Source: an uncultured Microbacterium sp.
Lineage (GTDB): Bacteria > Actinomycetota > Actinomycetes > Actinomycetales > Microbacteriaceae
Assembly: GCF_945952435.1 (NCBI RefSeq)
Contig: NZ_CAMFHZ010000015.1
Coordinates: 1 to 64,000 of the forward strand
Length of the DNA stretch: 64,000 bases
Reading direction: 5' to 3'
Made by a program: the position numbers and the translations under genes. The notes beneath the pieces were generated by a model, which searched no databases, was not told where the DNA came from, and was given only the letters and a program-made list of their open reading frames with translations. Of this stretch, positions 1 through 64,000 are shown piece after piece; position 1 is the stretch's first letter, and each line of letters opens with the position of its first letter.

Positions 1-280
1 CGTCCTCGGGTGGTGCGTTTTCGGGGTCGTTGAGCGAGCGCAGCGAGACGAAACGGGGTCTCCGGGGTGGGGGCGTTTCGTCTCCGTCGCCGGTGGCGTC
101 GTCGCTCAACGCCCCCGGTTTGGTAGTGCGCTTTGGGGGTCGTTGAGCGAGCGCAGCGAGACGAAACGCGGTCTCCGAGATGGGGGGCGTTTCGTCTCCG
201 TCGCCTGCGGCGTCGTCGCTCAACGACCCCCGGGTGGTGCGCTTTGGGGGTCGTTGAGCGAGCGCAGCGAGACGAAACGC
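1..280. repeat. Tandem intergenic hairpin-type repeats (block 1)
   Basis: There is no gene before base 306. Three copies of a unit beginning GGGTCGTTGAGCGAGCG start near bases 24, 137 and 248, a period of about 111-113 bp. Each unit carries a left part ending GAGACGAAACG and a right part CGTTTCGTCTCC...GTCGTCGCTCAACG. The outer ends of the two parts are reverse complements, so each unit could form an imperfect hairpin. The short ORFs called here (133..384, 143..388) are translations of the repeat. The same unit recurs at 59.45-59.72 kb and as a half unit near 34.86 kb. Confidence 0.9.
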
Positions 281-305
281 GGTGTCCCCGGCGGGAGGGC
301 GTCGC

Positions 306-950
306 TCAGCGACCGCCGGAGGGAAGGGTGGACAGGGCGGCGGTCACAGCGTGGGCCGCGGCGTCCAGGGCGTCGTCGAGCTGACTGACGACCGTGCCGG
401 GGAGCGCGCCGCCGCGGGCGACGTGCGTGCGCAGATCCGTGCGGACGCGGGCGCGGAACGCGTTGATCGACGCGTCGGCGCGGCGAAGCTCCTCGCGGCT
501 CGCGATCCGCTCGTCCGCACGGGACGAGGCCTCCCGGGAGGACGACGAAGCCGAGGCGGAGTGCTCCTCGCGCGCGGCGGCGGCGAGGTCGGCCCGCAGG
601 CTCTTCATCGCCTCCTGCACGCTCTGGCGCACCTCGTTCGCGATGAGCCGGACGGAGTCGTTCAGTCCCGCCTCGATCGTGTGCAGATCCCCCTCGCGGG
701 CGGAGAGCTCGGCCCGGCCGGCGTCGGTGATCGCGTAGATCGTGGTCCGGCCGTCGGCCGTCTTGGTGACGAGGCCCTCCTCCTCCAGCTTCGCGAGGCG
801 AGGGTAGATCGTGCCGGCGCTCGGGGTGTAGGTGCCTCCCGTGCGATCCGTCAGCGCCTGGATGATGCCGTAGCCGTGCTGCGGCGACTCCGCCAGCAGC
901 GCGAGCAGGTACAGGCGCAGATCGCCGTGGGAGAAGACCGCGGGGCTCAC
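306..950 (-). CDS. PadR-family transcriptional regulator
   Basis: This 214-residue protein has an N-terminal PadR winged helix (LRLYLLALLAESPQHGYGIIQAL, then a GTIYPRLAKLEEEGLV recognition and wing region) followed by a long Ala/Arg/Glu-rich helical half. PadR proteins are dimeric repressors that often control the gene beside them. The GTG start is chosen because its GTGA overlaps the stop of the DUF4097 gene upstream, so the two are translationally coupled. The longer ORF in the track only adds a shadow of that upstream gene. The operon promoter holds a perfect 14-bp inverted repeat that is the obvious site for this protein. Its effector is unknown. Confidence 0.9.
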   Translation of the reverse strand: MSPAVFSHGDLRLYLLALLAESPQHGYGIIQALTDRTGGTYTPSAGTIYPRLAKLEEEGLVTKTADGRTTIYAITDAGRAELSAREGDLHTIEAGLNDSVRLIANEVRQSVQEAMKSLRADLAAAAREEHSASASSSSREASSRADERIASREELRRADASINAFRARVRTDLRTHVARGGALPGTVVSQLDDALDAAAHAVTAALSTLPSGGR

Positions 951-1798
951 AGCAGGTCCTCGCCGTCCGCCGTGAAGGACACCGGTGCCTCGGCCGCGTC
1001 GCGGCGCAGCACCGTGATGTCGCCGGAGACCGTGTTCACCCGGACATCCGCGAAGGATCCCGCCAGCTCGCCGCGCGAGCCGGTGAAGTTGGACGGCCCG
1101 GAGTTGCCGCGCGGCACCCCGTCGATCACGACACGGCCGCTGAGCGTGCGGGTGACGTAGTTCGAGGCGAGATCCTCGTCGAGGCGGACGGTCGCGTCGC
1201 CGGACACGCTGTTCAGCGCGACGGTGTTGACCGCGCCCGTGGCGTCGATGAGCATGGCGCCCGAGACGCTGTCGATCGTCGCCTTGCGCACCTGGCCGGT
1301 GAGGGCGACGGCGCCGGAGACCGTGTTGGCCGTCGCCGCGCCGTTCAGCCCGCGGACGTGGACGTCGCCGGAGACGGTGTTGAGCGTGAGGTCGCCGGCG
1401 TGGGTGTCGACGATCAGATCGCCCGAGACGGTGTTCAGCCGCGCGTCCTCGGTGAGCCCGGAGACGAGCGCGCCGGCGCTGACGACGCCGAGGTTCAGGG
1501 CGATGTCGCGGGGCACCGCCACGCTGATCTCGGCCTTGGGGCCACCGGCGCCGAAGTTGCGGAACACCTCGAGGAAGTTGTCCCAGCCGATCTGCGGGTG
1601 ATCGATCTCGATCTGAGTCCCGTCGGATTCGATCCGCAGATCCTTGACGGTCACGTTGTGCACCTCGATCCGGATGCCCGGTTCGTCGTGCGCGATCACG
1701 TCGACCTGGCCGCCGACCAGTCCGATCTTGAGCTTCGACGCGCGCTCGATGTCGATCACGCGCTCCTGCCCGGGGGCGATGAGCCACTTCTCGGTCAT
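947..1798 (-). CDS. DUF4097-family beta-strand repeat protein
   Basis: This 283-residue protein is built of repeats centred on NTVSGD or SVSGD, seen about seven times between residues 120 and 270. That is the hallmark of the DUF4097 beta-solenoid-like family. There is no signal peptide or membrane segment, so it is probably cytosolic. Members often sit beside PadR regulators in actinobacteria, but their biochemical role is not established. The ATG has an AGGAG ribosome site at 1806-1810. It is the first gene of the operon with the PadR gene downstream. Confidence 0.85.
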   Translation of the reverse strand: MTEKWLIAPGQERVIDIERASKLKIGLVGGQVDVIAHDEPGIRIEVHNVTVKDLRIESDGTQIEIDHPQIGWDNFLEVFRNFGAGGPKAEISVAVPRDIALNLGVVSAGALVSGLTEDARLNTVSGDLIVDTHAGDLTLNTVSGDVHVRGLNGAATANTVSGAVALTGQVRKATIDSVSGAMLIDATGAVNTVALNSVSGDATVRLDEDLASNYVTRTLSGRVVIDGVPRGNSGPSNFTGSRGELAGSFADVRVNTVSGDITVLRRDAAEAPVSFTADGEDLL

Positions 1799-1812
1799 GT
1801 CTGTTCTCCTGT

Positions 1813-1852
1813 GGATGAGGATGAGGATGAGGATGAGGATGAGGATGAGGAT
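1813..1852. repeat. Hexanucleotide repeat GGATGA (6.7 copies) in the 5' leader
   Basis: Six full copies of GGATGA plus GGAT run without interruption. On the transcribed minus strand this is a TCATCC repeat lying between the predicted promoter and the ribosome site of the DUF4097 gene. Copy-number change would alter leader length without changing any protein. Confidence 0.95.
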
Positions 1853-1865
1853 CCCGATCTCAGAT

Positions 1866-1916
1866 CGAGATATATCGTGAATAAGAGCATAACACGATAT
1901 ATCTCGAAGCTGTCAA
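1866..1916 (-). promoter_or_regulatory. Promoter and perfect 14-bp inverted-repeat operator of the DUF4097-padR operon
   Basis: CGAGATATATCGTG (1866-1879) and CACGATATATCTCG (1893-1906) are exact reverse complements separated by 13 bases. On the minus strand a TTGACA -35 element (1916-1911) and a TATGCT -10 element (1891-1886) are spaced by 19 bases. One arm fills the spacer and the -10 lies in the loop, so a dimer bound here would block RNA polymerase. The AT-rich sequence stands out against the surrounding GC. Confidence 0.8.
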
Positions 1917-1947
1917 GGGGTGATTCCGTGCGCGTCGCGAATCCTGC

Positions 1948-1978
1948 TTGACCTTGCCGCGACGTCAACTTCTACCGT
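1948..1978 (+). promoter_or_regulatory. MerR-type promoter with long spacer
   Basis: TTGACC (1948-1953) and TACCGT (1973-1978) are separated by 19 bases. The spacer is flanked by the inverted repeat TTGAC...GTCAA (1948-1952 and 1964-1968). A 19-bp spacer with an internal dyad is typical of promoters that MerR/TipA proteins activate, which implies autoregulation of the downstream gene. Confidence 0.6.
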
Positions 1979-2007
1979 GGAGTCAGGAGCACGAGAGGAG
2001 GTCCGGG

Positions 2008-2832
2008 ATGAGCGGACGGGACTGGTCGATCCAGGACATCGCACGCCTCGCCGGCACGACGAGCCGGACGCTGCGCCACTACGACGAGATCGGTCTGCTG
2101 CCGCCGACGAGGATCGCGGCCAACGGCTACCGGCACTACGACGCGGAGGCGCTCGTGCGCCTGCAGCGCATCCTGCTGCTGCGCGAGCTCGGCCTGGGGC
2201 TTGCGGCCATCGCCGAGCTGCTCGGAGCGGATCAGAGCGGCGACGCCTCGGCGGCTTCCGCGCTCGAGACGCATCTCGGTCTGCTCCGCGCGGAACAGAC
2301 CAGGCTGGCGCGGCAGATCGCGTCGGTCCAGAACACCATCGCATCACTGAGGAAAGGAGGAGCCCTCATGCCCGAGAGCATGTTCGACGGCTTCGATCAC
2401 ACGAGGTATAAGGACGAGGTCGAGACCCGCTGGGGGACCGAGGCCTACGCGGACGGCGACCGCTGGTGGCGGGAGCTGTCGGAGGACGACAGGGCCGCGT
2501 GGAAGCAGCGCGTCGTCGACCTCGGCGCCGCCTGGATCGCGCTCGCCGAGGACGGGGCGGATCCCGCGTCGGCCGAGGCGCAGGACGTCGCGCGCCGTCA
2601 CGTCGCGTGGCTCACCGGCGTCCCCGGGACGCCCGCACACGATCCGGGCGCCGATCGACGGGCCTACGTCACCGGTCTCGCCGAGATGTACGTGGCGGAC
2701 CCCCGCTTCGGCGCGAACTACGCCACCGCCGCCGACCGCGAGAACGGCACGACGACGGGCGCGATATTCGTCCGCGACGCGCTGCGGATCTACGCGGAGG
2801 CGAACCTCTCGGACGCCGTCGCCGGCCGCTGA
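2008..2832 (+). CDS. MerR-family regulator with TipAS antibiotic-binding domain
   Basis: The 274-residue protein starts with a MerR winged HTH (WSIQDIARLAGTTSRTLRHYDEIGLLPPTR). A coiled-coil linker follows (about residues 75-125), then a C-terminal TipAS-like helical domain beginning FDGFDHTRYKDEVETRWG. TipAS domains bind thiopeptide and other antibiotics and switch on the target promoter. The ATG at 2008 is preferred over the TTG at 1948 because GAGAGGAGG lies just upstream and the TTG is inside the promoter. It is divergent from the DUF4097 operon. Its last 43 bases overlap the convergent phosphodiesterase gene. Confidence 0.9.
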   Translation: MSGRDWSIQDIARLAGTTSRTLRHYDEIGLLPPTRIAANGYRHYDAEALVRLQRILLLRELGLGLAAIAELLGADQSGDASAASALETHLGLLRAEQTRLARQIASVQNTIASLRKGGALMPESMFDGFDHTRYKDEVETRWGTEAYADGDRWWRELSEDDRAAWKQRVVDLGAAWIALAEDGADPASAEAQDVARRHVAWLTGVPGTPAHDPGADRRAYVTGLAEMYVADPRFGANYATAADRENGTTTGAIFVRDALRIYAEANLSDAVAGR

Positions 2833-3731
2833 GTCGGTGTCGGCCCCGCCGCCGCGCCGAACGGTCGGCCGGGCAGCGTGGGGTCCGCCGGCAGGCCCAG
2901 CGCCGCGAGGGCCTGCGGGAGCACGTCGGCGTGATCGACGAGCGGCGCGGTTCCCACCGGATGCGGGGCGATCCCCGGACCCGCGGCGGCGATCCAGGCG
3001 AGGCGCTCCTCGTCGGAGTCGCCGCCGTGGTGCCCGGCGTCGAGATGTCCGTGATCTGTCGCCACGACGACGGTCCACTCCTCCTGGGACCGCGTGGGCC
3101 GGGCGGCGATCGCGGCCAGCAGGACCCCGAGCTGTTCGTCGCACGCCTCGATCGCGGCCCGGTAGCGGTCCGTGACGCCCTCGGCGTGACCCACCATGTC
3201 CGGCAGCACCGCGTACGCGAAGACGACCGCGTGGTCGCGGTCGAGCAGTTCGCGGGCCGCGCGGTTCATGACCGCGTCGTCCATCGCGGCGATGAGCTCG
3301 AGCGATCCGGTGTCCTCCGTGCCGGGAGGCAGCGCGGGGCGGTAGCCGCCGGGCGCGAAGACCGGGCCTCCCGCGACCTCCTCGACGAGCGGGGCCCAGG
3401 ACGCGGCGGCGAAGGTCGTCGATCCCGGCAGAGCGGCGCGCACGCGCGTCAACAGATCGGGGTGGGCGGCGAAGGCGTTGCCGCGGAAGTCGTTGTCGTG
3501 CACGCCGTGGCGGTCGCGGTAGACCCCGGTCGCGAGGGTCGACCACACGGGCCCCGAGATCGTCGGGTTCTTCTCGTGCACCCGCACGGTCGCGAAGAAT
3601 CCTCGCGCGGCGAGCGCGTCCAGGTGCGGCGTGTGCACGGCCCGCACCACGTCGTCGCGGACGCCGTCCCAGCCCATGATGAGCACGTGCGGGCGAAGAT
3701 CGCGGTGGGGGGCGGAGGGCGAGGCGGACAT
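2790..3731 (-). CDS. Alkaline-phosphatase-superfamily phosphodiesterase/nucleotide pyrophosphatase
   Basis: The 313-residue protein carries the superfamily metal-binding sequence: HVLIMGWDGVR near the N-terminus, NPTISGPVWSTLATG with the presumed nucleophile Thr, DMVGHAEG, and VVVATDHGH with the metal-binding Asp/His pair. Such enzymes hydrolyse phosphodiester or pyrophosphate bonds; the substrate here cannot be told. No signal peptide is seen. The ATG at 3731 (MSASPSAPHRD) is chosen over the upstream in-frame start because homology begins shortly after it. The stop lies inside the convergent MerR gene. Confidence 0.85.
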   Translation of the reverse strand: MSASPSAPHRDLRPHVLIMGWDGVRDDVVRAVHTPHLDALAARGFFATVRVHEKNPTISGPVWSTLATGVYRDRHGVHDNDFRGNAFAAHPDLLTRVRAALPGSTTFAAASWAPLVEEVAGGPVFAPGGYRPALPPGTEDTGSLELIAAMDDAVMNRAARELLDRDHAVVFAYAVLPDMVGHAEGVTDRYRAAIEACDEQLGVLLAAIAARPTRSQEEWTVVVATDHGHLDAGHHGGDSDEERLAWIAAAGPGIAPHPVGTAPLVDHADVLPQALAALGLPADPTLPGRPFGAAAGPTPTQRPATASERFASA

Positions 3732-3807
3732 CCGCCCAGCGTAGGGGAGCGCACGGCGAGGAAAGAGGCGGGAACGCGCGTCGAACGCGAAGGGGCTCGC
3801 CGAGCAC

Positions 3808-3836
3808 TTGCGCCCGCGTACATGATCGCCTAATCT
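3808..3836 (+). promoter_or_regulatory. Promoter of the sugar ABC importer operon
   Basis: TTGCGC (3808-3813) and TAATCT (3831-3836) are separated by exactly 17 bases. The predicted start point is at about 3843, which leaves a leader of roughly 148 nt before the lipoprotein gene. Confidence 0.65.
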
Positions 3837-3842
3837 CACCTA

Positions 3843-3866
3843 TTAATCGGTTAGCTAATCGATTAA
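3843..3866. promoter_or_regulatory. LacI-type palindromic operator
   Basis: TTAATCGGTTAG is followed directly by CTAATCGATTAA, a 24-bp palindrome with a single mismatch per half. It begins at the predicted transcription start of the ABC operon. The LacI-family gene at 7109 in the same operon is the natural ligand, so autoregulated repression is inferred. Confidence 0.75.
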
Positions 3867-3990
3867 CATCCCTCACAGACAGCGTCACGGCACGGTCCCT
3901 CCTCGCGAATCGTCGCCTCTCCCGACGCGCCCCGATCCGGGCGGAACACCCGTCTCGGCCCGCAGCACCAGGATCCAAAGGAGGATCAGG

Positions 3991-5259
3991 ATGATTCGAC
4001 GCAGACTCACCAGAACGGCGGCGCTCCTCGCCGTCACGGCCGCGGCCGCCGCGGGCCTCGCCGCGTGCAGCTCGGGCGGGGCGGAAGCCGACTCCGGCCC
4101 GGTCACCCTCACCTACGGGATCTGGGACGCGACGCAGAAGCCGACGATGCAGAAGATCGCCGATGCATTCACGCGGACGCACAAGAACGTGACGATCGAC
4201 ATCCAGGTGACGCCGTACAAGGAGTACTTCACCAAGCTGCAGACCGCGGTCTCGGGCGGTTCCGCCCCCGACGCGTTCTGGATGAACGGCCCGAACTTCC
4301 AGCTGTACGCCTCGAACGGCGTGATCGCGCCGCTTGACGACACCGGGATCAAGACCGCGGACTATCCGAAGGGGCTCGTCGACCTCTACACCTTCGACGG
4401 GAAGCTCTACGGCGCCCCGAAGGACTTCGACACGATCGCCGTCTGGTACAACAAGACCCTCTTCGACGCGGCCGGCGTGGCCTATCCGAAGGCGGGCTGG
4501 ACCTGGGACGACATGAAGGCGACCGCGGCCAAGCTCACCGATCCCGCCAAGGGGCAGTACGGCATCGCCGCCGCACAGTTCAACCAGGAGAACTATTACG
4601 ACTCGATCGCCCAGGCGGGCGGCCAGGTCATCAACGCGGCGGGCACCAAGACGGGATACGGCTCCCCAGAGGCGCTCGCCGGCATCACGCTGTGGACCGA
4701 CCTCATCGCGGCGGGGTCTTCGCCGACGGCGCAGCAGATGACCGACACGGCGCCCACCGACATGTTCCTGAGCGGTAAGGTCGCGATGCTGCAGAACGGC
4801 TCCTGGGCCGCGCACACCTATGCGGACAACGCGGACGTCGCCGACAAGGTGGACGTGGCGCCGCTGCCCGCGGGGAAGGCGGGCAACCAGAGCGTGATCC
4901 ACGGACTCGCCAACGTCGCGAACGCGAAGAGCAAACACCTCGACCTGGCCCGGCAGTTCGCCGCCTTCGCGAGCGGCTCGGAGGCGGCCGGTCTGCAGGC
5001 CGACGCCGGAATCGTGATCCCCGCGCTCTCGGGGACGCAGGACGCCTGGGTGAAGGCGCTCCCGCAGTACCACCTGCAGGTCTACATCGACGCGCTGAAG
5101 ACGGCGGTGCCGTACCCGGTATCGAAGAACACCGCCGCGTGGAACGCCGTCGAGGACGAGCAGCTGTCGCAGGTCTGGGCGGGGAGCGTGACCCCGGAGG
5201 CCGGGCTGAAGACGCTGGCCTCCCGGATGCAGGAGCTCCTCGACAAGGAGAAGAAGTGA
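3991..5259 (+). CDS. ABC transporter sugar-binding lipoprotein
   Basis: This 422-residue protein has a lipoprotein signal peptide (MIRRRLTRTAALLAVTAAA...LAAC, lipid-modified Cys near residue 26) and a family 1 extracellular solute-binding fold. Recognisable pieces are VTLTYGIWDATQKPTMQKIADAF at the N-terminus, the APDAFWMNG segment and GSWAAHTYAD. It would capture a sugar or oligosaccharide outside the membrane for the two permeases downstream. AAGGAGGA at 3979-3986 supports the ATG. Substrate cannot be assigned from sequence. Confidence 0.92.
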   Translation: MIRRRLTRTAALLAVTAAAAAGLAACSSGGAEADSGPVTLTYGIWDATQKPTMQKIADAFTRTHKNVTIDIQVTPYKEYFTKLQTAVSGGSAPDAFWMNGPNFQLYASNGVIAPLDDTGIKTADYPKGLVDLYTFDGKLYGAPKDFDTIAVWYNKTLFDAAGVAYPKAGWTWDDMKATAAKLTDPAKGQYGIAAAQFNQENYYDSIAQAGGQVINAAGTKTGYGSPEALAGITLWTDLIAAGSSPTAQQMTDTAPTDMFLSGKVAMLQNGSWAAHTYADNADVADKVDVAPLPAGKAGNQSVIHGLANVANAKSKHLDLARQFAAFASGSEAAGLQADAGIVIPALSGTQDAWVKALPQYHLQVYIDALKTAVPYPVSKNTAAWNAVEDEQLSQVWAGSVTPEAGLKTLASRMQELLDKEKK

Positions 5260-5260
5260 G

Positions 5261-6229
5261 ATGACCGAGGCGATCGCTGCACGCGAGATCGCGCCGGCCG
5301 CCGTGCCGGACCGGGGGCTCGCGGCCCCCGGTTCCGGCCGCCGCCGGCGGCGCGGCCCGCATCAGTCCGGCTGGTGGGCGCTGCTCTTCGTGGGCCCCAC
5401 GGCGCTCGGCATGGCCGTGTTCTACCTGTGGCCGACGGTGCGCACGTTCCTCATGTCGTTCACCGAGACCGGCCCGTTCGGCGGTTCCCAGTTCGTCGGA
5501 CTCGCCAACTACGCCCGGCTGTTCCAGGACCCCGAGCTCCTCGGCGCGCTCCGCAACACGGCGATCTACACGGTCATCGCGCTCGTCGGCATCCCGATCG
5601 CCATCGCGATCGCCGCGCTGCTGAACACGGCGGGACTCAAGGGGCGCAGCGCCTACCGCACGCTCTACTTCATCCCCGTCGTCACGATGCCCGCGGCCAT
5701 CGCGCTCGTGTGGCGCATGATCTTCAACGGCGACTTCGGGGTGCTCAACCAGTTCCTCGCCGTGTTCGGCATCCGGGGCACGTCCTGGCTGACGGATCCG
5801 CACACGGCGCTCGTCGCGATCGCCGTCGTCGGCATCTGGGCGGGGCTGGGCACGAACGTCGTCATCTTCCTCGCCGGGCTCCAGGGCATCCCGGACACGA
5901 TCATGGAGGCCGCGGACCTGGACGGCGCCGGTCCGATCCGCAAGTTCTTCTCGATCACCATCCCGATGCTCAGCCCGACGATCTTCTTCGTCAGCGTGAT
6001 CGGCGTGATCGGCGCGCTGCAGGTGTTCGACCTCGTCTACATGATGCTCGGGCGCAACAACCCCGCGATGCCGAACACCCGCACGATCGTCTACCTCTTC
6101 TATCAGGCGGGCTTCATCGACCACGAGCAGGGCTACGCGGCGGCGATCGCCTTCCTGCTCCTGGTGATCATCCTCGTGCTGACCGTCGTGCAGTTCCGGC
6201 TGCAGAAGAAGTGGGTCCACTATGAGTGA
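5261..6229 (+). CDS. Sugar ABC transporter permease (MalF/UgpA type)
   Basis: This 322-residue membrane protein has about six transmembrane helices after a basic N-terminal tail. The permease EAA loop is EAADLDGAGPIRKFFSITIPMLSP, the cytoplasmic segment that docks the ATPase. It starts one base after the stop of the binding protein and overlaps the next permease by 8 bases, so it is part of a tight operon. No ATPase gene is present in the operon. In actinobacteria a shared MsiK-type ATPase often serves several such importers. Confidence 0.92.
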   Translation: MTEAIAAREIAPAAVPDRGLAAPGSGRRRRRGPHQSGWWALLFVGPTALGMAVFYLWPTVRTFLMSFTETGPFGGSQFVGLANYARLFQDPELLGALRNTAIYTVIALVGIPIAIAIAALLNTAGLKGRSAYRTLYFIPVVTMPAAIALVWRMIFNGDFGVLNQFLAVFGIRGTSWLTDPHTALVAIAVVGIWAGLGTNVVIFLAGLQGIPDTIMEAADLDGAGPIRKFFSITIPMLSPTIFFVSVIGVIGALQVFDLVYMMLGRNNPAMPNTRTIVYLFYQAGFIDHEQGYAAAIAFLLLVIILVLTVVQFRLQKKWVHYE

Positions 6230-7106
6230 CACGATCCCCGCCGACACCCGCGCCTTCGCCGGCGTGCCGGACGCTCCCCGGCGGCGTCCCCTCAACCGCG
6301 GCCTGCTCGCCGTGCACATCGTGCTGATCCTCGGCGCCGTGCTCATGGTCTTCCCCTTCGTGTGGCAGACCCTCACCGCGTTCAAGACGTTCCAGGCCTC
6401 CGTGCAGGTGCCGCCGACGATCCTGCCCTCGCCCTGGGTATGGACCAACTTCGGCAAGGTCTTCGACTCGATGCCGTTCGCGCAGATGTTCCTCAACTCC
6501 GTGCTGCTCACGATCGGCCGCACGCTCGGCCAAGTGGTGCTGTGCACGATGGCCGGCTATGCGTTCGCGCGCATGCCGTTCCGCGGACGCAACGCCCTGT
6601 TCGTGGTGTTCCTGTCCGTGCTGATGGTGCCGTCGCAGCTCTACCTGCTGCCGCAGTACGAGATCGTCCAGTCGCTCGGCTGGCTGAACTCGCTGCAGGC
6701 GCTCGTCGTCCCCGGCATCTTCAGCGCGTTCGGCACGTTCCTCATGCGCCAGTTCTTCATGTCGCTTCCCGCCGAGCTGGAGGAGGCCGCGCGGATCGAC
6801 GGGGCGAACCCGTGGCAGGTCTTCTGGAAGGTCATGCTGCCGCTCGCGAAGCCGGGGATCGTGGCACTCGCCGTCTTCACCGTGCTGTGGTCGTGGAACG
6901 ATCTGCTCTGGCCGCTCGTGGTGACCACCGATCCCGAGAAGATGCCGCTGTCGGTCGGCCTGTCCCAGCTCGTCGGCCTGCACGGCACGGATTATCCTGT
7001 GCTGATGGCCGGAGCGCTGCTGGCGACGCTCCCGATGCTGATCACGTTCATGATCCTGCAGCGCCAGTTCATCCAGGGCATCGCCTTCTCCGGGACGAAG
7101 GGCTGA
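6222..7106 (+). CDS. Sugar ABC transporter permease (MalG/UgpE type)
   Basis: This 294-residue protein has six predicted membrane helices and the EAA motif EEAARIDGANPWQVFWKVMLPLAKP near residue 190. It pairs with the upstream MalF-type permease to form the channel of the importer. The start overlaps the upstream stop by 8 bases, and the LacI-family gene follows 2 bases after its stop. Confidence 0.92.
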   Translation: MSDTIPADTRAFAGVPDAPRRRPLNRGLLAVHIVLILGAVLMVFPFVWQTLTAFKTFQASVQVPPTILPSPWVWTNFGKVFDSMPFAQMFLNSVLLTIGRTLGQVVLCTMAGYAFARMPFRGRNALFVVFLSVLMVPSQLYLLPQYEIVQSLGWLNSLQALVVPGIFSAFGTFLMRQFFMSLPAELEEAARIDGANPWQVFWKVMLPLAKPGIVALAVFTVLWSWNDLLWPLVVTTDPEKMPLSVGLSQLVGLHGTDYPVLMAGALLATLPMLITFMILQRQFIQGIAFSGTKG

Positions 7107-7108
7107 CC

Positions 7109-8206
7109 ATGGAATCCGCATCCGTTCCCGAGCCGGTGGACGAGGTCGTCGCGGGCGAGAGCGCCTCGTCCGCGAGCAGTCCGCGTCGCGCCACGCTGCG
7201 CGCCGTGGCCGAGGCCGCGGGCGTGTCCACCGCCACCGCGTCCTACGTGTTCTCCGGACGGCGGGGTCCGGGCGCCGGGGTCTCTCCTGGCACCGCCCGC
7301 CGCGTGCACGAGGCGGCGGCGCGCCTCCACTACCGGCCCAACCGGGCGGCGCAGGCGATCCGCACGGGCCGCACCGAGATGGTCCAGCTCTCGCTCTACA
7401 TGCTCAGCGACCCGTGGGCGCTCGCGGTCGCGGAGGCGGTGAACGAGGCCGCCAACAGGCACGGCCTCACCACCCTGATCCTCGCCGACGGGGACTGGCA
7501 TGCCGCGCTCGAACGGGTCGAGAGCGACGTCGCGTACCTCGACAGGATCGAGGACGACGCCGAGACCCGGCGCAAGCTGCAGAGCCTGGTCGGGCGCGGG
7601 CAGCGCCTGGTCGTCTTCTCGGAGACGCTCGAGGCCGACGGCTTCGACGTGATCCGCTCGCTGTCGCTGCCCGGCTGCGAGCTCGCGATGGACGCGCTCC
7701 TCGAACGCCACACGGAGATCGGCTGCCTCGCCGCCCAGAGCGCCGTGGACGCCAGCGCCACCCAGCGCACCCGCTACTCCGTCTACCGGGAGAAGCTCGC
7801 CGCCGCCGGACTGCCGTATCGTCCCGAGCACGAGGCCTTCTTCGCGGGGACGCAGGCGACCGCCTTCACCGCCGCGGTGGAGCTCCTGTCGCGCCCGAAG
7901 CGTCCCAGCGCGATCTACGCGACGACCGACTTCGCGGGCATCGCGGCCATCAACGCCGCGCACATGCTCGGCCTGCGCGTGCCGCACGACGTCGCCGTGA
8001 TCGGTGTCGGCAACACTCCGGACGCGCATCTCATCGCCCCGACGCTCACGACGGTCGGCCCCACCGACTTCTACGAGCGGCAGGCGCAGATCATCGTCGG
8101 CCGTGCGGTGCAGGAGCAGCCGGATCCGCCGCGCATGCACGAGTTCCCGTGGTCACTCTTCCCCGGCGGATCCACCGACCTCGACGCCCCGCCGGCGCGC
8201 GCATGA
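7109..8206 (+). CDS. LacI-family transcriptional regulator
   Basis: This 365-residue protein has a LacI HTH (ATLRAVAEAAGVSTATASYVFSG), a hinge region and a periplasmic-binding-protein-like effector domain ending with the GVGNTP...PTLTTVGP segment typical of the family. A roughly 25-residue acidic/serine-rich tail precedes the HTH. It is encoded inside the transporter operon, so it probably represses that operon at the palindrome at 3843-3866 until the sugar ligand binds. The ATG at 7109 lies 2 bases after the permease stop; the longer ORF in the track is a shadow of that permease. Confidence 0.92.
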   Translation: MESASVPEPVDEVVAGESASSASSPRRATLRAVAEAAGVSTATASYVFSGRRGPGAGVSPGTARRVHEAAARLHYRPNRAAQAIRTGRTEMVQLSLYMLSDPWALAVAEAVNEAANRHGLTTLILADGDWHAALERVESDVAYLDRIEDDAETRRKLQSLVGRGQRLVVFSETLEADGFDVIRSLSLPGCELAMDALLERHTEIGCLAAQSAVDASATQRTRYSVYREKLAAAGLPYRPEHEAFFAGTQATAFTAAVELLSRPKRPSAIYATTDFAGIAAINAAHMLGLRVPHDVAVIGVGNTPDAHLIAPTLTTVGPTDFYERQAQIIVGRAVQEQPDPPRMHEFPWSLFPGGSTDLDAPPARA

Positions 8207-8265
8207 CGTCCCCCTCCGCCCTCCACCGCCTACCATCACCCCTCGACAGCAAGGAGCAGGACCGC

Positions 8266-9441
8266 GTGGATCTGCGTATCGGAATCATCGGCTTCGGCGC
8301 GCGCGCGTCCCTGCGCACGGAGGCGCATCGCCCCGGCGAAGGGTCCCGCATCGTCGCGGTCTGCGATCCCTCCGAACGCGCCAGGCAGGAGGCGCGCGCG
8401 TTCGCGCCCGACGCCCTCGTGACGGACTCCCTCGACGAGCTGCTCGCCGCGGACCTCGACGCGGTGATGGTGCTGACGCCGGACGACACGCACGCCGCGA
8501 TCTCGATCCGTGCCCTGGAGGCCGGTGTCGCGGTGTTCTGCGAGAAGCCGCTCGCGATCGATCTCGCCGACGCCGATCGGATGCTCGAGACCGCGCGGCG
8601 CACGGGCACCCGCCTCTACATCGGCCACAACATGCGGCACATGCCGGTCATCACGCTCATGCGCCGGCTCATCGAGGACGGTCGCATCGGCGAGGTCAAG
8701 GCCGTGTGGGTGCGCCACTTCGTCGGTCACGGCGGCGACTACTACTTCAAGGACTGGCACGCCGACCGGCGCCGCACCACGGGTCTGCTGCTGCAGAAGG
8801 GCGCGCACGACATCGACATCATCCACTGGCTCGCCGGCGGATACAGCGCGCGCGTGGCGGCGATGGGCGCGCTCACCGTCTACGGGGAGAACGAGGATCG
8901 GCGGGACCGCGTCGGCGAGCGGATGCCGGACTGGTTCAGCGTCGACAACTGGCCGCCCGCGTCGCTGACCGGGCTGAACCCCGTGATCGACGTCGAGGAC
9001 GTGTCGATGGTCACGATGACGCTCGACAACGGCGTGCTCGCGTCCTACCAGCAGTGCCACTTCACGCCCGACTACTGGCGCAACTACACGGTGATCGGCA
9101 CCGCGGGACGCATCGAGAACATCGGCGACAGCGCCGGCGGCGAGGTGCGCCTGTGGGACCGTCGTCACCGCGGATTCGCGGAGGCCGACGAGGTCTTCCC
9201 GATCCCGGAGGTCCCCGACGCCGGGCACGACGGCGCCGACGCCCTGCTCATCGCCGAGTTCCTCCGTTTCGTGCGCGACGGCGGGCCGACCGAGACCTCC
9301 CCGGTCGCGGCGAGGGAGGCGGTGGCGGCGGGGATCCTCGCGACCGCCTCGCTGCGGGGCGACGGATCCGCGATCGAGGTGCCCCCGCTGAGCGAGGACC
9401 TGATCGGCTACTTCGCGCGAGGGCAGGTCGACGCGGACTGA
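8266..9441 (+). CDS. Gfo/Idh/MocA-family NAD(P)-dependent oxidoreductase
   Basis: This 391-residue enzyme has an N-terminal Rossmann fold (LRIGIIGFGARASL), the family motif VFCEKPLAIDLADAD with the catalytic EKP lysine, and GAHDIDIIHWLAGG, which places an Asp and a His near the active site. Such enzymes oxidise sugars, inositols or sugar acids, so it likely acts on the sugar imported by the operon. The GTG at 8266 is chosen because AAGGAG sits 9 bases upstream. An ATG at 8203 overlapping the LacI stop is the alternative and would add 21 residues. Confidence 0.88.
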   Translation: MDLRIGIIGFGARASLRTEAHRPGEGSRIVAVCDPSERARQEARAFAPDALVTDSLDELLAADLDAVMVLTPDDTHAAISIRALEAGVAVFCEKPLAIDLADADRMLETARRTGTRLYIGHNMRHMPVITLMRRLIEDGRIGEVKAVWVRHFVGHGGDYYFKDWHADRRRTTGLLLQKGAHDIDIIHWLAGGYSARVAAMGALTVYGENEDRRDRVGERMPDWFSVDNWPPASLTGLNPVIDVEDVSMVTMTLDNGVLASYQQCHFTPDYWRNYTVIGTAGRIENIGDSAGGEVRLWDRRHRGFAEADEVFPIPEVPDAGHDGADALLIAEFLRFVRDGGPTETSPVAAREAVAAGILATASLRGDGSAIEVPPLSEDLIGYFARGQVDAD

Positions 9442-9498
9442 ACGCGCTCCGGCCGATGCGGGCGCTCTCCGCGTGGGCGAGGCACGGGGCGGCGGGAT

Positions 9499-9512
9499 AG
9501 GCTGACAGCACG
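9499..9512 (+). promoter_or_regulatory. -10 element of an apparently leaderless gene
   Basis: TAGGCT (9499-9504) ends 8 bases before the ATG of the flavoprotein gene and no ribosome site lies between them, so transcription would start at or next to the start codon. The same arrangement is seen for at least six other genes in this window. Confidence 0.55.
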
Positions 9513-10925
9513 ATGGGCATCACGCGGCGAACCCTGCTCGTCGGCGCCGGAGCCGGTGCCGTCGCGGTCGTCCTCGCCGCGTGCACGCCCCAGCCGTCGC
9601 CCACCACGAGTCCCACGGCGACCCGTCCTCCGCGACCACGGCCGACGCTCGCCCCCGGCGCCGCGCCGGAGCCCGCGGCGTGGGTCCGCAGCGCCTGGTC
9701 GACGGATCCCTACGCCCGCGGGGCGATGAGCTACCTGCCGGCGGGGGCGACGCCCCGGCTGCGCGAAGACCTCTCCTCCGCGCTCGCGCAGCGCGTGTTC
9801 TTCGCCGGGGAGGCCACCGACCCCGACCGCCCGGGGACCGTGCCCGGCGCGGTCGATTCCGGGCGCCGCGCCGCCGCGGAGGTCGTCGCGGCTTCCTCGA
9901 GCGAGGAGCGGATCGCGGTGATCGGCGCGGGTGCCGCGGGCGCCGCGGCCGCGCGGGCCCTCTCCGACGCCGGACGCACGGTCACCGTCTTCGAGGCGAG
10001 AGAACGCACCGGCGGCCGGATCCGGTCGATCTCGGGCAAGGACTGGCCGTTCACGGTCCAGCTCGGCGCGTGGCTCTCCCCGACCGAGGACGCCGGCACG
10101 CTCGGCGGGACCCTCGCCGCCGAAGGCATCCACCGGATCGGCTTCGACGCGGCGACCGGCTGGTCGAAGGACGGCGCCGCCCCGACCGTGGACGGCGGTC
10201 CGCTGAAGGCCGCGCTCGAGCGCGCCGCGAACGCGGCGTCCGACGTCCCCGTCGACGAAGCGCTCACCGCGGCCGGCGCGAACCCCGAGGATCCGGCACT
10301 GGCCGCCGCGCTCGCCTGGGTTCAGGCGACCACGGGGGCCGACACCGCGAAGGCATCGAGCTGGTACCCGCCGTCGTTCCTCCCCGATGCGCTCTTCGGT
10401 GCGGACGGAGATCTCTCGGTGCTCGTGGACGACGCGCTCGACGGCGTCAAGGTCGCTCTGGCCTCCCCGGTCTCCCGCGTCGCGTACGACGACTCGGGGG
10501 TCAGCCTGCGGCTGGGCACGGGGGAGGCGCAGTCCTTCGACCGGGTCGTCGTCACGGCACCGCTCGGTGTGCTGCAACGGCAGGGCATCGAGTTCTCGCC
10601 CGCGCTGCCGTTCGCGCAGCGGGGCGCGATCGCGGGTCTCGCCTCGGGCTTCGTGGAGACCGTGTGGGCGCGCTTCGACGAGGCGTTCTGGAAGGCCGAC
10701 GCCGACATCTGGCACGTCGTCGGAGGGGACGGACCGATCCGCACCTGGCTCAACCTGCGGCCGGTCACCGGTCATCCCGTGCTCGTCGGGCTCGTGGGAG
10801 GACCGGATGCGGAGGCCTTCGCCAAGCTCGGCGACGACCAGGCCCTCCTCGGGGTGCGGGAATCGCTGCGGTTCTTCGTCGCGGAGACCCCCTCCCCGTC
10901 GCCGACGCCCACGCCGTCACACTGA
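9513..10925 (+). CDS. Circularly permuted amine oxidase-type FAD protein, Tat-like lipoprotein
   Basis: This 470-residue protein starts with a twin-arginine and lipobox signal (MGITRRTLLVGAG...LAAC, Cys24) and a Pro/Thr linker. Residues 57-127 (AWSTDPYARGAMSYLPAG...RVFFAGEATDPDRPGTVPGAVDSGRRAA) match the segment that normally ends flavin amine oxidases such as MAO and LSD1. Only after it, at residue 133, comes the FAD-binding start RIAVIGAGAAGAAAARAL...FEARERTGGRI. The protein then ends at ALLGVRESLRFFV, where the canonical enzyme would continue into the segment now at the front. All parts of the fold seem present but rotated. The likely activity is oxidation of an amine outside the membrane; substrate unknown. 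Confidence 0.85.
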   Translation: MGITRRTLLVGAGAGAVAVVLAACTPQPSPTTSPTATRPPRPRPTLAPGAAPEPAAWVRSAWSTDPYARGAMSYLPAGATPRLREDLSSALAQRVFFAGEATDPDRPGTVPGAVDSGRRAAAEVVAASSSEERIAVIGAGAAGAAAARALSDAGRTVTVFEARERTGGRIRSISGKDWPFTVQLGAWLSPTEDAGTLGGTLAAEGIHRIGFDAATGWSKDGAAPTVDGGPLKAALERAANAASDVPVDEALTAAGANPEDPALAAALAWVQATTGADTAKASSWYPPSFLPDALFGADGDLSVLVDDALDGVKVALASPVSRVAYDDSGVSLRLGTGEAQSFDRVVVTAPLGVLQRQGIEFSPALPFAQRGAIAGLASGFVETVWARFDEAFWKADADIWHVVGGDGPIRTWLNLRPVTGHPVLVGLVGGPDAEAFAKLGDDQALLGVRESLRFFVAETPSPSPTPTPSH

Positions 10926-11588
10926 GCCGGGGGCGGCGCGGGATCCGGGGGTGGCGCCGGATCCGGCGGTGACGTGCAGCCGGCTCAGCGCGACGAGGCC
11001 TGCCGCGACGAGGGCGAAGATCGCCAGCGCGGTCGCGCACGCGACGACGGTCTCGCCCGGCCCCGACACCTGACGCGGGTCGAAGAAGTAGTACGGGTAC
11101 CAGCCGACGATCCTTCCGCGCCAGATGGTGAACACGCCCCAGACGACCGGGTAGGCGAGCACGACCGGCAGGATCCGCCACGGCGCCGCGCGACGGCCGG
11201 GTCCGAACACCCAGGCGACGATCGTCCAGGCAGGCAGAACCCAGTGCAACACGACGTCAGACCAGGGCACCCAGATCGGCACCCCGTGCACCCCGGCCTG
11301 CCACACGATGAGTCCGAAGGCGAGGCCCGCGGTGATCGTCCAGCTGAGCACCACGGCGCGCGCGGCCGTCAGCCACGGCGGATCCTCCGCGCGGCGCAGC
11401 GCGACCATCCCTGCGACGATGGCGAGCGCTGCGAAGGCGATGTTCGACTGGATCGTGAGGTAGGCGAAGAAGTTCTGGCCGGCGATGGTCTGCGAGCCGA
11501 GACCCCAGAACAGCCGGTGCACGAGGGCGGCGGCGCACACGGCCGCGGTGAGGAGGCGCGACCAGCCGAAGGCGATCCTCATCCTCAC
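10917..11588 (-). CDS. Pr6Pr-family membrane protein
   Basis: This 223-residue protein has about six hydrophobic helices and the segments NFFAYLTIQSNI, VVLHWVLPAWTIVAWV and YPYYFFDP, which mark the Pr6Pr family. No biochemical function is established for bacterial members. The GTG at 11588 is chosen because GGAGGAGG lies about 11 bases upstream; an ATG two codons later is possible. The gene is convergent with the flavoprotein gene and overlaps it by 9 bases. Confidence 0.75.
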   Translation of the reverse strand: MRMRIAFGWSRLLTAAVCAAALVHRLFWGLGSQTIAGQNFFAYLTIQSNIAFAALAIVAGMVALRRAEDPPWLTAARAVVLSWTITAGLAFGLIVWQAGVHGVPIWVPWSDVVLHWVLPAWTIVAWVFGPGRRAAPWRILPVVLAYPVVWGVFTIWRGRIVGWYPYYFFDPRQVSGPGETVVACATALAIFALVAAGLVALSRLHVTAGSGATPGSRAAPGSV

Positions 11589-11722
11589 GCGGGCATCGTC
11601 CTCCTCCGCCGGCTCCCGGCGGCCACGATTCGGGCGACCGCCCCGCCCGAGTCTACGGAACGCGTCCGGGAGCAGGCTCCGCGCTCGCGGACGAGGACGG
11701 ACGCGGGCATAGGCTGAGAGCC

Positions 11723-12130
11723 GTGTCCTCCCCCGTCCCGCTGCGTCTCGGTCTCGTCGTGGCCGGCGGCGTGATCGGCACGGCGGCGCGGATCGGCCTC
11801 GGCCTCGCCCTGCCCGCCACGAGCGGATCGGGCTGGGGAGCCGTGCCCTGGTCCACGCTCCTCGCCAACGTCGGGGGCGCGTTCCTCATCGGGGTGCTCG
11901 CCGCCCGGCTGCCGGGATCGAGCGCACGGCGGATCTTCCTCGGCACCGGGGTGCTCGGAGGGTTCACCACCTACAGCTCGTTCATGGTCGGCACGATCAC
12001 GCTGTGGGGAGCAGCCCCGGTGCTCGCGGTCGGCTACGCGATCGGCAGCCTCGTGCTGGGGATCGGCGCGGCGGCTCTGGGACTCGATCTGGCGCGCCCG
12101 CGGGGCGCGCGTCGGGGGGAGGGCGGATGA
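11723..12130 (+). CDS. crcB: Fluoride channel FluC/CrcB (subunit 1)
   Basis: This 135-residue four-helix membrane protein has the family motifs GTAARIGLG, LLANVGGAFLIG and GVLGGFTTYSSF, the last holding the Phe/Thr/Ser residues that line the fluoride path. FluC proteins export toxic fluoride as dimers. Adjacent unequal copies, as here, often form heterodimers. A TAGGCT -10 element at 11710-11715 lies 7 bases before the GTG, so the mRNA is probably leaderless and there is no room for a fluoride riboswitch. The next copy overlaps its stop by 4 bases. Confidence 0.92.
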   Translation: MSSPVPLRLGLVVAGGVIGTAARIGLGLALPATSGSGWGAVPWSTLLANVGGAFLIGVLAARLPGSSARRIFLGTGVLGGFTTYSSFMVGTITLWGAAPVLAVGYAIGSLVLGIGAAALGLDLARPRGARRGEGG

Positions 12131-12492
12131 GTCCGATCCTGTTCGTCTGCGCCGCGCTCGCCGGAGGGATCGGCGCGGGCCTGCGCTACCTGGTCGATCT
12201 CCTCGTCGCCCGGCTGGTCGGCACCCGCTATCCCTGGGGCGTGCTCGTGATCAACCTCACCGGTTCCTTCGCGCTCGGCCTCGTGACCGGCGGCTTCCCC
12301 GCAGCGGTCCTCATCGTGGGGGCGGGGCTCCTCGGCGGGTACACGACCTTCAGCACCGCGATGCTCGATACCGTGGCGCTGCGACGGGACGGGGCGTCCA
12401 GGGCGGCGGCCTTCAACGCGGTCGGGATGCTGCTCCTCGGCCTTCTCGCCGCGGGGGCGGGGCTCGCGCTCGGCGCCGCGCTCGCCCGTTGA
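12127..12492 (+). CDS. crcB: Fluoride channel FluC/CrcB (subunit 2)
   Basis: This 121-residue FluC homologue has GGIGAGLRYLVDLL, LVINLTGSFALG and GLLGGYTTFSTAMLDT, so it keeps the pore Asn and the TTFS stretch. The ATG overlaps the stop of the first copy as ATGA, which couples the two subunits. The track ORF begins upstream at 12004 only because it runs through the first gene out of frame. The pair is expected to assemble as a heterodimer in the cell membrane. Confidence 0.92.
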   Translation: MSPILFVCAALAGGIGAGLRYLVDLLVARLVGTRYPWGVLVINLTGSFALGLVTGGFPAAVLIVGAGLLGGYTTFSTAMLDTVALRRDGASRAAAFNAVGMLLLGLLAAGAGLALGAALAR

Positions 12493-12545
12493 GCAGAGCA
12501 GCGGATGACGGATTCCCCGTCGCTCTCAGGTCGTTCTACACTCGA

Positions 12546-12565
12546 CTCTGTACAGATGTACAGAG
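12546..12565. promoter_or_regulatory. TetR-type operator
   Basis: CTCTGTACA and TGTACAGAG form a perfect 9-bp inverted repeat around a GA spacer, 21 bases before the TetR-family start codon. A TACACT -10-like hexamer (12537-12542) adjoins it. The likely role is autoregulation of the TetR/RND operon. Confidence 0.75.
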
Positions 12566-12586
12566 GGACGGCCGAGAGGGGACGGC

Positions 12587-13189
12587 ATGGCACAGGCACG
12601 ACGCCGCAGCGATCCCGCGGCGCGCCGTCGTGCGATCGTGAGCGCCGCCGCCGAGCTCATCACGGAGGTCGGCGTCGACGCCGTCACGCATCGCATGATC
12701 GCCGGGCGCGCCGACGTGCCGCTCGGGGCGACGACCCAGTACTTCGACACCCTCGACGACCTGCGGGCCGAGGCCCTCGCCGAGCTCGCTCGGGAGATCG
12801 ACGCACGCACGGGCGAGGTCAAAGCGGTCCTCGACGCCGAGGGCGTGACGCCCGCCGTGCTCACCCGGCTGCTGGTGGAGGGGCTCGCCGACGCCGGCGC
12901 CGTGCACGCCGACCGTGCGGTCGTCACCGCGGCGGTGCACGACCCGCGCGTCCGCGCGCTCGCCCGCCTGTGGTCGGACCGGCTCGTCGAGTTCCTCACC
13001 CCCTCGTACGGCGCGACCCGCGCGAGGGCCGCCGCGGCGTTCATCGACGGGCTGCTCTGGGCGACGCTCATCGGCGAGGCCGCACCCTCCCGCGCCACGA
13101 TCGAGACCGGTCTGACCGGGATCCTCGTGATCGAATCCGCCCACTCCGCCTCCGTGCCATCACCGACCACCCGCCGATCGGGAGACTGA
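12587..13189 (+). CDS. TetR-family transcriptional regulator
   Basis: This 200-residue protein has an N-terminal TetR HTH (RRAIVSAAAELITEVGVDAVTHRMIAGRADVPLGATTQYF) and an Ala-rich helical ligand domain. It sits 4 bases before the RND transporter gene and downstream of a perfect palindrome. The simple model is a drug-responsive repressor of the pump. Its C-terminal tail (SVPSPTTRRSGD) is unstructured. Confidence 0.92.
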   Translation: MAQARRRSDPAARRRAIVSAAAELITEVGVDAVTHRMIAGRADVPLGATTQYFDTLDDLRAEALAELAREIDARTGEVKAVLDAEGVTPAVLTRLLVEGLADAGAVHADRAVVTAAVHDPRVRALARLWSDRLVEFLTPSYGATRARAAAAFIDGLLWATLIGEAAPSRATIETGLTGILVIESAHSASVPSPTTRRSGD

Positions 13190-13193
13190 AACC

Positions 13194-16100
13194 GTGTCGA
13201 AGCTCGCCGTCCTGAGCCTGCGCAACCGCGCGCTCATCGCCCTCATCACGATCGTCGCCGCCGTCTTCGGCGGCCTCGCGCTGACCAATCTCAAGCAGGA
13301 GCTCATCCCCTCGATCGAGTTCCCGCAGCTCGCCGTCGTCGCGAGCTACCCCGGCGCCTCGCCCGAGGTCGTGGAGCACGACGTCTCGACGCCGATCGAG
13401 ACCGCGATCCAGGGTGTTCCGGGTCTCGACACCTCCACCGCCACGAGCACGACGAACTCCTCGGTCATCCAGGCGTCGTTCGCGTACGGGACGAATCTCG
13501 CCACCGCCGAGCAGAAGATCACGCAGGCGATCGGGCGCATCTCCTCGCAGCTCCCCGACGGGGTGGATCCGCAGGTCATCAGCGCCAGCATCGACGACCT
13601 CCCCGTGATCCAGGTGGCCGTGACCGGCTTCGACGACGCCGCGCTCGCCCAGCAGCGCATCACCTCGACGATCATCCCGAAGATCGAGAGGCAGGCGGGC
13701 GTCAACGCCGCCTCGCTCGTCGGCGGTCAGGGCAAGCGGGTGACGATCGTGCCGGATCAGACCGCGCTGCTCAAGGCCGGCGCCGCGAGCACGGCGATCA
13801 AGGACGCCCTGCAGCAGAACGGGACGCTCTTCCCCGGCGGCACGATCACCGAGGGCGACAAGACCCTCACGGTGCAGACGGGCGACAAGCTCACCAGCGT
13901 CGAGCAGATCCAGGCGATCCCGCTCGTCGGCGCGGCGCCGGGCACCACGATCGGATCCGTCGCGAGCGTGAAGCTCGACGGCGATCCCGTCACCTCGATC
14001 TCGCGCGTCGACGGCAAGCCCGCTCTGACGATCGCGGTCACCAAGCTCCCGTCCGCCAACACGGTCGACGTGTCGAAGGCCGTCACCGCGCTGCTGCCGC
14101 AGCTCAAGAGCGACCTGCCCGGCGCGACGTTCACGACGGTGTTCGACCAGGCGCCGTTCATCCAGCAGTCGATCGACTCGCTCGCGGAGGAGGGTCTGCT
14201 CGGACTCGGCTTCGCCGTCCTGATCATCCTCGTCTTCCTGCTGTCCGTGCGCTCCACGCTTGTGACCGCGATCTCGATCCCGACGAGCGTGCTCATCACG
14301 TTCATCGGGATCCAGGCGTTCGGCTACTCGCTGAACATCCTCACGCTCGGCGCCCTCACGATCGCGATCGGCCGCGTCGTGGACGACTCGATCGTCGTGA
14401 TCGAGAACATCAAACGGCACTATGTGGGCGACGCCGACAAGAAGGCGTCGATCCTGCTCGCGGTGCGGGAGGTCGCGACGGCGGTCACCGCGTCGACCAT
14501 CACGACCGTCGCCGTGTTCCTGCCGATCGCGTTCGTCGGGGACGTCACCGGGGAGCTGTTCCGCCCGTTCGCGCTGACGGTCACCATCGCGATGCTGGCG
14601 TCCCTGTTCGTGGCGCTCACCATCGTCCCCGTGCTGGCGTACTGGTTCCTGCGCCCGGGCAAGCCGCTCCACGACGCCGAGGGACGCGTGATCGACCCCG
14701 AGCATCCCGGCGCTCCGCCGTCGCGGCTGCAGAAGGCGTACATCCCGATCCTCGGCTGGACGCTCCGGCACTCCTGGATCACGCTCGTCCTCGCCGTCCT
14801 CGTGCTCGTCGGCACGGGCGCCGCCGCACCGCTCATGAAGGTGAACTTCCTCGGATCCAGCGGGCAGAACACCTTCAGCATGACCCAGACGCTCGGCTCC
14901 TCCCCGAGCCTCGACGCGGAGGACGCCGCCGCGCAGAAGGTCGAGGAGGCGATCAAGGACATCCACGGCATCAAGACCGTGCAGGTCTCGATCGGGTCGA
15001 GCGGATCCGCCCTCCGCGACGCGTTCTCGGGCGGAGGCTCCGGCATCACGTACTCGATCACCACCGACCCCGCGGCGGATCAGGACGCGATCCAGGCCGA
15101 CGTGCGCGCGGCCGTGAAGAAGCTCACCGACGTCGGCGACATCACGATCGCCGCCTCGGAGGGCTTCGGATCCAGCGACATCGAGGTCAAGGTCACCGCC
15201 CCGGACGACAAGACGCTGCGCACCGCGTCCGACGCGCTCGTGGCCAAGCTCGAGGGCCGCAAGGGCGTCAGCCAGGTCACGAGCAACCTCGCCGCCTCGC
15301 TGCCGTACATCGCGGTGCAGGTGGACCGGGATGCCGCGGCGCAGGCGGGCCTCAGCGAGGTCGCCGTCGGCGGGATCGTGTCGCAGGCCCAGCGGCCGCA
15401 GCAGGTCGGCACGGTCGAGATCGACGGTTCCTCGCTGACCGTCTATCTGCAGGCCGCGAACCCGCCGGCCACGATCGACGAGCTCAAGGCGCTGCAGATC
15501 CCCTCTCGCACCGGGCTCCTCCGCCTCGACCAGATCGCCACGGTCGCCCAGAGCGAGAGCCCCGCGTCGATCACGACGCAGCGCGGCCAGCGCACCGCCA
15601 CCGTGTCCGTCACCCCGGAGGGCAACGACCTGGCCACGGCGTCGGCCACCGTGAGCGCGGCGATCAAGGACGCGAAACTGCCGGCCGGCGCGGACGCCTC
15701 CCTCGGCGGCGTCGTCACGCAGCAGCAGGACTCGTTCGGCCAGCTCGGCCTGGCGATGCTCGCCGCGATCCTCATCGTCTACATCGTCATGGTCGCGACG
15801 TTCAAGTCCCTGCGCCAGCCGATCCTGCTGCTGAGCTCTGTGCCGTTCGCGGCGACCGGCGCGATCCTGCTGCAGATCGCGACAGGCGTCCCGCTCGGCG
15901 TCGCCTCGCTCATCGGCGTGCTCATGCTCATCGGCATCGTCGTGACGAATGCCATCGTGCTCGTCGATCTCGTGAACCAGTACCGCGAGAAGGGCATGAG
16001 CGCGCACGACGCGACCATCGCCGGTGGATCGCGGCGTCTGCGTCCGATCCTGATGACCGCGCTCGCGACGATCTTCGCGCTCACCCCGATGGCCCTGGGC

Positions 16101-16556
16101 GTCACCGGACACGGCGGGTTCATATCGCAGCCGCTCGCGATCGTCGTGATCGGCGGCCTGGTGTCCTCGACCGTGCTGACACTGCTCGTGCTGCCGACGC
16201 TCTACAACCTCGTCGAGGGGGCGAAGGAGCGCCGCGCAGCCCGGCGGGCGGCGCGCGGGGGAGACACCGGCTCCGCGGACGGCGGTGGCGACGGCCCGGA
16301 CCCGGCCGGTCCCGGCGGCGGAGGGTCGGGGGAGGAAGCGTCGCCGCACCCTGGTGCGCCCGCTTCGGACGCCGAGGCGGCGCACGCCGCCGGTGCGGAC
16401 GGCGCCGGCACGGAGCCCGGCGTGCCCGCGGGGTCGCCGGAGCCGTCCACCTCGACGTCTCAGTTGTCGGCGATCGCCGCGGCGTACGCCGGCGGGACGG
16501 AAGCCCCTGGCCATCACCCGACCCGCCGGGAGCTGCGGGAGCACGGCGGCGCCTGA
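13194..16556 (+). CDS. RND-family efflux pump, AcrB/MdtB-like
   Basis: This 1120-residue protein follows the HAE-type RND plan: TM1 at the N-terminus, a porter loop starting LKQELIPSIEFPQLAVVASYPGASPEVVE, a TM block with GRVVDDSIVVIENIKRH (the Asp pair used for proton transfer in TM4), a second porter loop and a second TM block. A roughly 90-residue Gly/Ala/Pro-rich cytoplasmic tail follows. HAE pumps are best known from Gram-negative tripartite systems. No membrane fusion protein or outer membrane channel gene is present, so this one must work alone or with unlinked partners. The GTG start has GGGAGA upstream. Confidence 0.92.
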   Translation: MSKLAVLSLRNRALIALITIVAAVFGGLALTNLKQELIPSIEFPQLAVVASYPGASPEVVEHDVSTPIETAIQGVPGLDTSTATSTTNSSVIQASFAYGTNLATAEQKITQAIGRISSQLPDGVDPQVISASIDDLPVIQVAVTGFDDAALAQQRITSTIIPKIERQAGVNAASLVGGQGKRVTIVPDQTALLKAGAASTAIKDALQQNGTLFPGGTITEGDKTLTVQTGDKLTSVEQIQAIPLVGAAPGTTIGSVASVKLDGDPVTSISRVDGKPALTIAVTKLPSANTVDVSKAVTALLPQLKSDLPGATFTTVFDQAPFIQQSIDSLAEEGLLGLGFAVLIILVFLLSVRSTLVTAISIPTSVLITFIGIQAFGYSLNILTLGALTIAIGRVVDDSIVVIENIKRHYVGDADKKASILLAVREVATAVTASTITTVAVFLPIAFVGDVTGELFRPFALTVTIAMLASLFVALTIVPVLAYWFLRPGKPLHDAEGRVIDPEHPGAPPSRLQKAYIPILGWTLRHSWITLVLAVLVLVGTGAAAPLMKVNFLGSSGQNTFSMTQTLGSSPSLDAEDAAAQKVEEAIKDIHGIKTVQVSIGSSGSALRDAFSGGGSGITYSITTDPAADQDAIQADVRAAVKKLTDVGDITIAASEGFGSSDIEVKVTAPDDKTLRTASDALVAKLEGRKGVSQVTSNLAASLPYIAVQVDRDAAAQAGLSEVAVGGIVSQAQRPQQVGTVEIDGSSLTVYLQAANPPATIDELKALQIPSRTGLLRLDQIATVAQSESPASITTQRGQRTATVSVTPEGNDLATASATVSAAIKDAKLPAGADASLGGVVTQQQDSFGQLGLAMLAAILIVYIVMVATFKSLRQPILLLSSVPFAATGAILLQIATGVPLGVASLIGVLMLIGIVVTNAIVLVDLVNQYREKGMSAHDATIAGGSRRLRPILMTALATIFALTPMALGVTGHGGFISQPLAIVVIGGLVSSTVLTLLVLPTLYNLVEGAKERRAARRAARGGDTGSADGGGDGPDPAGPGGGGSGEEASPHPGAPASDAEAAHAAGADGAGTEPGVPAGSPEPSTSTSQLSAIAAAYAGGTEAPGHHPTRRELREHGGA

Positions 16557-16568
16557 GCGCTCGGCGGA

Positions 16569-17108
16569 TCAGCCCGGGACGTGCTCGTGCACGGCCGTGC
16601 TGAGCGCCGTGCCGTTGAGGTCGAGGTAGAGCGTGCCCTCGGTGACCGTCATCGTGACCGCGTTCCGGCGTGCGATCAGCGCCACGGCGGCGTCGATGAA
16701 GCCCGAGTCGAAACTGTGCAGGCGAAGGTGCTCGGCGCGATGGATGCGCTTGCCCTGCCACGCCGCCATGACCTTCGCGGGGTCGCGGTGCGTGTACACG
16801 ACCGTGCGTTCCGCGAGGCGGCTGCCGTGGTGCAGACGCTCCGCATCGGGCGCGCCGACCTCGATCCAGGCGACGAGGCGCCCGGTGAGATCGCGGACCA
16901 CGACGGCGGGCTCCTCGGTCGAGGAGAGTCCTTCGCCGAAGGCGATCCCCTCGGCGAATTCGAGGCCGTACGCGAGGACGCGCGTGAGCATGTACGCGTC
17001 GGTCTCGGAGGGGTGCCGCGCCACGCGCAGCGCGTAGTCCTCGTAGACGCCGCGGTCGGTGTCCGCCAGCTGCACGTCGAACGTGTGGATCGTCGCCCCG
17101 GTTGCCAT
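16569..17108 (-). CDS. YaeQ-family protein
   Basis: This 179-residue protein matches the YaeQ family in length and in segments ATIHTFDVQLADTDRGVYEDYALRVARHPSETDAYMLTRVLAYGL and the PDAERLHHGSR stretch. YaeQ has a nuclease-like fold (PD-(D/E)XK type), but its cellular role is not settled. The ATG at 17108 is preferred to the TTG three codons upstream. It is convergent with the RND gene with only 12 bases between stops. Confidence 0.85.
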   Translation of the reverse strand: MATGATIHTFDVQLADTDRGVYEDYALRVARHPSETDAYMLTRVLAYGLEFAEGIAFGEGLSSTEEPAVVVRDLTGRLVAWIEVGAPDAERLHHGSRLAERTVVYTHRDPAKVMAAWQGKRIHRAEHLRLHSFDSGFIDAAVALIARRNAVTMTVTEGTLYLDLNGTALSTAVHEHVPG

Positions 17109-17154
17109 CGCAGACAACTCTACGGCCCGTGCGCGGCGGCGCCCGCGGCGGACC

Positions 17155-17628
17155 TCAGTGTCCGGCGGTGCCCGCGACCTGTCCGAGCAGGTGATCGAGG
17201 ATCGGATCCAGCACCGCGAGCCCGTCGCGCACGCCGCCGCGCGATCCGGGCAGGTTCATCACCACGCTGCGTCCGGCCACCCCGGCGACGCCGCGGGTGA
17301 GCAGGGCCATCGGCGTGGCCGCGAGGCCACGACGGCGCAACTCCTCGATGAGTCCTGGGAGCTCCCGGTCGAGCAGCGCGGAGGTGGCCTCGGGCGTGCG
17401 GTCGTCGGGGGAGACGCCCGTCCCTCCGGTCGTCAGGATCAGATCGGGCCCCGTCGCGAGCGCCGCCGCCAGCGCGACGGCGACCTCGGCGTCCGGGGCG
17501 ACGATCGGCTCCGGCACCGCGAAGCCGCGCTCCGTCAGCCACGTGCGGATCAGCGGACCCGTCTCGTCGGCGTAGACCCCGGCGGAGGCGCGGGTGGAGA
17601 CGACGAGGACCAGAGCCGAGCGGGTCAT
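17155..17628 (-). CDS. moaB: Molybdenum cofactor protein MoaB/MogA
   Basis: This 157-residue protein carries the MoCF-binding signatures [20 protein letters not shown] and [16 protein letters not shown]. The family adenylylates molybdopterin before molybdenum insertion. The ATG at 17628 overlaps the moaC stop as ATGA, so it is the last gene of a moaD-moaC-moaB operon. The longer track ORF (to 17871) includes a shadow of moaC. Confidence 0.9.
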
Positions 17629-18095
17629 GCGATCGACCAGTCGCCGCTCTTGCCGCCCGACTTCGCGAGGACCCGGACGTCGTCGATCACCGCGTGCTTG
17701 TCGACCGCCTTGATCATGTCGTAGAGGGTCAGGGCGGCGATGCTCACGGCGGTGAGCGCCTCCATTTCGACGCCCGTGACCCCGGTCGTCACGGCGGTCG
17801 CGAGGATCCGCACGGCGTCGTGCTGGGGCTCGAAATCGATCTCGACCTTGCTCAGCGGCAGCGGGTGGCACAGGGGGATGAGGGCCGAGGTCTGCTTGGC
17901 GCCCATGATCCCGGCGATGCGTGCCGTTCCCAGCGCCTCGCCCTTGGGGAGCGAGCCGTCGGCGATCTTCGCCACGACCTCGGCGGTGGTGCGCAGCACC
18001 GCCTGCGCGGTCGCCTCCCGTCGGGTCACGGCCTTGTCGGTCACGTCGACCATGTGCGCAGTGCCATCCGCCCGCAGATGTGTCAGGTCACTCAC
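17625..18095 (-). CDS. moaC: Cyclic pyranopterin monophosphate synthase MoaC
   Basis: This 156-residue protein has the MoaC core: [67 protein letters not shown] and a C-terminal KSGGKSGDW. It completes the conversion of GTP-derived 3',8-cyclo-GTP to cyclic pyranopterin, the second step of molybdenum cofactor synthesis. It lies 12 bases after moaD and overlaps moaB. Confidence 0.95.
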
Positions 18096-18107
18096 TTCCG
18101 GCTCCTC

Positions 18108-18350
18108 TCAGCCGCCCGCGAAGGGCGGAAGGATGTCGACCCTGGCGCCCAGCGGGCGGGCAGGGTCGCGGCTCACGGTCCCGTCGACGAGGAAGGATCC
18201 GGAGCGCAGCACGCGCGCCATCGGGTCCCCGTAGCGGCGGATCAGCTCCGCGCGCAGAGCGTCCAGCGTCGCGGGGGCGGGGATCTCCAGGAGCTCCTCG
18301 TCGCGGCTCGCGGCGTCGGCGGCGGCCGCGAAGTATCGGACGGTGATCAT
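18108..18350 (-). CDS. moaD: Molybdopterin synthase small subunit MoaD
   Basis: This 80-residue ubiquitin-fold protein ends with the essential Gly-Gly (DILPPFAGG). That end is adenylylated by MoeB and thiocarboxylated to deliver sulfur to the pterin. The ATG at 18350 is chosen because GGAGAGG lies just upstream. The partner MoaE is encoded on the opposite strand at 19636, and MoeB is divergent from this gene. Confidence 0.92.
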   Translation of the reverse strand: MITVRYFAAAADAASRDEELLEIPAPATLDALRAELIRRYGDPMARVLRSGSFLVDGTVSRDPARPLGARVDILPPFAGG

Positions 18351-18438
18351 CGCACCTCTCCCTCCACTGACCTTCATTCTGCGGAATCATGCCTCCGCAT
18401 GTCGGAAACGTATCCATCCTGCCACGGCAATCCCGCCG

Positions 18439-18451
18439 TACACTCGATCCT
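18439..18451 (+). promoter_or_regulatory. -10 element of a leaderless moeB gene
   Basis: TACACT (18439-18444) stands 7 bases before the ATG and there is no ribosome site, which is consistent with a leaderless mRNA. Confidence 0.5.
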
Positions 18452-19639
18452 ATGATCGCGCTCGTCGAACCGGGGCAGGAGCTGACCCCCGAGCTCATCT
18501 CCCGGTACAGCCGCCAGCTGATGCTGCCCGGATTCGGAGAGGCGTCCCAGCGCCGGCTGCGGGCCGCGCGGGTGCTCGTGATCGGCGCGGGCGGGCTCGG
18601 CAGCGCCCTCGTCCCCGCGCTCGCCGGGACGGGCGTCGGCACGATCGGCGTCCTCGACGACGACACCGTCGAGCTCTCCAACCTGCCGCGGCAGCTGAGC
18701 CACGGCGTCGCCGACCTGGGGCGCGCCAAGACGGACTCGCTCGCCGAGACCGTCTCCGCGACGGATCCCTCCGTCACCGTGGTCACGCACCGGGAACGCG
18801 CCACGGCGCAGACGCTGCCCGCGCTGCTCGAGGACTACGACCTGCTCGTGGACGGCAGCGACAACTTCCCGACCCGCTACCTCGCGGACGACACGGCATC
18901 CCTGGCGGGGAAACCCCTGGTCTGGGGCTCGATCCTGCGCTTCCAGGGGCAGGTGGGCGTCTCGGTGCCCTCCGTCGGCTTCCGGGATCTCTTCCCCGTG
19001 CCGCCGCAGGCGTCCGAGGTGCTGTCCTGCGAGCTCGGCGGGGTCCTGCCGAGCCTGTGCGTCACGGTGGGATCGCTCATGGCGACCGAGGTCGTCAAAC
19101 TGATCACCGGCATCGGCGATCCCCTGGTCGGACGCGTGCTCTTCTACGACGCGCTCACCGCGCGCACGCAGGAGATCGGGTATGCGCGGGCCGAGGGCAC
19201 GCCCGCGGTGACCGAGCTCGTGGACTACGAGCTCTTCTGCGCGGGGCCGTCCGCCGGCGACGCCGAGGAGCTGCCGTCCGTCTCCGCCGCCGCGCTGCTC
19301 GCGGAGACCCGCGAGGGCGAGGCGCGTCTCCTGGACGTCCGTGAACCGCACGAGGTCGCCGCACGACGGATCCCCGGCGCCGCCGTGCTTCCCCTCGGCG
19401 AGCTCGAGGGCGGGGCGCCCGTCCCGCCGGAGCTCCTCGCGGCGACGGCGCCGCTCGTGGTCTACTGCGCGCAGGATCCGCGCTCGCGCCGGGCGGTGCG
19501 ATTGCTGCGGGAGCGCGGTATCGACGCGGTCTACCTCGCCGGAGGGATCCGCGCGTTCGCGGAGCTCGGCGGCGAGACGATCGGCGCCGAGGCGGATGCG
19601 GAGCCGCGGGTCGAACCCGCACGAGGAGGACGAGCATGA
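18452..19639 (+). CDS. moeB: MoeB/ThiF adenylyltransferase with C-terminal rhodanese domain
   Basis: This 395-residue protein has an E1-like adenylation domain (VLVIGAGGLGSALVPALAGTG, DDDTVELSNLPRQ, DGSDNFPTRYL, and the catalytic SCELGGVLPSL Cys) followed from about residue 290 by a rhodanese domain. Its active loop is VVYCAQDPRSRRA. It activates the MoaD C-terminus, and the rhodanese part can supply the persulfide sulfur, as in the MOCS3 arrangement. The ATG at 18452 is preferred to 18389 because it follows the -10 by 7 bases. MoaE overlaps its stop by 4 bases. Confidence 0.9.
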   Translation: MIALVEPGQELTPELISRYSRQLMLPGFGEASQRRLRAARVLVIGAGGLGSALVPALAGTGVGTIGVLDDDTVELSNLPRQLSHGVADLGRAKTDSLAETVSATDPSVTVVTHRERATAQTLPALLEDYDLLVDGSDNFPTRYLADDTASLAGKPLVWGSILRFQGQVGVSVPSVGFRDLFPVPPQASEVLSCELGGVLPSLCVTVGSLMATEVVKLITGIGDPLVGRVLFYDALTARTQEIGYARAEGTPAVTELVDYELFCAGPSAGDAEELPSVSAAALLAETREGEARLLDVREPHEVAARRIPGAAVLPLGELEGGAPVPPELLAATAPLVVYCAQDPRSRRAVRLLRERGIDAVYLAGGIRAFAELGGETIGAEADAEPRVEPARGGRA

Positions 19640-20043
19640 CCCTGGCCGAGATCAGCGAGGAGCCTCTCGACGAGGCCGCGATCCGCGAGGCGGTGGCCGA
19701 TGCCGCGCACGGCGCGACCGTGATGTTCGCCGGGGTGGTCCGTGATCACGACGGCGGGCAGGCCGTGCGCGCGCTCGACTACCGCGCGCACCCCGATGCC
19801 GAGCGCTTCCTGCGCGAGATCGTGGACCGCGTCGCGGCCGAGACCGGGCTGCGGGTGGCGGCGTCCCACAGGGTGGGCGACCTGCGCATCGGCGACGTCG
19901 CGCTGTTCGCTGCCGCGTCGGCCGGGCACCGCAAGGAAGCCTTCGACGCGTGCGAACGGCTCGTGGAGGAGATCAAGCGAGGCGTCCCGATCTGGAAGCG
20001 CCAGCACTACGAGACCGGCGTCTCGGAGTGGGTCGGGCTCTAG
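19636..20043 (+). CDS. moaE: Molybdopterin synthase catalytic subunit MoaE
   Basis: This 135-residue protein carries the MoaE sequence GATVMFAGVVRDHDGGQAVRALDYRAHP, VAASHRVGDLRIGDVALFAAASAGHR and the C-terminal catalytic KRGVPIWKRQHYETG lysines. With MoaD it inserts two sulfurs into cyclic pyranopterin to make molybdopterin. The start overlaps the moeB stop as ATGA, so the two are one transcript. Confidence 0.95.
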   Translation: MTLAEISEEPLDEAAIREAVADAAHGATVMFAGVVRDHDGGQAVRALDYRAHPDAERFLREIVDRVAAETGLRVAASHRVGDLRIGDVALFAAASAGHRKEAFDACERLVEEIKRGVPIWKRQHYETGVSEWVGL

Positions 20044-20052
20044 ACATCCGGC

Positions 20053-20100
20053 GTCCGCGTCCGTGCCCGGCCGCACGCCTGCCGCTCGGCGGGCGCGGAC
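20053..20100. terminator. Possible bidirectional terminator between moaE and moaA
   Basis: GTCCGCG (20053-20059) and CGCGGAC (20094-20100) are reverse complements with a GC-rich interior that could add pairs. It fills the gap between two convergent stop codons. There is no T-tract, so this is a weak call. Confidence 0.3.
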
Positions 20101-21177
20101 TCAGCCGCCGATGTAGCTCATCTCGACGTGCGGGCGGGCCGCGCGCAGCTCAGGTGTGAGCAGGGAGCGGATCTCCGAGTACCGGTCGTCGCGGATCCCC
20201 CAGATGCCCGCGAGCGCGGCGGAGAGCTCCGCGTCGTCCGCGCCGCCACGCAGGAGCGCGCGCAGGTCGTGGCCCTCGCTCGCGAACAGGCAGGTGAACA
20301 GGCGTCCCTCGGTCGACAGCCTGGCGCGATTGCAGGTTCCGCAGAAGGCGTTCGTGACCGAGGAGATCACCCCGACCTCGCCGCCGCCGTCGAGGTAGCG
20401 CCATCGCCGGGCGGTCTCCCCGGGCACCGAAGCAGAGATCGGTTCGAGCGGATGACGTTCGGCGATCCGTGCGACGACCTCGGCCGAGGGGACCACGTCG
20501 TCCATCGTCCAGCCGTTGGTCGCGCCGACGTCCATGTACTCGATGAAGCGCAGCGTGTGCCCCGTCCCCCGGAAGCGCTCCGCCATCGGCAGGATCTCGC
20601 CGTCGTTCAGCCCGCGCTTGACGACGGTGTTCAACTTCACCGGGAGGCCCGCGTCCTGCGCCGCGTCGATCCCGTCCAGGACGCGCTGCAGGGGGAAGTT
20701 CACGTCGTTCATCCGGCGGAACAGCGTGTCGTCGAGGGAGTCGATCGAGACCGTGACGCGGTCCAGGCCTGCGGCCTTCAGGGCGACCGCCTTGACCGCG
20801 AGGGCGGAGCCGTTGGTCGTCAGCGCGATCTCCGGCTTGGTCCCCTCGACGGTGCGCAGCGCTGCGAGCATCGCGACGAGCTCCTCGAGCCCGCGTCGCA
20901 GCAGCGGCTCGCCGCCCGTGAGACGCAGCTTGCGCACGCCGTGGCCGAGCGCGGCGCGCGCGATCCGTTCGATCTCCTCGAAGGTGAGCAGTTCATGCCG
21001 TTCGAGGAATGCATAGTCGCGACCGAAAACCTCCCGCGGCATGCAGTACACGCAGCGGAAGTTGCAGCGGTCGGTCACGGAGATCCGCAGATCGCGCAGC
21101 GGGCGCTCGCGCGCATCGCGCAGACCCGTGGAGGCGAGCCGGACCGCGCGGGTCTTCTCGGATGGCGTGAACGACAT
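20101..21177 (-). CDS. moaA: GTP 3',8-cyclase MoaA
   Basis: This 358-residue radical SAM enzyme has the CxxxCxxC motif RCNFRCVYC, the LTGGEPLL segment and a second FeS site near [21 protein letters not shown]. It ends with the conserved YIGG. It makes 3',8-cyclo-GTP, the first step of molybdenum cofactor synthesis. It starts 69 bases after the modC stop on the same strand, so it may be the last gene of the mod operon. Confidence 0.95.
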
Positions 21178-21246
21178 CGGCTCCTCCTCTCGAGGGGCAA
21201 CGGTAGCACCGCCCGGGTGGGGGAAGCCGCGCGGAGCGGTGGTCGC

Positions 21247-22368
21247 TCAGGCCTCGCGCCGGATCGAGACGTCCTCCGCCGACACCCGGAAGCGCAGGCG
21301 CTGACCCGGCCTCAGGCCCAGCGCGACGGCGACGGTCGACGGGCAGTCCGCGGCGATCGCGGGGTGCTCGGCGGTGCGGATCCGGATCCCGGCTGCCGCC
21401 GGCTCCAACTCCGCGACCGTTCCCGTCCAGCCCGCGCCCGTCCAGACCGAGCCCGTCCCGGCGGTGGCGCGATCGTCGGCCTCGTCCGCGTCGGCGAGGA
21501 CCCGGACGGATCCCGGGGCGAAGACGACGGTCGCGCCGGCTCCTGCGCCGATCGGATCCCCGTGACCGGCGAAGTCGATCCCGTCCGCGCGCACGGCGCC
21601 CGTTCCGCTCCCGGAGCCGGTCAGCCTGTTCACCCCGACGAGCGCGGCCACGAAGGGCGAGTGGGGGTGGCCCAGCACCTCGGCCGTCGCCGCCTGCTGC
21701 ACCACGACGCCCTCCTGCAGCACGAGGGTGCGCGAGGCGAGGAGGAGGGCGTCCATCGGATCGTGGGTCACGAGCAGGATCGGGATCCGGGCGTCGTCGC
21801 GCTGCGCGGCGATCAGCCTCCGCGCCTGGGTCGCGGTCTGCGCGTCGAGCGCCGCGAACGGCTCGTCGAGCAGCAGCGCCTCGGGGGTCGATGCCAGCGC
21901 CCGGGCGATCGCGACCCTCTGCTGCTGCCCGCCGGACAGGCGCGCGGGGCGGCGCTCGGCGAGTTCCAACAGGCCGACCTCCGCGAGCCGGGCGCGCGCT
22001 GCCCGCAGTGCGTCCGTGTGCGGGACCGCCTGCGCGCGAGGGCCGAACGCAACGTTCTCCTGCACCGACAGGTGCGGGAACAGCACCGGTCGCTGTCCGA
22101 GGAGGGCGAGTCGGCGCTCGGCGGGGGCAAGGCGGATCGGGCGGCCGGCGGAACGATCGCCCGCGGGGCCCGCGCTGTCGTCGAGCACGCGATCGCCGAT
22201 CGCCACCCGGCCGGTCGAGGGCAGGTTCCCCGCGATCGCGTCGAGCAGCGTGGACTTGCCGGAGCCGTTCGGACCGATCACCGCGAGGATCTCCCCGGGT
22301 CGCACCGCGAACGCCGCGGCGACGGCGAAAGCGCCGCGCTCCGTACGCAGGTCGACGGAGAGCGTCAT
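21247..22368 (-). CDS. modC: Molybdate ABC transporter ATPase ModC
   Basis: This 373-residue protein has Walker A GPNGSGKST, the signature LSGGQQQRVAIARAL, Walker B LLLDEPFAALD and a switch His in VTHDP. The last ~110 residues form a TOBE-like molybdate-binding domain ending LRFRVSAEDVSI. The ATG at 22368 overlaps the modB stop as ATGA. The insert between Walker A and signature is long and Ala/Pro-rich, which is unusual but not disruptive. Confidence 0.92.
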   Translation of the reverse strand: MTLSVDLRTERGAFAVAAAFAVRPGEILAVIGPNGSGKSTLLDAIAGNLPSTGRVAIGDRVLDDSAGPAGDRSAGRPIRLAPAERRLALLGQRPVLFPHLSVQENVAFGPRAQAVPHTDALRAARARLAEVGLLELAERRPARLSGGQQQRVAIARALASTPEALLLDEPFAALDAQTATQARRLIAAQRDDARIPILLVTHDPMDALLLASRTLVLQEGVVVQQAATAEVLGHPHSPFVAALVGVNRLTGSGSGTGAVRADGIDFAGHGDPIGAGAGATVVFAPGSVRVLADADEADDRATAGTGSVWTGAGWTGTVAELEPAAAGIRIRTAEHPAIAADCPSTVAVALGLRPGQRLRFRVSAEDVSIRREA

Positions 22369-23177
22369 CGCACGGCTCCCGGGCGCCATCCGCGCACGAG
22401 CACGAGGGCGGCGATCGCGACCAGGATCAGCATGAGCGACAGCGCGATCGCGGTGTCCTCCTGCACGCCGGCGCCGTTGAACGCCGTGTAGATCGCGAGC
22501 GGCATGGTGCGCGTGACGCCCGCCGCGTTGCCGGCGAACAGGGCGGTCGCGCCGAACTCGCCGAGCGCGCGGGCGAAGCACAGCACGGTCCCCGCGACCA
22601 GGCCGGGGGCGGCGAGCGGCAGCGTGATGCGCCGGAAGACGGTGAACCGGCTCGCGCCCAGCCCTGCGGCCACCCGTTCGTGCTCGGTGCCGATCGCGCG
22701 CAGCGCGCCCTCGATCGAGATCACCAGGAAGGGGAGGGCCACGAAGGCCTGCGCGATCACGACGGCCGTGGTGGTGAACGGGATCCGGATGCCGAGGACG
22801 GCGAGCGCACCGCCGAACAGGCCGTTGCGGCCGAGGAGCGAAAGCAGGGCGATCCCGCCGACGAGCGGCGGCAGCACGAGCGGCAGCGTGGTGAGCGTGC
22901 GCAGCACGGCGGCGAGACCGCTCGGGCTGCGCGCGATGAGGACGGCCAGAGGCACTCCGAGCACGGCGCAGATCGCGGTCGCGATCGTCGCGGTGATCAG
23001 GGAGAGGCCCAGGGCCTGCACGGCCTCGGGCGAGGTGACGGCTGCGGGGACCGTCGCCCAGTCGAGTCGGACGATCAGGGCGACGAACGGCAGCACCAGC
23101 AAGAGCACCGCGACACCTGCCGGGATCAGCAGCCATGCCGGAAGGCGCCCGCGGATCCCGGTCCCGGCGATCGTCAC
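22365..23177 (-). CDS. modB: Molybdate ABC transporter permease ModB
   Basis: This 270-residue membrane protein has about six helices and the binding-protein-dependent permease motif AAGLGASRFTVFRRITLPLAAPGLVAG. It also has the ModB-typical ARALGEFGATALFAGN. It starts with GTG, 28 bases after the modA stop, and overlaps modC by 4 bases. Confidence 0.93.
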   Translation of the reverse strand: MTIAGTGIRGRLPAWLLIPAGVAVLLLVLPFVALIVRLDWATVPAAVTSPEAVQALGLSLITATIATAICAVLGVPLAVLIARSPSGLAAVLRTLTTLPLVLPPLVGGIALLSLLGRNGLFGGALAVLGIRIPFTTTAVVIAQAFVALPFLVISIEGALRAIGTEHERVAAGLGASRFTVFRRITLPLAAPGLVAGTVLCFARALGEFGATALFAGNAAGVTRTMPLAIYTAFNGAGVQEDTAIALSLMLILVAIAALVLVRGWRPGAVR

Positions 23178-23205
23178 GATGCCTCTGCGATACGGCGTTC
23201 GATGG

Positions 23206-24015
23206 TCACTTGGCGCCGAACCCGAAGTCCTTCAGGATCTTCTGCCCGGCGTCCGAGCGCACGAACGTCACGAACGCCTCGGCGGCCTTCGGGTTCGGCG
23301 CCCCCTTGAGCACCGTGATCGGGTACGAGTTCACCGCCTTGTCCGCGGTGGGGATCGTGATCCCTGTGATCGCGGACCCGGCCGCCTTCACATCGGTGGT
23401 GTAGACGAGGCCGGCGTTCGCGTCTCCGGACTTGACCTTGGTGAGCACCGCCGTCACGTTCTGCTCCTCGCTCACGGGCGTGACGGTCACTCCTGCGTCG
23501 TCGAGGAGCGTCTTCGCCGCGTTGCCACAGGGGACGGCCGGGGCGCAGAGGACGACTTTGAGAGCCGGGTCGCTCAGCGACTCCAGCCCCGTGACCTTGT
23601 GCGGATTGCCCGGCTCGACCGCGATCTGCAGCGCGTTCGTCGTGAAGACGGGGGCATCCCCGGCCATGCCCGCCTGGGCGACCTTGTCCATGTTCTTGGT
23701 GTCCGCGGAGGCGAACACGTCGACCGGCGCGCCGGCGATGATCTGCGTGGCGAGGGTCGAGGATCCGTCGTACGTGATCGGCTTGACCGTCACGCCCGGG
23801 TTCTCCGCGGAGAACGCGTCGGAGATCTTCGCGAAGGCGCCGCTGAGCGACGCGGCAGCGTACACCGTCAACTCGCCGGTCGCGCTGCTCGTCGCCGTCG
23901 CGGACGGCGTGGACGAGGCCGTGCTCGGCGCGGTCGCCGTGCCGGAACAACCGCTGAGCACCAGGGCGGCGGCAAGCGCCGCGGTCGTGAGTGCGGGGAG
24001 GCGGAGTCGGTTCAT
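23206..24015 (-). CDS. modA: Molybdate-binding lipoprotein ModA
   Basis: This 269-residue protein has a lipoprotein signal (LVLSGCSG), a Ser/Thr-rich linker and the ModA fold: LTVYAAASLSGAF, VTVKPITYDGSSTLATQI, VDVFASADTKNM and LVYTTDVKAAG. It captures molybdate outside the membrane for ModBC. Its start overlaps the stop of the HTH/TOBE regulator, so regulator and importer form one transcript. Confidence 0.93.
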   Translation of the reverse strand: MNRLRLPALTTAALAAALVLSGCSGTATAPSTASSTPSATATSSATGELTVYAAASLSGAFAKISDAFSAENPGVTVKPITYDGSSTLATQIIAGAPVDVFASADTKNMDKVAQAGMAGDAPVFTTNALQIAVEPGNPHKVTGLESLSDPALKVVLCAPAVPCGNAAKTLLDDAGVTVTPVSEEQNVTAVLTKVKSGDANAGLVYTTDVKAAGSAITGITIPTADKAVNSYPITVLKGAPNPKAAEAFVTFVRSDAGQKILKDFGFGAK

Positions 24016-24416
24016 CGAGAGTCGGTCCTCTCGGCTTCGATGATCATCATGGTGGCTTTGGTGACGGCGACGGCCTTCGATCCGACCTCGAGCGCCAGCT
24101 CCTGAGCGGCCTCCGCGGACATCAGGGAGACGATGCGGTGCGGACCGCTCTGCACCTCGACCTGGGCCATGAGCCCCTCGATCCGCACGGCGGTCACGAG
24201 TCCGACGAAGCGGTTGCGGGCACTGCGCAGGATCTCGTCCTCGCCGGGATCGGCGGCGATCGCCTGAGCGCGCTCGGCGAGCTCCGTCCCGGGCACGACC
24301 TGGTGCCCCGAGTCGTCGCGGGAGAGGGTCAAGATCCCTTCCGCGGCCCAGCGGCGGATGGTGTCGTCGCTGACGCCCAGCAAACTCGCTGCCTCCCGGA
24401 TCCGAAAATGCGTCAT
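24012..24416 (-). CDS. HTH and TOBE domain molybdate-responsive regulator
   Basis: This 134-residue protein has an excisionase/MerR-like HTH (FRIREAASLLGVSDDTIRRWAAEGILTLSRD) and a C-terminal mop/TOBE domain (RNRFVGLVTAVRIEGLMAQVEVQSGPHRIVSLMS). This is the usual actinobacterial stand-in for ModE, a sensor that binds molybdate and controls uptake. On the minus strand a TATGGT -10 lies 7 bases before this ATG and TTTGCA 17 bases further up, so the mRNA is probably leaderless. The track ORF reaching 25325 is a read-through shadow. Confidence 0.85.
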   Translation of the reverse strand: MTHFRIREAASLLGVSDDTIRRWAAEGILTLSRDDSGHQVVPGTELAERAQAIAADPGEDEILRSARNRFVGLVTAVRIEGLMAQVEVQSGPHRIVSLMSAEAAQELALEVGSKAVAVTKATMMIIEAERTDSR

Positions 24417-24493
24417 GAGAGAGACCATAGCGCCGTGAATGCGGTTTGCAAACTCGGAATACCGAATGATGGAATATGTGTTCCGAAAAGTCC

Positions 24494-24523
24494 TCGACAC
24501 GTCCACGCCATCGTTGTTACAGT
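24494..24523 (+). promoter_or_regulatory. Promoter of the guanine deaminase gene
   Basis: TCGACA (24494-24499) and TACAGT (24518-24523) are separated by 18 bases. If used, transcription starts near 24530 and the leader is about 135 nt long. Confidence 0.45.
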
Positions 24524-24529
24524 CGTCCC

Positions 24530-24665
24530 AACCCGGCGCCGCACCCTCGGCCCCGGCGCACATCACCAACATCGAGCGGTTCGACGTATATCTCGTGGAA
24601 CGACCCGACTCCGGGTCCGACCCGATAAGCCGTATCACTGCGCTGAAAGCAAGGAAGCTCTCCGC
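24530..24665 (+). promoter_or_regulatory. Long 5' leader of guanine deaminase, possible structure
   Basis: This untranslated stretch contains the perfect hairpin GACCCG-ACTC-CGGGTC, followed by CCGACCCGATAAGCC, and ends with AAGGAAG as ribosome site. No known riboswitch class was recognised. It does not contain the element found before the two xanthine dehydrogenase operons. Confidence 0.3.
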
Positions 24666-25184
24666 ATGAACAGCACCCCAGCGCCCGCCACCACCTCCGC
24701 GGTCGACGCCACGCCGGCCGCCTACCTGGCCCGCGCCGTCGCGCTCGCCACGCAGAACGTCCGTGAAGCCGGCGGCCCGTTCGGCGCCCTCGTCGTCGCC
24801 GCCGACGGCCGTGTCTTCGAGGGCGTCAACCGCGTGACCGCCAACCTCGACCCGTCCGCGCACGCCGAGGTGACCGCCATCCGCAACGCCTGCCAGGGGC
24901 TGGGGACCTTCGACCTCAGCGGCGCCGTGCTCTACACGAGCTGCGAGCCGTGCCCCATGTGCCTGGCCACCTCGCTCTGGGCGCGCATCGACCGGGTGTA
25001 CTTCGCCGCGAACCGCGATGACGCCGCCGATGCCGGCTTCGACGACGCCGTGTTCTACCGGTACTTCGAAGGCGGCGCCGAGGATCGCGAGATCATGCCG
25101 GTGTCCGACATCGAGCTGCCGGCTGCCGAGCGCGTCGCGCCGTTCACGGAGTGGGCGCACACCGCCACCCGCATCGACTACTGA
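24666..25184 (+). CDS. guaD: Guanine deaminase (cytidine-deaminase fold)
   Basis: This 172-residue zinc deaminase has HAEVTAIRNA (zinc His and catalytic Glu) and SCEPCPMCLATSLWARI (two zinc Cys). The C-terminal WAHTATRIDY resembles the tail of Bacillus-type guanine deaminase that closes the active site. It converts guanine to xanthine, the substrate of the dehydrogenases downstream. The ATG has AAGGAAG upstream; the longer track ORF runs through the opposite regulator gene. Confidence 0.88.
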   Translation: MNSTPAPATTSAVDATPAAYLARAVALATQNVREAGGPFGALVVAADGRVFEGVNRVTANLDPSAHAEVTAIRNACQGLGTFDLSGAVLYTSCEPCPMCLATSLWARIDRVYFAANRDDAADAGFDDAVFYRYFEGGAEDREIMPVSDIELPAAERVAPFTEWAHTATRIDY

Positions 25185-25309
25185 ATCGACGGGCCCGGCC
25201 GCCGAGGCCGCGGCCCTCCCGGCGCAGGCGATCCCGCCCGCGCCTCCTCGCGCGCCCGCGACCCCGCGGCGCGTCGTACGAACCGACTCTCGCTGCAAAG
25301 GAGCAGACC

Positions 25310-26842
25310 ATGACGTCGACCACACCCGACGACGGATCCGGGGTCCCCGAGGTCTCCGGATCCCCGTTCTCCCGCACCGCCGACACCCTGCCGCCGCTCA
25401 AGACCGGCGCGACCACGACCGTGGAGGGGGAGCCGAAGAACGCGCTGGACCGCTTCTTCGAGATCACCCGCCGCGGCTCGACCGTCGGACGCGAGGTGCG
25501 CGGCGGCATCGTGACGTTCGTCACGATGGCCTACATCGTCATCCTCAACCCGCTGATCCTCGGCGGCACGAAGGACGTAGCCGCGCACGCCCTCGACGCC
25601 GCCCAGATCGGCGCCGCCACCGGCCTGACGGCCGGCGTCATGACGATCCTCTTCGGCGTGATCGCACGGCTCCCGTTCGCACTCGCCGCGGGCCTCGGCA
25701 TCAACTCCTTCCTGGCGGTCTCCGTCGTCGGGCAGGTGACGTGGCAGGAGGCGATGGGGCTCGTCGTGATCAACGGTGTGCTGATCGTGCTCTTCGGGGC
25801 CACGGGCATCCGGACCGCGATCTTCAAGGCCGTGCCGCAGCCGCTCAAGGCCGCGATCACCGTCGGTATCGGCCTGTTCATCGCCTTCATCGGCTTCGTC
25901 GACTCCGGCTTCGTGAACCGCACCGCGGGCGGCCCGCCCGTCCAGCTCGGCGAGGGCGGATCCATCACCTCGGTGCCGACGCTCATCTTCCTTCTCGGCG
26001 TCGTCGTGATCGGGATCCTCGTCGCCCGCAAGGTGCCGGGAGGGATCCTCATCGGGATCGTCGCGACCACGATCGTCGCCCTCATCGCCCAGGCCGTCCT
26101 GCAGCTCGGACCCTCGTTCAAGGATCCGAACGGCTGGCACATGACCATCCCGCAGCTCCCCAGCTCGTGGGTGACGGTGCCCGACTTCGGGCTCGTCGGG
26201 CAGTTCGACCTGTTCGGCGCCTTCGGTCGTATCGGCGCGCTCTCGGCGACCATGCTCGTGTTCACCCTGGTGTTCTCGAACTTCTTCGACGCGATGGGGA
26301 CGATGACGGGTCTCGCCCGCAACGCGGGACTCGCGTACAAGGACGGCACCTTCCCGCGGCTCCGCTCGGCCTTCGTCGTCGAGGGCTTCGGCGCGGTGGC
26401 CGGCGGAGTGACCTCGACCTCCTCGAACACCGTCTACGTGGACAGCGCCTCCGGGATCGGCGAGGGAGCGCGCACCGGGCTCGCCTCGCTCGTCGTCGGC
26501 GCGCTGTTCCTGCTGTCGATGTTCGTCACCCCGCTGACGCTCGTCGTCCCGATCGAGGTCGGATCGGCCGCGCTGGTGGTCGTCGGAGCGATGATGATGG
26601 CCCAGATCCGCGAGATCAAGTTCACGAACTTCGCCGTCGCGCTCCCCGCCTTCCTCACGATCGTGACCATGCCGCTGACGTACTCGATCGCGAACGGCAT
26701 CGGCGTGGGCTTCATCTCCTGGGCGCTCATCAACGCGCTCTCGGGACGCGCGCGCAAGGTGCACTGGCTCATGTGGATCGTCGCCGCAGGCTTCGCGCTC
26801 TACTTCGTCCGCGGTCCGGTGGAGCAGCTGCTCCCGCACTGA
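25310..26842 (+). CDS. NCS2-family purine permease (AzgA-like)
   Basis: This 510-residue protein has about 12-13 membrane segments and the AzgA-type motifs FVTMAYIVILNPLIL, ALAAGLGINSF, FFDAMGTMTGLARNAG and TSTSSNTVYVDSASGIGEGARTGLASLV. The family imports adenine, guanine or hypoxanthine with protons. An AAAGGAG site 7 bases upstream fixes the ATG at 25310. It lies 125 bases after guanine deaminase and is probably expressed with it. Confidence 0.9.
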   Translation: MTSTTPDDGSGVPEVSGSPFSRTADTLPPLKTGATTTVEGEPKNALDRFFEITRRGSTVGREVRGGIVTFVTMAYIVILNPLILGGTKDVAAHALDAAQIGAATGLTAGVMTILFGVIARLPFALAAGLGINSFLAVSVVGQVTWQEAMGLVVINGVLIVLFGATGIRTAIFKAVPQPLKAAITVGIGLFIAFIGFVDSGFVNRTAGGPPVQLGEGGSITSVPTLIFLLGVVVIGILVARKVPGGILIGIVATTIVALIAQAVLQLGPSFKDPNGWHMTIPQLPSSWVTVPDFGLVGQFDLFGAFGRIGALSATMLVFTLVFSNFFDAMGTMTGLARNAGLAYKDGTFPRLRSAFVVEGFGAVAGGVTSTSSNTVYVDSASGIGEGARTGLASLVVGALFLLSMFVTPLTLVVPIEVGSAALVVVGAMMMAQIREIKFTNFAVALPAFLTIVTMPLTYSIANGIGVGFISWALINALSGRARKVHWLMWIVAAGFALYFVRGPVEQLLPH

Positions 26843-26851
26843 CCTCCGACT

Positions 26852-26893
26852 CCGAAGCCCCCGATCCGCGCCTCAGCGGGCCGGGGGCTTCGG
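26852..26893. terminator. Bidirectional terminator hairpin
   Basis: CCGAAGCCCCCG (26852-26863) and CGGGGGCTTCGG (26882-26893) form a perfect 12-bp stem between the convergent permease and MocA-like genes. Confidence 0.8.
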
Positions 26894-26925
26894 CGTCCTC
26901 GCCGTCGGCCCGGAGCGGGTCCGGC

Positions 26926-27543
26926 TCAGGGGGTGAAACCCAGCTCGGGCCAGCCGGCGAGATCCGCGGGCTCGTCGATGTCGTCGCCGCGGCCCAGGTC
27001 GTCGCAGTCGACGACGTCCACGAGGTGGCCATGCGCGGCGATCCAGGCGCGCGCCCCGGCATCCCCCTCCGCCATCGCCGCCGCGGCCGCCAGGTGCGCG
27101 GTGTCGAACACGATCGGATTGCCCGGGTACCCGCCCCACGCGGCGCGGGTCACCCTGCCGTGGCGGTGCGCGGCGAGGAGCCGGCGGATCACCGCGGCGC
27201 CGACGCCGGGCTGATCTACGAGCAGCACGACCACCGCGCGGGGAGGGGCGTCCGAGACGATGAGCGGCACGACCGCCGCCCGCAACGAGGCGGACATCCC
27301 CCGGTGCGCCTCGCGCACCTCCACGGCGTGCGCGGCAGGGCACCGCGAGCGCAGCCAGCTGCGCACGGTGCGCGCCGCGGGCCCGACCACGACCGTCACC
27401 GAGCACCCGGCCTCCACGGCGGCCCGGGCGGCGCGGGTGGCGAGCACCTCGCCCTTCCACGGCAACAGCGCCTTCGGTCCGCGGCCGAGGCGGACACCGC
27501 GGCCGGCGGCGAGCACGATCGCGTGCGGGAGCGGGGGCCTCAT
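26926..27543 (-). CDS. MocA-like molybdopterin cytidylyltransferase
   Basis: This 205-residue protein has the nucleotidyltransferase start AIVLAAGRGVRLGRGPKALLPWKGEVL, the LLVDQPGVGAAVIRRLL motif with the metal-binding Asp, GGYPGNPIVFD and a final DIDEPADLAGW. This is the MocA/MobA-like pattern. MocA attaches CMP to molybdopterin to form the MCD cofactor used by bacterial hydroxylases. It is the last gene of the first hydroxylase operon, overlapping the large subunit stop as ATGA, so its product likely serves that enzyme. Confidence 0.85.
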   Translation of the reverse strand: MRPPLPHAIVLAAGRGVRLGRGPKALLPWKGEVLATRAARAAVEAGCSVTVVVGPAARTVRSWLRSRCPAAHAVEVREAHRGMSASLRAAVVPLIVSDAPPRAVVVLLVDQPGVGAAVIRRLLAAHRHGRVTRAAWGGYPGNPIVFDTAHLAAAAAMAEGDAGARAWIAAHGHLVDVVDCDDLGRGDDIDEPADLAGWPELGFTP

Positions 27544-30413
27544 AAGGCGCTCTCCCCGGACGTGGGGCGCCTCGCGTCCCGGGCGACGAGCGCCGCATGG
27601 ATCCGGTCGCGGGTGAACGGCGTCTCGGTCATCCGGATCCCGGTCGCATCCCGGATCGCCGAGGCGAGCGCCGGGGCGACCGGATTGAAGGGGGATTCGC
27701 TCATGGACTTGGCGCCGAGCGGCCCGAGCACATCGGAGGTCTGCGCGAACATCACCTCCGAGCGCGGAACGTCGGCGAACGTCGGCACGTGGTACTGGCG
27801 GAGGATGTCGGAGACCACGCGGCCGTTCTCGTCGAGGCGCACGATCTCGTGCAGCGCGGCGCCGATCCCCTGCGCGATGCCGCCCTCGACCTGCCCTCGG
27901 CACTGTTCGGGGTTGACGACGACGCCGGCGTCGGCCGCATGGATCGAGCGGAGGATCCGCAGCTCACCGGTCGCCTCGTGCACCGCGATCCGGAACGCCT
28001 GCACGTTGAAGGCGACCGAGCGCGGCGTGCCGCCCCAGTGCCCCTTCTCCTCGAGGGGCTCACCGCGCCGTGCAGCCTCGGCGGCGAGCTTCGCGAGCGT
28101 CAGGGAGACGTCACCGCGGACGACGCCGGTGGCGGTGAGCACGCACTCGGAGACCGGTGCGCGGAGCAGCTCCGCCGCGAGCGCGAGGATCCGGTCCGCG
28201 AGCGCAGTCGCGGCGGCGTGCGTCGCGCGCCCCGCGACGACGGTCCCGGTGGAGCCGAAGGCGCCGGTGTCGTGGGGGACGAGGTCGGAGTCCGACTGTC
28301 GCAGCCGCACCGCCCGGGCGGTCGTCCCCAGAACGGTCGCCGCGATCTGCTGGTGCACGGTCGAGGTGCCGTTGCCGAACTCTGCCGTCCCGACGTCGAG
28401 CCCGAACGCGCCGTCCGCGTCGAGACGGATCGCGACGTGCGAGTGGTGGCCGCGCGGCGGGACGGTCGCGATCATCGCGACCGCGGATCCCTCCCCGATG
28501 CGCCACCCCGGCGCGAGGGATCCGCGGTCGCTCTCCCGGTCCCGGGCGAGGGCGTCCCGCGCGAGGGCGACGCCCTCGTCCAGGCCGTAGCTGCCGATCA
28601 CGAGGTCCGGTTCCTCGTGCGCGGCGATGATCGGATCATCGGGGCCGATCAGGTTCTGCGCACGGAACGCGAGCGGGTCCCAGCCGATGCGCCGGGCCAG
28701 CTCGTCGACCGTGGACTCGATCGCGAAGATCATCTGGCTGAGGCCGTAGCCGCGGAACGCCCCGGAGGGGATGGTGTTCGTATAGACGACGTCGGCGTCG
28801 ATCTTCTTCGCCGCGGCACGATAGACCGCGATCGACTCTCCGACGCCGTGGAACATCACCCCGGGCCCGTGGTTGCCGTACGCCCCGGTGTTCGAGCGGA
28901 CGTCGACCCCGATCCCGGTGATCCGCCCGTCCTTCGTCGCCCCCATCCGCACCCGGATGCGGAACGGGTGACGCACGCTCGTCGCGGTCAGCACCTCCTT
29001 GCGGGAGAACTCCACGCGGACGGGGCGCCCTGTCGCCATGGCCGCGAGCAGGGCGAGGTCCTCGGTGAACACCTCCTGCTTGCCCCCGAAGCCGCCGCCG
29101 ACCCTCGTCGCGTAGACGCGCAGCCGCGCGGGCTCCAGGCCGAAGACGCGGGCGAGGGTGCGCCGGGCGAGGAACGGCACCTGGGTGCTGCTGCGCACGA
29201 CCCAGCGCCCGTCGGGATCCTGCCAGGCGATCGAGCCGTGCGTCTCCAGTGCGGTGTGCGAGACGCGGTGCGTGCGGTACTCGCGCTCCTCGACGACGTC
29301 GCTCGCGGCGAGGGCGGCCGCCAGGTCGCCGACCTCGGTGTGCAGCTCCACGAGGACGTTGTCCGCGGCACGGTCGACGCCGGCGGGATCCGGGACCGCG
29401 CGGCCCTCCGCCTGTGCGCGCAGCCCACCGGGGGAGGAGGCGCCGTGCAGCGCGACTGTGTCGGGATGGTCCGCCCGCTCCGGATCCAGGTTCGCGGGCA
29501 GCACCTCGTACTCGACGTCGACGAGGCGGGCGGCCCGCTCGGCGTCGCGCGGGGTCTCGGCGACGACGAGCGCGACGCGCTGCCCGACGAAGCGGACGTA
29601 CTCGTCGAACACGTGGGTGTCGGCCGGGTCGTCGGCCTCGATCTCGTGCTGCGCGGTCGAGAAGAGCGTGGACGGGGCGTCCGCACGGGTCAGCACGCGG
29701 ACGACCCCGCTCGCGGCGAGGGCGCGGGCGGCATCGATGCGAACGACCCGCGCATGGGCGTGCGGGCTGCGCACGACCGCGGCGTGCAGCAGAGGGGCGG
29801 GAAGCTCCGACGGATCGACGTCCATCGTGTAGCGGACCGTCCCGGTCACGACCCCGGCCGCCGCCGGTGCCCCCGTGGCGCGCCCCACGCCTCCGGCGCG
29901 GTCGTCGATGTTCACCGTTCCGCGCACGGCGTCCTCGATCGCCCGGTAGCCGGTGCACCGGCAGATGTTGCCCTTGAGCGTGCGATCGAGGTCGTGCTCC
30001 GCCCCCGGGGGCATCGCCGCGACCGTGCACACCATCCCCGCGGTGCAGAACCCGCACTGGAACCCGGCGGCCCGGCGGAACCGCTCCTGCACCGGGTGCG
30101 GATCCTCGGGGGTCCCGAGACCCTGCACCGTCACGATCTCGCGCCCGGCCGCGCGTTGGGCGGGGTAGACGCAGCTGTGCACGGCATCCCCGTCGACGAT
30201 CACCGTGCAGGCGCCGCAGTCGCCCCCGTCGCAGCCCTTCTTCACGCCGTACGATCCCTGGTCGCGCAGCCAGGTGCGCAGGCACTGGCCCGGCTGCGGA
30301 TCCACCATGACCGTCCGTCCGTCGACCACGGCACTGCGCTTCGGCGGTGTCGTGGTCGCCGCCTCGGGGGCGCAGGTCTCTCGCTCGGTCGGCTCGATGC
30401 GCGTGGCGCTCAT
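27540..30413 (-). CDS. Molybdenum hydroxylase: fused 2Fe-2S and molybdopterin subunits
   Basis: This 957-residue protein joins two subunits that are usually separate. Residues 30-160 hold the paired 2Fe-2S domains (CDGGDCGAC at 61-69, C81, then CGFC at 120-123 and CRC at 151-153). The rest is a xanthine dehydrogenase-type Mo domain with TRVGGGFGGKQE, PSGAFRGYGLSQ and a C-terminal GAKSMSESPFNP holding the presumed catalytic Glu. The FAD subunit is a separate gene just upstream and overlaps its start. Xanthine dehydrogenase is the likely identity from context, but another N-heterocycle or aldehyde substrate is possible. Confidence 0.88.
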   Translation of the reverse strand: MSATRIEPTERETCAPEAATTTPPKRSAVVDGRTVMVDPQPGQCLRTWLRDQGSYGVKKGCDGGDCGACTVIVDGDAVHSCVYPAQRAAGREIVTVQGLGTPEDPHPVQERFRRAAGFQCGFCTAGMVCTVAAMPPGAEHDLDRTLKGNICRCTGYRAIEDAVRGTVNIDDRAGGVGRATGAPAAAGVVTGTVRYTMDVDPSELPAPLLHAAVVRSPHAHARVVRIDAARALAASGVVRVLTRADAPSTLFSTAQHEIEADDPADTHVFDEYVRFVGQRVALVVAETPRDAERAARLVDVEYEVLPANLDPERADHPDTVALHGASSPGGLRAQAEGRAVPDPAGVDRAADNVLVELHTEVGDLAAALAASDVVEEREYRTHRVSHTALETHGSIAWQDPDGRWVVRSSTQVPFLARRTLARVFGLEPARLRVYATRVGGGFGGKQEVFTEDLALLAAMATGRPVRVEFSRKEVLTATSVRHPFRIRVRMGATKDGRITGIGVDVRSNTGAYGNHGPGVMFHGVGESIAVYRAAAKKIDADVVYTNTIPSGAFRGYGLSQMIFAIESTVDELARRIGWDPLAFRAQNLIGPDDPIIAAHEEPDLVIGSYGLDEGVALARDALARDRESDRGSLAPGWRIGEGSAVAMIATVPPRGHHSHVAIRLDADGAFGLDVGTAEFGNGTSTVHQQIAATVLGTTARAVRLRQSDSDLVPHDTGAFGSTGTVVAGRATHAAATALADRILALAAELLRAPVSECVLTATGVVRGDVSLTLAKLAAEAARRGEPLEEKGHWGGTPRSVAFNVQAFRIAVHEATGELRILRSIHAADAGVVVNPEQCRGQVEGGIAQGIGAALHEIVRLDENGRVVSDILRQYHVPTFADVPRSEVMFAQTSDVLGPLGAKSMSESPFNPVAPALASAIRDATGIRMTETPFTRDRIHAALVARDARRPTSGESAL

Positions 30414-31375
30414 CGTGTGCTCCTCTCCATGCGCAGATCGCCCGTGGTCCTGCCCCTCGCCGCATCCACGCCGGTGGCGATCCCGGGCAGGAGCTCGGCC
30501 AGGATCTCGTCGCCGAGCCGGTGGGTCATCGCCCGTCGCCAGGCCGGACTCCCGTGGATGTCGTCGTACCAGCCGCCCGTGCGCGAGACGGCGCGGTCGA
30601 TCGCGACGCGCCAGGCGGATCCGTCGGCGCGGACCGTGCGAGTTCCCCCGCGGGCGTGCGGCTCCGACATGACATCCAGGACGACGGGATGGACCGTGGA
30701 GGCGGTGACGGTCAGCCGCAGCGCCGTGTCGGATATGCGGCGTCCGATGAGCAGCGCCGCGGAGCGTCCGCGCTCGGTGAGGGAGATCCGCCGGAAGGCG
30801 GGGCGCTCCCGCAGCGAGGCCGCGGGGACGTGGAAGCCGCGGATCAGCTCTCCGTCGCCGAGGCGCGTGCGCGCGGGGCCGAGGATGAGCTCCGCGACCG
30901 GCGTGCGACGGAGGGATCCGTCCCGTCGCCGCACGAGGGCGACGGCGTCCCATCCGCTCAGCAACGAGATCATGGGTCCGGCGGGAAGGGCGGTGGCCAC
31001 GTTGCCGCCGACCGTCGACACGTTCCAGATCTTCCAGGAGGCGACGAAGGCGTCGCACGCCGGGGCGATGAGGTCCAGCCCGGGCAAGCTCGATCGCGGC
31101 ATCCCTCCCGGCTCTGCCTCGACGGCGAGCGCGCGGAGCTCGGCGATGCGGCAGGTCGCGGCGATCTCGAGCGAGACCGTGCCGTCGTCCTCGTGATGCC
31201 AGACGAGCGGCGGCCAGCCCGCCCCGGTGATGTCGAGCAGCCGGGTCGGCGCGCCGCGGGTGATGTCCGTGCCGTAGGAGAAGGTCACCGTGCCTCCGGC
31301 GAGCCAGGAGTCGCCCGGCCGCCACCGGCGCGGATCGGCGCACAGCAGCACCTCGTCGACGCTCGTCACGTCCAT
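30410..31375 (-). CDS. FAD-binding subunit of the first molybdenum hydroxylase
   Basis: This 321-residue protein matches the CoxM/XdhB FAD subunit: SWLAGGTVTFSYGTDITRGAPTRLLDITG at the flavin site and WNVSTVGGNVATALPAGPMISLLSG, whose TVGGNVA loop binds FAD pyrophosphate. It passes electrons from the FeS clusters to the acceptor. The ATG at 31375 overlaps the end of the XdhC gene by 10 bases, and its stop overlaps the fused subunit as ATGA. Confidence 0.87.
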   Translation of the reverse strand: MDVTSVDEVLLCADPRRWRPGDSWLAGGTVTFSYGTDITRGAPTRLLDITGAGWPPLVWHHEDDGTVSLEIAATCRIAELRALAVEAEPGGMPRSSLPGLDLIAPACDAFVASWKIWNVSTVGGNVATALPAGPMISLLSGWDAVALVRRRDGSLRRTPVAELILGPARTRLGDGELIRGFHVPAASLRERPAFRRISLTERGRSAALLIGRRISDTALRLTVTASTVHPVVLDVMSEPHARGGTRTVRADGSAWRVAIDRAVSRTGGWYDDIHGSPAWRRAMTHRLGDEILAELLPGIATGVDAARGRTTGDLRMERSTR

Positions 31376-32682
31376 GCCGGTGTCTCCCTCGTGCTCGGGG
31401 ACGCGGCGCACGCCCGGCGCGTCGGGACGGTGGCGGCCGTCGCGGCGGGGGCGGCGGGGAGGAGGTCGGTGCGAGCGGGCTCGGTGCGGGCCGTCCCCGC
31501 CGCGCGACGCCGGGCGTCGTCGTGGACGTCGCCCGTGGTGTCGCGCAGACGGGAGGGGACCGGCCGGGCGGCCGTCGCCGGGGCGGTCGACCCCGCTCGT
31601 GCGGAGGACTCGGTGAGGATCAGCTCCGCGAGGATCGACACGGCCACCTCCGCGGGGGTCCGCGCGCCCAGATCCAGCCCGATGGGCGAGTGCAGGCGGC
31701 TCAGCTCGTGGTCCGTCAGGCCTCCCGCGCGGAGCTCCTGGATCCGCTTCTCGTGCGTCACGCGCGAGCCCATCGCTCCCACGTAGGCGACCTCTCGGCG
31801 CAGGAGCAGATCGAGCACCGGCAGGTCGAAGCGGGGGTCGTGGGTGAGCACGACGACGGCGGTGCGCGCGCCGATGCGACCCGCGGCGAGCTCCTCGGCG
31901 AGGTGCTCGGCGGGGTGCATGAGCACGACCTCGTCCGCCCCGGGGTGGCGCTCGCGGGTGGCGAAGACCGGGCGTGCGTCGCAGACCGTGACACGACGCC
32001 CCAGGACCGCCGCCGCCTGGGCGAGCGCAGCGGAGAAGTCGTTCGCGCCGTACACGATCAGCCGAGGCGGCGCGATCGTCGACTCCACGAAGAGGCGCCG
32101 CACGACGGGGCATCCGGGGACGGAGCGGTCGGCGATCTCGACCACGTGTGCGCCGCCGGCCCGCAGCGCGGCGCCCACCCGATCGGCCGCGTGCGCCGCT
32201 GCCGCGCGCACCGCCGCCGGCGGCTCGTCGCCGTCGAACGCGACGCACAGGGCCGTCTCGTCGAGGGGGATGCCGATGCCCTCCGCGGTCAGCAGCGCGC
32301 CGGAGGTCGTGTCGTGCAGGGGGAGGTCGCGCACGAGATGCGTGTGGGCGGCGGGAGCCGCGGATCCGATCGTCCGCAGCGGCTGCACGAGCACGCGCAC
32401 GTCGCCTCCGCACAGGAGACCGACCCCGAGTCCCTCGTCGTCCCCGTAGCCGAAGGAGTGCAGTTCGACGTCGCCCGAGTCCAGACAGGAGAGGGCGGCG
32501 CCGACGACCACCCCTTCCACGCAACCGCCCGACACCGACCCGATCGTGCGGCCGTCGTCGCGAACGGCCATCGACGTTCCGGCGGGGCGCGGGACGGATC
32601 CGGACACCTCGACGATCGTCGCGATCGCCCAGCGTCCTGGTTCGGCGAAGCACTCGGCGTAGTCGGCGATACGGTCGAGCAT
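31366..32682 (-). CDS. xdhC: XdhC-family accessory protein (operon 1)
   Basis: This 438-residue protein has the XdhC/CoxI layout: an N-terminal XdhC domain (ATIVEVSGSVPRPAGTSMAV, GSVSGGCVEG) and a Rossmann-like domain (PRLIVYGANDFSAALAQAAAVLG, YVGAMGSRVTHEKR, SPIGLDLGARTPAEVAVSILAEL). XdhC sulfurates and inserts the cofactor into the hydroxylase. The last ~75 residues are Ala/Thr/Arg-rich and not part of the family. They may be a run-on tail, since they extend up to the FAD subunit start. This is the first gene behind the conserved leader. Confidence 0.87.
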   Translation of the reverse strand: MLDRIADYAECFAEPGRWAIATIVEVSGSVPRPAGTSMAVRDDGRTIGSVSGGCVEGVVVGAALSCLDSGDVELHSFGYGDDEGLGVGLLCGGDVRVLVQPLRTIGSAAPAAHTHLVRDLPLHDTTSGALLTAEGIGIPLDETALCVAFDGDEPPAAVRAAAAHAADRVGAALRAGGAHVVEIADRSVPGCPVVRRLFVESTIAPPRLIVYGANDFSAALAQAAAVLGRRVTVCDARPVFATRERHPGADEVVLMHPAEHLAEELAAGRIGARTAVVVLTHDPRFDLPVLDLLLRREVAYVGAMGSRVTHEKRIQELRAGGLTDHELSRLHSPIGLDLGARTPAEVAVSILAELILTESSARAGSTAPATAARPVPSRLRDTTGDVHDDARRRAAGTARTEPARTDLLPAAPAATAATVPTRRACAASPSTRETPAWT

Positions 32683-32768
32683 GGGGCACCTTCCTCATCC
32701 GGATGAGGCGATGCGCCGGGGCTGTGACGGCGTTCACCGGTCACGATCCGCGGCGTGATCGCCAGGGA

Positions 32769-32806
32769 TGCCCGGTAGATGGTTCGCGGTGGTAACCCGC
32801 CTAGGC
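32769..32806 (-). promoter_or_regulatory. Conserved 5' leader element, copy 1 (candidate riboswitch)
   Basis: Read on the minus strand, GCCTAGGCGGGTT, a variable inner part and ATCTACCGGGCA are shared with the leader of the second hydroxylase operon. It can fold with GCCU(A)GG pairing to CCGGGC, an internal loop of CG facing AUCUA, and an inner stem GGUU/AACC. It starts about 2 nt after the predicted transcription start and lies 87 nt before the XdhC start codon. Confidence 0.65.
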
Positions 32807-32814
32807 CTGGGAGG

Positions 32815-32843
32815 AGTCTACGGCGGCCCTCGTGTCGTGGCAA
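32815..32843 (-). promoter_or_regulatory. Promoter of hydroxylase operon 1
   Basis: On the minus strand TTGCCA (32843-32838) and TAGACT (32820-32815) are separated by 17 bases. The -35 context TCTGCTTGCCACG is identical to that of operon 2. The predicted start is an A at about 32808. Confidence 0.7.
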
Positions 32844-32927
32844 GCAGATTTTCCTCATCACGGATGATAACTTCCATGATGTGGACGTGGCGGAAACGAT
32901 AGCGTGATCTTTCACGAAGGAGGATCC

Positions 32928-33428
32928 ATGACCACCCCTGACCTGCGCTCCCGCCTGGACGAGATCTTCGCCGCCCGGGACCGCGCGCACATGGCGCCGA
33001 CGATCGCCGCCTTCCTGGACGTGCTCGCCGAGCACCCGGACGATGCGACGGTGCTCTACGAGGTCGGAGGCTCCTACGACACCGATGGCCAGGAGGAGAC
33101 CGCCCTCGGCTATTACCGCCGCGCGATGGACGCCGGTCTCGACGGGCGATGGCTGCGACAGTGCTATGTGCAGTACGGCAGCACGCTGCGCAACCTCGGG
33201 CGGCTCGACGAGAGCCTTGCGGTCTTCGACGAGGGCCTGCAGCGCTTCCCGGAGTCGGAGTCCCTCGGGATCTTCCGCGCCCTGACGCTGCATGCCGCGG
33301 GGAAGCCCAGCGCCGCACTCGGTGCCGTGCTCACCGTGATCGCCGATCGGTTCCCCACCGACGAGGTGCAGCGCTACGAGGCCGCGCTGCGCGGCAACGG
33401 CGCCTACCTCGCATCGCTCGACGCCTAG
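32928..33428 (+). CDS. Tetratricopeptide repeat protein
   Basis: This 166-residue helical protein has TPR-like units, for example PDDATVLYEVGGSYDTDGQEETALGYYRRAMDAG and YVQYGSTLRNLGRLDESLAVFDEGLQRFPES. Such proteins mediate protein contacts; no catalytic motif is seen. The ATG is fixed by AAGGAGGA at 32917-32924. It is divergent from the first hydroxylase operon, and the link between them is unknown. Confidence 0.8.
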   Translation: MTTPDLRSRLDEIFAARDRAHMAPTIAAFLDVLAEHPDDATVLYEVGGSYDTDGQEETALGYYRRAMDAGLDGRWLRQCYVQYGSTLRNLGRLDESLAVFDEGLQRFPESESLGIFRALTLHAAGKPSAALGAVLTVIADRFPTDEVQRYEAALRGNGAYLASLDA

Positions 33429-33510
33429 CGCCTGTCTGGCCGTCTACCGCGCCAACGTCCTCATCCCCACCGCCATCGCCTGGACGAAGGTTCTCGGCTC
33501 TCGTCGCCGA

Positions 33511-33876
33511 TCAATTGAGTTCGCGCAGCTCCGAGGTCAGCTCCCCGCCGGCGTCTCCGGTGTTGACGGTCCCCTTCGGCTCGAACAGGATCGCGTGCAC
33601 CTCGTCGCTCGCCTTCGGACAGTGCTCCACGCCACGCGGCACGACATAAACATCGTTCGGGTTGAGGACGACGTCTCGATCACGGAGCTGGATGGTCAGC
33701 TGCCCACTCACGACCATGAACAGCTCATCCGTATCAGGATGGGTGTGCCAGACGAACTCGCCCTGCAGCTTGACCACCTTGACGTCGTAATCGTTGATGC
33801 TCGTGAGGCGATGAGGCTGCCAATACTCACCGACCACGGAGAGGGCATCGTGCACGTTGCGGACATCGTCTGCCAT
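33511..33876 (-). CDS. Small cupin-domain protein
   Basis: This 121-residue protein is a single cupin barrel: GEFVWHTHPDTDELFMVVSG holds the usual two His and one Glu metal ligands, and DVYVVPRGVEHCPKA holds the third His. The enzyme activity, if any, cannot be named. It is on the same strand as operon 2, 109 bases after the XdhC stop, and may be its last gene. Confidence 0.8.
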   Translation of the reverse strand: MADDVRNVHDALSVVGEYWQPHRLTSINDYDVKVVKLQGEFVWHTHPDTDELFMVVSGQLTIQLRDRDVVLNPNDVYVVPRGVEHCPKASDEVHAILFEPKGTVNTGDAGGELTSELRELN

Positions 33877-33985
33877 GGCTCGAGGCTATCTGATCCCCTC
33901 ATTCGTCAGACGCGCGCTCGCCGGGCGGGAGCGCGTGCGCCGGGCGCGCGCGTCCCGGTCGAGCTCGTCCGTGCGCTTCCGGAAG

Positions 33986-34825
33986 TCAGGAAGCGGCAGG
34001 ATCCCGCGCCGCGGCTTCCTCGATGAGCTGCAGGATCCGGGCGGCGACGCTCACGGCGATCGCCGCCGGCTGCTTACCGGAGACCTCGGGAATCCCGATG
34101 GGCGTCGTCACGCGGGAGAGGTCGGCGTCGCCCTGCCCCAGCTCCCGCAGTCGCTTGCGGAAGCGGGCCCATTTCGACGCGGATCCGATCAGGCCGATGG
34201 AGGCGATGTGCTCCGCGCGCAGCGCCTGATCGACGATCGCCAGGTCTTCGACGTGGTCGTGCGTCATGACGAGCACGTGAGCGCCGGGGGTCAGTTCGCT
34301 CAGCGTCGCCTCCGGCACGGGGGCGTGCACGACCCGGACGCGGGCGACCGCGTCGCTGAGCACGCCGATGCGCCCCGGCACGCCGACCCGCTCCTCGGTG
34401 AGCATGTCGGCGCGCGAGTCGACCAGCACGAGGTCGAGCTCGTGCCGAGCGAGGATCCGCGCCAGTTCGAGGCCGACGTGACCCAGGCCGAAGACGGCGA
34501 CGGCCGGGGTGACCCTGATCGGTTCGAGCAGCATCGTGACCTCTCCTCCGCAGCACTGCACGCCGTATTCCGTGACCGCCTTGTCGCTGAGCGTGAGCGC
34601 CAGCAGCTCGGGTTCCGCCGATCCATGCGTGAGCATCCGTCGGGCGCGCTCGATCGCGGTCTGCTCGAGGTTCCCCCCGCCGACCGTGCCATGCACGGCA
34701 TCGGGGGAGACGACCATCTTCGCGCCGCCATTGCGCGGCGCATGCCCGCGCACGGTCGCCAGTGTCACGATCACCGCGGGGATCCGCCGTGCCCGCAGAT
34801 CCTGCAGCGCGTCCAGCCAGTCCAT
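33986..34825 (-). CDS. xdhC: XdhC accessory protein (operon 2)
   Basis: This 279-residue protein has an XdhC N-domain (ATVRGHAPRNGGAKMVVSPDAVHGTVGGGNLE, YGVQCCGGEVTMLLEP) and a Rossmann domain (AVAVFGLGHVGLELARIL, ASIGLIGSASKWARFRKRL, TTPIGIPEVSGKQPAAIAVSVAA). It is needed for sulfuration of the Mo cofactor of xanthine dehydrogenase. It is a standard-length member, unlike the long copy in operon 1. The ATG at 34825 is preferred to 34852 because homology starts there; neither has a strong ribosome site. A half copy of the interspersed repeat separates it from xdhB. Confidence 0.87.
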   Translation of the reverse strand: MDWLDALQDLRARRIPAVIVTLATVRGHAPRNGGAKMVVSPDAVHGTVGGGNLEQTAIERARRMLTHGSAEPELLALTLSDKAVTEYGVQCCGGEVTMLLEPIRVTPAVAVFGLGHVGLELARILARHELDLVLVDSRADMLTEERVGVPGRIGVLSDAVARVRVVHAPVPEATLSELTPGAHVLVMTHDHVEDLAIVDQALRAEHIASIGLIGSASKWARFRKRLRELGQGDADLSRVTTPIGIPEVSGKQPAAIAVSVAARILQLIEEAAARDPAAS

Positions 34826-34860
34826 CGTCAGCCCCGGGCGCGCAGGGTGCATCGGGCGAG

Positions 34861-34910
34861 GGTGTTTCGTCTCGGTCGCCGGGTGGCGTCCTCGCTCAAC
34901 GTCCGGGTGG
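34861..34910. repeat. Half copy of the interspersed repeat
   Basis: TGTTTCGTCTCGGTCGCCGG, then GTGGCGTCCTCGCTCAACG and GGTGGGGG, match the right-hand part of the units at 1-280 and 59451-59720 with a few changes. It lies between xdhB and xdhC inside an operon and has no left-hand partner. Confidence 0.8.
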
Positions 34911-34919
34911 GGGCGCGCA

Positions 34920-37316
34920 TCAGTCGCCCGCGGTGGTGACGAGGGTGCGCTCCGCGCGCGGCGCCGGATCGGCCGACGCCTCCGCCGCCGTCGCGTCCTG
35001 CGCGGCGCGCACGGCCCAGAACACCGCCTCGGGCGTCGCCGGCGAGGCGAGGTCGACGGAGTGCCCTCTCGGTCCGAAGGCGCCCACGGCGTCGCGCAGC
35101 GCCTCGCGAGCGCTGAAGGCGAGCATGAACGGAGGCTCGCCGACGGCCTTGGAGCCGTACACGGCGCCCTCCTCGCGCGCGTTGCGGAACAGCCGCACGT
35201 GGAACTCCTCCGGCATCTCCGAGAAGCTCGGCAGCTTGTACGTCGACGCCGACTGGGTCTGCAACCGCCCGCGATGCGGGCCGTCCGTCTCGTCCCAGCG
35301 CAGTTCCTCCAGGGTGAGCCAGCCCACGCCCTGCACGTACGCGCCCTCGATCTGGCCGATGTCGAGCATCGGCGACAGGGAGTCGCCCACGTCGTGGATG
35401 ATGTCGACGCGGCGCACGCGGTAGGCGCCGGTGAACTCGTCGACCTCGACCTCCGTGGCCGCCGCGCCGTAGGCGAAGTACTTGAACGGCGACCCCTGCA
35501 TGATCTCCGGGTTCCAGTGCAGACCCTCGGTGCGGTAGTAGCCCGCGGCGAACAGCTGCACGCGCTGGAAGTACGCGGCCTTCACGACCTCCGCGAACGA
35601 CACCTTCTTGACGGGTGCGCCGAGCGCCGTGACGAAACCTCCCCCGAAGCGCACATCCCGCTCGTCGACGTCGAGCATGCGCCCTGCGACCTTCGCGAGA
35701 CGATCGCGGATCTGCTCGCACGCGTTCTTCACGGCGCCTCCGTTGAGGTCGGCGCCTGAGGAGGCCGCGGTCGCCGAGGTGTTCGGGACCTTGTCGGTGC
35801 GGGTCGGTGCGAGGCGCACGCTGTGCAGCTCCACGCCGAGCGCGGTCGCCGCGACCTGCAGCATCTTCGTGTGCAGGCCCTGGCCCATCTCGGTGCCGCC
35901 GTGGTTGACGAGGATCGATCCGTCCTTGTAGACGTGCACCAGGGCACCCGCCTGGTTGAACGCGGCGAAGTTGAACGAGATGCCGAACTTGATCGGCGTC
36001 ATCGACAGGGCCCGCTTGACGTGCGGGCTGGTCCGGTTGAACGCGGCGATCTCCTCGCGGCGCGACGCCACGGAGGCCTCCTCGGACAGCTGTCCCCAGA
36101 TCGTCTCCAGGCGGTCCGCGTCCTTCACGGTCTGGCCGTAGGGCGTCGTCTGGCCGGGCTGGTAGAAGTTGCGGCGGCGCAGATCCAGCGGGTCGATCCC
36201 GAGCTGCGGTGCGACGCGACCCAGGATGTCCTCGATGAGGAACACGCCCTGCGGGCCGCCGAAGCCGCGGTAGGCGGTGTTGGACTGCTTGTTCGTCTTG
36301 ACGATCCGCCCGTGGGCGCGCACGTTCGGGATCCAGTACGAGTTGTCGAGATGGCAGAGCGCCCGCCCGAGCACGGGCTCGGACAGGTCGATCGACCAGC
36401 CGCCGTCGCAGGTCAGCGTGGCGTCGAGGGCCTGCAGCAGGCCGTCCTCGTCGAAGCCGACCTTCCAGGAGATGTGGAACGGGTGCCGCTTGCCCGTCAT
36501 CGTGATGTCCTGGGTGCGGTTCAGGCGCAGTCGCACCGGACGTCCGGTGAGCTTGGCGCCGAGCGCGGCGATCGCGGCGAATCCGTGCGGCTGCATCTCC
36601 TTGCCGCCGAACCCGCCGCCCATGCGCAGGCACTGCACGGTCACCTCGTGCGCGTGGATCCCGAGGACGTGCGAGACGAGATCCTGGGTCTCCGTGGGGT
36701 GCTGGGTGGAGCACTGGATGAAGTACTGGCCCTCGGAGTCACGCACCGCGAACGACGCGTGCGTCTCGAGGTAGAAGTGCTCCTGACCGCCGAACTCGGT
36801 GACGCCCTCGAAGACGTGCGCGGATCCCGCGAGTCCCGCGTCGGCGTCGCCGCGCTCGACGGTGCGGGGCGTGCCCTGGAACGATCCGGCGTCGACCGCG
36901 TCCTGCACGGTGACGAGGGAGGGCAGCGGCTCGTACTCGACCGTCACGCGCTCGGCGCCGAGTCGCGCGGCCTCCTGCGTCTCGCCGAGCACCCAGACCA
37001 GGGCGTGGCCGTAGAACATGGCCTCGCTCGGGAACAGCGGCTCGTCGTTGCGGATGCCCGCATCGTTGAGGCCGGGCACGTCGTCGGCGGTGAGGACGCG
37101 CACCACGCCGGGGACGTCGTAGGCGCCCGAGACGTCGATCGTGACCTTGGCATGCGCGTTCGTGGACTGCACAGGCCACGCGGTCAGCACGCCCGCGGTC
37201 TGCTCCGCGAGGTCGTCGGTGTACATCGCGGCGCCCGTGACGTGCAGGGCGGCGCTCTCGTGGGCGGCCCGCAGGCCGACGACGGGGTTCTCCGGGCGGT
37301 CGGCGAGAGTGCTCAT
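34920..37316 (-). CDS. xdhB: Xanthine dehydrogenase molybdopterin-binding subunit
   Basis: This 798-residue protein is the Mo-cofactor subunit of bacterial xanthine dehydrogenase. It has LRMGGGFGGKEMQPH, NTAYRGFGGPQGVFLIEDI (the Arg that orients xanthine), GGTEMGQGLHTKMLQVAA and GSKAVGEPPFMLA with the catalytic Glu. It oxidises hypoxanthine and xanthine towards urate and feeds electrons to the XdhA subunit. It overlaps the xdhA stop as ATGA. Confidence 0.93.
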   Translation of the reverse strand: MSTLADRPENPVVGLRAAHESAALHVTGAAMYTDDLAEQTAGVLTAWPVQSTNAHAKVTIDVSGAYDVPGVVRVLTADDVPGLNDAGIRNDEPLFPSEAMFYGHALVWVLGETQEAARLGAERVTVEYEPLPSLVTVQDAVDAGSFQGTPRTVERGDADAGLAGSAHVFEGVTEFGGQEHFYLETHASFAVRDSEGQYFIQCSTQHPTETQDLVSHVLGIHAHEVTVQCLRMGGGFGGKEMQPHGFAAIAALGAKLTGRPVRLRLNRTQDITMTGKRHPFHISWKVGFDEDGLLQALDATLTCDGGWSIDLSEPVLGRALCHLDNSYWIPNVRAHGRIVKTNKQSNTAYRGFGGPQGVFLIEDILGRVAPQLGIDPLDLRRRNFYQPGQTTPYGQTVKDADRLETIWGQLSEEASVASRREEIAAFNRTSPHVKRALSMTPIKFGISFNFAAFNQAGALVHVYKDGSILVNHGGTEMGQGLHTKMLQVAATALGVELHSVRLAPTRTDKVPNTSATAASSGADLNGGAVKNACEQIRDRLAKVAGRMLDVDERDVRFGGGFVTALGAPVKKVSFAEVVKAAYFQRVQLFAAGYYRTEGLHWNPEIMQGSPFKYFAYGAAATEVEVDEFTGAYRVRRVDIIHDVGDSLSPMLDIGQIEGAYVQGVGWLTLEELRWDETDGPHRGRLQTQSASTYKLPSFSEMPEEFHVRLFRNAREEGAVYGSKAVGEPPFMLAFSAREALRDAVGAFGPRGHSVDLASPATPEAVFWAVRAAQDATAAEASADPAPRAERTLVTTAGD

Positions 37317-38788
37317 GCCGACACCTCCTTCGATGCGAGAGTGGTCTGGCTGTAGAGCTTGAGCAGTGCGGTGCCGAGCATGTGCGAGCGGTACGCGCTG
37401 CTGGCGCGGTGGTCCGACATCGGCGTGCCCTCGCCGCGGAGCACCTCGGAGGCCGCCTTCACCGTGGCGACGTCCCAGGGCTTGCCGACCAGGGCCTCCT
37501 CGGTGGCGCGGGCACGCAGCGGGGTCGCGGCGACGCCGCCCAGGCCGATCGTCGCGCCGGTCACGACGCCGCCGGAGATGTCGAGCGCGAACGCGACCGC
37601 GACGCTGGAGATGTCGTCGAAACGGCGCTTCGCGATCTTGTGGAAAGCGGTCGTGGTCGCGAGCGACAGCGGGATCCGCACGGCCTTGATGAGCTCGTCG
37701 GGGCGCTTGACGGTCTGCCGATAGCCGGTGAAGTACTCGGCCAGGTCGACCTCGCGCTCACCGTCGACCGAGGCGAGGACGACCCGCGCGCGCAAGGCCA
37801 GCAGTGCGGGCGGGGTGTCGCCGATCGGGGATCCGGTGCCGAGGTTGCCGCCGAACGTGGCGCGGTTGCGGATCAGCCGGGAGGCGAACTGCGGGAGGAG
37901 CTGCGCGAGCAGCGGGATCCGGCCGTCCAGTCTCCTCTCGACCTCGGACAACGGCAGTGCGGCGCCGATCTCGACGACGTCCTCGCCGATCGTCAGGGTG
38001 CGCAGCTCCGGCAGCTGCTCGATCGCAACGACAAGCGGGGCGCGACGGCCGCGGATGTTCACCTCGACCCCCCAGTCGGTGGATCCGGCGACGAGCAGCG
38101 CGGCCTCCTCGTCGTGCAGGATCCGCAGGGCGTCGGCCAGCGTCGCGGGGCGCACGAACCGAGCGCCGTCGACCGTGGCGTCCGTCGCGACGGTCGACGG
38201 AGCGGGACGGTCGAGCCGCTGCCGCAGAGGGTCGTCGGCCTCGGGCGAGCCGAGCGTGTAGGCGGCGTCGCGGATCGGGCGGTAGCCGGTGCAGCGGCAG
38301 AGGTTGCCACTCAGGGCATGCAGATCGAAGCCGTTCGGGCCGTGCTCGGGGTCGTGCACGGGGCACGCGACGGATTCGTCGTGCGCATCGGCGTCCGCCG
38401 CGGTGCGGTCGGCGCGGTAGTACTCCCCGGCCATGCTGCATGCGAAGCCGGGGGTGCAGTAGCCGCACTGGGATCCGCCGGCCTCTGCGAGCTTCTCCTG
38501 CACCGGGTGCAGATCGTCCGGCGAGCCGAGGCCCTCCGCGGTCACGATCTCCTGGCCGTCGAGCGCGTACACCGGCACGAGGCACGCGTTGACCGGAGTC
38601 CAGGCGGTGCCGCCGTCCGGGGTCGGCGTCGCGAGAAGCATCGCGCACGCCCCGCACTCGCCTTCGGCGCACCCCTCCTTGCTGCCGGAGAGCCCGCTGT
38701 CGCGGAGCCAGTCCAGCGCCGTCGCATGCGCAGGCGTGCCTGCGAGCGGACGGCTGTTCCCGTTCACGGTGACGGCGGTGTCGGCCAT
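37313..38788 (-). CDS. xdhA: Xanthine dehydrogenase 2Fe-2S/FAD subunit
   Basis: This 491-residue protein has two 2Fe-2S domains (C40, C45, C48, C69, then CGYC at 108-111 and CRC at 164-166) and a FAD domain from about residue 190 (LLVAGSTDWGVEVN, RNRATFGGNLGTGSPIGDTPP). It accepts electrons from the Mo subunit and passes them to NAD+ or another acceptor. A hydrophilic insert of about 25 residues (RTAADADAHDESVACPVHDPEHG) lies between the CxxC and CRC motifs, longer than in most homologues. GCGAGGAGA precedes the ATG. Confidence 0.93.
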   Translation of the reverse strand: MADTAVTVNGNSRPLAGTPAHATALDWLRDSGLSGSKEGCAEGECGACAMLLATPTPDGGTAWTPVNACLVPVYALDGQEIVTAEGLGSPDDLHPVQEKLAEAGGSQCGYCTPGFACSMAGEYYRADRTAADADAHDESVACPVHDPEHGPNGFDLHALSGNLCRCTGYRPIRDAAYTLGSPEADDPLRQRLDRPAPSTVATDATVDGARFVRPATLADALRILHDEEAALLVAGSTDWGVEVNIRGRRAPLVVAIEQLPELRTLTIGEDVVEIGAALPLSEVERRLDGRIPLLAQLLPQFASRLIRNRATFGGNLGTGSPIGDTPPALLALRARVVLASVDGEREVDLAEYFTGYRQTVKRPDELIKAVRIPLSLATTTAFHKIAKRRFDDISSVAVAFALDISGGVVTGATIGLGGVAATPLRARATEEALVGKPWDVATVKAASEVLRGEGTPMSDHRASSAYRSHMLGTALLKLYSQTTLASKEVSA

Positions 38789-38878
38789 TGGTTCTCCTCG
38801 CGCCAGGTGGGGCGATGCGTGGAGGCCAGAAGGGTAGTCGGGACCCGGAGCATGAGCCTCGGCGGCATCGCCGTGGTC

Positions 38879-38915
38879 TGCCCGGTAGATGATCCGTTTC
38901 CGAACCCGCCTAGGC
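38879..38915 (-). promoter_or_regulatory. Conserved 5' leader element, copy 2 (candidate riboswitch)
   Basis: This is the partner of the element at 32769-32806: minus-strand GCCTAGGCGGGTT, a different interior, then ATCTACCGGGCA. Here the inner stem is GGUUCG-GAAA-CGGAUC, capped by a GNRA tetraloop, while the outer stem and the CG/AUCUA internal loop are the same. It begins about 2 nt after the predicted start of transcription and ends 91 nt before the xdhA start codon. Confidence 0.65.
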
Positions 38916-38923
38916 GTGCCGAC

Positions 38924-38953
38924 AGCCTAACCCGGGCTGCACGGACGTGGCAA
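38924..38953 (-). promoter_or_regulatory. Promoter of xanthine dehydrogenase operon 2
   Basis: On the minus strand TTGCCA (38953-38948) and TAGGCT (38929-38924) are separated by 18 bases, with predicted start at an A near 38917. Its -35 region matches that of operon 1. Confidence 0.7.
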
Positions 38954-38971
38954 GCAGAATTCTAAGAGACG

Positions 38972-38998
38972 GATTTCCACATCCGCTGGGCGGAAATC
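38972..38998. promoter_or_regulatory. Inverted repeat upstream of the xdhA promoter
   Basis: GATTTCC (38972-38978) and GGAAATC (38992-38998) are perfect inverted arms with 13 bases between. The minus strand of this stretch also contains GCGGATGTG, which recurs in the palindrome before the IclR-family gene. It is therefore a candidate site for that regulator. Confidence 0.5.
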
Positions 38999-39031
38999 AA
39001 AAAGCGGCCTCGTCGCCGCGCGATGTGGTGC

Positions 39032-39784
39032 TCACGCGGCGGCGGCGGCCGAGATCTCCGCGGCGATCTCGTGCAGGACCGGCACGGCGCGATCCGCGAG
39101 CCCCTCGTCCGCTCGCGACATCGGCAGCGAGATCGAGAGCGCCGTGGGCGTCGGCATCCGCGGGACGATCACGGCGTAGCAACGCACCCCGACCTCGTGC
39201 TCGCCGTCGTCGATCGCGTGACCGCGCTCGCGCGTGCGCTCGAGCTATGCAAGCAGCTCGTCGAGCGCCGTGATGCTCCGCGGCGTCGAGGCGGGAAGAC
39301 CCGTGCGGGCGGCGAGCGCACGCACCTGCTGCTCGGGCAGCTCCGCGAGCAAGGCCTTTCCGACCGCGGTCGAGTGCAGCTGCGCCCGTCCGCCCACCTC
39401 CGTGAACATGCGCATGGCGTGGGGCGACGGCGCCTGGGAGACGTACACGACCCGGTCGTCGTCGAGCGTCGCAAGGTTGGCGGTCTCTCCGAGGCGGTGC
39501 ACGAGGTCCTTCAGCTGGGGCATCGCGATCGCGCCGAACTGACGGTTGGCGATCTCGCCGAGCCGCACGAGGCGCGGGCCGAGCGCGTAGCGCCGATCCG
39601 ACAGCTGTCGCACGGCGCCGCACTCGATGAGCGTCTGCAGCAGCCGGTGCGTCGTCGTCAGCGGGAGCCCGGCCTGCGCCGAGATCTCGCTGATCGTGAG
39701 CAGGCCGCCGGCTCCGGCGACGAGCTCGAGCAGCTCGAAGACCCGCGTCACGGACTGCACGGTGGTGGGTGCCTTGGCGGCCAT
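39032..39784 (-). pseudogene. IclR-family regulator interrupted by an in-frame amber codon
   Basis: The reading frame encodes an IclR protein: HTH (LTISEISAQAGLPLTTTHRLLQTL) and effector domain (LVHRLGETANLATLDDDRVVYVSQAPSP, RAQLHSTAVGKALLAELPEQ). After ITALDELLA at residue 179 a TAG stop (39245-39247) interrupts it. The same frame continues with LERTRERGHAIDDGEHEVGVRCYAVIVP for 70 more codons to a TGA at 39032. A full-length protein would be 250 residues, the normal size, so one base change (GAG or CAG to TAG) explains the break. AAAGGG lies before the ATG at 39784. Confidence 0.88.
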
Positions 39785-39795
39785 CGCGACCCTTT

Positions 39796-39821
39796 CGATG
39801 CGGAGGAGCACATCCGCATCG
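39796..39821. promoter_or_regulatory. Palindrome upstream of the IclR-family gene
   Basis: CGATGCGGA (39796-39804) and TCCGCATCG (39813-39821) are perfect 9-bp inverted arms with an 8-base spacer, just upstream of the ribosome site. It is a likely autoregulatory site. Confidence 0.65.
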
Positions 39822-39864
39822 TGGAAGCGCGGATGAGGGGCAGGCTATCCCATCCGCCCCGCGG

Positions 39865-40766
39865 TCACACGGTCAGCGACACGCCCCACTGCGCGCTCCA
39901 GCTCTCGCCCGGCCCCAGGCGGCGCAGCCCCCGCCCCGAGTTGAAGGCCTCCGCCGGTGCCGACATCGGTTCGAGCGCCACGACGAGCGGCCGGCCCGGG
40001 TACTTGTCGTTCGTGAAGGCCTGCACGTAGTCCAGACCCGGACCCTGCCACAGGGTAGCGGTGCGTCCGTCCGGCGCGGCGAGCGTGCTGCGCACCCGGC
40101 CGTCGGCATCCCGACGCAGGGTGGCGAAGCCCGTGTCGAGCGCCAGGTCGCCGAGCCGTCTCGGCATGCGCAGATCGGTGCCGCCCGCGACGGGGGACTC
40201 GCCGACCGGGAGCATGCGATCGTCGGTCTCGAAGAACGTCTCGGCGGGGATCCGCAGCCGCAGCTCGCTCGGATCCGCATCCCCGATCGTGAGGTAGGGA
40301 TGGGCGCCCAGCGCGACCGGGGCCGGAGTGGCCGAACGGTTGGCGATCACGTGCTCGACCTCGATGCCGTCGGCGGTGAGCGTGTATCGGACCGACGTCT
40401 CGAGCAGATACGGGTACCCCGTCTGCGGCACGACGTCGGCGCGCAGCAGCACCGAATCCGCCGTCCGCTCCGCGATCTCGTAGGCCGTGAAACGCAGGAG
40501 GCCGTGACTCGCGTTGCGCAGCTTCGGCTCGGTGATCGCCAGCGCGCGGGTCTCGTCCCCGTCGATCCAGATGCCGTCGCGGATCCGGTTCGGCCACGGC
40601 ACCAGCACGACCCCGGAGGCGCCGGGAGCCGGCTGGTCCTCCGGATAGGGGGGACCACGACCGTCCCGCCGACGACGAGATGGCGCAGTGCGGCGCCGAC
40701 CTGGGAGATCTGCGCGTGGACGCCGTGGGCGTCGAGGACGACCTGTGTGCCGGTGGGAGTGGTCAT
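39865..40766 (-). pseudogene. Aldose 1-epimerase, frameshifted
   Basis: Two frames together encode a galactose mutarotase-like protein of about 300 residues. The first frame gives MTTPTGTQVVLDAHGVHAQISQVGAALRHLVVGGTVVVPP and then becomes nonsense. The second gives the rest, from PAPGASGVVLVPWPNRIRDGIW through GAHPYL (catalytic His region) and VVALEPMSAP (catalytic Glu). The switch falls at a run of six G (40648-40653); one more base there would give VVVPPYPEDQPAPG and restore a single ORF. Everything else looks functional, so this is a recent mutation, a phase-variable tract, or a sequencing error. Confidence 0.85.
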
Positions 40767-40828
40767 GCGGCCATCGTAGGACGGTGGCAGGTCGCGCGCG
40801 GCCGTGCGTCGTCCGGGATCCGGAGAGG

Positions 40829-42394
40829 TCAGATCCGGCCGAGAGCGGCGAGGAATCGCTTCGTGTACCCGAGCGCGGGGACGGACGGATCCGAGTTGCA
40901 CGTGTCGGACAGTGCCGTCGAGGTGCAGGGGACGTCGCGGTCCAGGGACCAGAAGTGGATGCCCGCGAGGCCGTTCTCCCGCGCGAAGGCCGTCATCTCA
41001 TCGACGTCCTGCAGGGAGAAGCTCTCGTCGGCGATGTCGTTGCGCGAGATCATCGGCGTGAGCTCGATCCGCGCGAGCGGGATGGACGGATAGGTGTGCC
41101 GGAGGTTCGCGACTGCCTGGATCGCCGAGGCGCCCATGTTGCAGACCGCGCCGCTCAGCACGCAGGTGCTGCGGGACGCGGGGCCGTAGTCCATGACCAT
41201 GAGGTTGATCGTGTAGTTGCGCAGGCCCGACGCGAGCACGGCTTTGACGACGGCGTCGCCCGTCGCGTTCACGCCGCCGAAGCTGCCGTCGGACGCGGCG
41301 AGCGTGGCGACGGTGAACGAGAAGCGCAGGCCGGGGTAGCGGTCCTGCACGGCCGCCGCGGCGGCGACCTGTGCGCCGATCTCGGAGACGGACTGGCCCC
41401 GCTCGATGTCGAAGTCGACCCCCACCAGGTTGTCGCTCGCGTAGCGGTCGATGAAGGTCCGCATGCCCGCAGCGGACGAGCAGGTAAAGCTGCCCGCGGC
41501 GCCGCCCGTTCCGATCACGTAGTCGTACCCCGCCTGATCGAGGCGGTGGACGTTGTCGTCGGCGAACGCCTGTGCGGGCACCCCGGCCCAGTTCTCCGCG
41601 CCGCACTCGCCGGTTGCGAACGCGAGGGTCACGGCGTCGAGTGCGGGCAGGGTCGAGGCCAGCGTCGTCCCGGATCCGACGAGAGGGACCGGGGATCCGT
41701 TGACGGCCGTCGTGCCGAGCACGTAGCCCGTGCTCCAGAACATGGCCTGCGCGATGTCCTTGTAGGGGCTGAAGAGGAACGCGGGTGCGGATCCGGTCGC
41801 CGGCGGGGTCGCGGTCGTCGGGGCCGGAGTGGGACTCGGGGCCGGAGTGGGGCTCGGGGTGGCGGGCGGCGCGGTGGGTGCGGGCGTGGATCCGTCGCAC
41901 GACGTGGCGGCCCAGAGCGACGGCGCGGCGCTCGGCGACCACCAGTTCGGTGTCGACGTGGACACATATCCCTTGCCGTCGAAGAGGACCTTGTCGCCGG
42001 TGGTGTAGGCGCGGTCCCCCGCATAGGGCTGCCGGAAGGGCGCACAGGCGACGGACGGGGACGCGCTCGGGCTCGGAACGGACGTCGGCGCGGGAGTCGG
42101 AGCAGGGGTCGCCGTGGGGACGGCGCCGTCGCAGGTGGTCTTGGCCCAGTACGAGGGCGCGGCGGTCGGCGACCACCAGTTGGGTGCGAAGGTCGAGACG
42201 TAGGCGGTGCCCTGGAAGAGCACCTTGTCGCCCTTCTGGTACGCGGGATCGCCCGAATAGGGCTGGCGGAAGTCGGGGCAGGCGCCTGTCTGTGCGGCGA
42301 CGGCGACGAGGGGCACGGCGAGCGACGCCGCGGCGATGCCGAGTGCGACGACGAGGGACACGACTCGACGAGAGACGGCGCGCGGCAGGGACAT
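40829..42394 (-). CDS. Secreted GH18 chitinase-like protein with two CBM5/12 modules
   Basis: This 521-residue protein has a signal peptide (VVSLVVALGIAAASLAVPLVAVAA). Two chitin-binding type modules follow (PDFRQPYSGDPAYQKGDKVLFQGTAYVSTFAPNWWSP and a close copy at ~113-165), with Pro/Thr linkers and then a GH18 barrel. The active-site strand is NLVGVDFDIERG, with the family Asp/Asp/Glu. It should bind and degrade chitin or related polymers outside the cell. The ATG at 42394 starts the signal peptide directly. It is divergent from the helicase gene. Confidence 0.87.
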   Translation of the reverse strand: MSLPRAVSRRVVSLVVALGIAAASLAVPLVAVAAQTGACPDFRQPYSGDPAYQKGDKVLFQGTAYVSTFAPNWWSPTAAPSYWAKTTCDGAVPTATPAPTPAPTSVPSPSASPSVACAPFRQPYAGDRAYTTGDKVLFDGKGYVSTSTPNWWSPSAAPSLWAATSCDGSTPAPTAPPATPSPTPAPSPTPAPTTATPPATGSAPAFLFSPYKDIAQAMFWSTGYVLGTTAVNGSPVPLVGSGTTLASTLPALDAVTLAFATGECGAENWAGVPAQAFADDNVHRLDQAGYDYVIGTGGAAGSFTCSSAAGMRTFIDRYASDNLVGVDFDIERGQSVSEIGAQVAAAAAVQDRYPGLRFSFTVATLAASDGSFGGVNATGDAVVKAVLASGLRNYTINLMVMDYGPASRSTCVLSGAVCNMGASAIQAVANLRHTYPSIPLARIELTPMISRNDIADESFSLQDVDEMTAFARENGLAGIHFWSLDRDVPCTSTALSDTCNSDPSVPALGYTKRFLAALGRI

Positions 42395-42472
42395 GGACGA
42401 ACGGTAGCAGCGGCGATGGCGTTCCGATATACCGCGTGCGAAGTTCCTCGGCGGGCGTCGAGGTGCCTCGGT

Positions 42473-42704
42473 TAGAATGGGGTGTCGGCTTCGGGCAACC
42501 GCGACCTGTTTCTCCGGGACGCGGCTGTGTGTGAACGTGTGAGCCCCGTGTGGGCGGCCCAGGGCCGATGGTGCGTCGGCGGGACCCCGCCTGACGCGAA
42601 CACCATCACAGGAATGGCCCCGGCCGAAGGCCGCCCGGGTATGTCCGCGCCCTCCTCGGGCGACGGGCGCTGTTCTCGTGCGAGAACCAGACAAGGACAC
42701 CCCG
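42473..42704 (+). promoter_or_regulatory. -10 element and long 5' leader of the DEAD-box helicase
   Basis: TAGAAT (42473-42478) is a good -10 element; no clear -35 is seen. It implies a GC-rich leader of about 220 nt before the ATG at 42705. Helicase genes of this family are often controlled through such leaders. I see no known motif in it. The rest of the 310-base gap (42395-42472) holds nothing I can identify. Confidence 0.45.
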
Positions 42705-44648
42705 ATGCCCAAGAACCACAAGCCCAAGGGCGGTCGCCCCTCGGCGAATTTCGAGCCGCGCTACGCGAAGAAGACCTCGTTCCACGATCGTCATCGCCAG
42801 GGACGCCCCGCCCGCGACGGCGACGCGCCGCGCGCCCACGACCGGGACAGGACCGATCGCGACCGGGTCGACCGCGGATACGGGCGCGACGCCCGTCCGG
42901 CCAGGGACGACCGCCGCGTGGACTCCCGTCCCGGCAGTCGCTCGCCCGGACACCGCGGGTACCGCGCAGAGTCCGCGGGGGCCGAGCGGGATCCGAAGCG
43001 TCGCTGGTCCGCACAGGAGCGCGCGGGTCGTGACGAGGCCCGTCCGATCCGCGGTCGCGCCGAGTCGGGTCGGGTCGACGCCCCGCACCGCCGGGACGAC
43101 CGGTCGGACCGCCCCCGGTTCGACCGGGACGACCGTGCGCGTCGGGATGACCGTCCGCGATACGGCCGTGACGACCGTGCGCGTCGCGACGACCGTCCGC
43201 GGTATGACCGTGACGACCGTGCGCGTCGGGAGGACCGGTCGCACCGCGCCGACCGCCCCCATCGGGACGACCGGCCCCGATTCGATCGCGACGACCGCCC
43301 GCGTCGGGACGACCGCCCGCGTCGCGACGACCGCTCCTCCCGCCCGGCCAGGGACGACTGGAGCCGCGGCAGTGACCGGACCCCTCGCCCCGAGCAGACC
43401 GAGGACGTCGTCCACGAGCGCCTCGTCGCGCAGACCGTCGAGGCCGAAGCCGTGGCCGACGTCACTTTCGCGGATCTGGGTCTCGGCTCCAACATCGTCG
43501 AGGTCCTCGGCAACATGGGCGCGCAGAGCCCCTTCCCGATCCAGGCCGCCTCGATCCCGGCCGTACTCGAGGGCCGCGACGTGCTCGCTCGCGGGCGCAC
43601 CGGATCCGGAAAGACGATCGCTTTCGGGGCGCCGCTCGTCGAGAGCATCCTGCTCTCGCAGAAGGGCAAGAAGCGCGAGTTCGGGCGGTCGCCGCGCGCG
43701 ATCATCCTCGCGCCGACGCGCGAGCTGGCGCTGCAGATCGACCGCACCGTGCAGCCGATCGCCCGCAGCGTCGGCCTGTTCACCACCCAGATCTACGGGG
43801 GCGTCCCCCAGGCCCGCCAGGTCGGAGCGCTCAAGAAGGGCGTCGACATCGTGATCGGCACCCCGGGGCGCATCGAGGATCTGATCGCGCAGGGCAAGCT
43901 CGACCTCTCCGATGTGCGCGTCGCCGTGCTCGACGAGGCGGATCACATGTGCGAGCTCGGTTTCGTCGAGCCCGTCCAGCGGATCCTGCGAGCGACGGGG
44001 GAGGGGAGCCAGAAACTGCTGTTCTCCGCCACGCTCGATCGTGAGGTCGCCGCGCTCGTGGACGAGTTCCTCGTCGACCCCGCCGTGTTCGAGGTCGCGG
44101 GGGAGACCCAGGACTCCGGCACGATCGAACACCGGGTGCTCGTGATCGAGCACCGCGACAAGGCCGAGATCCTGCGCTCGCTCGTCGATCGCGACGGCCG
44201 CACGCTCGTCTTCGCCCGGACTCGCGCGTATGCCGAGATGCTCGCGGAGCAGTTCGAGGATGCCGGTATCCCCGCCGTCTCGCTGCACGGCGATCTGAAC
44301 CAGGCGAAGCGCACCCGCAATCTGCAGAAGCTGACCTCGGGGCGGGTCAACGTGCTGGTCGCCACCGATGTGGCGGCGCGAGGCATCCACGTCGACGACA
44401 TCGACCTCGTGGTCCAGGCCGACGCCCCCGACGAGTACAAGACGTATCTGCACCGCGCCGGCCGCACCGGGCGTGCGGGCAACGCCGGTCGCGTCGTCAC
44501 GCTCATCACGCGTCCGCGCAGCCGCCGCATGTCGGAGCTGCTGGATCGGGCGGAGATCGACGCCCCCTTCGAGCAGGCGCGTCCCGGCGACGACCTCGTC
44601 GAGGAGATCGCGGGACGCATGCCGACGGAGGCGGACCTGACGTCCTGA
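42705..44648 (+). CDS. DEAD-box RNA helicase with Arg/Asp-rich N-terminal extension
   Basis: This 647-residue protein has a complete DEAD-box core: FADLGLGSNIVEVLGNMGAQSPFPIQAASIP (Q motif), ARGRTGSGKT (motif I), APTRELALQ, GTPGR, VLDEADHM (motif II), SAT, and HRAGRTGRAG (motif VI). Before it is a tail of about 230 residues dominated by RDDR-type repeats. The tail is expected to be disordered and RNA-binding and may drive condensates. The ATG at 42705 with AAGGA upstream is preferred to the GTG at 42678. It probably works in RNA remodelling or ribosome assembly, especially in the cold. Confidence 0.93.
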   Translation: MPKNHKPKGGRPSANFEPRYAKKTSFHDRHRQGRPARDGDAPRAHDRDRTDRDRVDRGYGRDARPARDDRRVDSRPGSRSPGHRGYRAESAGAERDPKRRWSAQERAGRDEARPIRGRAESGRVDAPHRRDDRSDRPRFDRDDRARRDDRPRYGRDDRARRDDRPRYDRDDRARREDRSHRADRPHRDDRPRFDRDDRPRRDDRPRRDDRSSRPARDDWSRGSDRTPRPEQTEDVVHERLVAQTVEAEAVADVTFADLGLGSNIVEVLGNMGAQSPFPIQAASIPAVLEGRDVLARGRTGSGKTIAFGAPLVESILLSQKGKKREFGRSPRAIILAPTRELALQIDRTVQPIARSVGLFTTQIYGGVPQARQVGALKKGVDIVIGTPGRIEDLIAQGKLDLSDVRVAVLDEADHMCELGFVEPVQRILRATGEGSQKLLFSATLDREVAALVDEFLVDPAVFEVAGETQDSGTIEHRVLVIEHRDKAEILRSLVDRDGRTLVFARTRAYAEMLAEQFEDAGIPAVSLHGDLNQAKRTRNLQKLTSGRVNVLVATDVAARGIHVDDIDLVVQADAPDEYKTYLHRAGRTGRAGNAGRVVTLITRPRSRRMSELLDRAEIDAPFEQARPGDDLVEEIAGRMPTEADLTS

Positions 44649-44668
44649 CCGGCTCCATCCGGTTCTGC

Positions 44669-44708
44669 GGAGGGCTCGGAGGCGACGACACGTCGCTCCG
44701 GGCCCTCC
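44669..44708. terminator. Terminator-like hairpin after the helicase gene
   Basis: GGAGGGCTCGGAGGCGACG pairs with CGTCGCTCCGGGCCCTCC around a 3-base loop, with one or two mismatches or bulges, 20 bases after the stop codon. No T-run follows. Confidence 0.6.
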
Positions 44709-44936
44709 CGTCGTGGAACCGGCGGTGACCGCGCGGAGGCCGGGCAAGCGCGGGGCGCGGGCAGCCAGCGACGGAAGGACGCGCCTGAGAATCGGGTAAA
44801 AAATTATTGTGCATCCGGGTCAAACTCGGAAACCTCCCAGCCGGGGTGATGCAGGATCGTTACCTTGTGCGCGCCACCCGAGGCGCCAGCGCCGCTTCCC
44901 GAGCGGTGCCCCGGACTCAAGGATCGTTACTTCTTC
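44709..44936 (+). promoter_or_regulatory. Upstream region of the transglycosylase-like gene with duplicated AGGATCGTTAC
   Basis: The 11-mer AGGATCGTTAC occurs at 44853-44863 and again at 44920-44930, just before the start codon. An unusually AT-rich stretch, TAAAAAATTATTGTG, lies at about 44798-44812. Read on the other strand the repeat is GTAACGATCCT, which contains the GTAAC half-site reported for MtrA. No ribosome site is clear. A c-di-AMP riboswitch was considered and not supported. Confidence 0.35.
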
Positions 44937-45800
44937 ATGTCGAAAACCCCGCTTTCCCGTCAGACCCCGCTTTTCCGCTCGGCCCGTAGCAAGACCATCG
45001 CCTTCGTCGGAGCCGCCGCCGTTCTCGGCGCGGTCGCCGTAGGAGGCGCCGCCCTCCTTGCCCCCGCGACGGCTGCCGCCGAACCCGCGGCGGCGGCCGA
45101 AAGCGCCGTGAACGCCGTCAACGAACGTGCCCAGGTGCGCGCCTCCCTCGACACGGCGACGACCGCGATGGTCGACGCGGCGGCGGTCAACGCCGACGTC
45201 AAGGCCTCCGGCCTCGACCTCGGCCAGGGCCGAAAGTTCGTCGACACGACCGGCCTGCGCTCCGCGCACGACGTGCTCGCCTCCCATGCCTCCGACAACG
45301 CGGCCCCGCACACGACGCTCGCGGTCGTCGTCGCGTCCTACTCGGAGCGCGTCGAGTCCGAGGTGAGCGAGGTGCGTACCAACCTCGACAACGCGGTCGC
45401 CGCGAAGCAGGCCGCGGACGCCGCTGCCGCCAAGGCCGCCGAGGAAGCGGCGGCAGCCGCGCAGGCCGCTGCCGACGCCCAGGCCGCCGCCAACACCCCC
45501 GACGGCGCGCGCAACGCCGCCCGGCAGCTGATGTCGAGCCAGTACGGCTGGGGCGACGACCAGTTCCAGTGCCTGGACTCGCTGTGGACCAAGGAATCGG
45601 GCTGGGACTACCAGGCGTACAACCCGTCCGGCGCGACCGGCATCCCGCAGGCGTTGCCCGGCGACAAGATGGCCACCATCGCCGACGATTGGGCGACCAA
45701 CGCGGTCACCCAGATCACCTGGGGCCTCGGCTACATCTCCAGCGTCTACGGCACCCCGTGCTCGGCGTGGGGTCACTCCCAGGCGACCAACTGGTATTGA
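44937..45800 (+). CDS. Secreted transglycosylase-like cell-wall protein
   Basis: This 287-residue protein has a signal segment (SKTIAFVGAAAVLGAVAVGGAALLAPATAAA), an Ala-rich coiled-coil middle (residues ~55-205) and a C-terminal lysozyme-like domain. That domain is QLMSSQYGWGDDQFQCLDSLWTKESGWDYQAYNPSGATGIPQALPG...TQITWGLGYISSVYGTPCSAWGHSQATNWY. The Glu in TKESGW is the likely catalytic acid. The family is secreted and cleaves or binds peptidoglycan. The ATG at 44937 begins the signal peptide; the track start at 44865 lies in the leader. Confidence 0.87.
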   Translation: MSKTPLSRQTPLFRSARSKTIAFVGAAAVLGAVAVGGAALLAPATAAAEPAAAAESAVNAVNERAQVRASLDTATTAMVDAAAVNADVKASGLDLGQGRKFVDTTGLRSAHDVLASHASDNAAPHTTLAVVVASYSERVESEVSEVRTNLDNAVAAKQAADAAAAKAAEEAAAAAQAAADAQAAANTPDGARNAARQLMSSQYGWGDDQFQCLDSLWTKESGWDYQAYNPSGATGIPQALPGDKMATIADDWATNAVTQITWGLGYISSVYGTPCSAWGHSQATNWY

Positions 45801-45888
45801 TCCACGATCGCCTCTTCGTGGGTTCGTGGACTCGTGGGCTCGAGACTGAGGCTTCCGTCGCAGAACAGACGCTTCGGAGCAGCGTGCT

Positions 45889-47004
45889 TCAGAACAGCGT
45901 CGGGGTCGGTGCGGGCGCTCGTCGCGCGCCGACCCTCGACGGCGCGATGCGTTCCCCCGCGGGCTGCTCGAACAGCCACAACGGCTGCGTGCCGACCGGT
46001 TCCGGTTCGGAGAACGAGCGCCGCCGGGGACGGTCCGCGGAGTGCCGCGCCTCCAATCCGTGCATGCGGATGAGCGGTTTCACCCTGCGCCCGAGCCAGG
46101 TGCGATAGTCCTTCGGCGCCTCGGAAGCCCCACCCGGATAGAGAGCGCGATAGGAGCTCAACAGATCCGGGCGATGCTGCGAGAGCCACTGCAGGAACCA
46201 GGCCTTGACGCCGGCACGCAGGTGCAGGGCGCCGTAGATGACGTGGTCGGCTCCGGCCTCCCTGATGCGGCGCAGTGCGCGGTCGATCGCGTCCACCGAG
46301 TCGGTGAGGTGGGGCAGGATCGGCATGAGGAATACGCCCACGCGGAACCCCGCATCGCTGAGCGCCCGCACGGTGTCGAGGCGGGCCTGCGTGGTGGGTG
46401 CGCCGTGTTCGATCGCCTCACGCAGCGTCTCGTCGAACATCGCGATCGACAACTGCACGTCGACGGGGACCTGTGTCGCCGCATCGACGAGCGCCGGGAT
46501 GTCGCGGCGGATCAGCGTGCCCTTCGTGAGCACCGAGAACGGGGTGCCCGACTCCGCCAACGCCGCGAGGATCCCCGGCATGAGGCGATAGCGCCCCTCG
46601 GCCCGCTGGTACGGATCGGTGTTGGTGCCGAGCGCCACGGTCTCGTGCTTCCAGGATCCGCGTCGCAGTTCCTTCTCGAGCGTCTCGACGACGTTGACCT
46701 TCACCACGATCTGCGAGTCGAAGTCGCGTCCGGCGTCCAGGTCGAGATACGTGTGCGTGCCCCGGGCAAAGCAGTACACACAGGCATGGCTGCATCCGCG
46801 GTAGGGATTGATCGTCCACTGGAACGGCATCCGGGAGCTGCCCGGCACGTGGTTCAGGGCGGACTTCGCGAGCACCTCGTGGAAGGTCATCCCCGCGAAC
46901 TCCGGCGTCGTCACCGTGCGGAGGAATCCCGTGCGGTTCTCCATGCCGGGGAGCGCTTCGGAGTCGGTCTCGTCGATCCTCTGCCCTTGCCATCTCATGC
47001 CCAT
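45889..47004 (-). CDS. Radical SAM protein, Rv2578c family
   Basis: This 371-residue protein has the motif NPYRGCSHACVYCFARGTHTYLDLDAGRDFD, with the three cluster Cys, and the family segments VALGTNTDPYQRAEGRYRLMPGIL and SVLTKGTLIRRDI. It resembles spore photoproduct lyase-related proteins, but its substrate is unknown. The start could be the ATG at 47004 or the one two codons later; no ribosome site is clear. The last 50 residues are a basic, Pro-rich tail. Confidence 0.85.
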   Translation of the reverse strand: MGMRWQGQRIDETDSEALPGMENRTGFLRTVTTPEFAGMTFHEVLAKSALNHVPGSSRMPFQWTINPYRGCSHACVYCFARGTHTYLDLDAGRDFDSQIVVKVNVVETLEKELRRGSWKHETVALGTNTDPYQRAEGRYRLMPGILAALAESGTPFSVLTKGTLIRRDIPALVDAATQVPVDVQLSIAMFDETLREAIEHGAPTTQARLDTVRALSDAGFRVGVFLMPILPHLTDSVDAIDRALRRIREAGADHVIYGALHLRAGVKAWFLQWLSQHRPDLLSSYRALYPGGASEAPKDYRTWLGRRVKPLIRMHGLEARHSADRPRRRSFSEPEPVGTQPLWLFEQPAGERIAPSRVGARRAPAPTPTLF

Positions 47005-47095
47005 ATTCGAACATAAGGACGATCTTGAGTCAAGAGATAATCGTCGAAAGCTTCGAATGACTCCGACGTCCAGGTTCGCCGGGGAGAATGGAGGC

Positions 47096-48058
47096 GTGGC
47101 AGACCCGAACCAGCCCGCGGAACGTCGTGGCATGGACCCGCGACTGCGGTTCCGTCTGTCGTTGACGATCGGTCTCGCGGTCGCGCTCGCCGGAGCGCTC
47201 TGGGCGCTCGCCGACGGGTCGGCGTCGTCTCGATCCGTGGCCGATCCGGTCACGGTGAAGAGCGCGTCGACCATCGCGATGCCGCCCACGGCGAAGAGTC
47301 TCCCTGCGGTCTCGCTGCGCACCGTCGCCGTCGCGGATCCCTGCGGCCAGGCGGCGGTGAAGGAGGCCCTGGCGTCCGGCGGGGACGACGCGGTCGTCGC
47401 GGCCTTCGGCGGAGGTGCCGCTTTCCGGGCCGCGGTGGCCACGGGCAACGCGCCGTGCATCGACCTCGGGGACCCGGTCCGGGACTGGCTCGTCGTGAAC
47501 AAGACACGTCCGCTGAACCCGCTCGCCTACGCCCCTGCGTCGCTCTCGGAACCCTCGCTCGTGGTCGACGACACCGCCGGTCCGCTCCGGACCGACGTGG
47601 CGCAGGCGCTCGACGCGCTGTCTGCCGGGGCCGACGCGGCCGGCGTGGGCACGATCGCGCTCGGCAGTGGCTACCGCTCCTACGACACCCAGGTGCAGAC
47701 CTACTCCGGGCAGGTCGCGACCTACGGCCAGGCAAAGGGCGATGCGCTCTCGGCCCGTCCGGGCCACAGCGAGCATCAGACCGGGATGGCGGCCGACGTG
47801 ATCTCGTGCGGCGGAGGCTGCGGAACGATCGACTCCTTCGGCGGCACGCCCGCCGGGGCCTGGGTCGCCGAGAACGGGTGGCGCTACGGCTTCATCGTCC
47901 GCTACGTCGCCGGGCAGACGCCCATCACCGGCTACGACGCCGAGCCGTGGCATCTGCGCTTCATCGGCGTGCCGCTGGCGACCGCGTACCACGACGGCGG
48001 CTTCGCGACCCTGGAGCAGTTCTTCGGCCTGCCCGCCGCTCCCGCCTACCCGGGGTGA
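47096..48058 (+). CDS. D-alanyl-D-alanine carboxypeptidase, VanY type
   Basis: This 320-residue protein has one N-terminal membrane segment (LTIGLAVALAGALWALADG) and a C-terminal zinc peptidase domain with SGYRSYDTQVQTY, SARPGHSEHQTGMAADVIS (His and Asp zinc ligands) and the second zinc site PWHLRFIG. It trims the terminal D-Ala from peptidoglycan stems outside the membrane. The GTG at 47096 is chosen since a GAGAAT -10-like hexamer lies 6 bases before it; an ATG twelve codons in (47132) is an alternative. Confidence 0.87.
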   Translation: MADPNQPAERRGMDPRLRFRLSLTIGLAVALAGALWALADGSASSRSVADPVTVKSASTIAMPPTAKSLPAVSLRTVAVADPCGQAAVKEALASGGDDAVVAAFGGGAAFRAAVATGNAPCIDLGDPVRDWLVVNKTRPLNPLAYAPASLSEPSLVVDDTAGPLRTDVAQALDALSAGADAAGVGTIALGSGYRSYDTQVQTYSGQVATYGQAKGDALSARPGHSEHQTGMAADVISCGGGCGTIDSFGGTPAGAWVAENGWRYGFIVRYVAGQTPITGYDAEPWHLRFIGVPLATAYHDGGFATLEQFFGLPAAPAYPG

Positions 48059-48103
48059 CCTGCGGATCGACGCACACGGGCGGCTGGACACTCCCCACAA
48101 TCG

Positions 48104-48118
48104 TGACACCGAGTGTCA
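48104..48118. promoter_or_regulatory. Palindrome upstream of the acyl-CoA dehydrogenase gene
   Basis: TGACAC-CGA-GTGTCA is a perfect 6-bp inverted repeat about 50 bases upstream of a TAGGAT -10-like hexamer (about 48170). It is a possible operator for an unlinked regulator. Confidence 0.4.
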
Positions 48119-48216
48119 TCCAGCCCGGAATGCATTCCCACAAACGGGGCCAGGATCCGCGGAATCGCGCATAGGATCGCGAGTGCGAAGACGCACACGA
48201 TTTCGAAGGAGCGCGC

Positions 48217-49380
48217 ATGGAACGCGACATCTACGACGAGGACCACGAGGCCTTCCGCGACCTCGTCAAGGACTTCATCAAGCGCCACGTCACGAACGAG
48301 GCGATCGAGCGCTGGGACGCCGCCGGTGAGATCGACCGGGAGACCATGCTCGCCGCGGGCGAGGCCGGCATCATCGGCCTGTCCGTCCCGGAGGAGTTCG
48401 GCGGGGCGGGCATGCTGCAGGACTACCGCTTCCGCTCGATCGTGAACGAGGAGGTCATCGCGGCCGGTGCGGGCTCGCTCGCCGGTGCCTTCGGGATCCA
48501 GGACGACCTCGCCGTGCCGTACCTGGTGCACATGGGGACGCAGGAGCAGAAGGAGAAGTGGCTGCCGCGCATGGCCACCGGTGAGATCCTCGGCGCGCTC
48601 GCGATGACGGATCCCGGAGCGGGCAGCGATCTGCGCGGCATCAAAACGAATGCCAAGAAGGTCGACGGCGGGTACGTCCTCAACGGCGCGAAGACGTTCA
48701 TCTCCTCCGGCAAGACCGCGGACATCGTGGTGACGTTCGTGAAGACCGGCGAGGGCAACCGTCCCGACGCGTTCAGCCTGCTGATCGTCGAGAACGGCAT
48801 GGAGGGCTTCGAGCACGGCAAGAAGCTCAGCAAGATGGGCTTCCACGGCTGGGACACGGCGGAGCTGAGCTTCAGCGACGTCTTCATCCCCGAGGAGAAC
48901 CTCATCGGCGGCAAGGAGGGGCTCGGCTTCGTCCAGCTCATGATGAACCTGCCGCTCGAGCGCCTCTCGATCGCGGTCGCCGCAGCCGCGGCGGCGCAGG
49001 CCGCGCTGGACTGGACCGTGGCGTACACGAAGGAGCGCGAAGCGTTCGGCGAGCGGATCATCGACTTCCAGAACACGCGGTTCCGGGTAGCCGACATGGC
49101 GACCGCAGTCGACGCGCTCTGGGCCTACGTGGATCGCGGCCTGAAGGCCTACGCGGCCAGCAAGCTGACGGCGGAGGAGGCCGCACAGCTGAAGTTCTGG
49201 GCCACCGAGCGCGAGTGGGAGGTGCTCGACACGGGCGTGCAGCTGCACGGCGGCTACGGCTACATCACCGAGTACCCCATCGCCCGCGCCTTCCTCGACG
49301 CCCGCGTGCACCGCATCTACGGCGGCACGAACGAGATCATGCGCGAGCTCGTCGGTCGCAAGATCGCGGGCAAGCGCTGA
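48217..49380 (+). CDS. Acyl-CoA dehydrogenase
   Basis: This 387-residue flavoenzyme has LGALAMTDPGAGSDLRGIKTNAKK (FAD contact), DTAELSFSDVFIPEENLIG, NLPLERLSIAVAAAAAAQAALDWTVAYTKEREAFG and GGYGYITEYPIARAFLDARVHRIYGGTNEIMRELVGRKI. Gly replaces the Glu used as base in YEGT-type enzymes, so the base is probably the Glu of LPLERL, as in long-chain and isovaleryl enzymes. It catalyses the first step of beta-oxidation or branched-chain degradation. GAAGGAG precedes the ATG. Confidence 0.93.
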   Translation: MERDIYDEDHEAFRDLVKDFIKRHVTNEAIERWDAAGEIDRETMLAAGEAGIIGLSVPEEFGGAGMLQDYRFRSIVNEEVIAAGAGSLAGAFGIQDDLAVPYLVHMGTQEQKEKWLPRMATGEILGALAMTDPGAGSDLRGIKTNAKKVDGGYVLNGAKTFISSGKTADIVVTFVKTGEGNRPDAFSLLIVENGMEGFEHGKKLSKMGFHGWDTAELSFSDVFIPEENLIGGKEGLGFVQLMMNLPLERLSIAVAAAAAAQAALDWTVAYTKEREAFGERIIDFQNTRFRVADMATAVDALWAYVDRGLKAYAASKLTAEEAAQLKFWATEREWEVLDTGVQLHGGYGYITEYPIARAFLDARVHRIYGGTNEIMRELVGRKIAGKR

Positions 49381-49400
49381 CCCGCTGACGGCTCTCTCTC

Positions 49401-49434
49401 GGACGCCCTCGGATCCTCGGATCCGGGGGCGTCC
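49401..49434 (+). terminator. Terminator hairpin after the acyl-CoA dehydrogenase
   Basis: GGACGCCC and GGGCGTCC pair, and an inner GGATCC/GGATCC stem extends the hairpin, 20 bases after the stop codon. Confidence 0.75.
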
Positions 49435-49467
49435 GTCGTGCGGCGGCGACGCGCTTGGATAAGTCTT

Positions 49468-49535
49468 GGTATTCAGTGTTGCTATGTACCGGTACTCAGT
49501 GTTACTTTCTACCGGTAGTCAACATCACTGAGTAG
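49468..49535. promoter_or_regulatory. Three-copy 23-bp operator in front of a PadR gene
   Basis: Two tandem 23-bp units (49468-49490 and 49491-49513) share GGTAyTCAGTGTTrCT and end TACC. A third unit (49514-49535) is inverted and ends CACTGAGTAG, so it mirrors the second. TTGCTA (49479-49484) and TACTTT (49503-49508), 18 bases apart, form a plausible promoter inside the array. The PadR gene starts 16 bases after it. Confidence 0.8.
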
Positions 49536-49550
49536 AAGGAGGTGATCGCG

Positions 49551-49922
49551 ATGGCGAGCCAGATGACCGAGATGCTCAAGGGCACGCTCGAAGGCATCGT
49601 CCTGGCGATCCTGGCCGAGCGATCCGCCTACGGGTACGAGATCACGACGCGGCTGCGGGACGAAGGCTTCACCGACATCGCGGAGGGCACCATCTACGCC
49701 GTCCTCGTGCGGATCGAGCAGCGCGGGCTGGTCGATGTGGAGAAGGTGCCCTCCGAGAAGGGGCCGCCGCGCAAGGTGTTCTCGCTCAACCCGCAGGGGC
49801 GCGACCAGCTCGACGAGTTCTGGGGGACCTGGAGCTTCCTCGCGGATCGCATCGAGCGGCTCCGCCACACCCACCGCACGACCGGAACGAACCGCACGAC
49901 CGACACGAACGAAGGAGCCTGA
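49551..49922 (+). CDS. PadR-family transcriptional regulator of an ABC exporter
   Basis: This 123-residue short PadR protein has MTEMLKGTLEGIVLAILAERSAYGYEITTRLRDEGFTDIAEGTIYAVLVRIEQRGLVDVEKV, the complete winged helix, and a short C-terminal helix. AGAAGGAGG 8 bases upstream fixes the ATG at 49551. It is the first gene of an operon with a DUF1048 protein and an ABC exporter. This matches the LmrR-like arrangement in which a PadR repressor controls a drug pump and itself. Confidence 0.92.
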   Translation: MASQMTEMLKGTLEGIVLAILAERSAYGYEITTRLRDEGFTDIAEGTIYAVLVRIEQRGLVDVEKVPSEKGPPRKVFSLNPQGRDQLDEFWGTWSFLADRIERLRHTHRTTGTNRTTDTNEGA

Positions 49923-49923
49923 C

Positions 49924-50292
49924 ATGGCCGCCAAATGGATCGAAGCCCTCACCGGACCCCTCGAGCAGAAGAAGCAGTACAAGCAGGACAAGGCGCGCAT
50001 CGAGAAGCTTCCCGCGCCGTACGCGGAGGCCGCGCTCGCCATGCACCGCTACCTCCTCTCCTCGGGTCGGATCACCGACGGCGACACCCTCATCCGCATG
50101 TTCACCGATCTGGCGGACCTCTGGGAGCGGGCCGCGATCGATCGCACGCCGATCCGAGACATCGTCGGCGACGATCCCGTCGACTTCGTGGAGAGCTTTG
50201 CCGCGGCCTACGCCGGCCGTGAGTGGATCGACAAGGAGCGCGCCCGGTTCACGAGCGCGATCGACGCCGCCGAGAAGGAGCAGCGATCATGA
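49924..50292 (+). CDS. DUF1048-domain protein
   Basis: This 122-residue helical protein has WIEALTGPLEQKKQYKQDKARIEKLPAPYAEAALAMHRYLL and DPVDFVESFAAAYAGREWIDKERARF, characteristic of DUF1048. Such proteins are commonly encoded between PadR regulators and ABC exporters; their role is unknown. It starts 1 base after the PadR stop and its stop overlaps the ATPase start as ATGA. Confidence 0.85.
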   Translation: MAAKWIEALTGPLEQKKQYKQDKARIEKLPAPYAEAALAMHRYLLSSGRITDGDTLIRMFTDLADLWERAAIDRTPIRDIVGDDPVDFVESFAAAYAGREWIDKERARFTSAIDAAEKEQRS

Positions 50293-51086
50293 CCAGCACC
50301 GCTCTCGCGGCCCCGGCGATCCGGGTGCAGGGCATCACGAAGGGTTTCAAGGGTCTTCCGGTGCTCCGCGGGGTCGACTTCGACGTCGAGCGGGGCAGCA
50401 TCTTCGCTCTGCTCGGCTCGAACGGCGCGGGCAAGACCACGCTGGTGCGGATCCTGTCCACGCTGCTCAAGGCCGACGACGGATCCGCCACCGTCCAAGG
50501 CTTCGACGTGGCCACAGCGCCGGACGCCGTGCGCGAGAGGATCAGCCTCACCGGGCAGTTCGCGGCCGTCGACGAGATCCTCACCGGGCGCGAGAACCTC
50601 GTGCTCGTCGCGAAGCTGCGTCACCTGCCCGATCCTGGAGCCGCGGCCGACGACCTGCTCGCGCGGTTCTCGCTCACGGACGCCGGGGGGCGCCGCGCCG
50701 GTACGTACTCGGGCGGGATGCGCCGTCGCCTCGACATCGCGATGAGCCTCCTCGGCGAGCCCTCGGTGATCTTCCTCGACGAGCCGACCACGGGCCTGGA
50801 TCCGCAGGCCCGGATCGAGGTGTGGGACACCGTCACGGAACTCGCCAAGGGCGGCACGACCGTGCTGCTCACCACGCAGTACCTCGACGAAGCCGAGCAC
50901 CTGGCCGACCGCATCGCGATCCTGCACGAGGGCGCGATCATCCAGAACGGCACCCTCGCCGAACTCAAGGCTCTGCTGCCGCAGGCACGGGTCGAGTACG
51001 TCGAGAAGCAGCCCACGCTCGAGGAGGTCTTCCTCGCGCTGGTGGGACCGGCGACAACGAACGAGAAGGACGAGGTGGCGAAATGA
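50289..51086 (+). CDS. ABC exporter ATPase (daunorubicin-resistance type)
   Basis: This 265-residue protein has Walker A GSNGAGKTTL, the signature YSGGMRRRLDIAMSLL, Walker B VIFLDEPTTGLDP and the TTQYLDEAEHLADRIAIL segment typical of DrrA. It drives the permease encoded next. The ATG overlaps the DUF1048 stop, so the four genes form one coupled unit. The exported compound is unknown. Confidence 0.92.
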   Translation: MTSTALAAPAIRVQGITKGFKGLPVLRGVDFDVERGSIFALLGSNGAGKTTLVRILSTLLKADDGSATVQGFDVATAPDAVRERISLTGQFAAVDEILTGRENLVLVAKLRHLPDPGAAADDLLARFSLTDAGGRRAGTYSGGMRRRLDIAMSLLGEPSVIFLDEPTTGLDPQARIEVWDTVTELAKGGTTVLLTTQYLDEAEHLADRIAILHEGAIIQNGTLAELKALLPQARVEYVEKQPTLEEVFLALVGPATTNEKDEVAK

Positions 51087-51847
51087 CCCGACACATCCTG
51101 AGCGACGCCCGCGCACTGACGGGACGCTCGCTCCGGCACATCCTGCGCAGCCCCGACACGATCATCACCACCGCGGTGACGCCGATCGCGCTCCTGCTGC
51201 TGTTCGTGTTCGTGCTCGGCGGGGCGATCCGGACCGGATCCGATCAGTCCTACGTCGCGTACATGCTGCCGGGCATCCTGCTCATCACGGTGGCGTCGGG
51301 CATCGCGTACACCGCGTACCGGCTGTTCCTGGATCTGCAGGGCGGGATCTTCGAGCGCTTCCAGTCGATGCCGATCGCGCGGTCCAGCGTGCTGTGGGCC
51401 CACGTGCTCACCTCGCTCGTCGCGAACGTGGTGTCGGTGGCGATCGTCACGGGGGTGGCGTTCGCGATGGGTTTCCGCACCGGCGCATCCTTCGGGGCCT
51501 GGCTCGCGGTGGCGGGGATCCTCATCCTGTTCACCCTGGCACTCACCTGGCTCGCCGTGATCGCGGGCCTCAGCGCCAAGACCGTGGACGGGGCGAGCGC
51601 GTTCAGCTACCCGCTCATCTTCCTCCCGTTCGTCAGCTCCGCGTTCGTGCCGACCACCTCGATGCCGGGTCCGGTGGCCTGGTTCGCCGAGTACCAGCCG
51701 GTCACGTCGATCGTCGACACGATCCGGGCGCTCTTCGCCGGGACACCGGTCGGCGCGAGCATCTGGATCGCGCTCGCCTGGCTCGTCGGGATCCTCGTCG
51801 TCGCCTACGCGGCCGCGATCGTCGTCTACCGGAAGCGGATCGGCTGA
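51083..51847 (+). CDS. ABC-2 type exporter permease
   Basis: This 254-residue protein has six membrane helices and the ABC-2 pattern LLLLFVFVLGGAI, YMLPGILLITVASGIAYTAYRLFLDLQGGIFERFQSMPIARS and SSAFVPTTSMPGPVAWFAEYQPVT. It is the DrrB-type partner of the ATPase, whose stop it overlaps as ATGA. Together they export a drug or lipid-like molecule. Confidence 0.92.
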   Translation: MTRHILSDARALTGRSLRHILRSPDTIITTAVTPIALLLLFVFVLGGAIRTGSDQSYVAYMLPGILLITVASGIAYTAYRLFLDLQGGIFERFQSMPIARSSVLWAHVLTSLVANVVSVAIVTGVAFAMGFRTGASFGAWLAVAGILILFTLALTWLAVIAGLSAKTVDGASAFSYPLIFLPFVSSAFVPTTSMPGPVAWFAEYQPVTSIVDTIRALFAGTPVGASIWIALAWLVGILVVAYAAAIVVYRKRIG

Positions 51848-51885
51848 GCTCGGCCTCCACCGGTCCTGCGAGCATCCGAACCGGA

Positions 51886-51927
51886 TCGAACCGCCTTCGA
51901 CGCCCTGTGCGTGCGGAGGCGGTTCGA
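51886..51927. terminator. Bidirectional terminator between exporter and ECF genes
   Basis: TCGAACCGCCTTCG (51886-51899) and CGGAGGCGGTTCGA (51914-51927) pair with one mismatch in the gap between convergent stop codons. Confidence 0.75.
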
Positions 51928-51941
51928 CGCGGTTCGGGCCG

Positions 51942-54497
51942 TCACGGCCGCCAGGGGAAGAACGCGACGGCGATCGCCGCCGACGCGAGGAACATCAGGA
52001 TCGGGAACGCCACGTCGCGCGCACGGAACGGGCTCTCGTGCCTCTCGGTGCGAGTCGGGTAGGCGCCGAACGCCCGCGAGTCCATCGCCAGCGCCACACG
52101 CTCGGCGTGCCGGATCGCGCCCGCGAGGAGCGGCACGATGTATCCCCAGCCGCGCGCGATCCGGGCGAACGGTCCGCGGCCTCCGTGCGTGCCGCGGACG
52201 CGATGCGCGGCCCTGATCGTCTGCAGTTCGTCGCCGAACCGCGGGACGAACCGGTAGGCCGCCAGCGCCGCGTACCCGATCCGGTAAGGGACGCGCAGCT
52301 GCTGGACGCCCGCTCGCACGAGCTCCGGTCCGGTGCTGGTCAGGCCGGGGATCAGGGCCAGGGCGAGGATCGCGGCGAGGCGCAGACCGGTCGCGAGTCC
52401 GACCTCGACGGCCCCCGCGTGCAGGGTCCACCCGCCGATCGTGAGCAGCGTCGGTGTTCGGGCGACCTGGGTCGGATCCGTCCACAGCGCCATCGCCGCT
52501 GACAGCACCAGCACGCCGACCGGCACCGCGACCATCAGCACGCCCCAGATCCGCCGACTCAGGTGCGCACCGGAGAGGACGATCGCGTACGCGAGCACGA
52601 GGAACGCCGCCGGGGTCGCGAGGTCGCGCACGAAGACGAGCAGGGTCATCGCGGGCAGTACGGCACCGAGCTTCGCGAGCGGGTTCAGCCGATGCAGCCA
52701 AGCGTGCGGCGGGAGGGTACCCCGCTCGGCGTACGGGTCGGTCGGGCGGTTCTGCGGCCGTGCCGGGACGTCTGGTGGGGCCAGGATCGGAGCAGGGGCG
52801 GCAGGGGCGTCCGTGAGCCGGGTGCGCAGGTCCGGGGGGATCACGCGGTACGCCTCCGGCAGCGGGATCAGTCCGTCCCGGACGAGGGTCGCGGTGGGGC
52901 CGGCGGCGCGGATTCCGCCGTCCTCCACCAGGATCGCGTGCGTCGAATGCCGGACGACGAGGTCGAGGTCGTGCGTGACCAGGAGGATCGTCGTCCCGGC
53001 GGCGCGGAGCTCCCGGAACAGCGCGAGCAGCTCCTCGGTGCGGGCGCGGTCCTGTCCGAACGTGGGCTCGTCGAGGACGAGCAGACGGGGCTCGGTGATC
53101 AGCGCCGTGCCGACCGACAGGCGCCGCTTCTCCCCGCCCGAGAGCAGGAACGGATGCACGTCGGCCTTCGCGGCGAGGCCGAACCGGTGGAGCATCGCAC
53201 CGACCCTCGCCCTGACCTCGGCGTCCGGTGTGCGACGCAGGCGGAGCCCGTGCGCGAGTTCGTCGAACACGGTGTGTGCGATGAACTGGTGCTCCGGGTT
53301 CTGGAAGACGAAGCCGATCCGCGCGGCGAGGGTGCGCGGATCGGCGCTGGCCGGATCCAACCCGCCCGCACGCACGCGTCCACGGGGTGGGGGGACGACC
53401 CCGGCGAGAGCCTGGACGAGCGTGCTCTTGCCTGCGCCGTTCGGGCCGATCACGGCGGTGATCGAGGCGGTCGGGACGTCGAGGTCGACGCCCCGCAAGA
53501 CCGGGACGCCGCGGCGGTGCACGTCGAGGTTCCGCGCGGAGACGATCGGATCATGGGTCGGGCCGTCGATCGGACCGACGCTCGCGCGGCTGACCACCGC
53601 TGCGCTCGGGGTCTCTCCCGCGGTGATCCCGGCCCGTGCGAGAGCGCTCAGGAGCTCGTCGGGCGTGAGGGGCAGCGGGGCGATCGCGCGAAGGGCGAGT
53701 GCGGGGATCCGCTCGTCCAGCCGCAACGCGGCCAGGGCTGCGGTGGGCAGCGCGACGCCCAGTGCCAGGAGCTCGGCCGCGTGCGCGCGCAGGGTCTCCG
53801 CGATCGGTCCGTCGAACGCGATCCTCCCCTCGTGGTCGAGCACGATCACGCGTGTCGCGATCTCCTGCGCACCGTCGACGTCGTGCTCCACGAGCACGAT
53901 CGCTCGGTCGTGTGCGGCGGCGATGTCGGCGAGCGCCGCGTGCACATCGGCGGTGCCCTGCGGATCGAGGTTCGCCGTCGGCTCGTCGAGGACGAGCACC
54001 GGTGCACCCGTCGCGAGGGCGGCCGCGATCGCGAGGCGCTGCTTCCCGCCGCCGGACAGCCGGTCCGGATTGTCGTGACGCCGCTCCCAGAGGCCCATGC
54101 GCCGCAGTGCCGCCTCCGATCGGGCGAGCACCGCCGGCACGGGCAGCCGCAGGTTCTCCAGCGCGAAGGCCGTGTCGTCGAGCACGGATCCGGTGATGAT
54201 CTGCGCATCCGGATCCTGGAACACGGTCGAGACGAGGCTGCTCAGCTCGGCGACCGGGGTGGTCGCGGCATCGAGACCCGCCACGCGGACGGATCCGGCC
54301 ACCTCGGCGTCGAGGGAGTGCGGGATGAGCCCGCCGAGGGCGAGGGCGAGGGTCGACTTTCCCGATCCGGACGGCCCGAGCAGCAGCACGACCTCGCCCG
54401 CGTGCACGTCGAACGACACCGATCGAACGGCGGGCTGGGTCGCGCCGGGGTGCGCGATGGTGAGATCGCGCACGCTCAGCAGCGGGGCGGCGGGCAC
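51942..54497 (-). CDS. ECF transporter: two ATPases fused to the EcfT membrane component
   Basis: This 851-residue protein carries a whole energising module in one chain. ATPase 1 (residues 1-~260) has GPSGSGKST, LSGGGKQRLAIA and VLVLDEPTANLDP. ATPase 2 (~315-540) has GPNGAGKST, LSGGEKRRLSVG and LLVLDEPTFGQD. From ~600 an EcfT-type membrane domain follows, with PLAKLGAVLPAMTLLVF, about five helices and AYRFVPRFGDELQTIRAAHRVRG, the coupling helices. The vitamin- or metal-binding S component is the gene upstream. The GTG start has AGAGGA in front. An iron-box-like palindrome overlaps its promoter. Confidence 0.9.
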   Translation of the reverse strand: MPAAPLLSVRDLTIAHPGATQPAVRSVSFDVHAGEVVLLLGPSGSGKSTLALALGGLIPHSLDAEVAGSVRVAGLDAATTPVAELSSLVSTVFQDPDAQIITGSVLDDTAFALENLRLPVPAVLARSEAALRRMGLWERRHDNPDRLSGGGKQRLAIAAALATGAPVLVLDEPTANLDPQGTADVHAALADIAAAHDRAIVLVEHDVDGAQEIATRVIVLDHEGRIAFDGPIAETLRAHAAELLALGVALPTAALAALRLDERIPALALRAIAPLPLTPDELLSALARAGITAGETPSAAVVSRASVGPIDGPTHDPIVSARNLDVHRRGVPVLRGVDLDVPTASITAVIGPNGAGKSTLVQALAGVVPPPRGRVRAGGLDPASADPRTLAARIGFVFQNPEHQFIAHTVFDELAHGLRLRRTPDAEVRARVGAMLHRFGLAAKADVHPFLLSGGEKRRLSVGTALITEPRLLVLDEPTFGQDRARTEELLALFRELRAAGTTILLVTHDLDLVVRHSTHAILVEDGGIRAAGPTATLVRDGLIPLPEAYRVIPPDLRTRLTDAPAAPAPILAPPDVPARPQNRPTDPYAERGTLPPHAWLHRLNPLAKLGAVLPAMTLLVFVRDLATPAAFLVLAYAIVLSGAHLSRRIWGVLMVAVPVGVLVLSAAMALWTDPTQVARTPTLLTIGGWTLHAGAVEVGLATGLRLAAILALALIPGLTSTGPELVRAGVQQLRVPYRIGYAALAAYRFVPRFGDELQTIRAAHRVRGTHGGRGPFARIARGWGYIVPLLAGAIRHAERVALAMDSRAFGAYPTRTERHESPFRARDVAFPILMFLASAAIAVAFFPWRP

Positions 54498-54520
54498 GGC
54501 GGATCCTCTCGGCAGGGTGC

Positions 54521-54539
54521 TTAGGCAAGCCTAACCGGG
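54521..54539. promoter_or_regulatory. DtxR/IdeR-like iron box
   Basis: TTAGGCAAGCCTAACCGGG agrees with the DtxR/IdeR consensus TTAGGTTAGSCTAACCTAA at about 14 of 19 positions and has perfect TTAGGC/GCCTAA arms. On the minus strand it contains TAGGCT, a -10 element for the ECF fusion gene, so binding would repress it. Confidence 0.6.
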
Positions 54540-54570
54540 CTGTTCCGGGGCGGGAGACGAGCCGGACGGA

Positions 54571-55116
54571 TCAGCGCTGCGCGACCCCGGCACGGCGCAG
54601 CAGGACGCCGATCCGCAGGCCGATCGCCGTCCAGAGCACCGGACCGAGCACCGCGATCGGCAGGTAGACGATCCGCGCCCAGAGCGGAAGCTTCGCGAGG
54701 TCCACGGCGAAGAAGACGACCACAGCGATGACCGCGCCGATGATCACCGCGGAGACGAAGAAGCGCACGGCGCCCCAGGCCCGGTATCGCGTGAGCGCGG
54801 CGACGCCCTCCTGGATGAGCCCGAACAACAGCGCCGTACCGAGGAACCGAGGGAACCAGATCGGGTTGAACGCACTGGCGACCAGGGCCGCCAGCACGTG
54901 CGTGAGCAGTGCGACGAGCGGTCGTCGCAGCACCTCCTGCGCGATGATCCCGGGCAGCACGTGCGAGCCGAGCACCAGCCCGTAGGCGAACGGCGCCCCC
55001 GCGATCACGGGGATCGTCACCCAGCCTGCGGCGGCGCCGAGCAGCCCGGTGGCGACGCCGATCGCGGCGCAGACCAGCAGGATGCGCGTGGGCAGAGGGG
55101 AGCGGGTGCGGGGCAC
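54571..55116 (-). CDS. ECF transporter S component, YkoE-like
   Basis: This 181-residue protein has about five to six membrane helices (LLVCAAIGVATGLLGAAAGWVTIPVIAG, LPGIIAQEVLRRPLVALLTHVLAALVASAFNP) and an internal GLIQEGVAALTRYRAWG. It resembles the YkoE family of S components, which are linked to thiamine precursors, although the iron box next to it leaves metal or heme as other options. TACGCT lies 6 bases before the GTG, consistent with a leaderless mRNA. The energising fusion gene follows 73 bases downstream. Confidence 0.78.
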   Translation of the reverse strand: MPRTRSPLPTRILLVCAAIGVATGLLGAAAGWVTIPVIAGAPFAYGLVLGSHVLPGIIAQEVLRRPLVALLTHVLAALVASAFNPIWFPRFLGTALLFGLIQEGVAALTRYRAWGAVRFFVSAVIIGAVIAVVVFFAVDLAKLPLWARIVYLPIAVLGPVLWTAIGLRIGVLLRRAGVAQR

Positions 55117-55197
55117 GGCCTCAGCGTAGCGGCGCCCGGCAAGCGCCGGGAGCGACGACGGACCGCGGGGGCGGCGGGGTCGCGCCGACGACGCCGG

Positions 55198-56139
55198 TCA
55201 GACGCGCCGGCGGCGAGGCATCAGACGCACGCCAGGGATCGGCGGAGCGGGGATCCGCTCGTCGCCGTGACCCACGACGTGGCCGAAGCGATCGGATCCG
55301 GCCTCCCAGTCCTCACGCGCCTGCACGATCTCCTCGTGGCTGCGGGCGGCGAAGTTCCACCACATCACGAGGTCGTCGGTGAACGGCTCGCCGCCGAGCA
55401 GGAACAGCAGGGCGCCGGTCTCGGACGACACCGTCACGTCGTCGCGCGCGTCGCCGAGGAACAGCACGTCGTCGGTGGACAGCGCCGCGTCCAGTCCGTC
55501 CGCCCCGGCGATCCGGGCATCGCCCTCGACGAGCAGCAGCCCGTGCTCCCATGCCGACTCGAGGGGCAGCCGCGTCCGCGTGCCCCGGTCGAGGCGGATC
55601 TCCGCGCCGACGATCGGCGTGTACGCCGTCGCGGGGGAGTCGACCCCGGCGTACGACCCCAACACGACGGTCACATCCGCATCCGGTCCCTCCTCGGCCG
55701 GCACGGAGACCCTCGGCAGCGATGCGTGGCTCTCGAAGCCCGCGGATCCGGTCGCTGCGCCGTCGGGAAGCACGACCCAGAGCTGCAGCGCGTCGAGCGG
55801 CCCCGCGTCCTCGCCGACCGAGTACTCCGAGTGCGCGATCCCGCGGCCTGCGGTCATCAGGTTCAACTGGCCGCGGTGCAGCACGACGTCGCTGCCGAGC
55901 GTGTCCCGATGGCGGATCTCGCCGACCAACGGCCAGGTGACCGTCTGCAGGCCGATGTGCGGGTGCGGTTCGACGCGCATCCGCACGTCGGCGGGGCCGA
56001 ATCGGTCGAGGAAGCACCACGCGCCGATCGTCGGGACGTCCTTGTTCGGCAGCACGCGCAGAACGTTCATCGCGCGCACGCCGCCCAGCGGCACCTCGCG
56101 CGCCGCGAGCACGACCGATCGCGGTCCGAGCGGAGTCAT
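55198..56139 (-). CDS. Pirin-family protein
   Basis: This 313-residue bicupin has the pirin metal site VEPHPHIGLQTVTWPLVGEIRHRDTLG and GRGIAHSEYS, followed by a second cupin with LLLVEGDARIAG and the C-terminal LLGGEPFTDDLVMWWNFAARSHEEI. Pirins are metal-binding proteins; some act as quercetinases or redox sensors. It starts inside the GNAT stop (ATGA), forming a two-gene operon. Confidence 0.9.
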   Translation of the reverse strand: MTPLGPRSVVLAAREVPLGGVRAMNVLRVLPNKDVPTIGAWCFLDRFGPADVRMRVEPHPHIGLQTVTWPLVGEIRHRDTLGSDVVLHRGQLNLMTAGRGIAHSEYSVGEDAGPLDALQLWVVLPDGAATGSAGFESHASLPRVSVPAEEGPDADVTVVLGSYAGVDSPATAYTPIVGAEIRLDRGTRTRLPLESAWEHGLLLVEGDARIAGADGLDAALSTDDVLFLGDARDDVTVSSETGALLFLLGGEPFTDDLVMWWNFAARSHEEIVQAREDWEAGSDRFGHVVGHGDERIPAPPIPGVRLMPRRRRV

Positions 56140-56495
56140 GCGTGCTCGGTGCCGGAGTCCGCGGACCCGCTTGCGGGGGCGTCGGAACCGTCGGAGGCTT
56201 CGGGGTCATCGGGGAACTCCACCTGCGCGCCGGGGACGTCGTGCGTGCGCAGATAGCGCGCGATGTAGGGGCAGTACGGCACGATCGTGAGGCCGGTGGC
56301 GACCGCGTCGGCGAGGGCGTCCTTCGCGAGGATCCCGGCGAGCCCCTGCCCTTGGAATGTCGGGTCGATCTCGGTGTGCGTGAAGAGGATCCGTCCGGGT
56401 CGGCGCTGGAACTCGGCGAAGCCGGCGAGAGCGCCGTCGACGGAGATCTCGTAGCGGGAGGCGGCGTCGTCGAGCGAGACGGAGATCTGCGGCAT
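56136..56495 (-). CDS. Small GNAT N-acetyltransferase (YjdJ type)
   Basis: This 119-residue protein has the short GNAT fold seen in YjdJ-like proteins: FAEFQRRPGRILFTHTEIDPTFQGQGLAGILAKDALADAVATGLTIVPYCPYIARYL. The QGQGLA loop binds acetyl-CoA. TACGGT lies 7 bases before this ATG, so the mRNA is probably leaderless; a GTG three codons earlier is the alternative. The target is unknown. Confidence 0.87.
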   Translation of the reverse strand: MPQISVSLDDAASRYEISVDGALAGFAEFQRRPGRILFTHTEIDPTFQGQGLAGILAKDALADAVATGLTIVPYCPYIARYLRTHDVPGAQVEFPDDPEASDGSDAPASGSADSGTEHA

Positions 56496-56551
56496 GGCAC
56501 CCACCGTACGCGTGCCGGCGGCGACCGGGGCGTTCTGCGCGAGATCGACCG

Positions 56552-56611
56552 TTGACGGGTGAGAGGTCGTGCCCTAGCGTAATTCGTACGCATCTAGAAG
56601 TAATTAGTACG
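56552..56611 (+). promoter_or_regulatory. Promoter and paired operator of the hexosaminidase gene
   Basis: TTGACG (56552-56557) and TAGCGT (56575-56580) are 17 bases apart. GTAATTCGTACG (56579-56590) and GTAATTAGTACG (56600-56611) are direct repeats 21 bp apart, two helical turns, lying on and just after the start point. The ROK regulator encoded downstream is the likely ligand. Confidence 0.7.
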
Positions 56612-56657
56612 ACGCCGCGCATGCCCGAGGCGTCCCGACGTCCGGAGAAGTGCCGCG

Positions 56658-58169
56658 ATGACGACGCCCGCCCTGATTCCCTCCCCTGCACGTCTGGCCG
56701 TGCGCGATTCGGCGCCGTTCGTGCTGAGCGCCGCGACGCCGCTCCGCGTGGCGGACCCCGATCTCCGCCGCGCGGCCGCGTCGGCGCTGCGCACGGCGAC
56801 GGGGCTCGCCCTGGACGACGGCGAGCGGATCGACGAGGCCGACGGGCGCGGGATCGACGCACCGTCGATCGTCATCGAGATCACCGGCGCCGGCGTCTCC
56901 CCCGAGGGCTACACGCTCGACGTCGCCGCGGACGGGATCCGGATCGCCGCGCCCTCCGCGGCGGGCGCGTTCGCCGGCATCCAGACCCTCGCCCAACTCG
57001 CGGTCGCCGGCCTGGAGATCCCCGCCCTCGCGATCGAGGACGCGCCGCGCTTCGAATACCGCGGCGCGATGCTCGACGTCGCCCGGCACTTCTTCCCCGT
57101 CGAGGTCGTCGAACGGCTCGTCGAGCGCCTCGCCGCGCTCAAGATCAACCACCTGCACCTGCACCTCACCGACGACCAGGGGTGGCGCATCGAGGTCCCC
57201 GGACGGCCCGCGCTGACCGGGATCGGGGCCGCCACGCAGGTCGGCGGATCCGCGGGCGGCTTCTACTCCGTCGAGGACTACCGCCGGATCGTCCGTCACG
57301 CCGAACGGCACTTCGTCACGATCGTCCCGGAGATCGACATGCCCGGCCACACGCACGCCGCGCTCGTGGCGTACCCCGAACTCGCGCCGGAGGGCATCGT
57401 GACCGAGCCCTACACGGGCACGGACGTCGGATTCTCCACGCTGGACACCCGCAAGGAGGAGACCTTCGCGTTCGTCGATTCGATCATCGCGTTCCTCGCC
57501 GCGGAGACGCCGGGGCCGTTCCTCCACATCGGCGGGGACGAGGCCCGCAGCACCGAGAGGGCAGAGTTCGAGGCGTTCCTGGCGCGGGCCACGCGCCTCG
57601 TCGCGGCGCACGGGAAGACTCCGATCGTCTGGCACGAGGCCGGCGCGTGCGCAGACCTCGCGCCAGGGACGATCGGTCAGTACTGGGGCCGCAGCGATGC
57701 GCCGGACGAGGACGCGGATCCGATCCGATCGATCGTCGACCAGGGCGGCCGCATGATCGCCTCGCCGGCCGACGCGGTCTACCTCGACATCAAGCCGACC
57801 CCTGACCACCCGATCGGTCTGACCTGGTCCGCACCGTCGATCTCGCTCGAACAGGCGTACGCGTGGGAACCGGCTGCCCTCCTCCCCGGCATCCCCGAGG
57901 ACGCGGTGGCCGGCGTCGAGGCGCCGCTGTGGACCGAGACGGTGGAGACCGAGGCGGACATCGAGGGCATGCTGTTCCCCCGGATGTTCGCGGTCGCAGA
58001 ACGCGCCTGGGCGGTCGACGCACCGGAGTGGCCGACCTTCGCCCGCCGCGTCGACGCCCTGCGTCCGCTGCTCGACCGGCTCGGCGTGCGTCCCGGCCCC
58101 GCGGGTCAGGGCATCGCCGCCCACCCGGTCGACGGGGACCCCGCGACCCCGGCGCCCCTCCCGGCATAG
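56658..58169 (+). CDS. Beta-N-acetylhexosaminidase, GH20
   Basis: This 503-residue enzyme has an N-terminal GH20b-like domain and the GH20 barrel: FEYRGAMLDVARHFFPVEVVERLVERLAALKINHLHLHLTDDQGWRIE, PEIDMPGHTHAAL and FLHIGGDEA with the catalytic Asp-Glu pair. It removes terminal GlcNAc or GalNAc from chitin oligomers or glycans. No signal peptide is seen, so it likely acts on imported oligosaccharides, which fits with the chitinase at 40.8 kb. The ROK regulator follows 115 bases downstream. Confidence 0.92.
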   Translation: MTTPALIPSPARLAVRDSAPFVLSAATPLRVADPDLRRAAASALRTATGLALDDGERIDEADGRGIDAPSIVIEITGAGVSPEGYTLDVAADGIRIAAPSAAGAFAGIQTLAQLAVAGLEIPALAIEDAPRFEYRGAMLDVARHFFPVEVVERLVERLAALKINHLHLHLTDDQGWRIEVPGRPALTGIGAATQVGGSAGGFYSVEDYRRIVRHAERHFVTIVPEIDMPGHTHAALVAYPELAPEGIVTEPYTGTDVGFSTLDTRKEETFAFVDSIIAFLAAETPGPFLHIGGDEARSTERAEFEAFLARATRLVAAHGKTPIVWHEAGACADLAPGTIGQYWGRSDAPDEDADPIRSIVDQGGRMIASPADAVYLDIKPTPDHPIGLTWSAPSISLEQAYAWEPAALLPGIPEDAVAGVEAPLWTETVETEADIEGMLFPRMFAVAERAWAVDAPEWPTFARRVDALRPLLDRLGVRPGPAGQGIAAHPVDGDPATPAPLPA

Positions 58170-58284
58170 GACGTCCTCCCTGCGCCGCCGCGGGCTCGGG
58201 GCCGCTCCCGCCCTCAGCCGCTATCGTCGACTCGGAAGCCGGATCCGTCCGGCATCGCGCGGCCCCGCGCGGGAGGGGAGCAGG

Positions 58285-59442
58285 ATGACCGGTGCCGACC
58301 GCCTGGGCGACCCTGGCCGCTCCGCGCTGCGTCGGCTGCGGACGACGCAGCGGATCGTCCCGCAGCAGGCCCGCGAGCAGAACAGGACCCTGCTGCTGCA
58401 GACGGTCTTCGCCGAGGGCCCCCTCAGTCGCGCCGAGCTCGCGCGCCGATCCGGGATCTCCGCGGTGAGCGTGTCGGATCTCGCGGGCGAGCTCGTCGAG
58501 AGCGGGCTGCTCGTCGAGACCGGCACGCAGCGCCACAGCGGCGCCGGCAAGCCCGCCGTGCTCCTCTCGGTGCGGGAGGACGCGTTCCGGATCGTCGCCC
58601 TCCACCTCTCCGACGCCGTGCGCTTCATCGGGGTCGTGACCGATCTGCGCGGAACGGTGCTGCATCGGGCGAGCGTCCCGATCGACGGGCGCGTCGGCGA
58701 GGAGGCGATCGAGGCGCTGCTCGGACTCGCGCAGCAGCTCGTCGACGCGGCCGAGGGGCCGGTGCTCGGGATCGGGATCGGCACGCCCGGCATCGTGGTC
58801 GACCGCCGGATCGTGCGTCGCGCGGACGTCCGCCGCTGGTTCGACCTCGACCTCGCCGCTCGCGTGACGGAGAGGCTGGGGCTGCCCGCGTACATCGAGA
58901 ACGACGGCAACGCGGCGGCACTGGGGATGTACACCCACGATCCCGAGGGGCGTGCGTCGCTGCTCGGGATCCTGCTCACGTACGGAGTCGGCGCGGGGCT
59001 CATCGTCGGCGGGGCGCTGGTCGAGGGCGACCGGTTCGCGGCGGGGGAGATCGGGCACCTGTCCGTGCAGCCCGACGGTCCGCTGTGCGACTGCGGACGC
59101 CGCGGCTGCCTGCAGCGCCTCGTCGACACGGCGCGGGTGCGGGAACGGCTCGCGGCGGTCCCGGAGCAGGAGAGGGACGGCGTGCTCGCGGAGGCCGGAG
59201 CGGTCCTGGGCACCGCGATCGCGCCCATGCTCGCCGTCACCGGCGTGGGATCCGTCTTCGTGTCGGGGCCCGACGACGTCGTGACCGGGACCTTCCTCGG
59301 CGCGTGCCGCGACGCCGTGCGGGCGCGGGTGCAACCGAGCGGGGAGGACGAGCTCGTGGTCGAGGCGGTGCACGACATCGAGGATCTGGTGCTCGTGGGC
59401 GTCTCCGCGCTCGTGCTCGAGGCGCGCCTGGGCCTGGCCTGA
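58285..59442 (+). CDS. ROK-family transcriptional regulator
   Basis: This 385-residue protein has an N-terminal MarR-like HTH (LLLQTVFAEGPLSRAELARRSGISAVSVSDLAGELVESGLL) and a ROK sugar-kinase-like domain with GIGIGTPGIV, ENDGNAAALG, GEIGHLSV and the zinc-binding CDCGRRGCLQ. NagC/XylR-type ROK proteins release DNA on binding a sugar such as GlcNAc-6-P. It probably controls the hexosaminidase through the repeated site at 56579-56611. The ATG follows GGGGAGCAGG. Confidence 0.92.
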   Translation: MTGADRLGDPGRSALRRLRTTQRIVPQQAREQNRTLLLQTVFAEGPLSRAELARRSGISAVSVSDLAGELVESGLLVETGTQRHSGAGKPAVLLSVREDAFRIVALHLSDAVRFIGVVTDLRGTVLHRASVPIDGRVGEEAIEALLGLAQQLVDAAEGPVLGIGIGTPGIVVDRRIVRRADVRRWFDLDLAARVTERLGLPAYIENDGNAAALGMYTHDPEGRASLLGILLTYGVGAGLIVGGALVEGDRFAAGEIGHLSVQPDGPLCDCGRRGCLQRLVDTARVRERLAAVPEQERDGVLAEAGAVLGTAIAPMLAVTGVGSVFVSGPDDVVTGTFLGACRDAVRARVQPSGEDELVVEAVHDIEDLVLVGVSALVLEARLGLA

Positions 59443-59450
59443 TGTCTGTC

Positions 59451-59720
59451 GGGTTCGTTGAGCGAGCCCGGCCGGAGCCCGAGCGAGACGAAACGGTGTG
59501 TGCGGGGTGGGGGCGTTTCGTCTTCGTCGCCGGCGGCGTCGTCGCTCAACGACCACCGGGTGGTGCGCTTTGGGGGTCGTTGAGCGAGCGGAGTGAGACG
59601 AAACGGGGTTTGCGGGGTGGGGGCGTTTCGTCTTCGTCGCCGGCGGCGTCGTCGCTCAACGACCACCGGGTGGTGCGCTTTGGGGGTCGTTGAGCGAGCG
59701 GAGCGAGACGAAACGGGGTC
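59451..59720. repeat. Tandem intergenic hairpin-type repeats (block 2)
   Basis: Two complete units and a partial one fill most of the 349-base gap between the ROK and recQ genes. The spacing between TGGGGGTCGT at 59571 and 59681 is exactly 110 bp, and those two units are nearly identical. The first left part is expanded (GAGCCCGGCCGGAGCCCGAG). Sequence matches block 1 at 1-280. The remaining bases 59721-59791 hold only the recQ promoter. Confidence 0.9.
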
Positions 59721-59779
59721 CCGGATTGCGGCGACGTCGCCCGTCGACCTCGGCGGACCCTGACGTCCGTGGCCCTCGT

Positions 59780-59791
59780 TACGCTGGAGAC
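59780..59791 (+). promoter_or_regulatory. -10 element of leaderless recQ
   Basis: TACGCT (59780-59785) lies 6 bases before the recQ ATG, which fits a leaderless transcript. GGAGA between them is too close to the ATG to act as a normal ribosome site. Confidence 0.5.
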
Positions 59792-61810
59792 ATGCCCGTG
59801 AACGATCCGCAGGACCCGTACGCGGATCTGCCCTGGGCGGATGCGCCGCTCGACGGGGCCTACGCCGACGAACCCTGGGACGCCCCGCCGCCCGAGGAGG
59901 GCGAGTGGGCGGGCACCCCCGGCGCCGTGCCCCAGGGCAGCTTTCCCGCTCCGGCCGCGTCGGCCCTCCCGCAGGCCCCCGCGCCCTCCCGCTTCGCGAC
60001 GCCGATCGACGCGCTGCGCACCGTCTACGGCTATGACGCGTTCCGTGGCGACCAGGCGGCCATCATCGACCAGGTCGTGGCGGGCGGCGACGCGGTCGTG
60101 CTCATGCCCACCGGTGGCGGCAAGAGCATCTGCTACCAGATCCCCGCACTCGTCCGCGAAGGCACGGGGCTCGTGGTCAGCCCGCTCATCGCGCTCATGC
60201 ACGACCAGGTCGACGCCCTGCGCGCCAACGGCGTGCGCGCCGCGTACCTGAACTCCACGCAGACCGCGGCGGACCGGGCCGAGGTCGAGCGCGCCTACCT
60301 CCGAGGCGAGCTGGATCTGCTCTACGTCGCGCCGGAACGGCTCTCGAACGCGCAGACCCTCGCGCTCCTGCAGCGCGGGTCGCTCAGCGTGATCGCGATC
60401 GACGAGGCCCACTGCGTTTCGCAGTGGGGGCACGACTTCCGGCCGGACTACCTCGCGCTCGGCGGCCTCGCGGAGCGGTTCCCCGGCGTTCCGCGGATCG
60501 CTCTCACCGCCACCGCGACGAGCCAGACGCACCGCGAGATCACCGAGCGACTGCACCTCCCGAACGCAGAGCACTTCGTCGCGAGCTTCGACCGCCCCAA
60601 CATCCAGTACCGCATCGACCCCAAGGTCGACGTCCGCAGCCAGTTGGTGGCCTTCATCCGCAGCCAGCCGGAGGGATCCGCGGGAATCGTCTATGCGCTC
60701 AGCCGTTCCTCGGTCGAGCAGACCGCCGAGTATCTGCGGAAGCAGGGATTCGACGCGATTCCCTATCATGCGGGTCTCGATGCGGCCACGCGCGCGGCCC
60801 ACCAGTCGCGCTTCCTCCGCGAGGACGGCGTCGTGGTCGTCGCCACGATCGCGTTCGGGATGGGGATCGACAAGCCCGACGTGCGCTTCGTCGCGCACGT
60901 CGACCTGCCGAAGTCGGTCGAGGGGTACTACCAGGAGACCGGTCGCGCCGGTCGTGACGGCGAGCCCTCCGTGGTGTGGATGGCGTACGGCCTGGGCGAC
61001 GTGGTGCAGCAGCGCCGGTTCATCCAGCAGGGCGACGGCGACCGGCAGATCAAGCAGCGGCAGAACCAGCACCTCGACGCGATGCTCGCGCTGTGCGAGA
61101 CGGTCGACTGCCGTCGGCAGAACCTGCTCGGCTACTTCGGGCAGGGTGCGGAACCGTGCGGCAACTGCGACACGTGCCTCACCCCGCCGGAGGGCTGGGA
61201 CGGACTGATCCCGGCCCAGAAGCTCCTCTCTACGATCGTGCGGTTGCAGCGCGAGCGGCGGCAGTCGTTCGGCGCAGGGCACCTCGTCGACATCCTCCGG
61301 GGTGCGTCGACGGAGAAGATCCGCAAGTTCCGCCACGACGAGCTCGCGACCTACGGGATCGGATCCGACCTCACGGATGCGCAATGGCGTTCGGTCGTGC
61401 GGCAGCTGCTCGCCCAGGGCCTCATGCAGGCGCAGGGGGAGTACGGGACGCTCGCGGTGAACGAGGCGAGCGCCGGGGTGCTCTCCGGGACCACTCCGGT
61501 GAGGCTGCGCCACGACGTGGTCACCCGAGCCGGCGCATCGGGCTCGGGCCGCTCCGCGAAGCGCGCAGCCGCGGAGGCGCTGGACGAGGGCGATCGCGGA
61601 CTCTTCGAGGCCCTCCGCGCCTGGCGCGCGCAGACCGCGCGCGAGCAGGGTGTGCCGGCGTACGTCGTGTTCGGTGACGCGACACTGCGTGCGCTCGCCG
61701 AGCACCGGCCGTCCCGGGCGGAGGATCTCGTCGGCATCAGCGGCATCGGCGAGAAGAAGCGCGAGGCCTACGGCGAGGCCGTGCTCGAGGTCATCGCAGC
61801 CGAGCACTGA
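59792..61810 (+). CDS. recQ: ATP-dependent DNA helicase RecQ
   Basis: This 672-residue helicase has an acidic Pro-rich tail of ~65 residues and then the RecQ core: [37 protein letters not shown] (motifs 0 and I), [19 protein letters not shown] (DEAH) and [13 protein letters not shown] (motif VI). A zinc-binding RQC region ([28 protein letters not shown]) and a C-terminal HRDC domain ([28 protein letters not shown]) follow. It unwinds DNA 3'-5' in recombination and repair. Confidence 0.95.
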
Positions 61811-62007
61811 GCGCGTCGTCCGCCGCGCGCGTGGCGTGCCACGATTCCGGGCGGTGCTCGGCCGGACGAGGGCGCTCCTGTGGGGACGCCACAATCGGCG
61901 GGAGCACCGTCGCCGCAGCGTCTTGGGTCGATCCCACAGTCGACTTCGTCGTGCGTTGTGCGAGACCTACCATCGAAGTGCCCCGATGACCTCACGAGAG
62001 GATCCCC

Positions 62008-64000
62008 ATGGTCGACGCCGCCGTCCGGACGAACTCCGCGAAAACCCCGCACACCGACACCCCCTCGGCGCCGCGCATCGACGTCGACGCGGTGGGCGAT
62101 CTGCTGCTCGGCACCTGGGCCGACACCCGCCGCGAGGCCCGCGAGATGATCAAGGACCCGGCGTTCTGGCGCGACGATGCGCTCGGCAAGGACGAGCACC
62201 GCGAGCGCGTGCTGAGCCAGATGCACCTGCTCGTCCAGAACAAGGCCGTGCACCGCGCCTTCCCCAAGCGCCTCGGCGGCGAGGAGAACAACGGCGGCAA
62301 CATCGCCGGGTTCGAGGAGCTCGTCGCGGCCGACCCCAGCCTGCAGATCAAGTCGGGCGTGCAGTGGGGGCTGTTCGGCTCCGCCGTGCTGCAGCTCGGC
62401 ACCACGGAGCACCACGACCGGTGGCTGCCGGGCATCATGAGCCTGGAGATCCCCGGGGCCTTCGCGATGACCGAGATCGGGCACGGATCCGACGTCGCCG
62501 CGATCGGCACCACCGCGACGTACGACCCCGAGGCCGAGGAATTCGTGATCAACACGCCGTTCCGTGCGGCGACGAAGGAGTACCTCGGCAACGCCGCTCT
62601 GCACGGCGTCGCCGCGACCGTGTTCGCGCAGCTCATCACGAACGGCGTGAACCACGGCGTGCACTGCTTCTACGTGCCGCTGCGTGGCGAGGACGGCGTG
62701 GACCTGCCCGGCATCGGCCGGGAGGACGACGGGCTCAAGGGCGGCCTGAACGGCATCGACAACGGCCGGCTCAGCTTCGACCACGTGCGCATCCCCCGCA
62801 CGAACCTGCTCAACCGCTACGGCGACGTCGCGGCGGACGGAACCTACTCGAGCGAGATCGACAGCCCCGGCCGCCGCTTCTTCACGATGCTCGGCACGCT
62901 CGTCCAGGGGCGCGTCTCCCTCGACGGCGCCGCCTCCTGGGCGTCCGCACTGGGGCTCTACATCGCGATCACCTACGCGTCGCAGCGTCGGCAGTTCGCC
63001 GGTGCCGACGGATCCGAGACCACCCTGCTCGACTACGGCAAGCACCAGCGGCGCCTGCTCCCGCGGCTCGCGACGACATACGCGCAGCTGTTCGCGCATG
63101 ACGAGTTCCTGAAGAAGTTCGACGGCGTCTTCTCCGGCGCGACCGACACCCCGCAGGATCGCGAGGACCTGGAGACGCTCGCCGCCGCTCTCAAGCCGCT
63201 GTCGACCTGGCACGCGCTGGACACGTTGCAGGAGTGCCGCGAGGCGTGCGGCGGATCCGGCTTCATGTTCGAGAACCGCTTCGTGGGCCTCCGGGCCGAC
63301 CTCGACGTCTACGTGACCTTCGAGGGCGACAACAACGTGCTGCTGCAGCTCGTCGGCAAGCGGCTGCTGACCGACTACGCGCGGCAGTTCACGGGCAAGG
63401 ACGCCGCGGCGCTCGCGAAGTACGCCGTCGGGCAGACCGCGGAGCGGGTGTTCCACGGAGCAGGGCTGCGCCAGTTCGGCCAGGCGGTCGCGGATCTCGG
63501 ATCCACCGCGCGCTCGGTCGAGAACGGACTGCGCGCCGAGCAGCAGCAGGAGCTGCTCACCGACCGGGTGCAGCAGATGGTCGCCGACATCGCCGGGCGT
63601 CTGCGCGCCGGCGGCAAGGACAAGGAGCTCGGCGCCCGCCTCTTCAACGAGAACCAGGCAGAGCTCATCGAGGCGGCTCGCGCGCACGGGGAGCTGCTGC
63701 AGTGGGAGGCGTTCACGGAGGCGCTGAACCGGGTGACCGACGACGAGAGCCGCACGGTGCTCACCTGGCTCCGCGACCTCTTCGGATTGCAGCTCATCGA
63801 GAAGCACCTCGCCTGGTACCTCATCAACGGGCGGCTGTCCGCGCAGCGCGCGGCATCCGTCTCGCGCTACATCGACCGGCTTTGCGCGCGGCTGCGCCCG
63901 CACGCAATCGACCTCGTGGACGCGTTCGGCTATGAGCCGGAGCACGTACGTGCGCCGATCGCCTCCGGCGCGGAGCGGATCCGTCAGGACGAGGCCCGTG
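62008..64000 (+). CDS. Acyl-CoA oxidase (partial, runs off the right edge)
   Basis: This ORF is missing from the supplied track because no stop codon lies in the window. The 664 codons present begin MVDAAVRTNSAKTPHTDTPSAPRIDVDAVGDLLLG. They encode an acyl-CoA oxidase: EIPGAFAMTEIGHGSDVAAIGTTATYD (FAD contact), SFDHVRIPRTNLLNRYGDV, LVQGRVSLDGAASWASALGLYIAITYASQRRQF, ECREACGGSGFMFENRFVGLRADLDVYVTFEGDNNVLLQLVGK and a C-terminal helical domain reaching GYEPEHVRAPIASGAERIRQDEAR. Homologues end soon after this, so little is missing. GAGAGGA fixes the start. It oxidises acyl-CoA with O2, giving H2O2. Confidence 0.93.
   Translation, partial: MVDAAVRTNSAKTPHTDTPSAPRIDVDAVGDLLLGTWADTRREAREMIKDPAFWRDDALGKDEHRERVLSQMHLLVQNKAVHRAFPKRLGGEENNGGNIAGFEELVAADPSLQIKSGVQWGLFGSAVLQLGTTEHHDRWLPGIMSLEIPGAFAMTEIGHGSDVAAIGTTATYDPEAEEFVINTPFRAATKEYLGNAALHGVAATVFAQLITNGVNHGVHCFYVPLRGEDGVDLPGIGREDDGLKGGLNGIDNGRLSFDHVRIPRTNLLNRYGDVAADGTYSSEIDSPGRRFFTMLGTLVQGRVSLDGAASWASALGLYIAITYASQRRQFAGADGSETTLLDYGKHQRRLLPRLATTYAQLFAHDEFLKKFDGVFSGATDTPQDREDLETLAAALKPLSTWHALDTLQECREACGGSGFMFENRFVGLRADLDVYVTFEGDNNVLLQLVGKRLLTDYARQFTGKDAAALAKYAVGQTAERVFHGAGLRQFGQAVADLGSTARSVENGLRAEQQQELLTDRVQQMVADIAGRLRAGGKDKELGARLFNENQAELIEAARAHGELLQWEAFTEALNRVTDDESRTVLTWLRDLFGLQLIEKHLAWYLINGRLSAQRAASVSRYIDRLCARLRPHAIDLVDAFGYEPEHVRAPIASGAERIRQDEAR

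Follow-up and report, generated by a model that had tools for sequence, protein, structure and literature searches.

The closest described relatives of the protein reported here, both in sequence and in structure, are LSD2 (KDM1B) and LSD1 (KDM1A), with which it has three segments, an FAD motif and an AGE motif in common. Superfamily and motifs are also common to it and to the polyamine and spermine oxidases and the bacterial monoamine oxidases (PF01593). In the canonical order an N-terminal FAD motif is followed by a body and by a C-terminal segment that carries the AGE motif. In LSD1, PAO and related enzymes a lysine at the flavin site and its motif serve flavin reoxidation and substrate positioning; this lysine, part of a GxxxK motif, is presumably Lys661 of LSD1 and Lys300 of maize PAO.

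Natural circular permutations have been described in other folds, including lectins, swaposins, an FMN-binding domain and others (PMC2395249); these are rearrangements of a like kind in different folds. In another study 54 circular permutations were counted among the false positives of domain atrophy, the relevant passages of which do not name the families (PMC4432964). Flavin amine oxidases were not among the permutations in the literature that was searched, which was mostly open-access, nor did that literature hold anything relevant on a permuted mono- or polyamine oxidase or on a natural flavoprotein permutation. A PDB search for a solved permuted structure returned no chain spanning the junction. 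Within this mostly open-access literature, a permuted flavin amine oxidase is apparently undescribed.

Segment order of the protein

The window analysed is a stretch of 64,000 nucleotides from an uncultured Microbacterium sp., and all coordinates refer to it. As earlier described, positions 9513-10925 of the plus strand form a single ORF of 470 codons. The features of the locus are as follows.

9513..10925, plus strand: circularly permuted protein of the flavin amine oxidase superfamily, 470 aa (ORF, Pfam, phmmer, two-profile classification)
9513..9584, plus strand: predicted Tat-type lipoprotein signal, residues 1-24 (RRTLL, lipobox LAAC, Cys24; conserved R5, R6, C24)
9585..9677, plus strand: Pro/Thr-rich linker, residues 25-55 (low model confidence, variable length, low identity)
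9678..9893, plus strand: displaced canonical C-terminal segment, residues 56-127, WSTDPYARG...RVFFAGEAT...GAVDSGRRAA (LSD2 and spermine oxidase alignment, pLDDT about 97, purifying selection)
9894..9905, plus strand: new junction of old C-terminus to old N-terminus, residues 128-131 (gap of 5-11 residues between profile matches in 103/103)
9906..10070, plus strand: canonical N-terminal FAD-binding segment, residues 132-186, IAVIGAGAAG...E...GGR (Pfam NAD_binding_8 and Amino_oxidase; beta-alpha-beta in the model)
10071..10877, plus strand: body with substrate and second FAD-binding region, residues 187-455 (Amino_oxidase profile 203-372 matching residues 301-462)
10659..10661, plus strand: codon of Thr383 at the position of the flavin-site Lys of the GxxxK motif (column in the 56-sequence alignment)
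10878..10922, plus strand: new C-terminal tail, residues 456-470, Pro/Ser/Thr-rich (the end of the body is the cut point; tail unconserved)
10917..11588, minus strand: Pr6Pr family membrane protein (NF038065), convergent neighbour (NCBIfam E 6.4e-26; 3' ends overlapping by 9 bases)

The protein matched Pfam Amino_oxidase (PF01593) with 172.5 bits, the curated cut-off being 19.8 bits, and the match was split over three stretches. In a phmmer search of the PDB the best sequence matches were LSD2 and spermine oxidase. Residues 132-171, 301-465 and 51-126 of the query aligned to residues 337-376, 533-704 and 700-775 of LSD2, which are consecutive in LSD2, and spermine oxidase gave a swapped alignment of the same kind, with the displaced segment falling on its residues 405-480. 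The order of these stretches places the C-terminal segment of the canonical enzymes before the GxGxxG start, as the original prediction had it, and the limits of that segment are best set at residues 56-127. The same alignments bore out the prediction that the chain stops about where the displaced segment would normally come next. With the AGE segment first in the chain, the protein is therefore a permuted variant of PF01593 and not a canonical member.

Both sides of the junction are strongly conserved in an alignment of 56 permuted homologues, in which W62, G70, F96 and AGEAT (98-102) of the displaced segment are all invariant, as are the key residues of the GxGxxG...E...GGR dinucleotide-binding start (residues 138-169). 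Compared to LSD2 and LSD1, the protein has another segment order, has no SWIRM domain, zinc finger or histone context, and carries Thr where those enzymes have the flavin-site Lys. It differs from the other PF01593 oxidases in having the segment at the N-terminus, in being a predicted exported lipoprotein and in its altered active-site motifs. Canonical-order PF01593 relatives are also found in the source genome (G000 C17).

Occurrence of the permuted order

Seven other Microbacterium genomes, out of 37 related genomes examined, had a full-length orthologue of 50-54% identity with an identical order. In a wider scan with one genome per species, 80 loci were recovered, which in the Microbacteriaceae came from Microbacterium, Cryobacterium, Rathayibacter, Agreia, Leifsonia, Naasia, Clavibacter, Microcella and others, and outside of that family from the deeper Actinomycetota (IMCC26207, Candidatus Microthrix, Acidimicrobiia) and the Alphaproteobacteria (Roseobacter, Pseudooctadecabacter). 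Every long frame of all loci was then classified with two profiles, one for the displaced segment and one for the FAD start. This gave 103 permuted frames, 48 canonical frames and none with the displaced segment at both ends, so that the database search for the same domain order, proposed along with the original prediction, was answered with 103 permuted loci. They span the Microbacteriaceae, other Actinomycetota, Alphaproteobacteria and other Pseudomonadota. In each of the 103 the gap between the two profile matches measured 5-11 residues, the old termini are linked, the new termini lie at one place and each part occurs once, as in a circular permutant.

A profile built across the junction was matched from end to end by permuted genes only. 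In the Actinomycetota full-length matches scored 142-191 bits and everything else at most 92 bits; in the Pseudomonadota full-length matches scored 128-183 bits. At E <= 1e-30 the gene was found in 136 of 400 Microbacteriaceae genomes and in 31 of 85 genera, nearly always over the full profile. Besides the source genome, ten of the sampled Actinomycetota genomes (n=397) had a permuted gene, and besides the seed genome it was present in four Pseudomonadota (n=399) and one of the Alphaproteobacteria (n=289). The permuted gene is common in parts of the Microbacteriaceae and sparse elsewhere.

As the order recurs in 103 loci and the displaced segment holds invariant residues, chance can be excluded. 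When compared to the closest full-length orthologue (L031), pN/pS was 0.32 in the displaced segment, 0.30 in the body and 0.42 in the linker; the closeness of the first two values indicates that the displaced segment is a working part of the protein. Judged from these comparisons, the permuted order is a real and long-lived natural rearrangement that defines a family and not a one-off. It is unusual for a large, multi-segment cofactor enzyme to be naturally permuted, and here the rearrangement is conserved across distant bacteria with canonical controls at hand. An exported flavoprotein family is thereby defined that present family models cover only piecewise.

Several candidates were rejected. 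Plasmid matches of high coverage from Synechocystis (pSYSM, WP_223211231.1) and Haloarcula (WP_284011681.1) proved to be of canonical order; in the tree they belong with the closest relatives of canonical order, and they differ from the permuted family in having the segment at the usual C-terminus, while the Haloarcula protein has a Tat-lipoprotein-like start as in the permuted members. L127, picked up by a loose regular expression, failed the two-profile test, and a match to residues 1-58 in another genome (G013) belonged to an unrelated protein with the lipoprotein start alone in common. On a contig labelled as a Bifidobacterium breve MAG (L104), the permuted gene is a near match to its counterpart in Actinobacteria IMCC26207 (L089), and the label is probably a binning or naming error.

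Origin of the permutation

In terms of the fold, the C-terminal beta-alpha unit, which comprises the final helix and the AGE motif that contacts the flavin, now precedes the first FAD-binding strand and is joined to it by a short loop, with the chain ending at the former start of the unit. Such an order was probably reached through a tandem duplication of a canonical gene, after which the first copy lost its front part and the second its tail. A plausible precursor-like arrangement was seen at locus L126 (G701 C1, about 1579000-1581100), where two canonical flavin amine oxidase genes lie in tandem about 45 bases apart; a cross-junction match at this locus (105.6 bits, with internal stops) had been a candidate permuted gene and resolved into these two genes. 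A fused or duplicated intermediate was seen in none of the loci classified (103 permuted, 48 canonical).

Several independent origins of the permuted order, each in a different canonical lineage, were also considered. In the maximum likelihood tree canonical lineages fall among the permuted ones and four changes of order are needed, and not one bootstrap tree has the permuted members as a single clade. The AU test, however, does not reject a single permuted clade (log-likelihood difference 15.0, p-AU 0.172), and the tree is weakened by long branches and mixed composition; a first tree with many long canonical branches was replaced by smaller trees. The cut site and the junction length are, moreover, identical everywhere, and since the cut site is the same throughout, a single origin is favoured. 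We regard repeated origin as somewhat unlikely.

Taken as a whole, the best explanation, and one that we hold to be likely, is a natural circular permutant of the MAO/PAO/LSD fold that probably originated by tandem duplication, would be exported by Tat as a lipoprotein and would have altered chemistry in the Microbacterium clade. The segment swap itself is demonstrated by sequence, conservation and a confident model.

Active site and chemistry

In the 56-sequence alignment the flavin-site column, occupied by Thr383 in the 470-aa protein, holds T28, K19, S3, Q2, R2 and V1. In canonical relatives the lysine is found in 18 of 19, with Arg in the remaining one, and most have a G-x-x-W-x-H-type motif. 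The permuted members of the Alphaproteobacteria and Acidimicrobiia keep both the lysine and a GASWxHG-type motif, those of Cryobacterium keep the lysine and have lost the motif, and in the Microbacterium clade the lysine is replaced by Thr, Ser or Ala and the motif by LGAWL- or LGGWL-like sequences. At the aromatic-cage position, which we take to be that of LSD1 Tyr761, the protein has Arg106; most members are non-aromatic here, and the cage varies among canonical relatives too.

Since the lysine and the GASWxHG motif are both lost in the Microbacterium clade, oxidase activity of the 470-aa protein appears doubtful. Of the original prediction of a circularly permuted flavin amine oxidase, the permuted order held, in 103 loci and a confident model, whereas amine oxidase activity is put in doubt by Thr383, which stands where a functional amine oxidase would have its lysine. 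The family overall looks like one of exported amine oxidases from which the branch of this protein has diverged. The deep members with canonical flavin-site residues would probably be extracytoplasmic amine oxidases, and the 470-aa protein, in what is the weakest step of the proposed mechanism, probably keeps its predicted FAD binding and uses another substrate or an electron acceptor other than O2.

The altered lysine and GASWxHG positions would also fit proteins of the Microbacterium clade that are catalytically dead flavoproteins, or structural or sensor lipoproteins that bind FAD. Yet purifying selection acts on both segments, and the FAD motifs do not vary. Without the lysine, flavin reoxidation is slower but amine oxidation is not lost in every case, which also argues against a dead enzyme, and we consider this alternative somewhat unlikely. 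The series from intact to altered active sites inside one family offers a test bed for the role of the flavin-site lysine.

Predicted structure

AlphaFold2, supplied with the 56-sequence alignment of permuted homologues, folded the 470-aa protein into a single compact fold (pLDDT 91.2, pTM 0.86). Residues 51-150 reached a pLDDT of about 95-98 and residues 56-127 about 97, and confidence was lower in the signal and linker and in some loops and ends. A distant Roseobacter member was modelled with similar scores (pLDDT 89.0, pTM 0.88). For both models the top PDB structures in Foldseek were LSD2, LSD1 and polyamine oxidases, with TM-scores of 0.61 and about 0.66 over about 361 columns, the aligner being sequential and the permuted piece unalignable in order. 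Such a low sequential score is expected, as about 70 permuted residues cannot align in order. The structure prediction called for at the outset thus returned one confident fold with the LSD2, LSD1 and PAO structures as its nearest neighbours.

The compact packing, the conserved W62 and A98-T102, and the secondary structure of residues 56-127, which matches what we take to be the canonical terminal segment (the strand RVFFAGE and a long last helix), suggest that these residues would occupy the canonical C-terminal position in the model. Alternatively, the N-terminal segment could be an added oxidase-tail module that packs elsewhere, for instance as a partner-binding domain, on a fold that is truncated and not permuted. 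In favour of this, the sequential Foldseek alignment covers only about 361 columns at a TM-score of 0.61. Nevertheless, the segment retains the invariant canonical residues W62 and AGEAT, no member has a second C-terminal copy, and the model is one compact unit of high pTM, which makes an added module very improbable. An assembly or annotation artefact fusing two adjacent oxidase genes or fragments, conceivable in principle where tandem canonical oxidase genes occur as at L126, has a negligible chance of being correct, given one open frame of identical order in more than 100 independently sequenced genomes, several complete chromosomes included, a conserved junction length and purifying selection on either side of the junction; the local misassembly named at the outset as a refutation is thereby ruled out.

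The permuted fold implies that a discontinuous FAD domain can become more contiguous with the fold retained, and it offers a model from nature on which permuted or split amine oxidases could be designed.

Predicted export and membrane anchoring

The Tat-like lipoprotein signal that had been predicted is supported by conserved motifs. R5, R6 and C24 are invariant in 8 Microbacterium orthologues and nearly invariant in the 56 sequences. By simple patterns, 101 of the 103 permuted members have a twin-Arg and 89 a lipobox; almost all actinobacterial members are Tat-type lipoproteins by predicted signal, the Roseobacter members are without a lipobox, and two Pseudomonadota members (L146, L147) are without an evident Tat signal. 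The Tat pathway exports folded, cofactor-loaded proteins and so would suit an FAD protein. On the motifs conserved in the actinobacterial members, the protein would probably fold with FAD in the cytoplasm, be exported by Tat and be tethered by a lipid on Cys24 through the Pro-rich linker.

Gene neighbourhood

Upstream of the permuted gene lies a Gfo/Idh/MocA oxidoreductase gene. Directly downstream, in tail-to-tail orientation, is the Pr6Pr gene, whose stop overlaps the permuted gene by 9 bases. Of the 80 loci, 63 have a related gene in convergent orientation, in most cases immediately next to the permuted gene and in many with overlapping 3' ends (4 to 170 bases, measured by frame ends); it was missing from all the deeper members outside of the Microbacteriaceae. 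A literature search for Pr6Pr found no paper naming it. That the permuted protein and Pr6Pr are functionally linked is a guess. Extending it, the permuted order may have arisen, once long ago or repeatedly, in an exported amine oxidase, and the Microbacteriaceae form may be a flavoprotein, anchored to the membrane, that has given up the oxidase site and partners with Pr6Pr, for example in the passage of electrons across or along the membrane; we offer this as speculation that is unlikely to be right in full.

Further along the window, at 11723-12492 of the plus strand, a gene for the fluoride channel CrcB is followed by an overlapping frame for a small membrane protein, which resembles a CrcB partner and gave no Pfam match with the frame limits used. 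In Candidatus Microthrix (L106) and a member of the Acidimicrobiia (L109), the upstream flanks have conserved neighbours in common that resemble, by eye, an enzyme of the nitrilase/amidase family and an aminotransferase. This may place a permuted member whose lysine is intact in a context of amine or beta-alanine catabolism.
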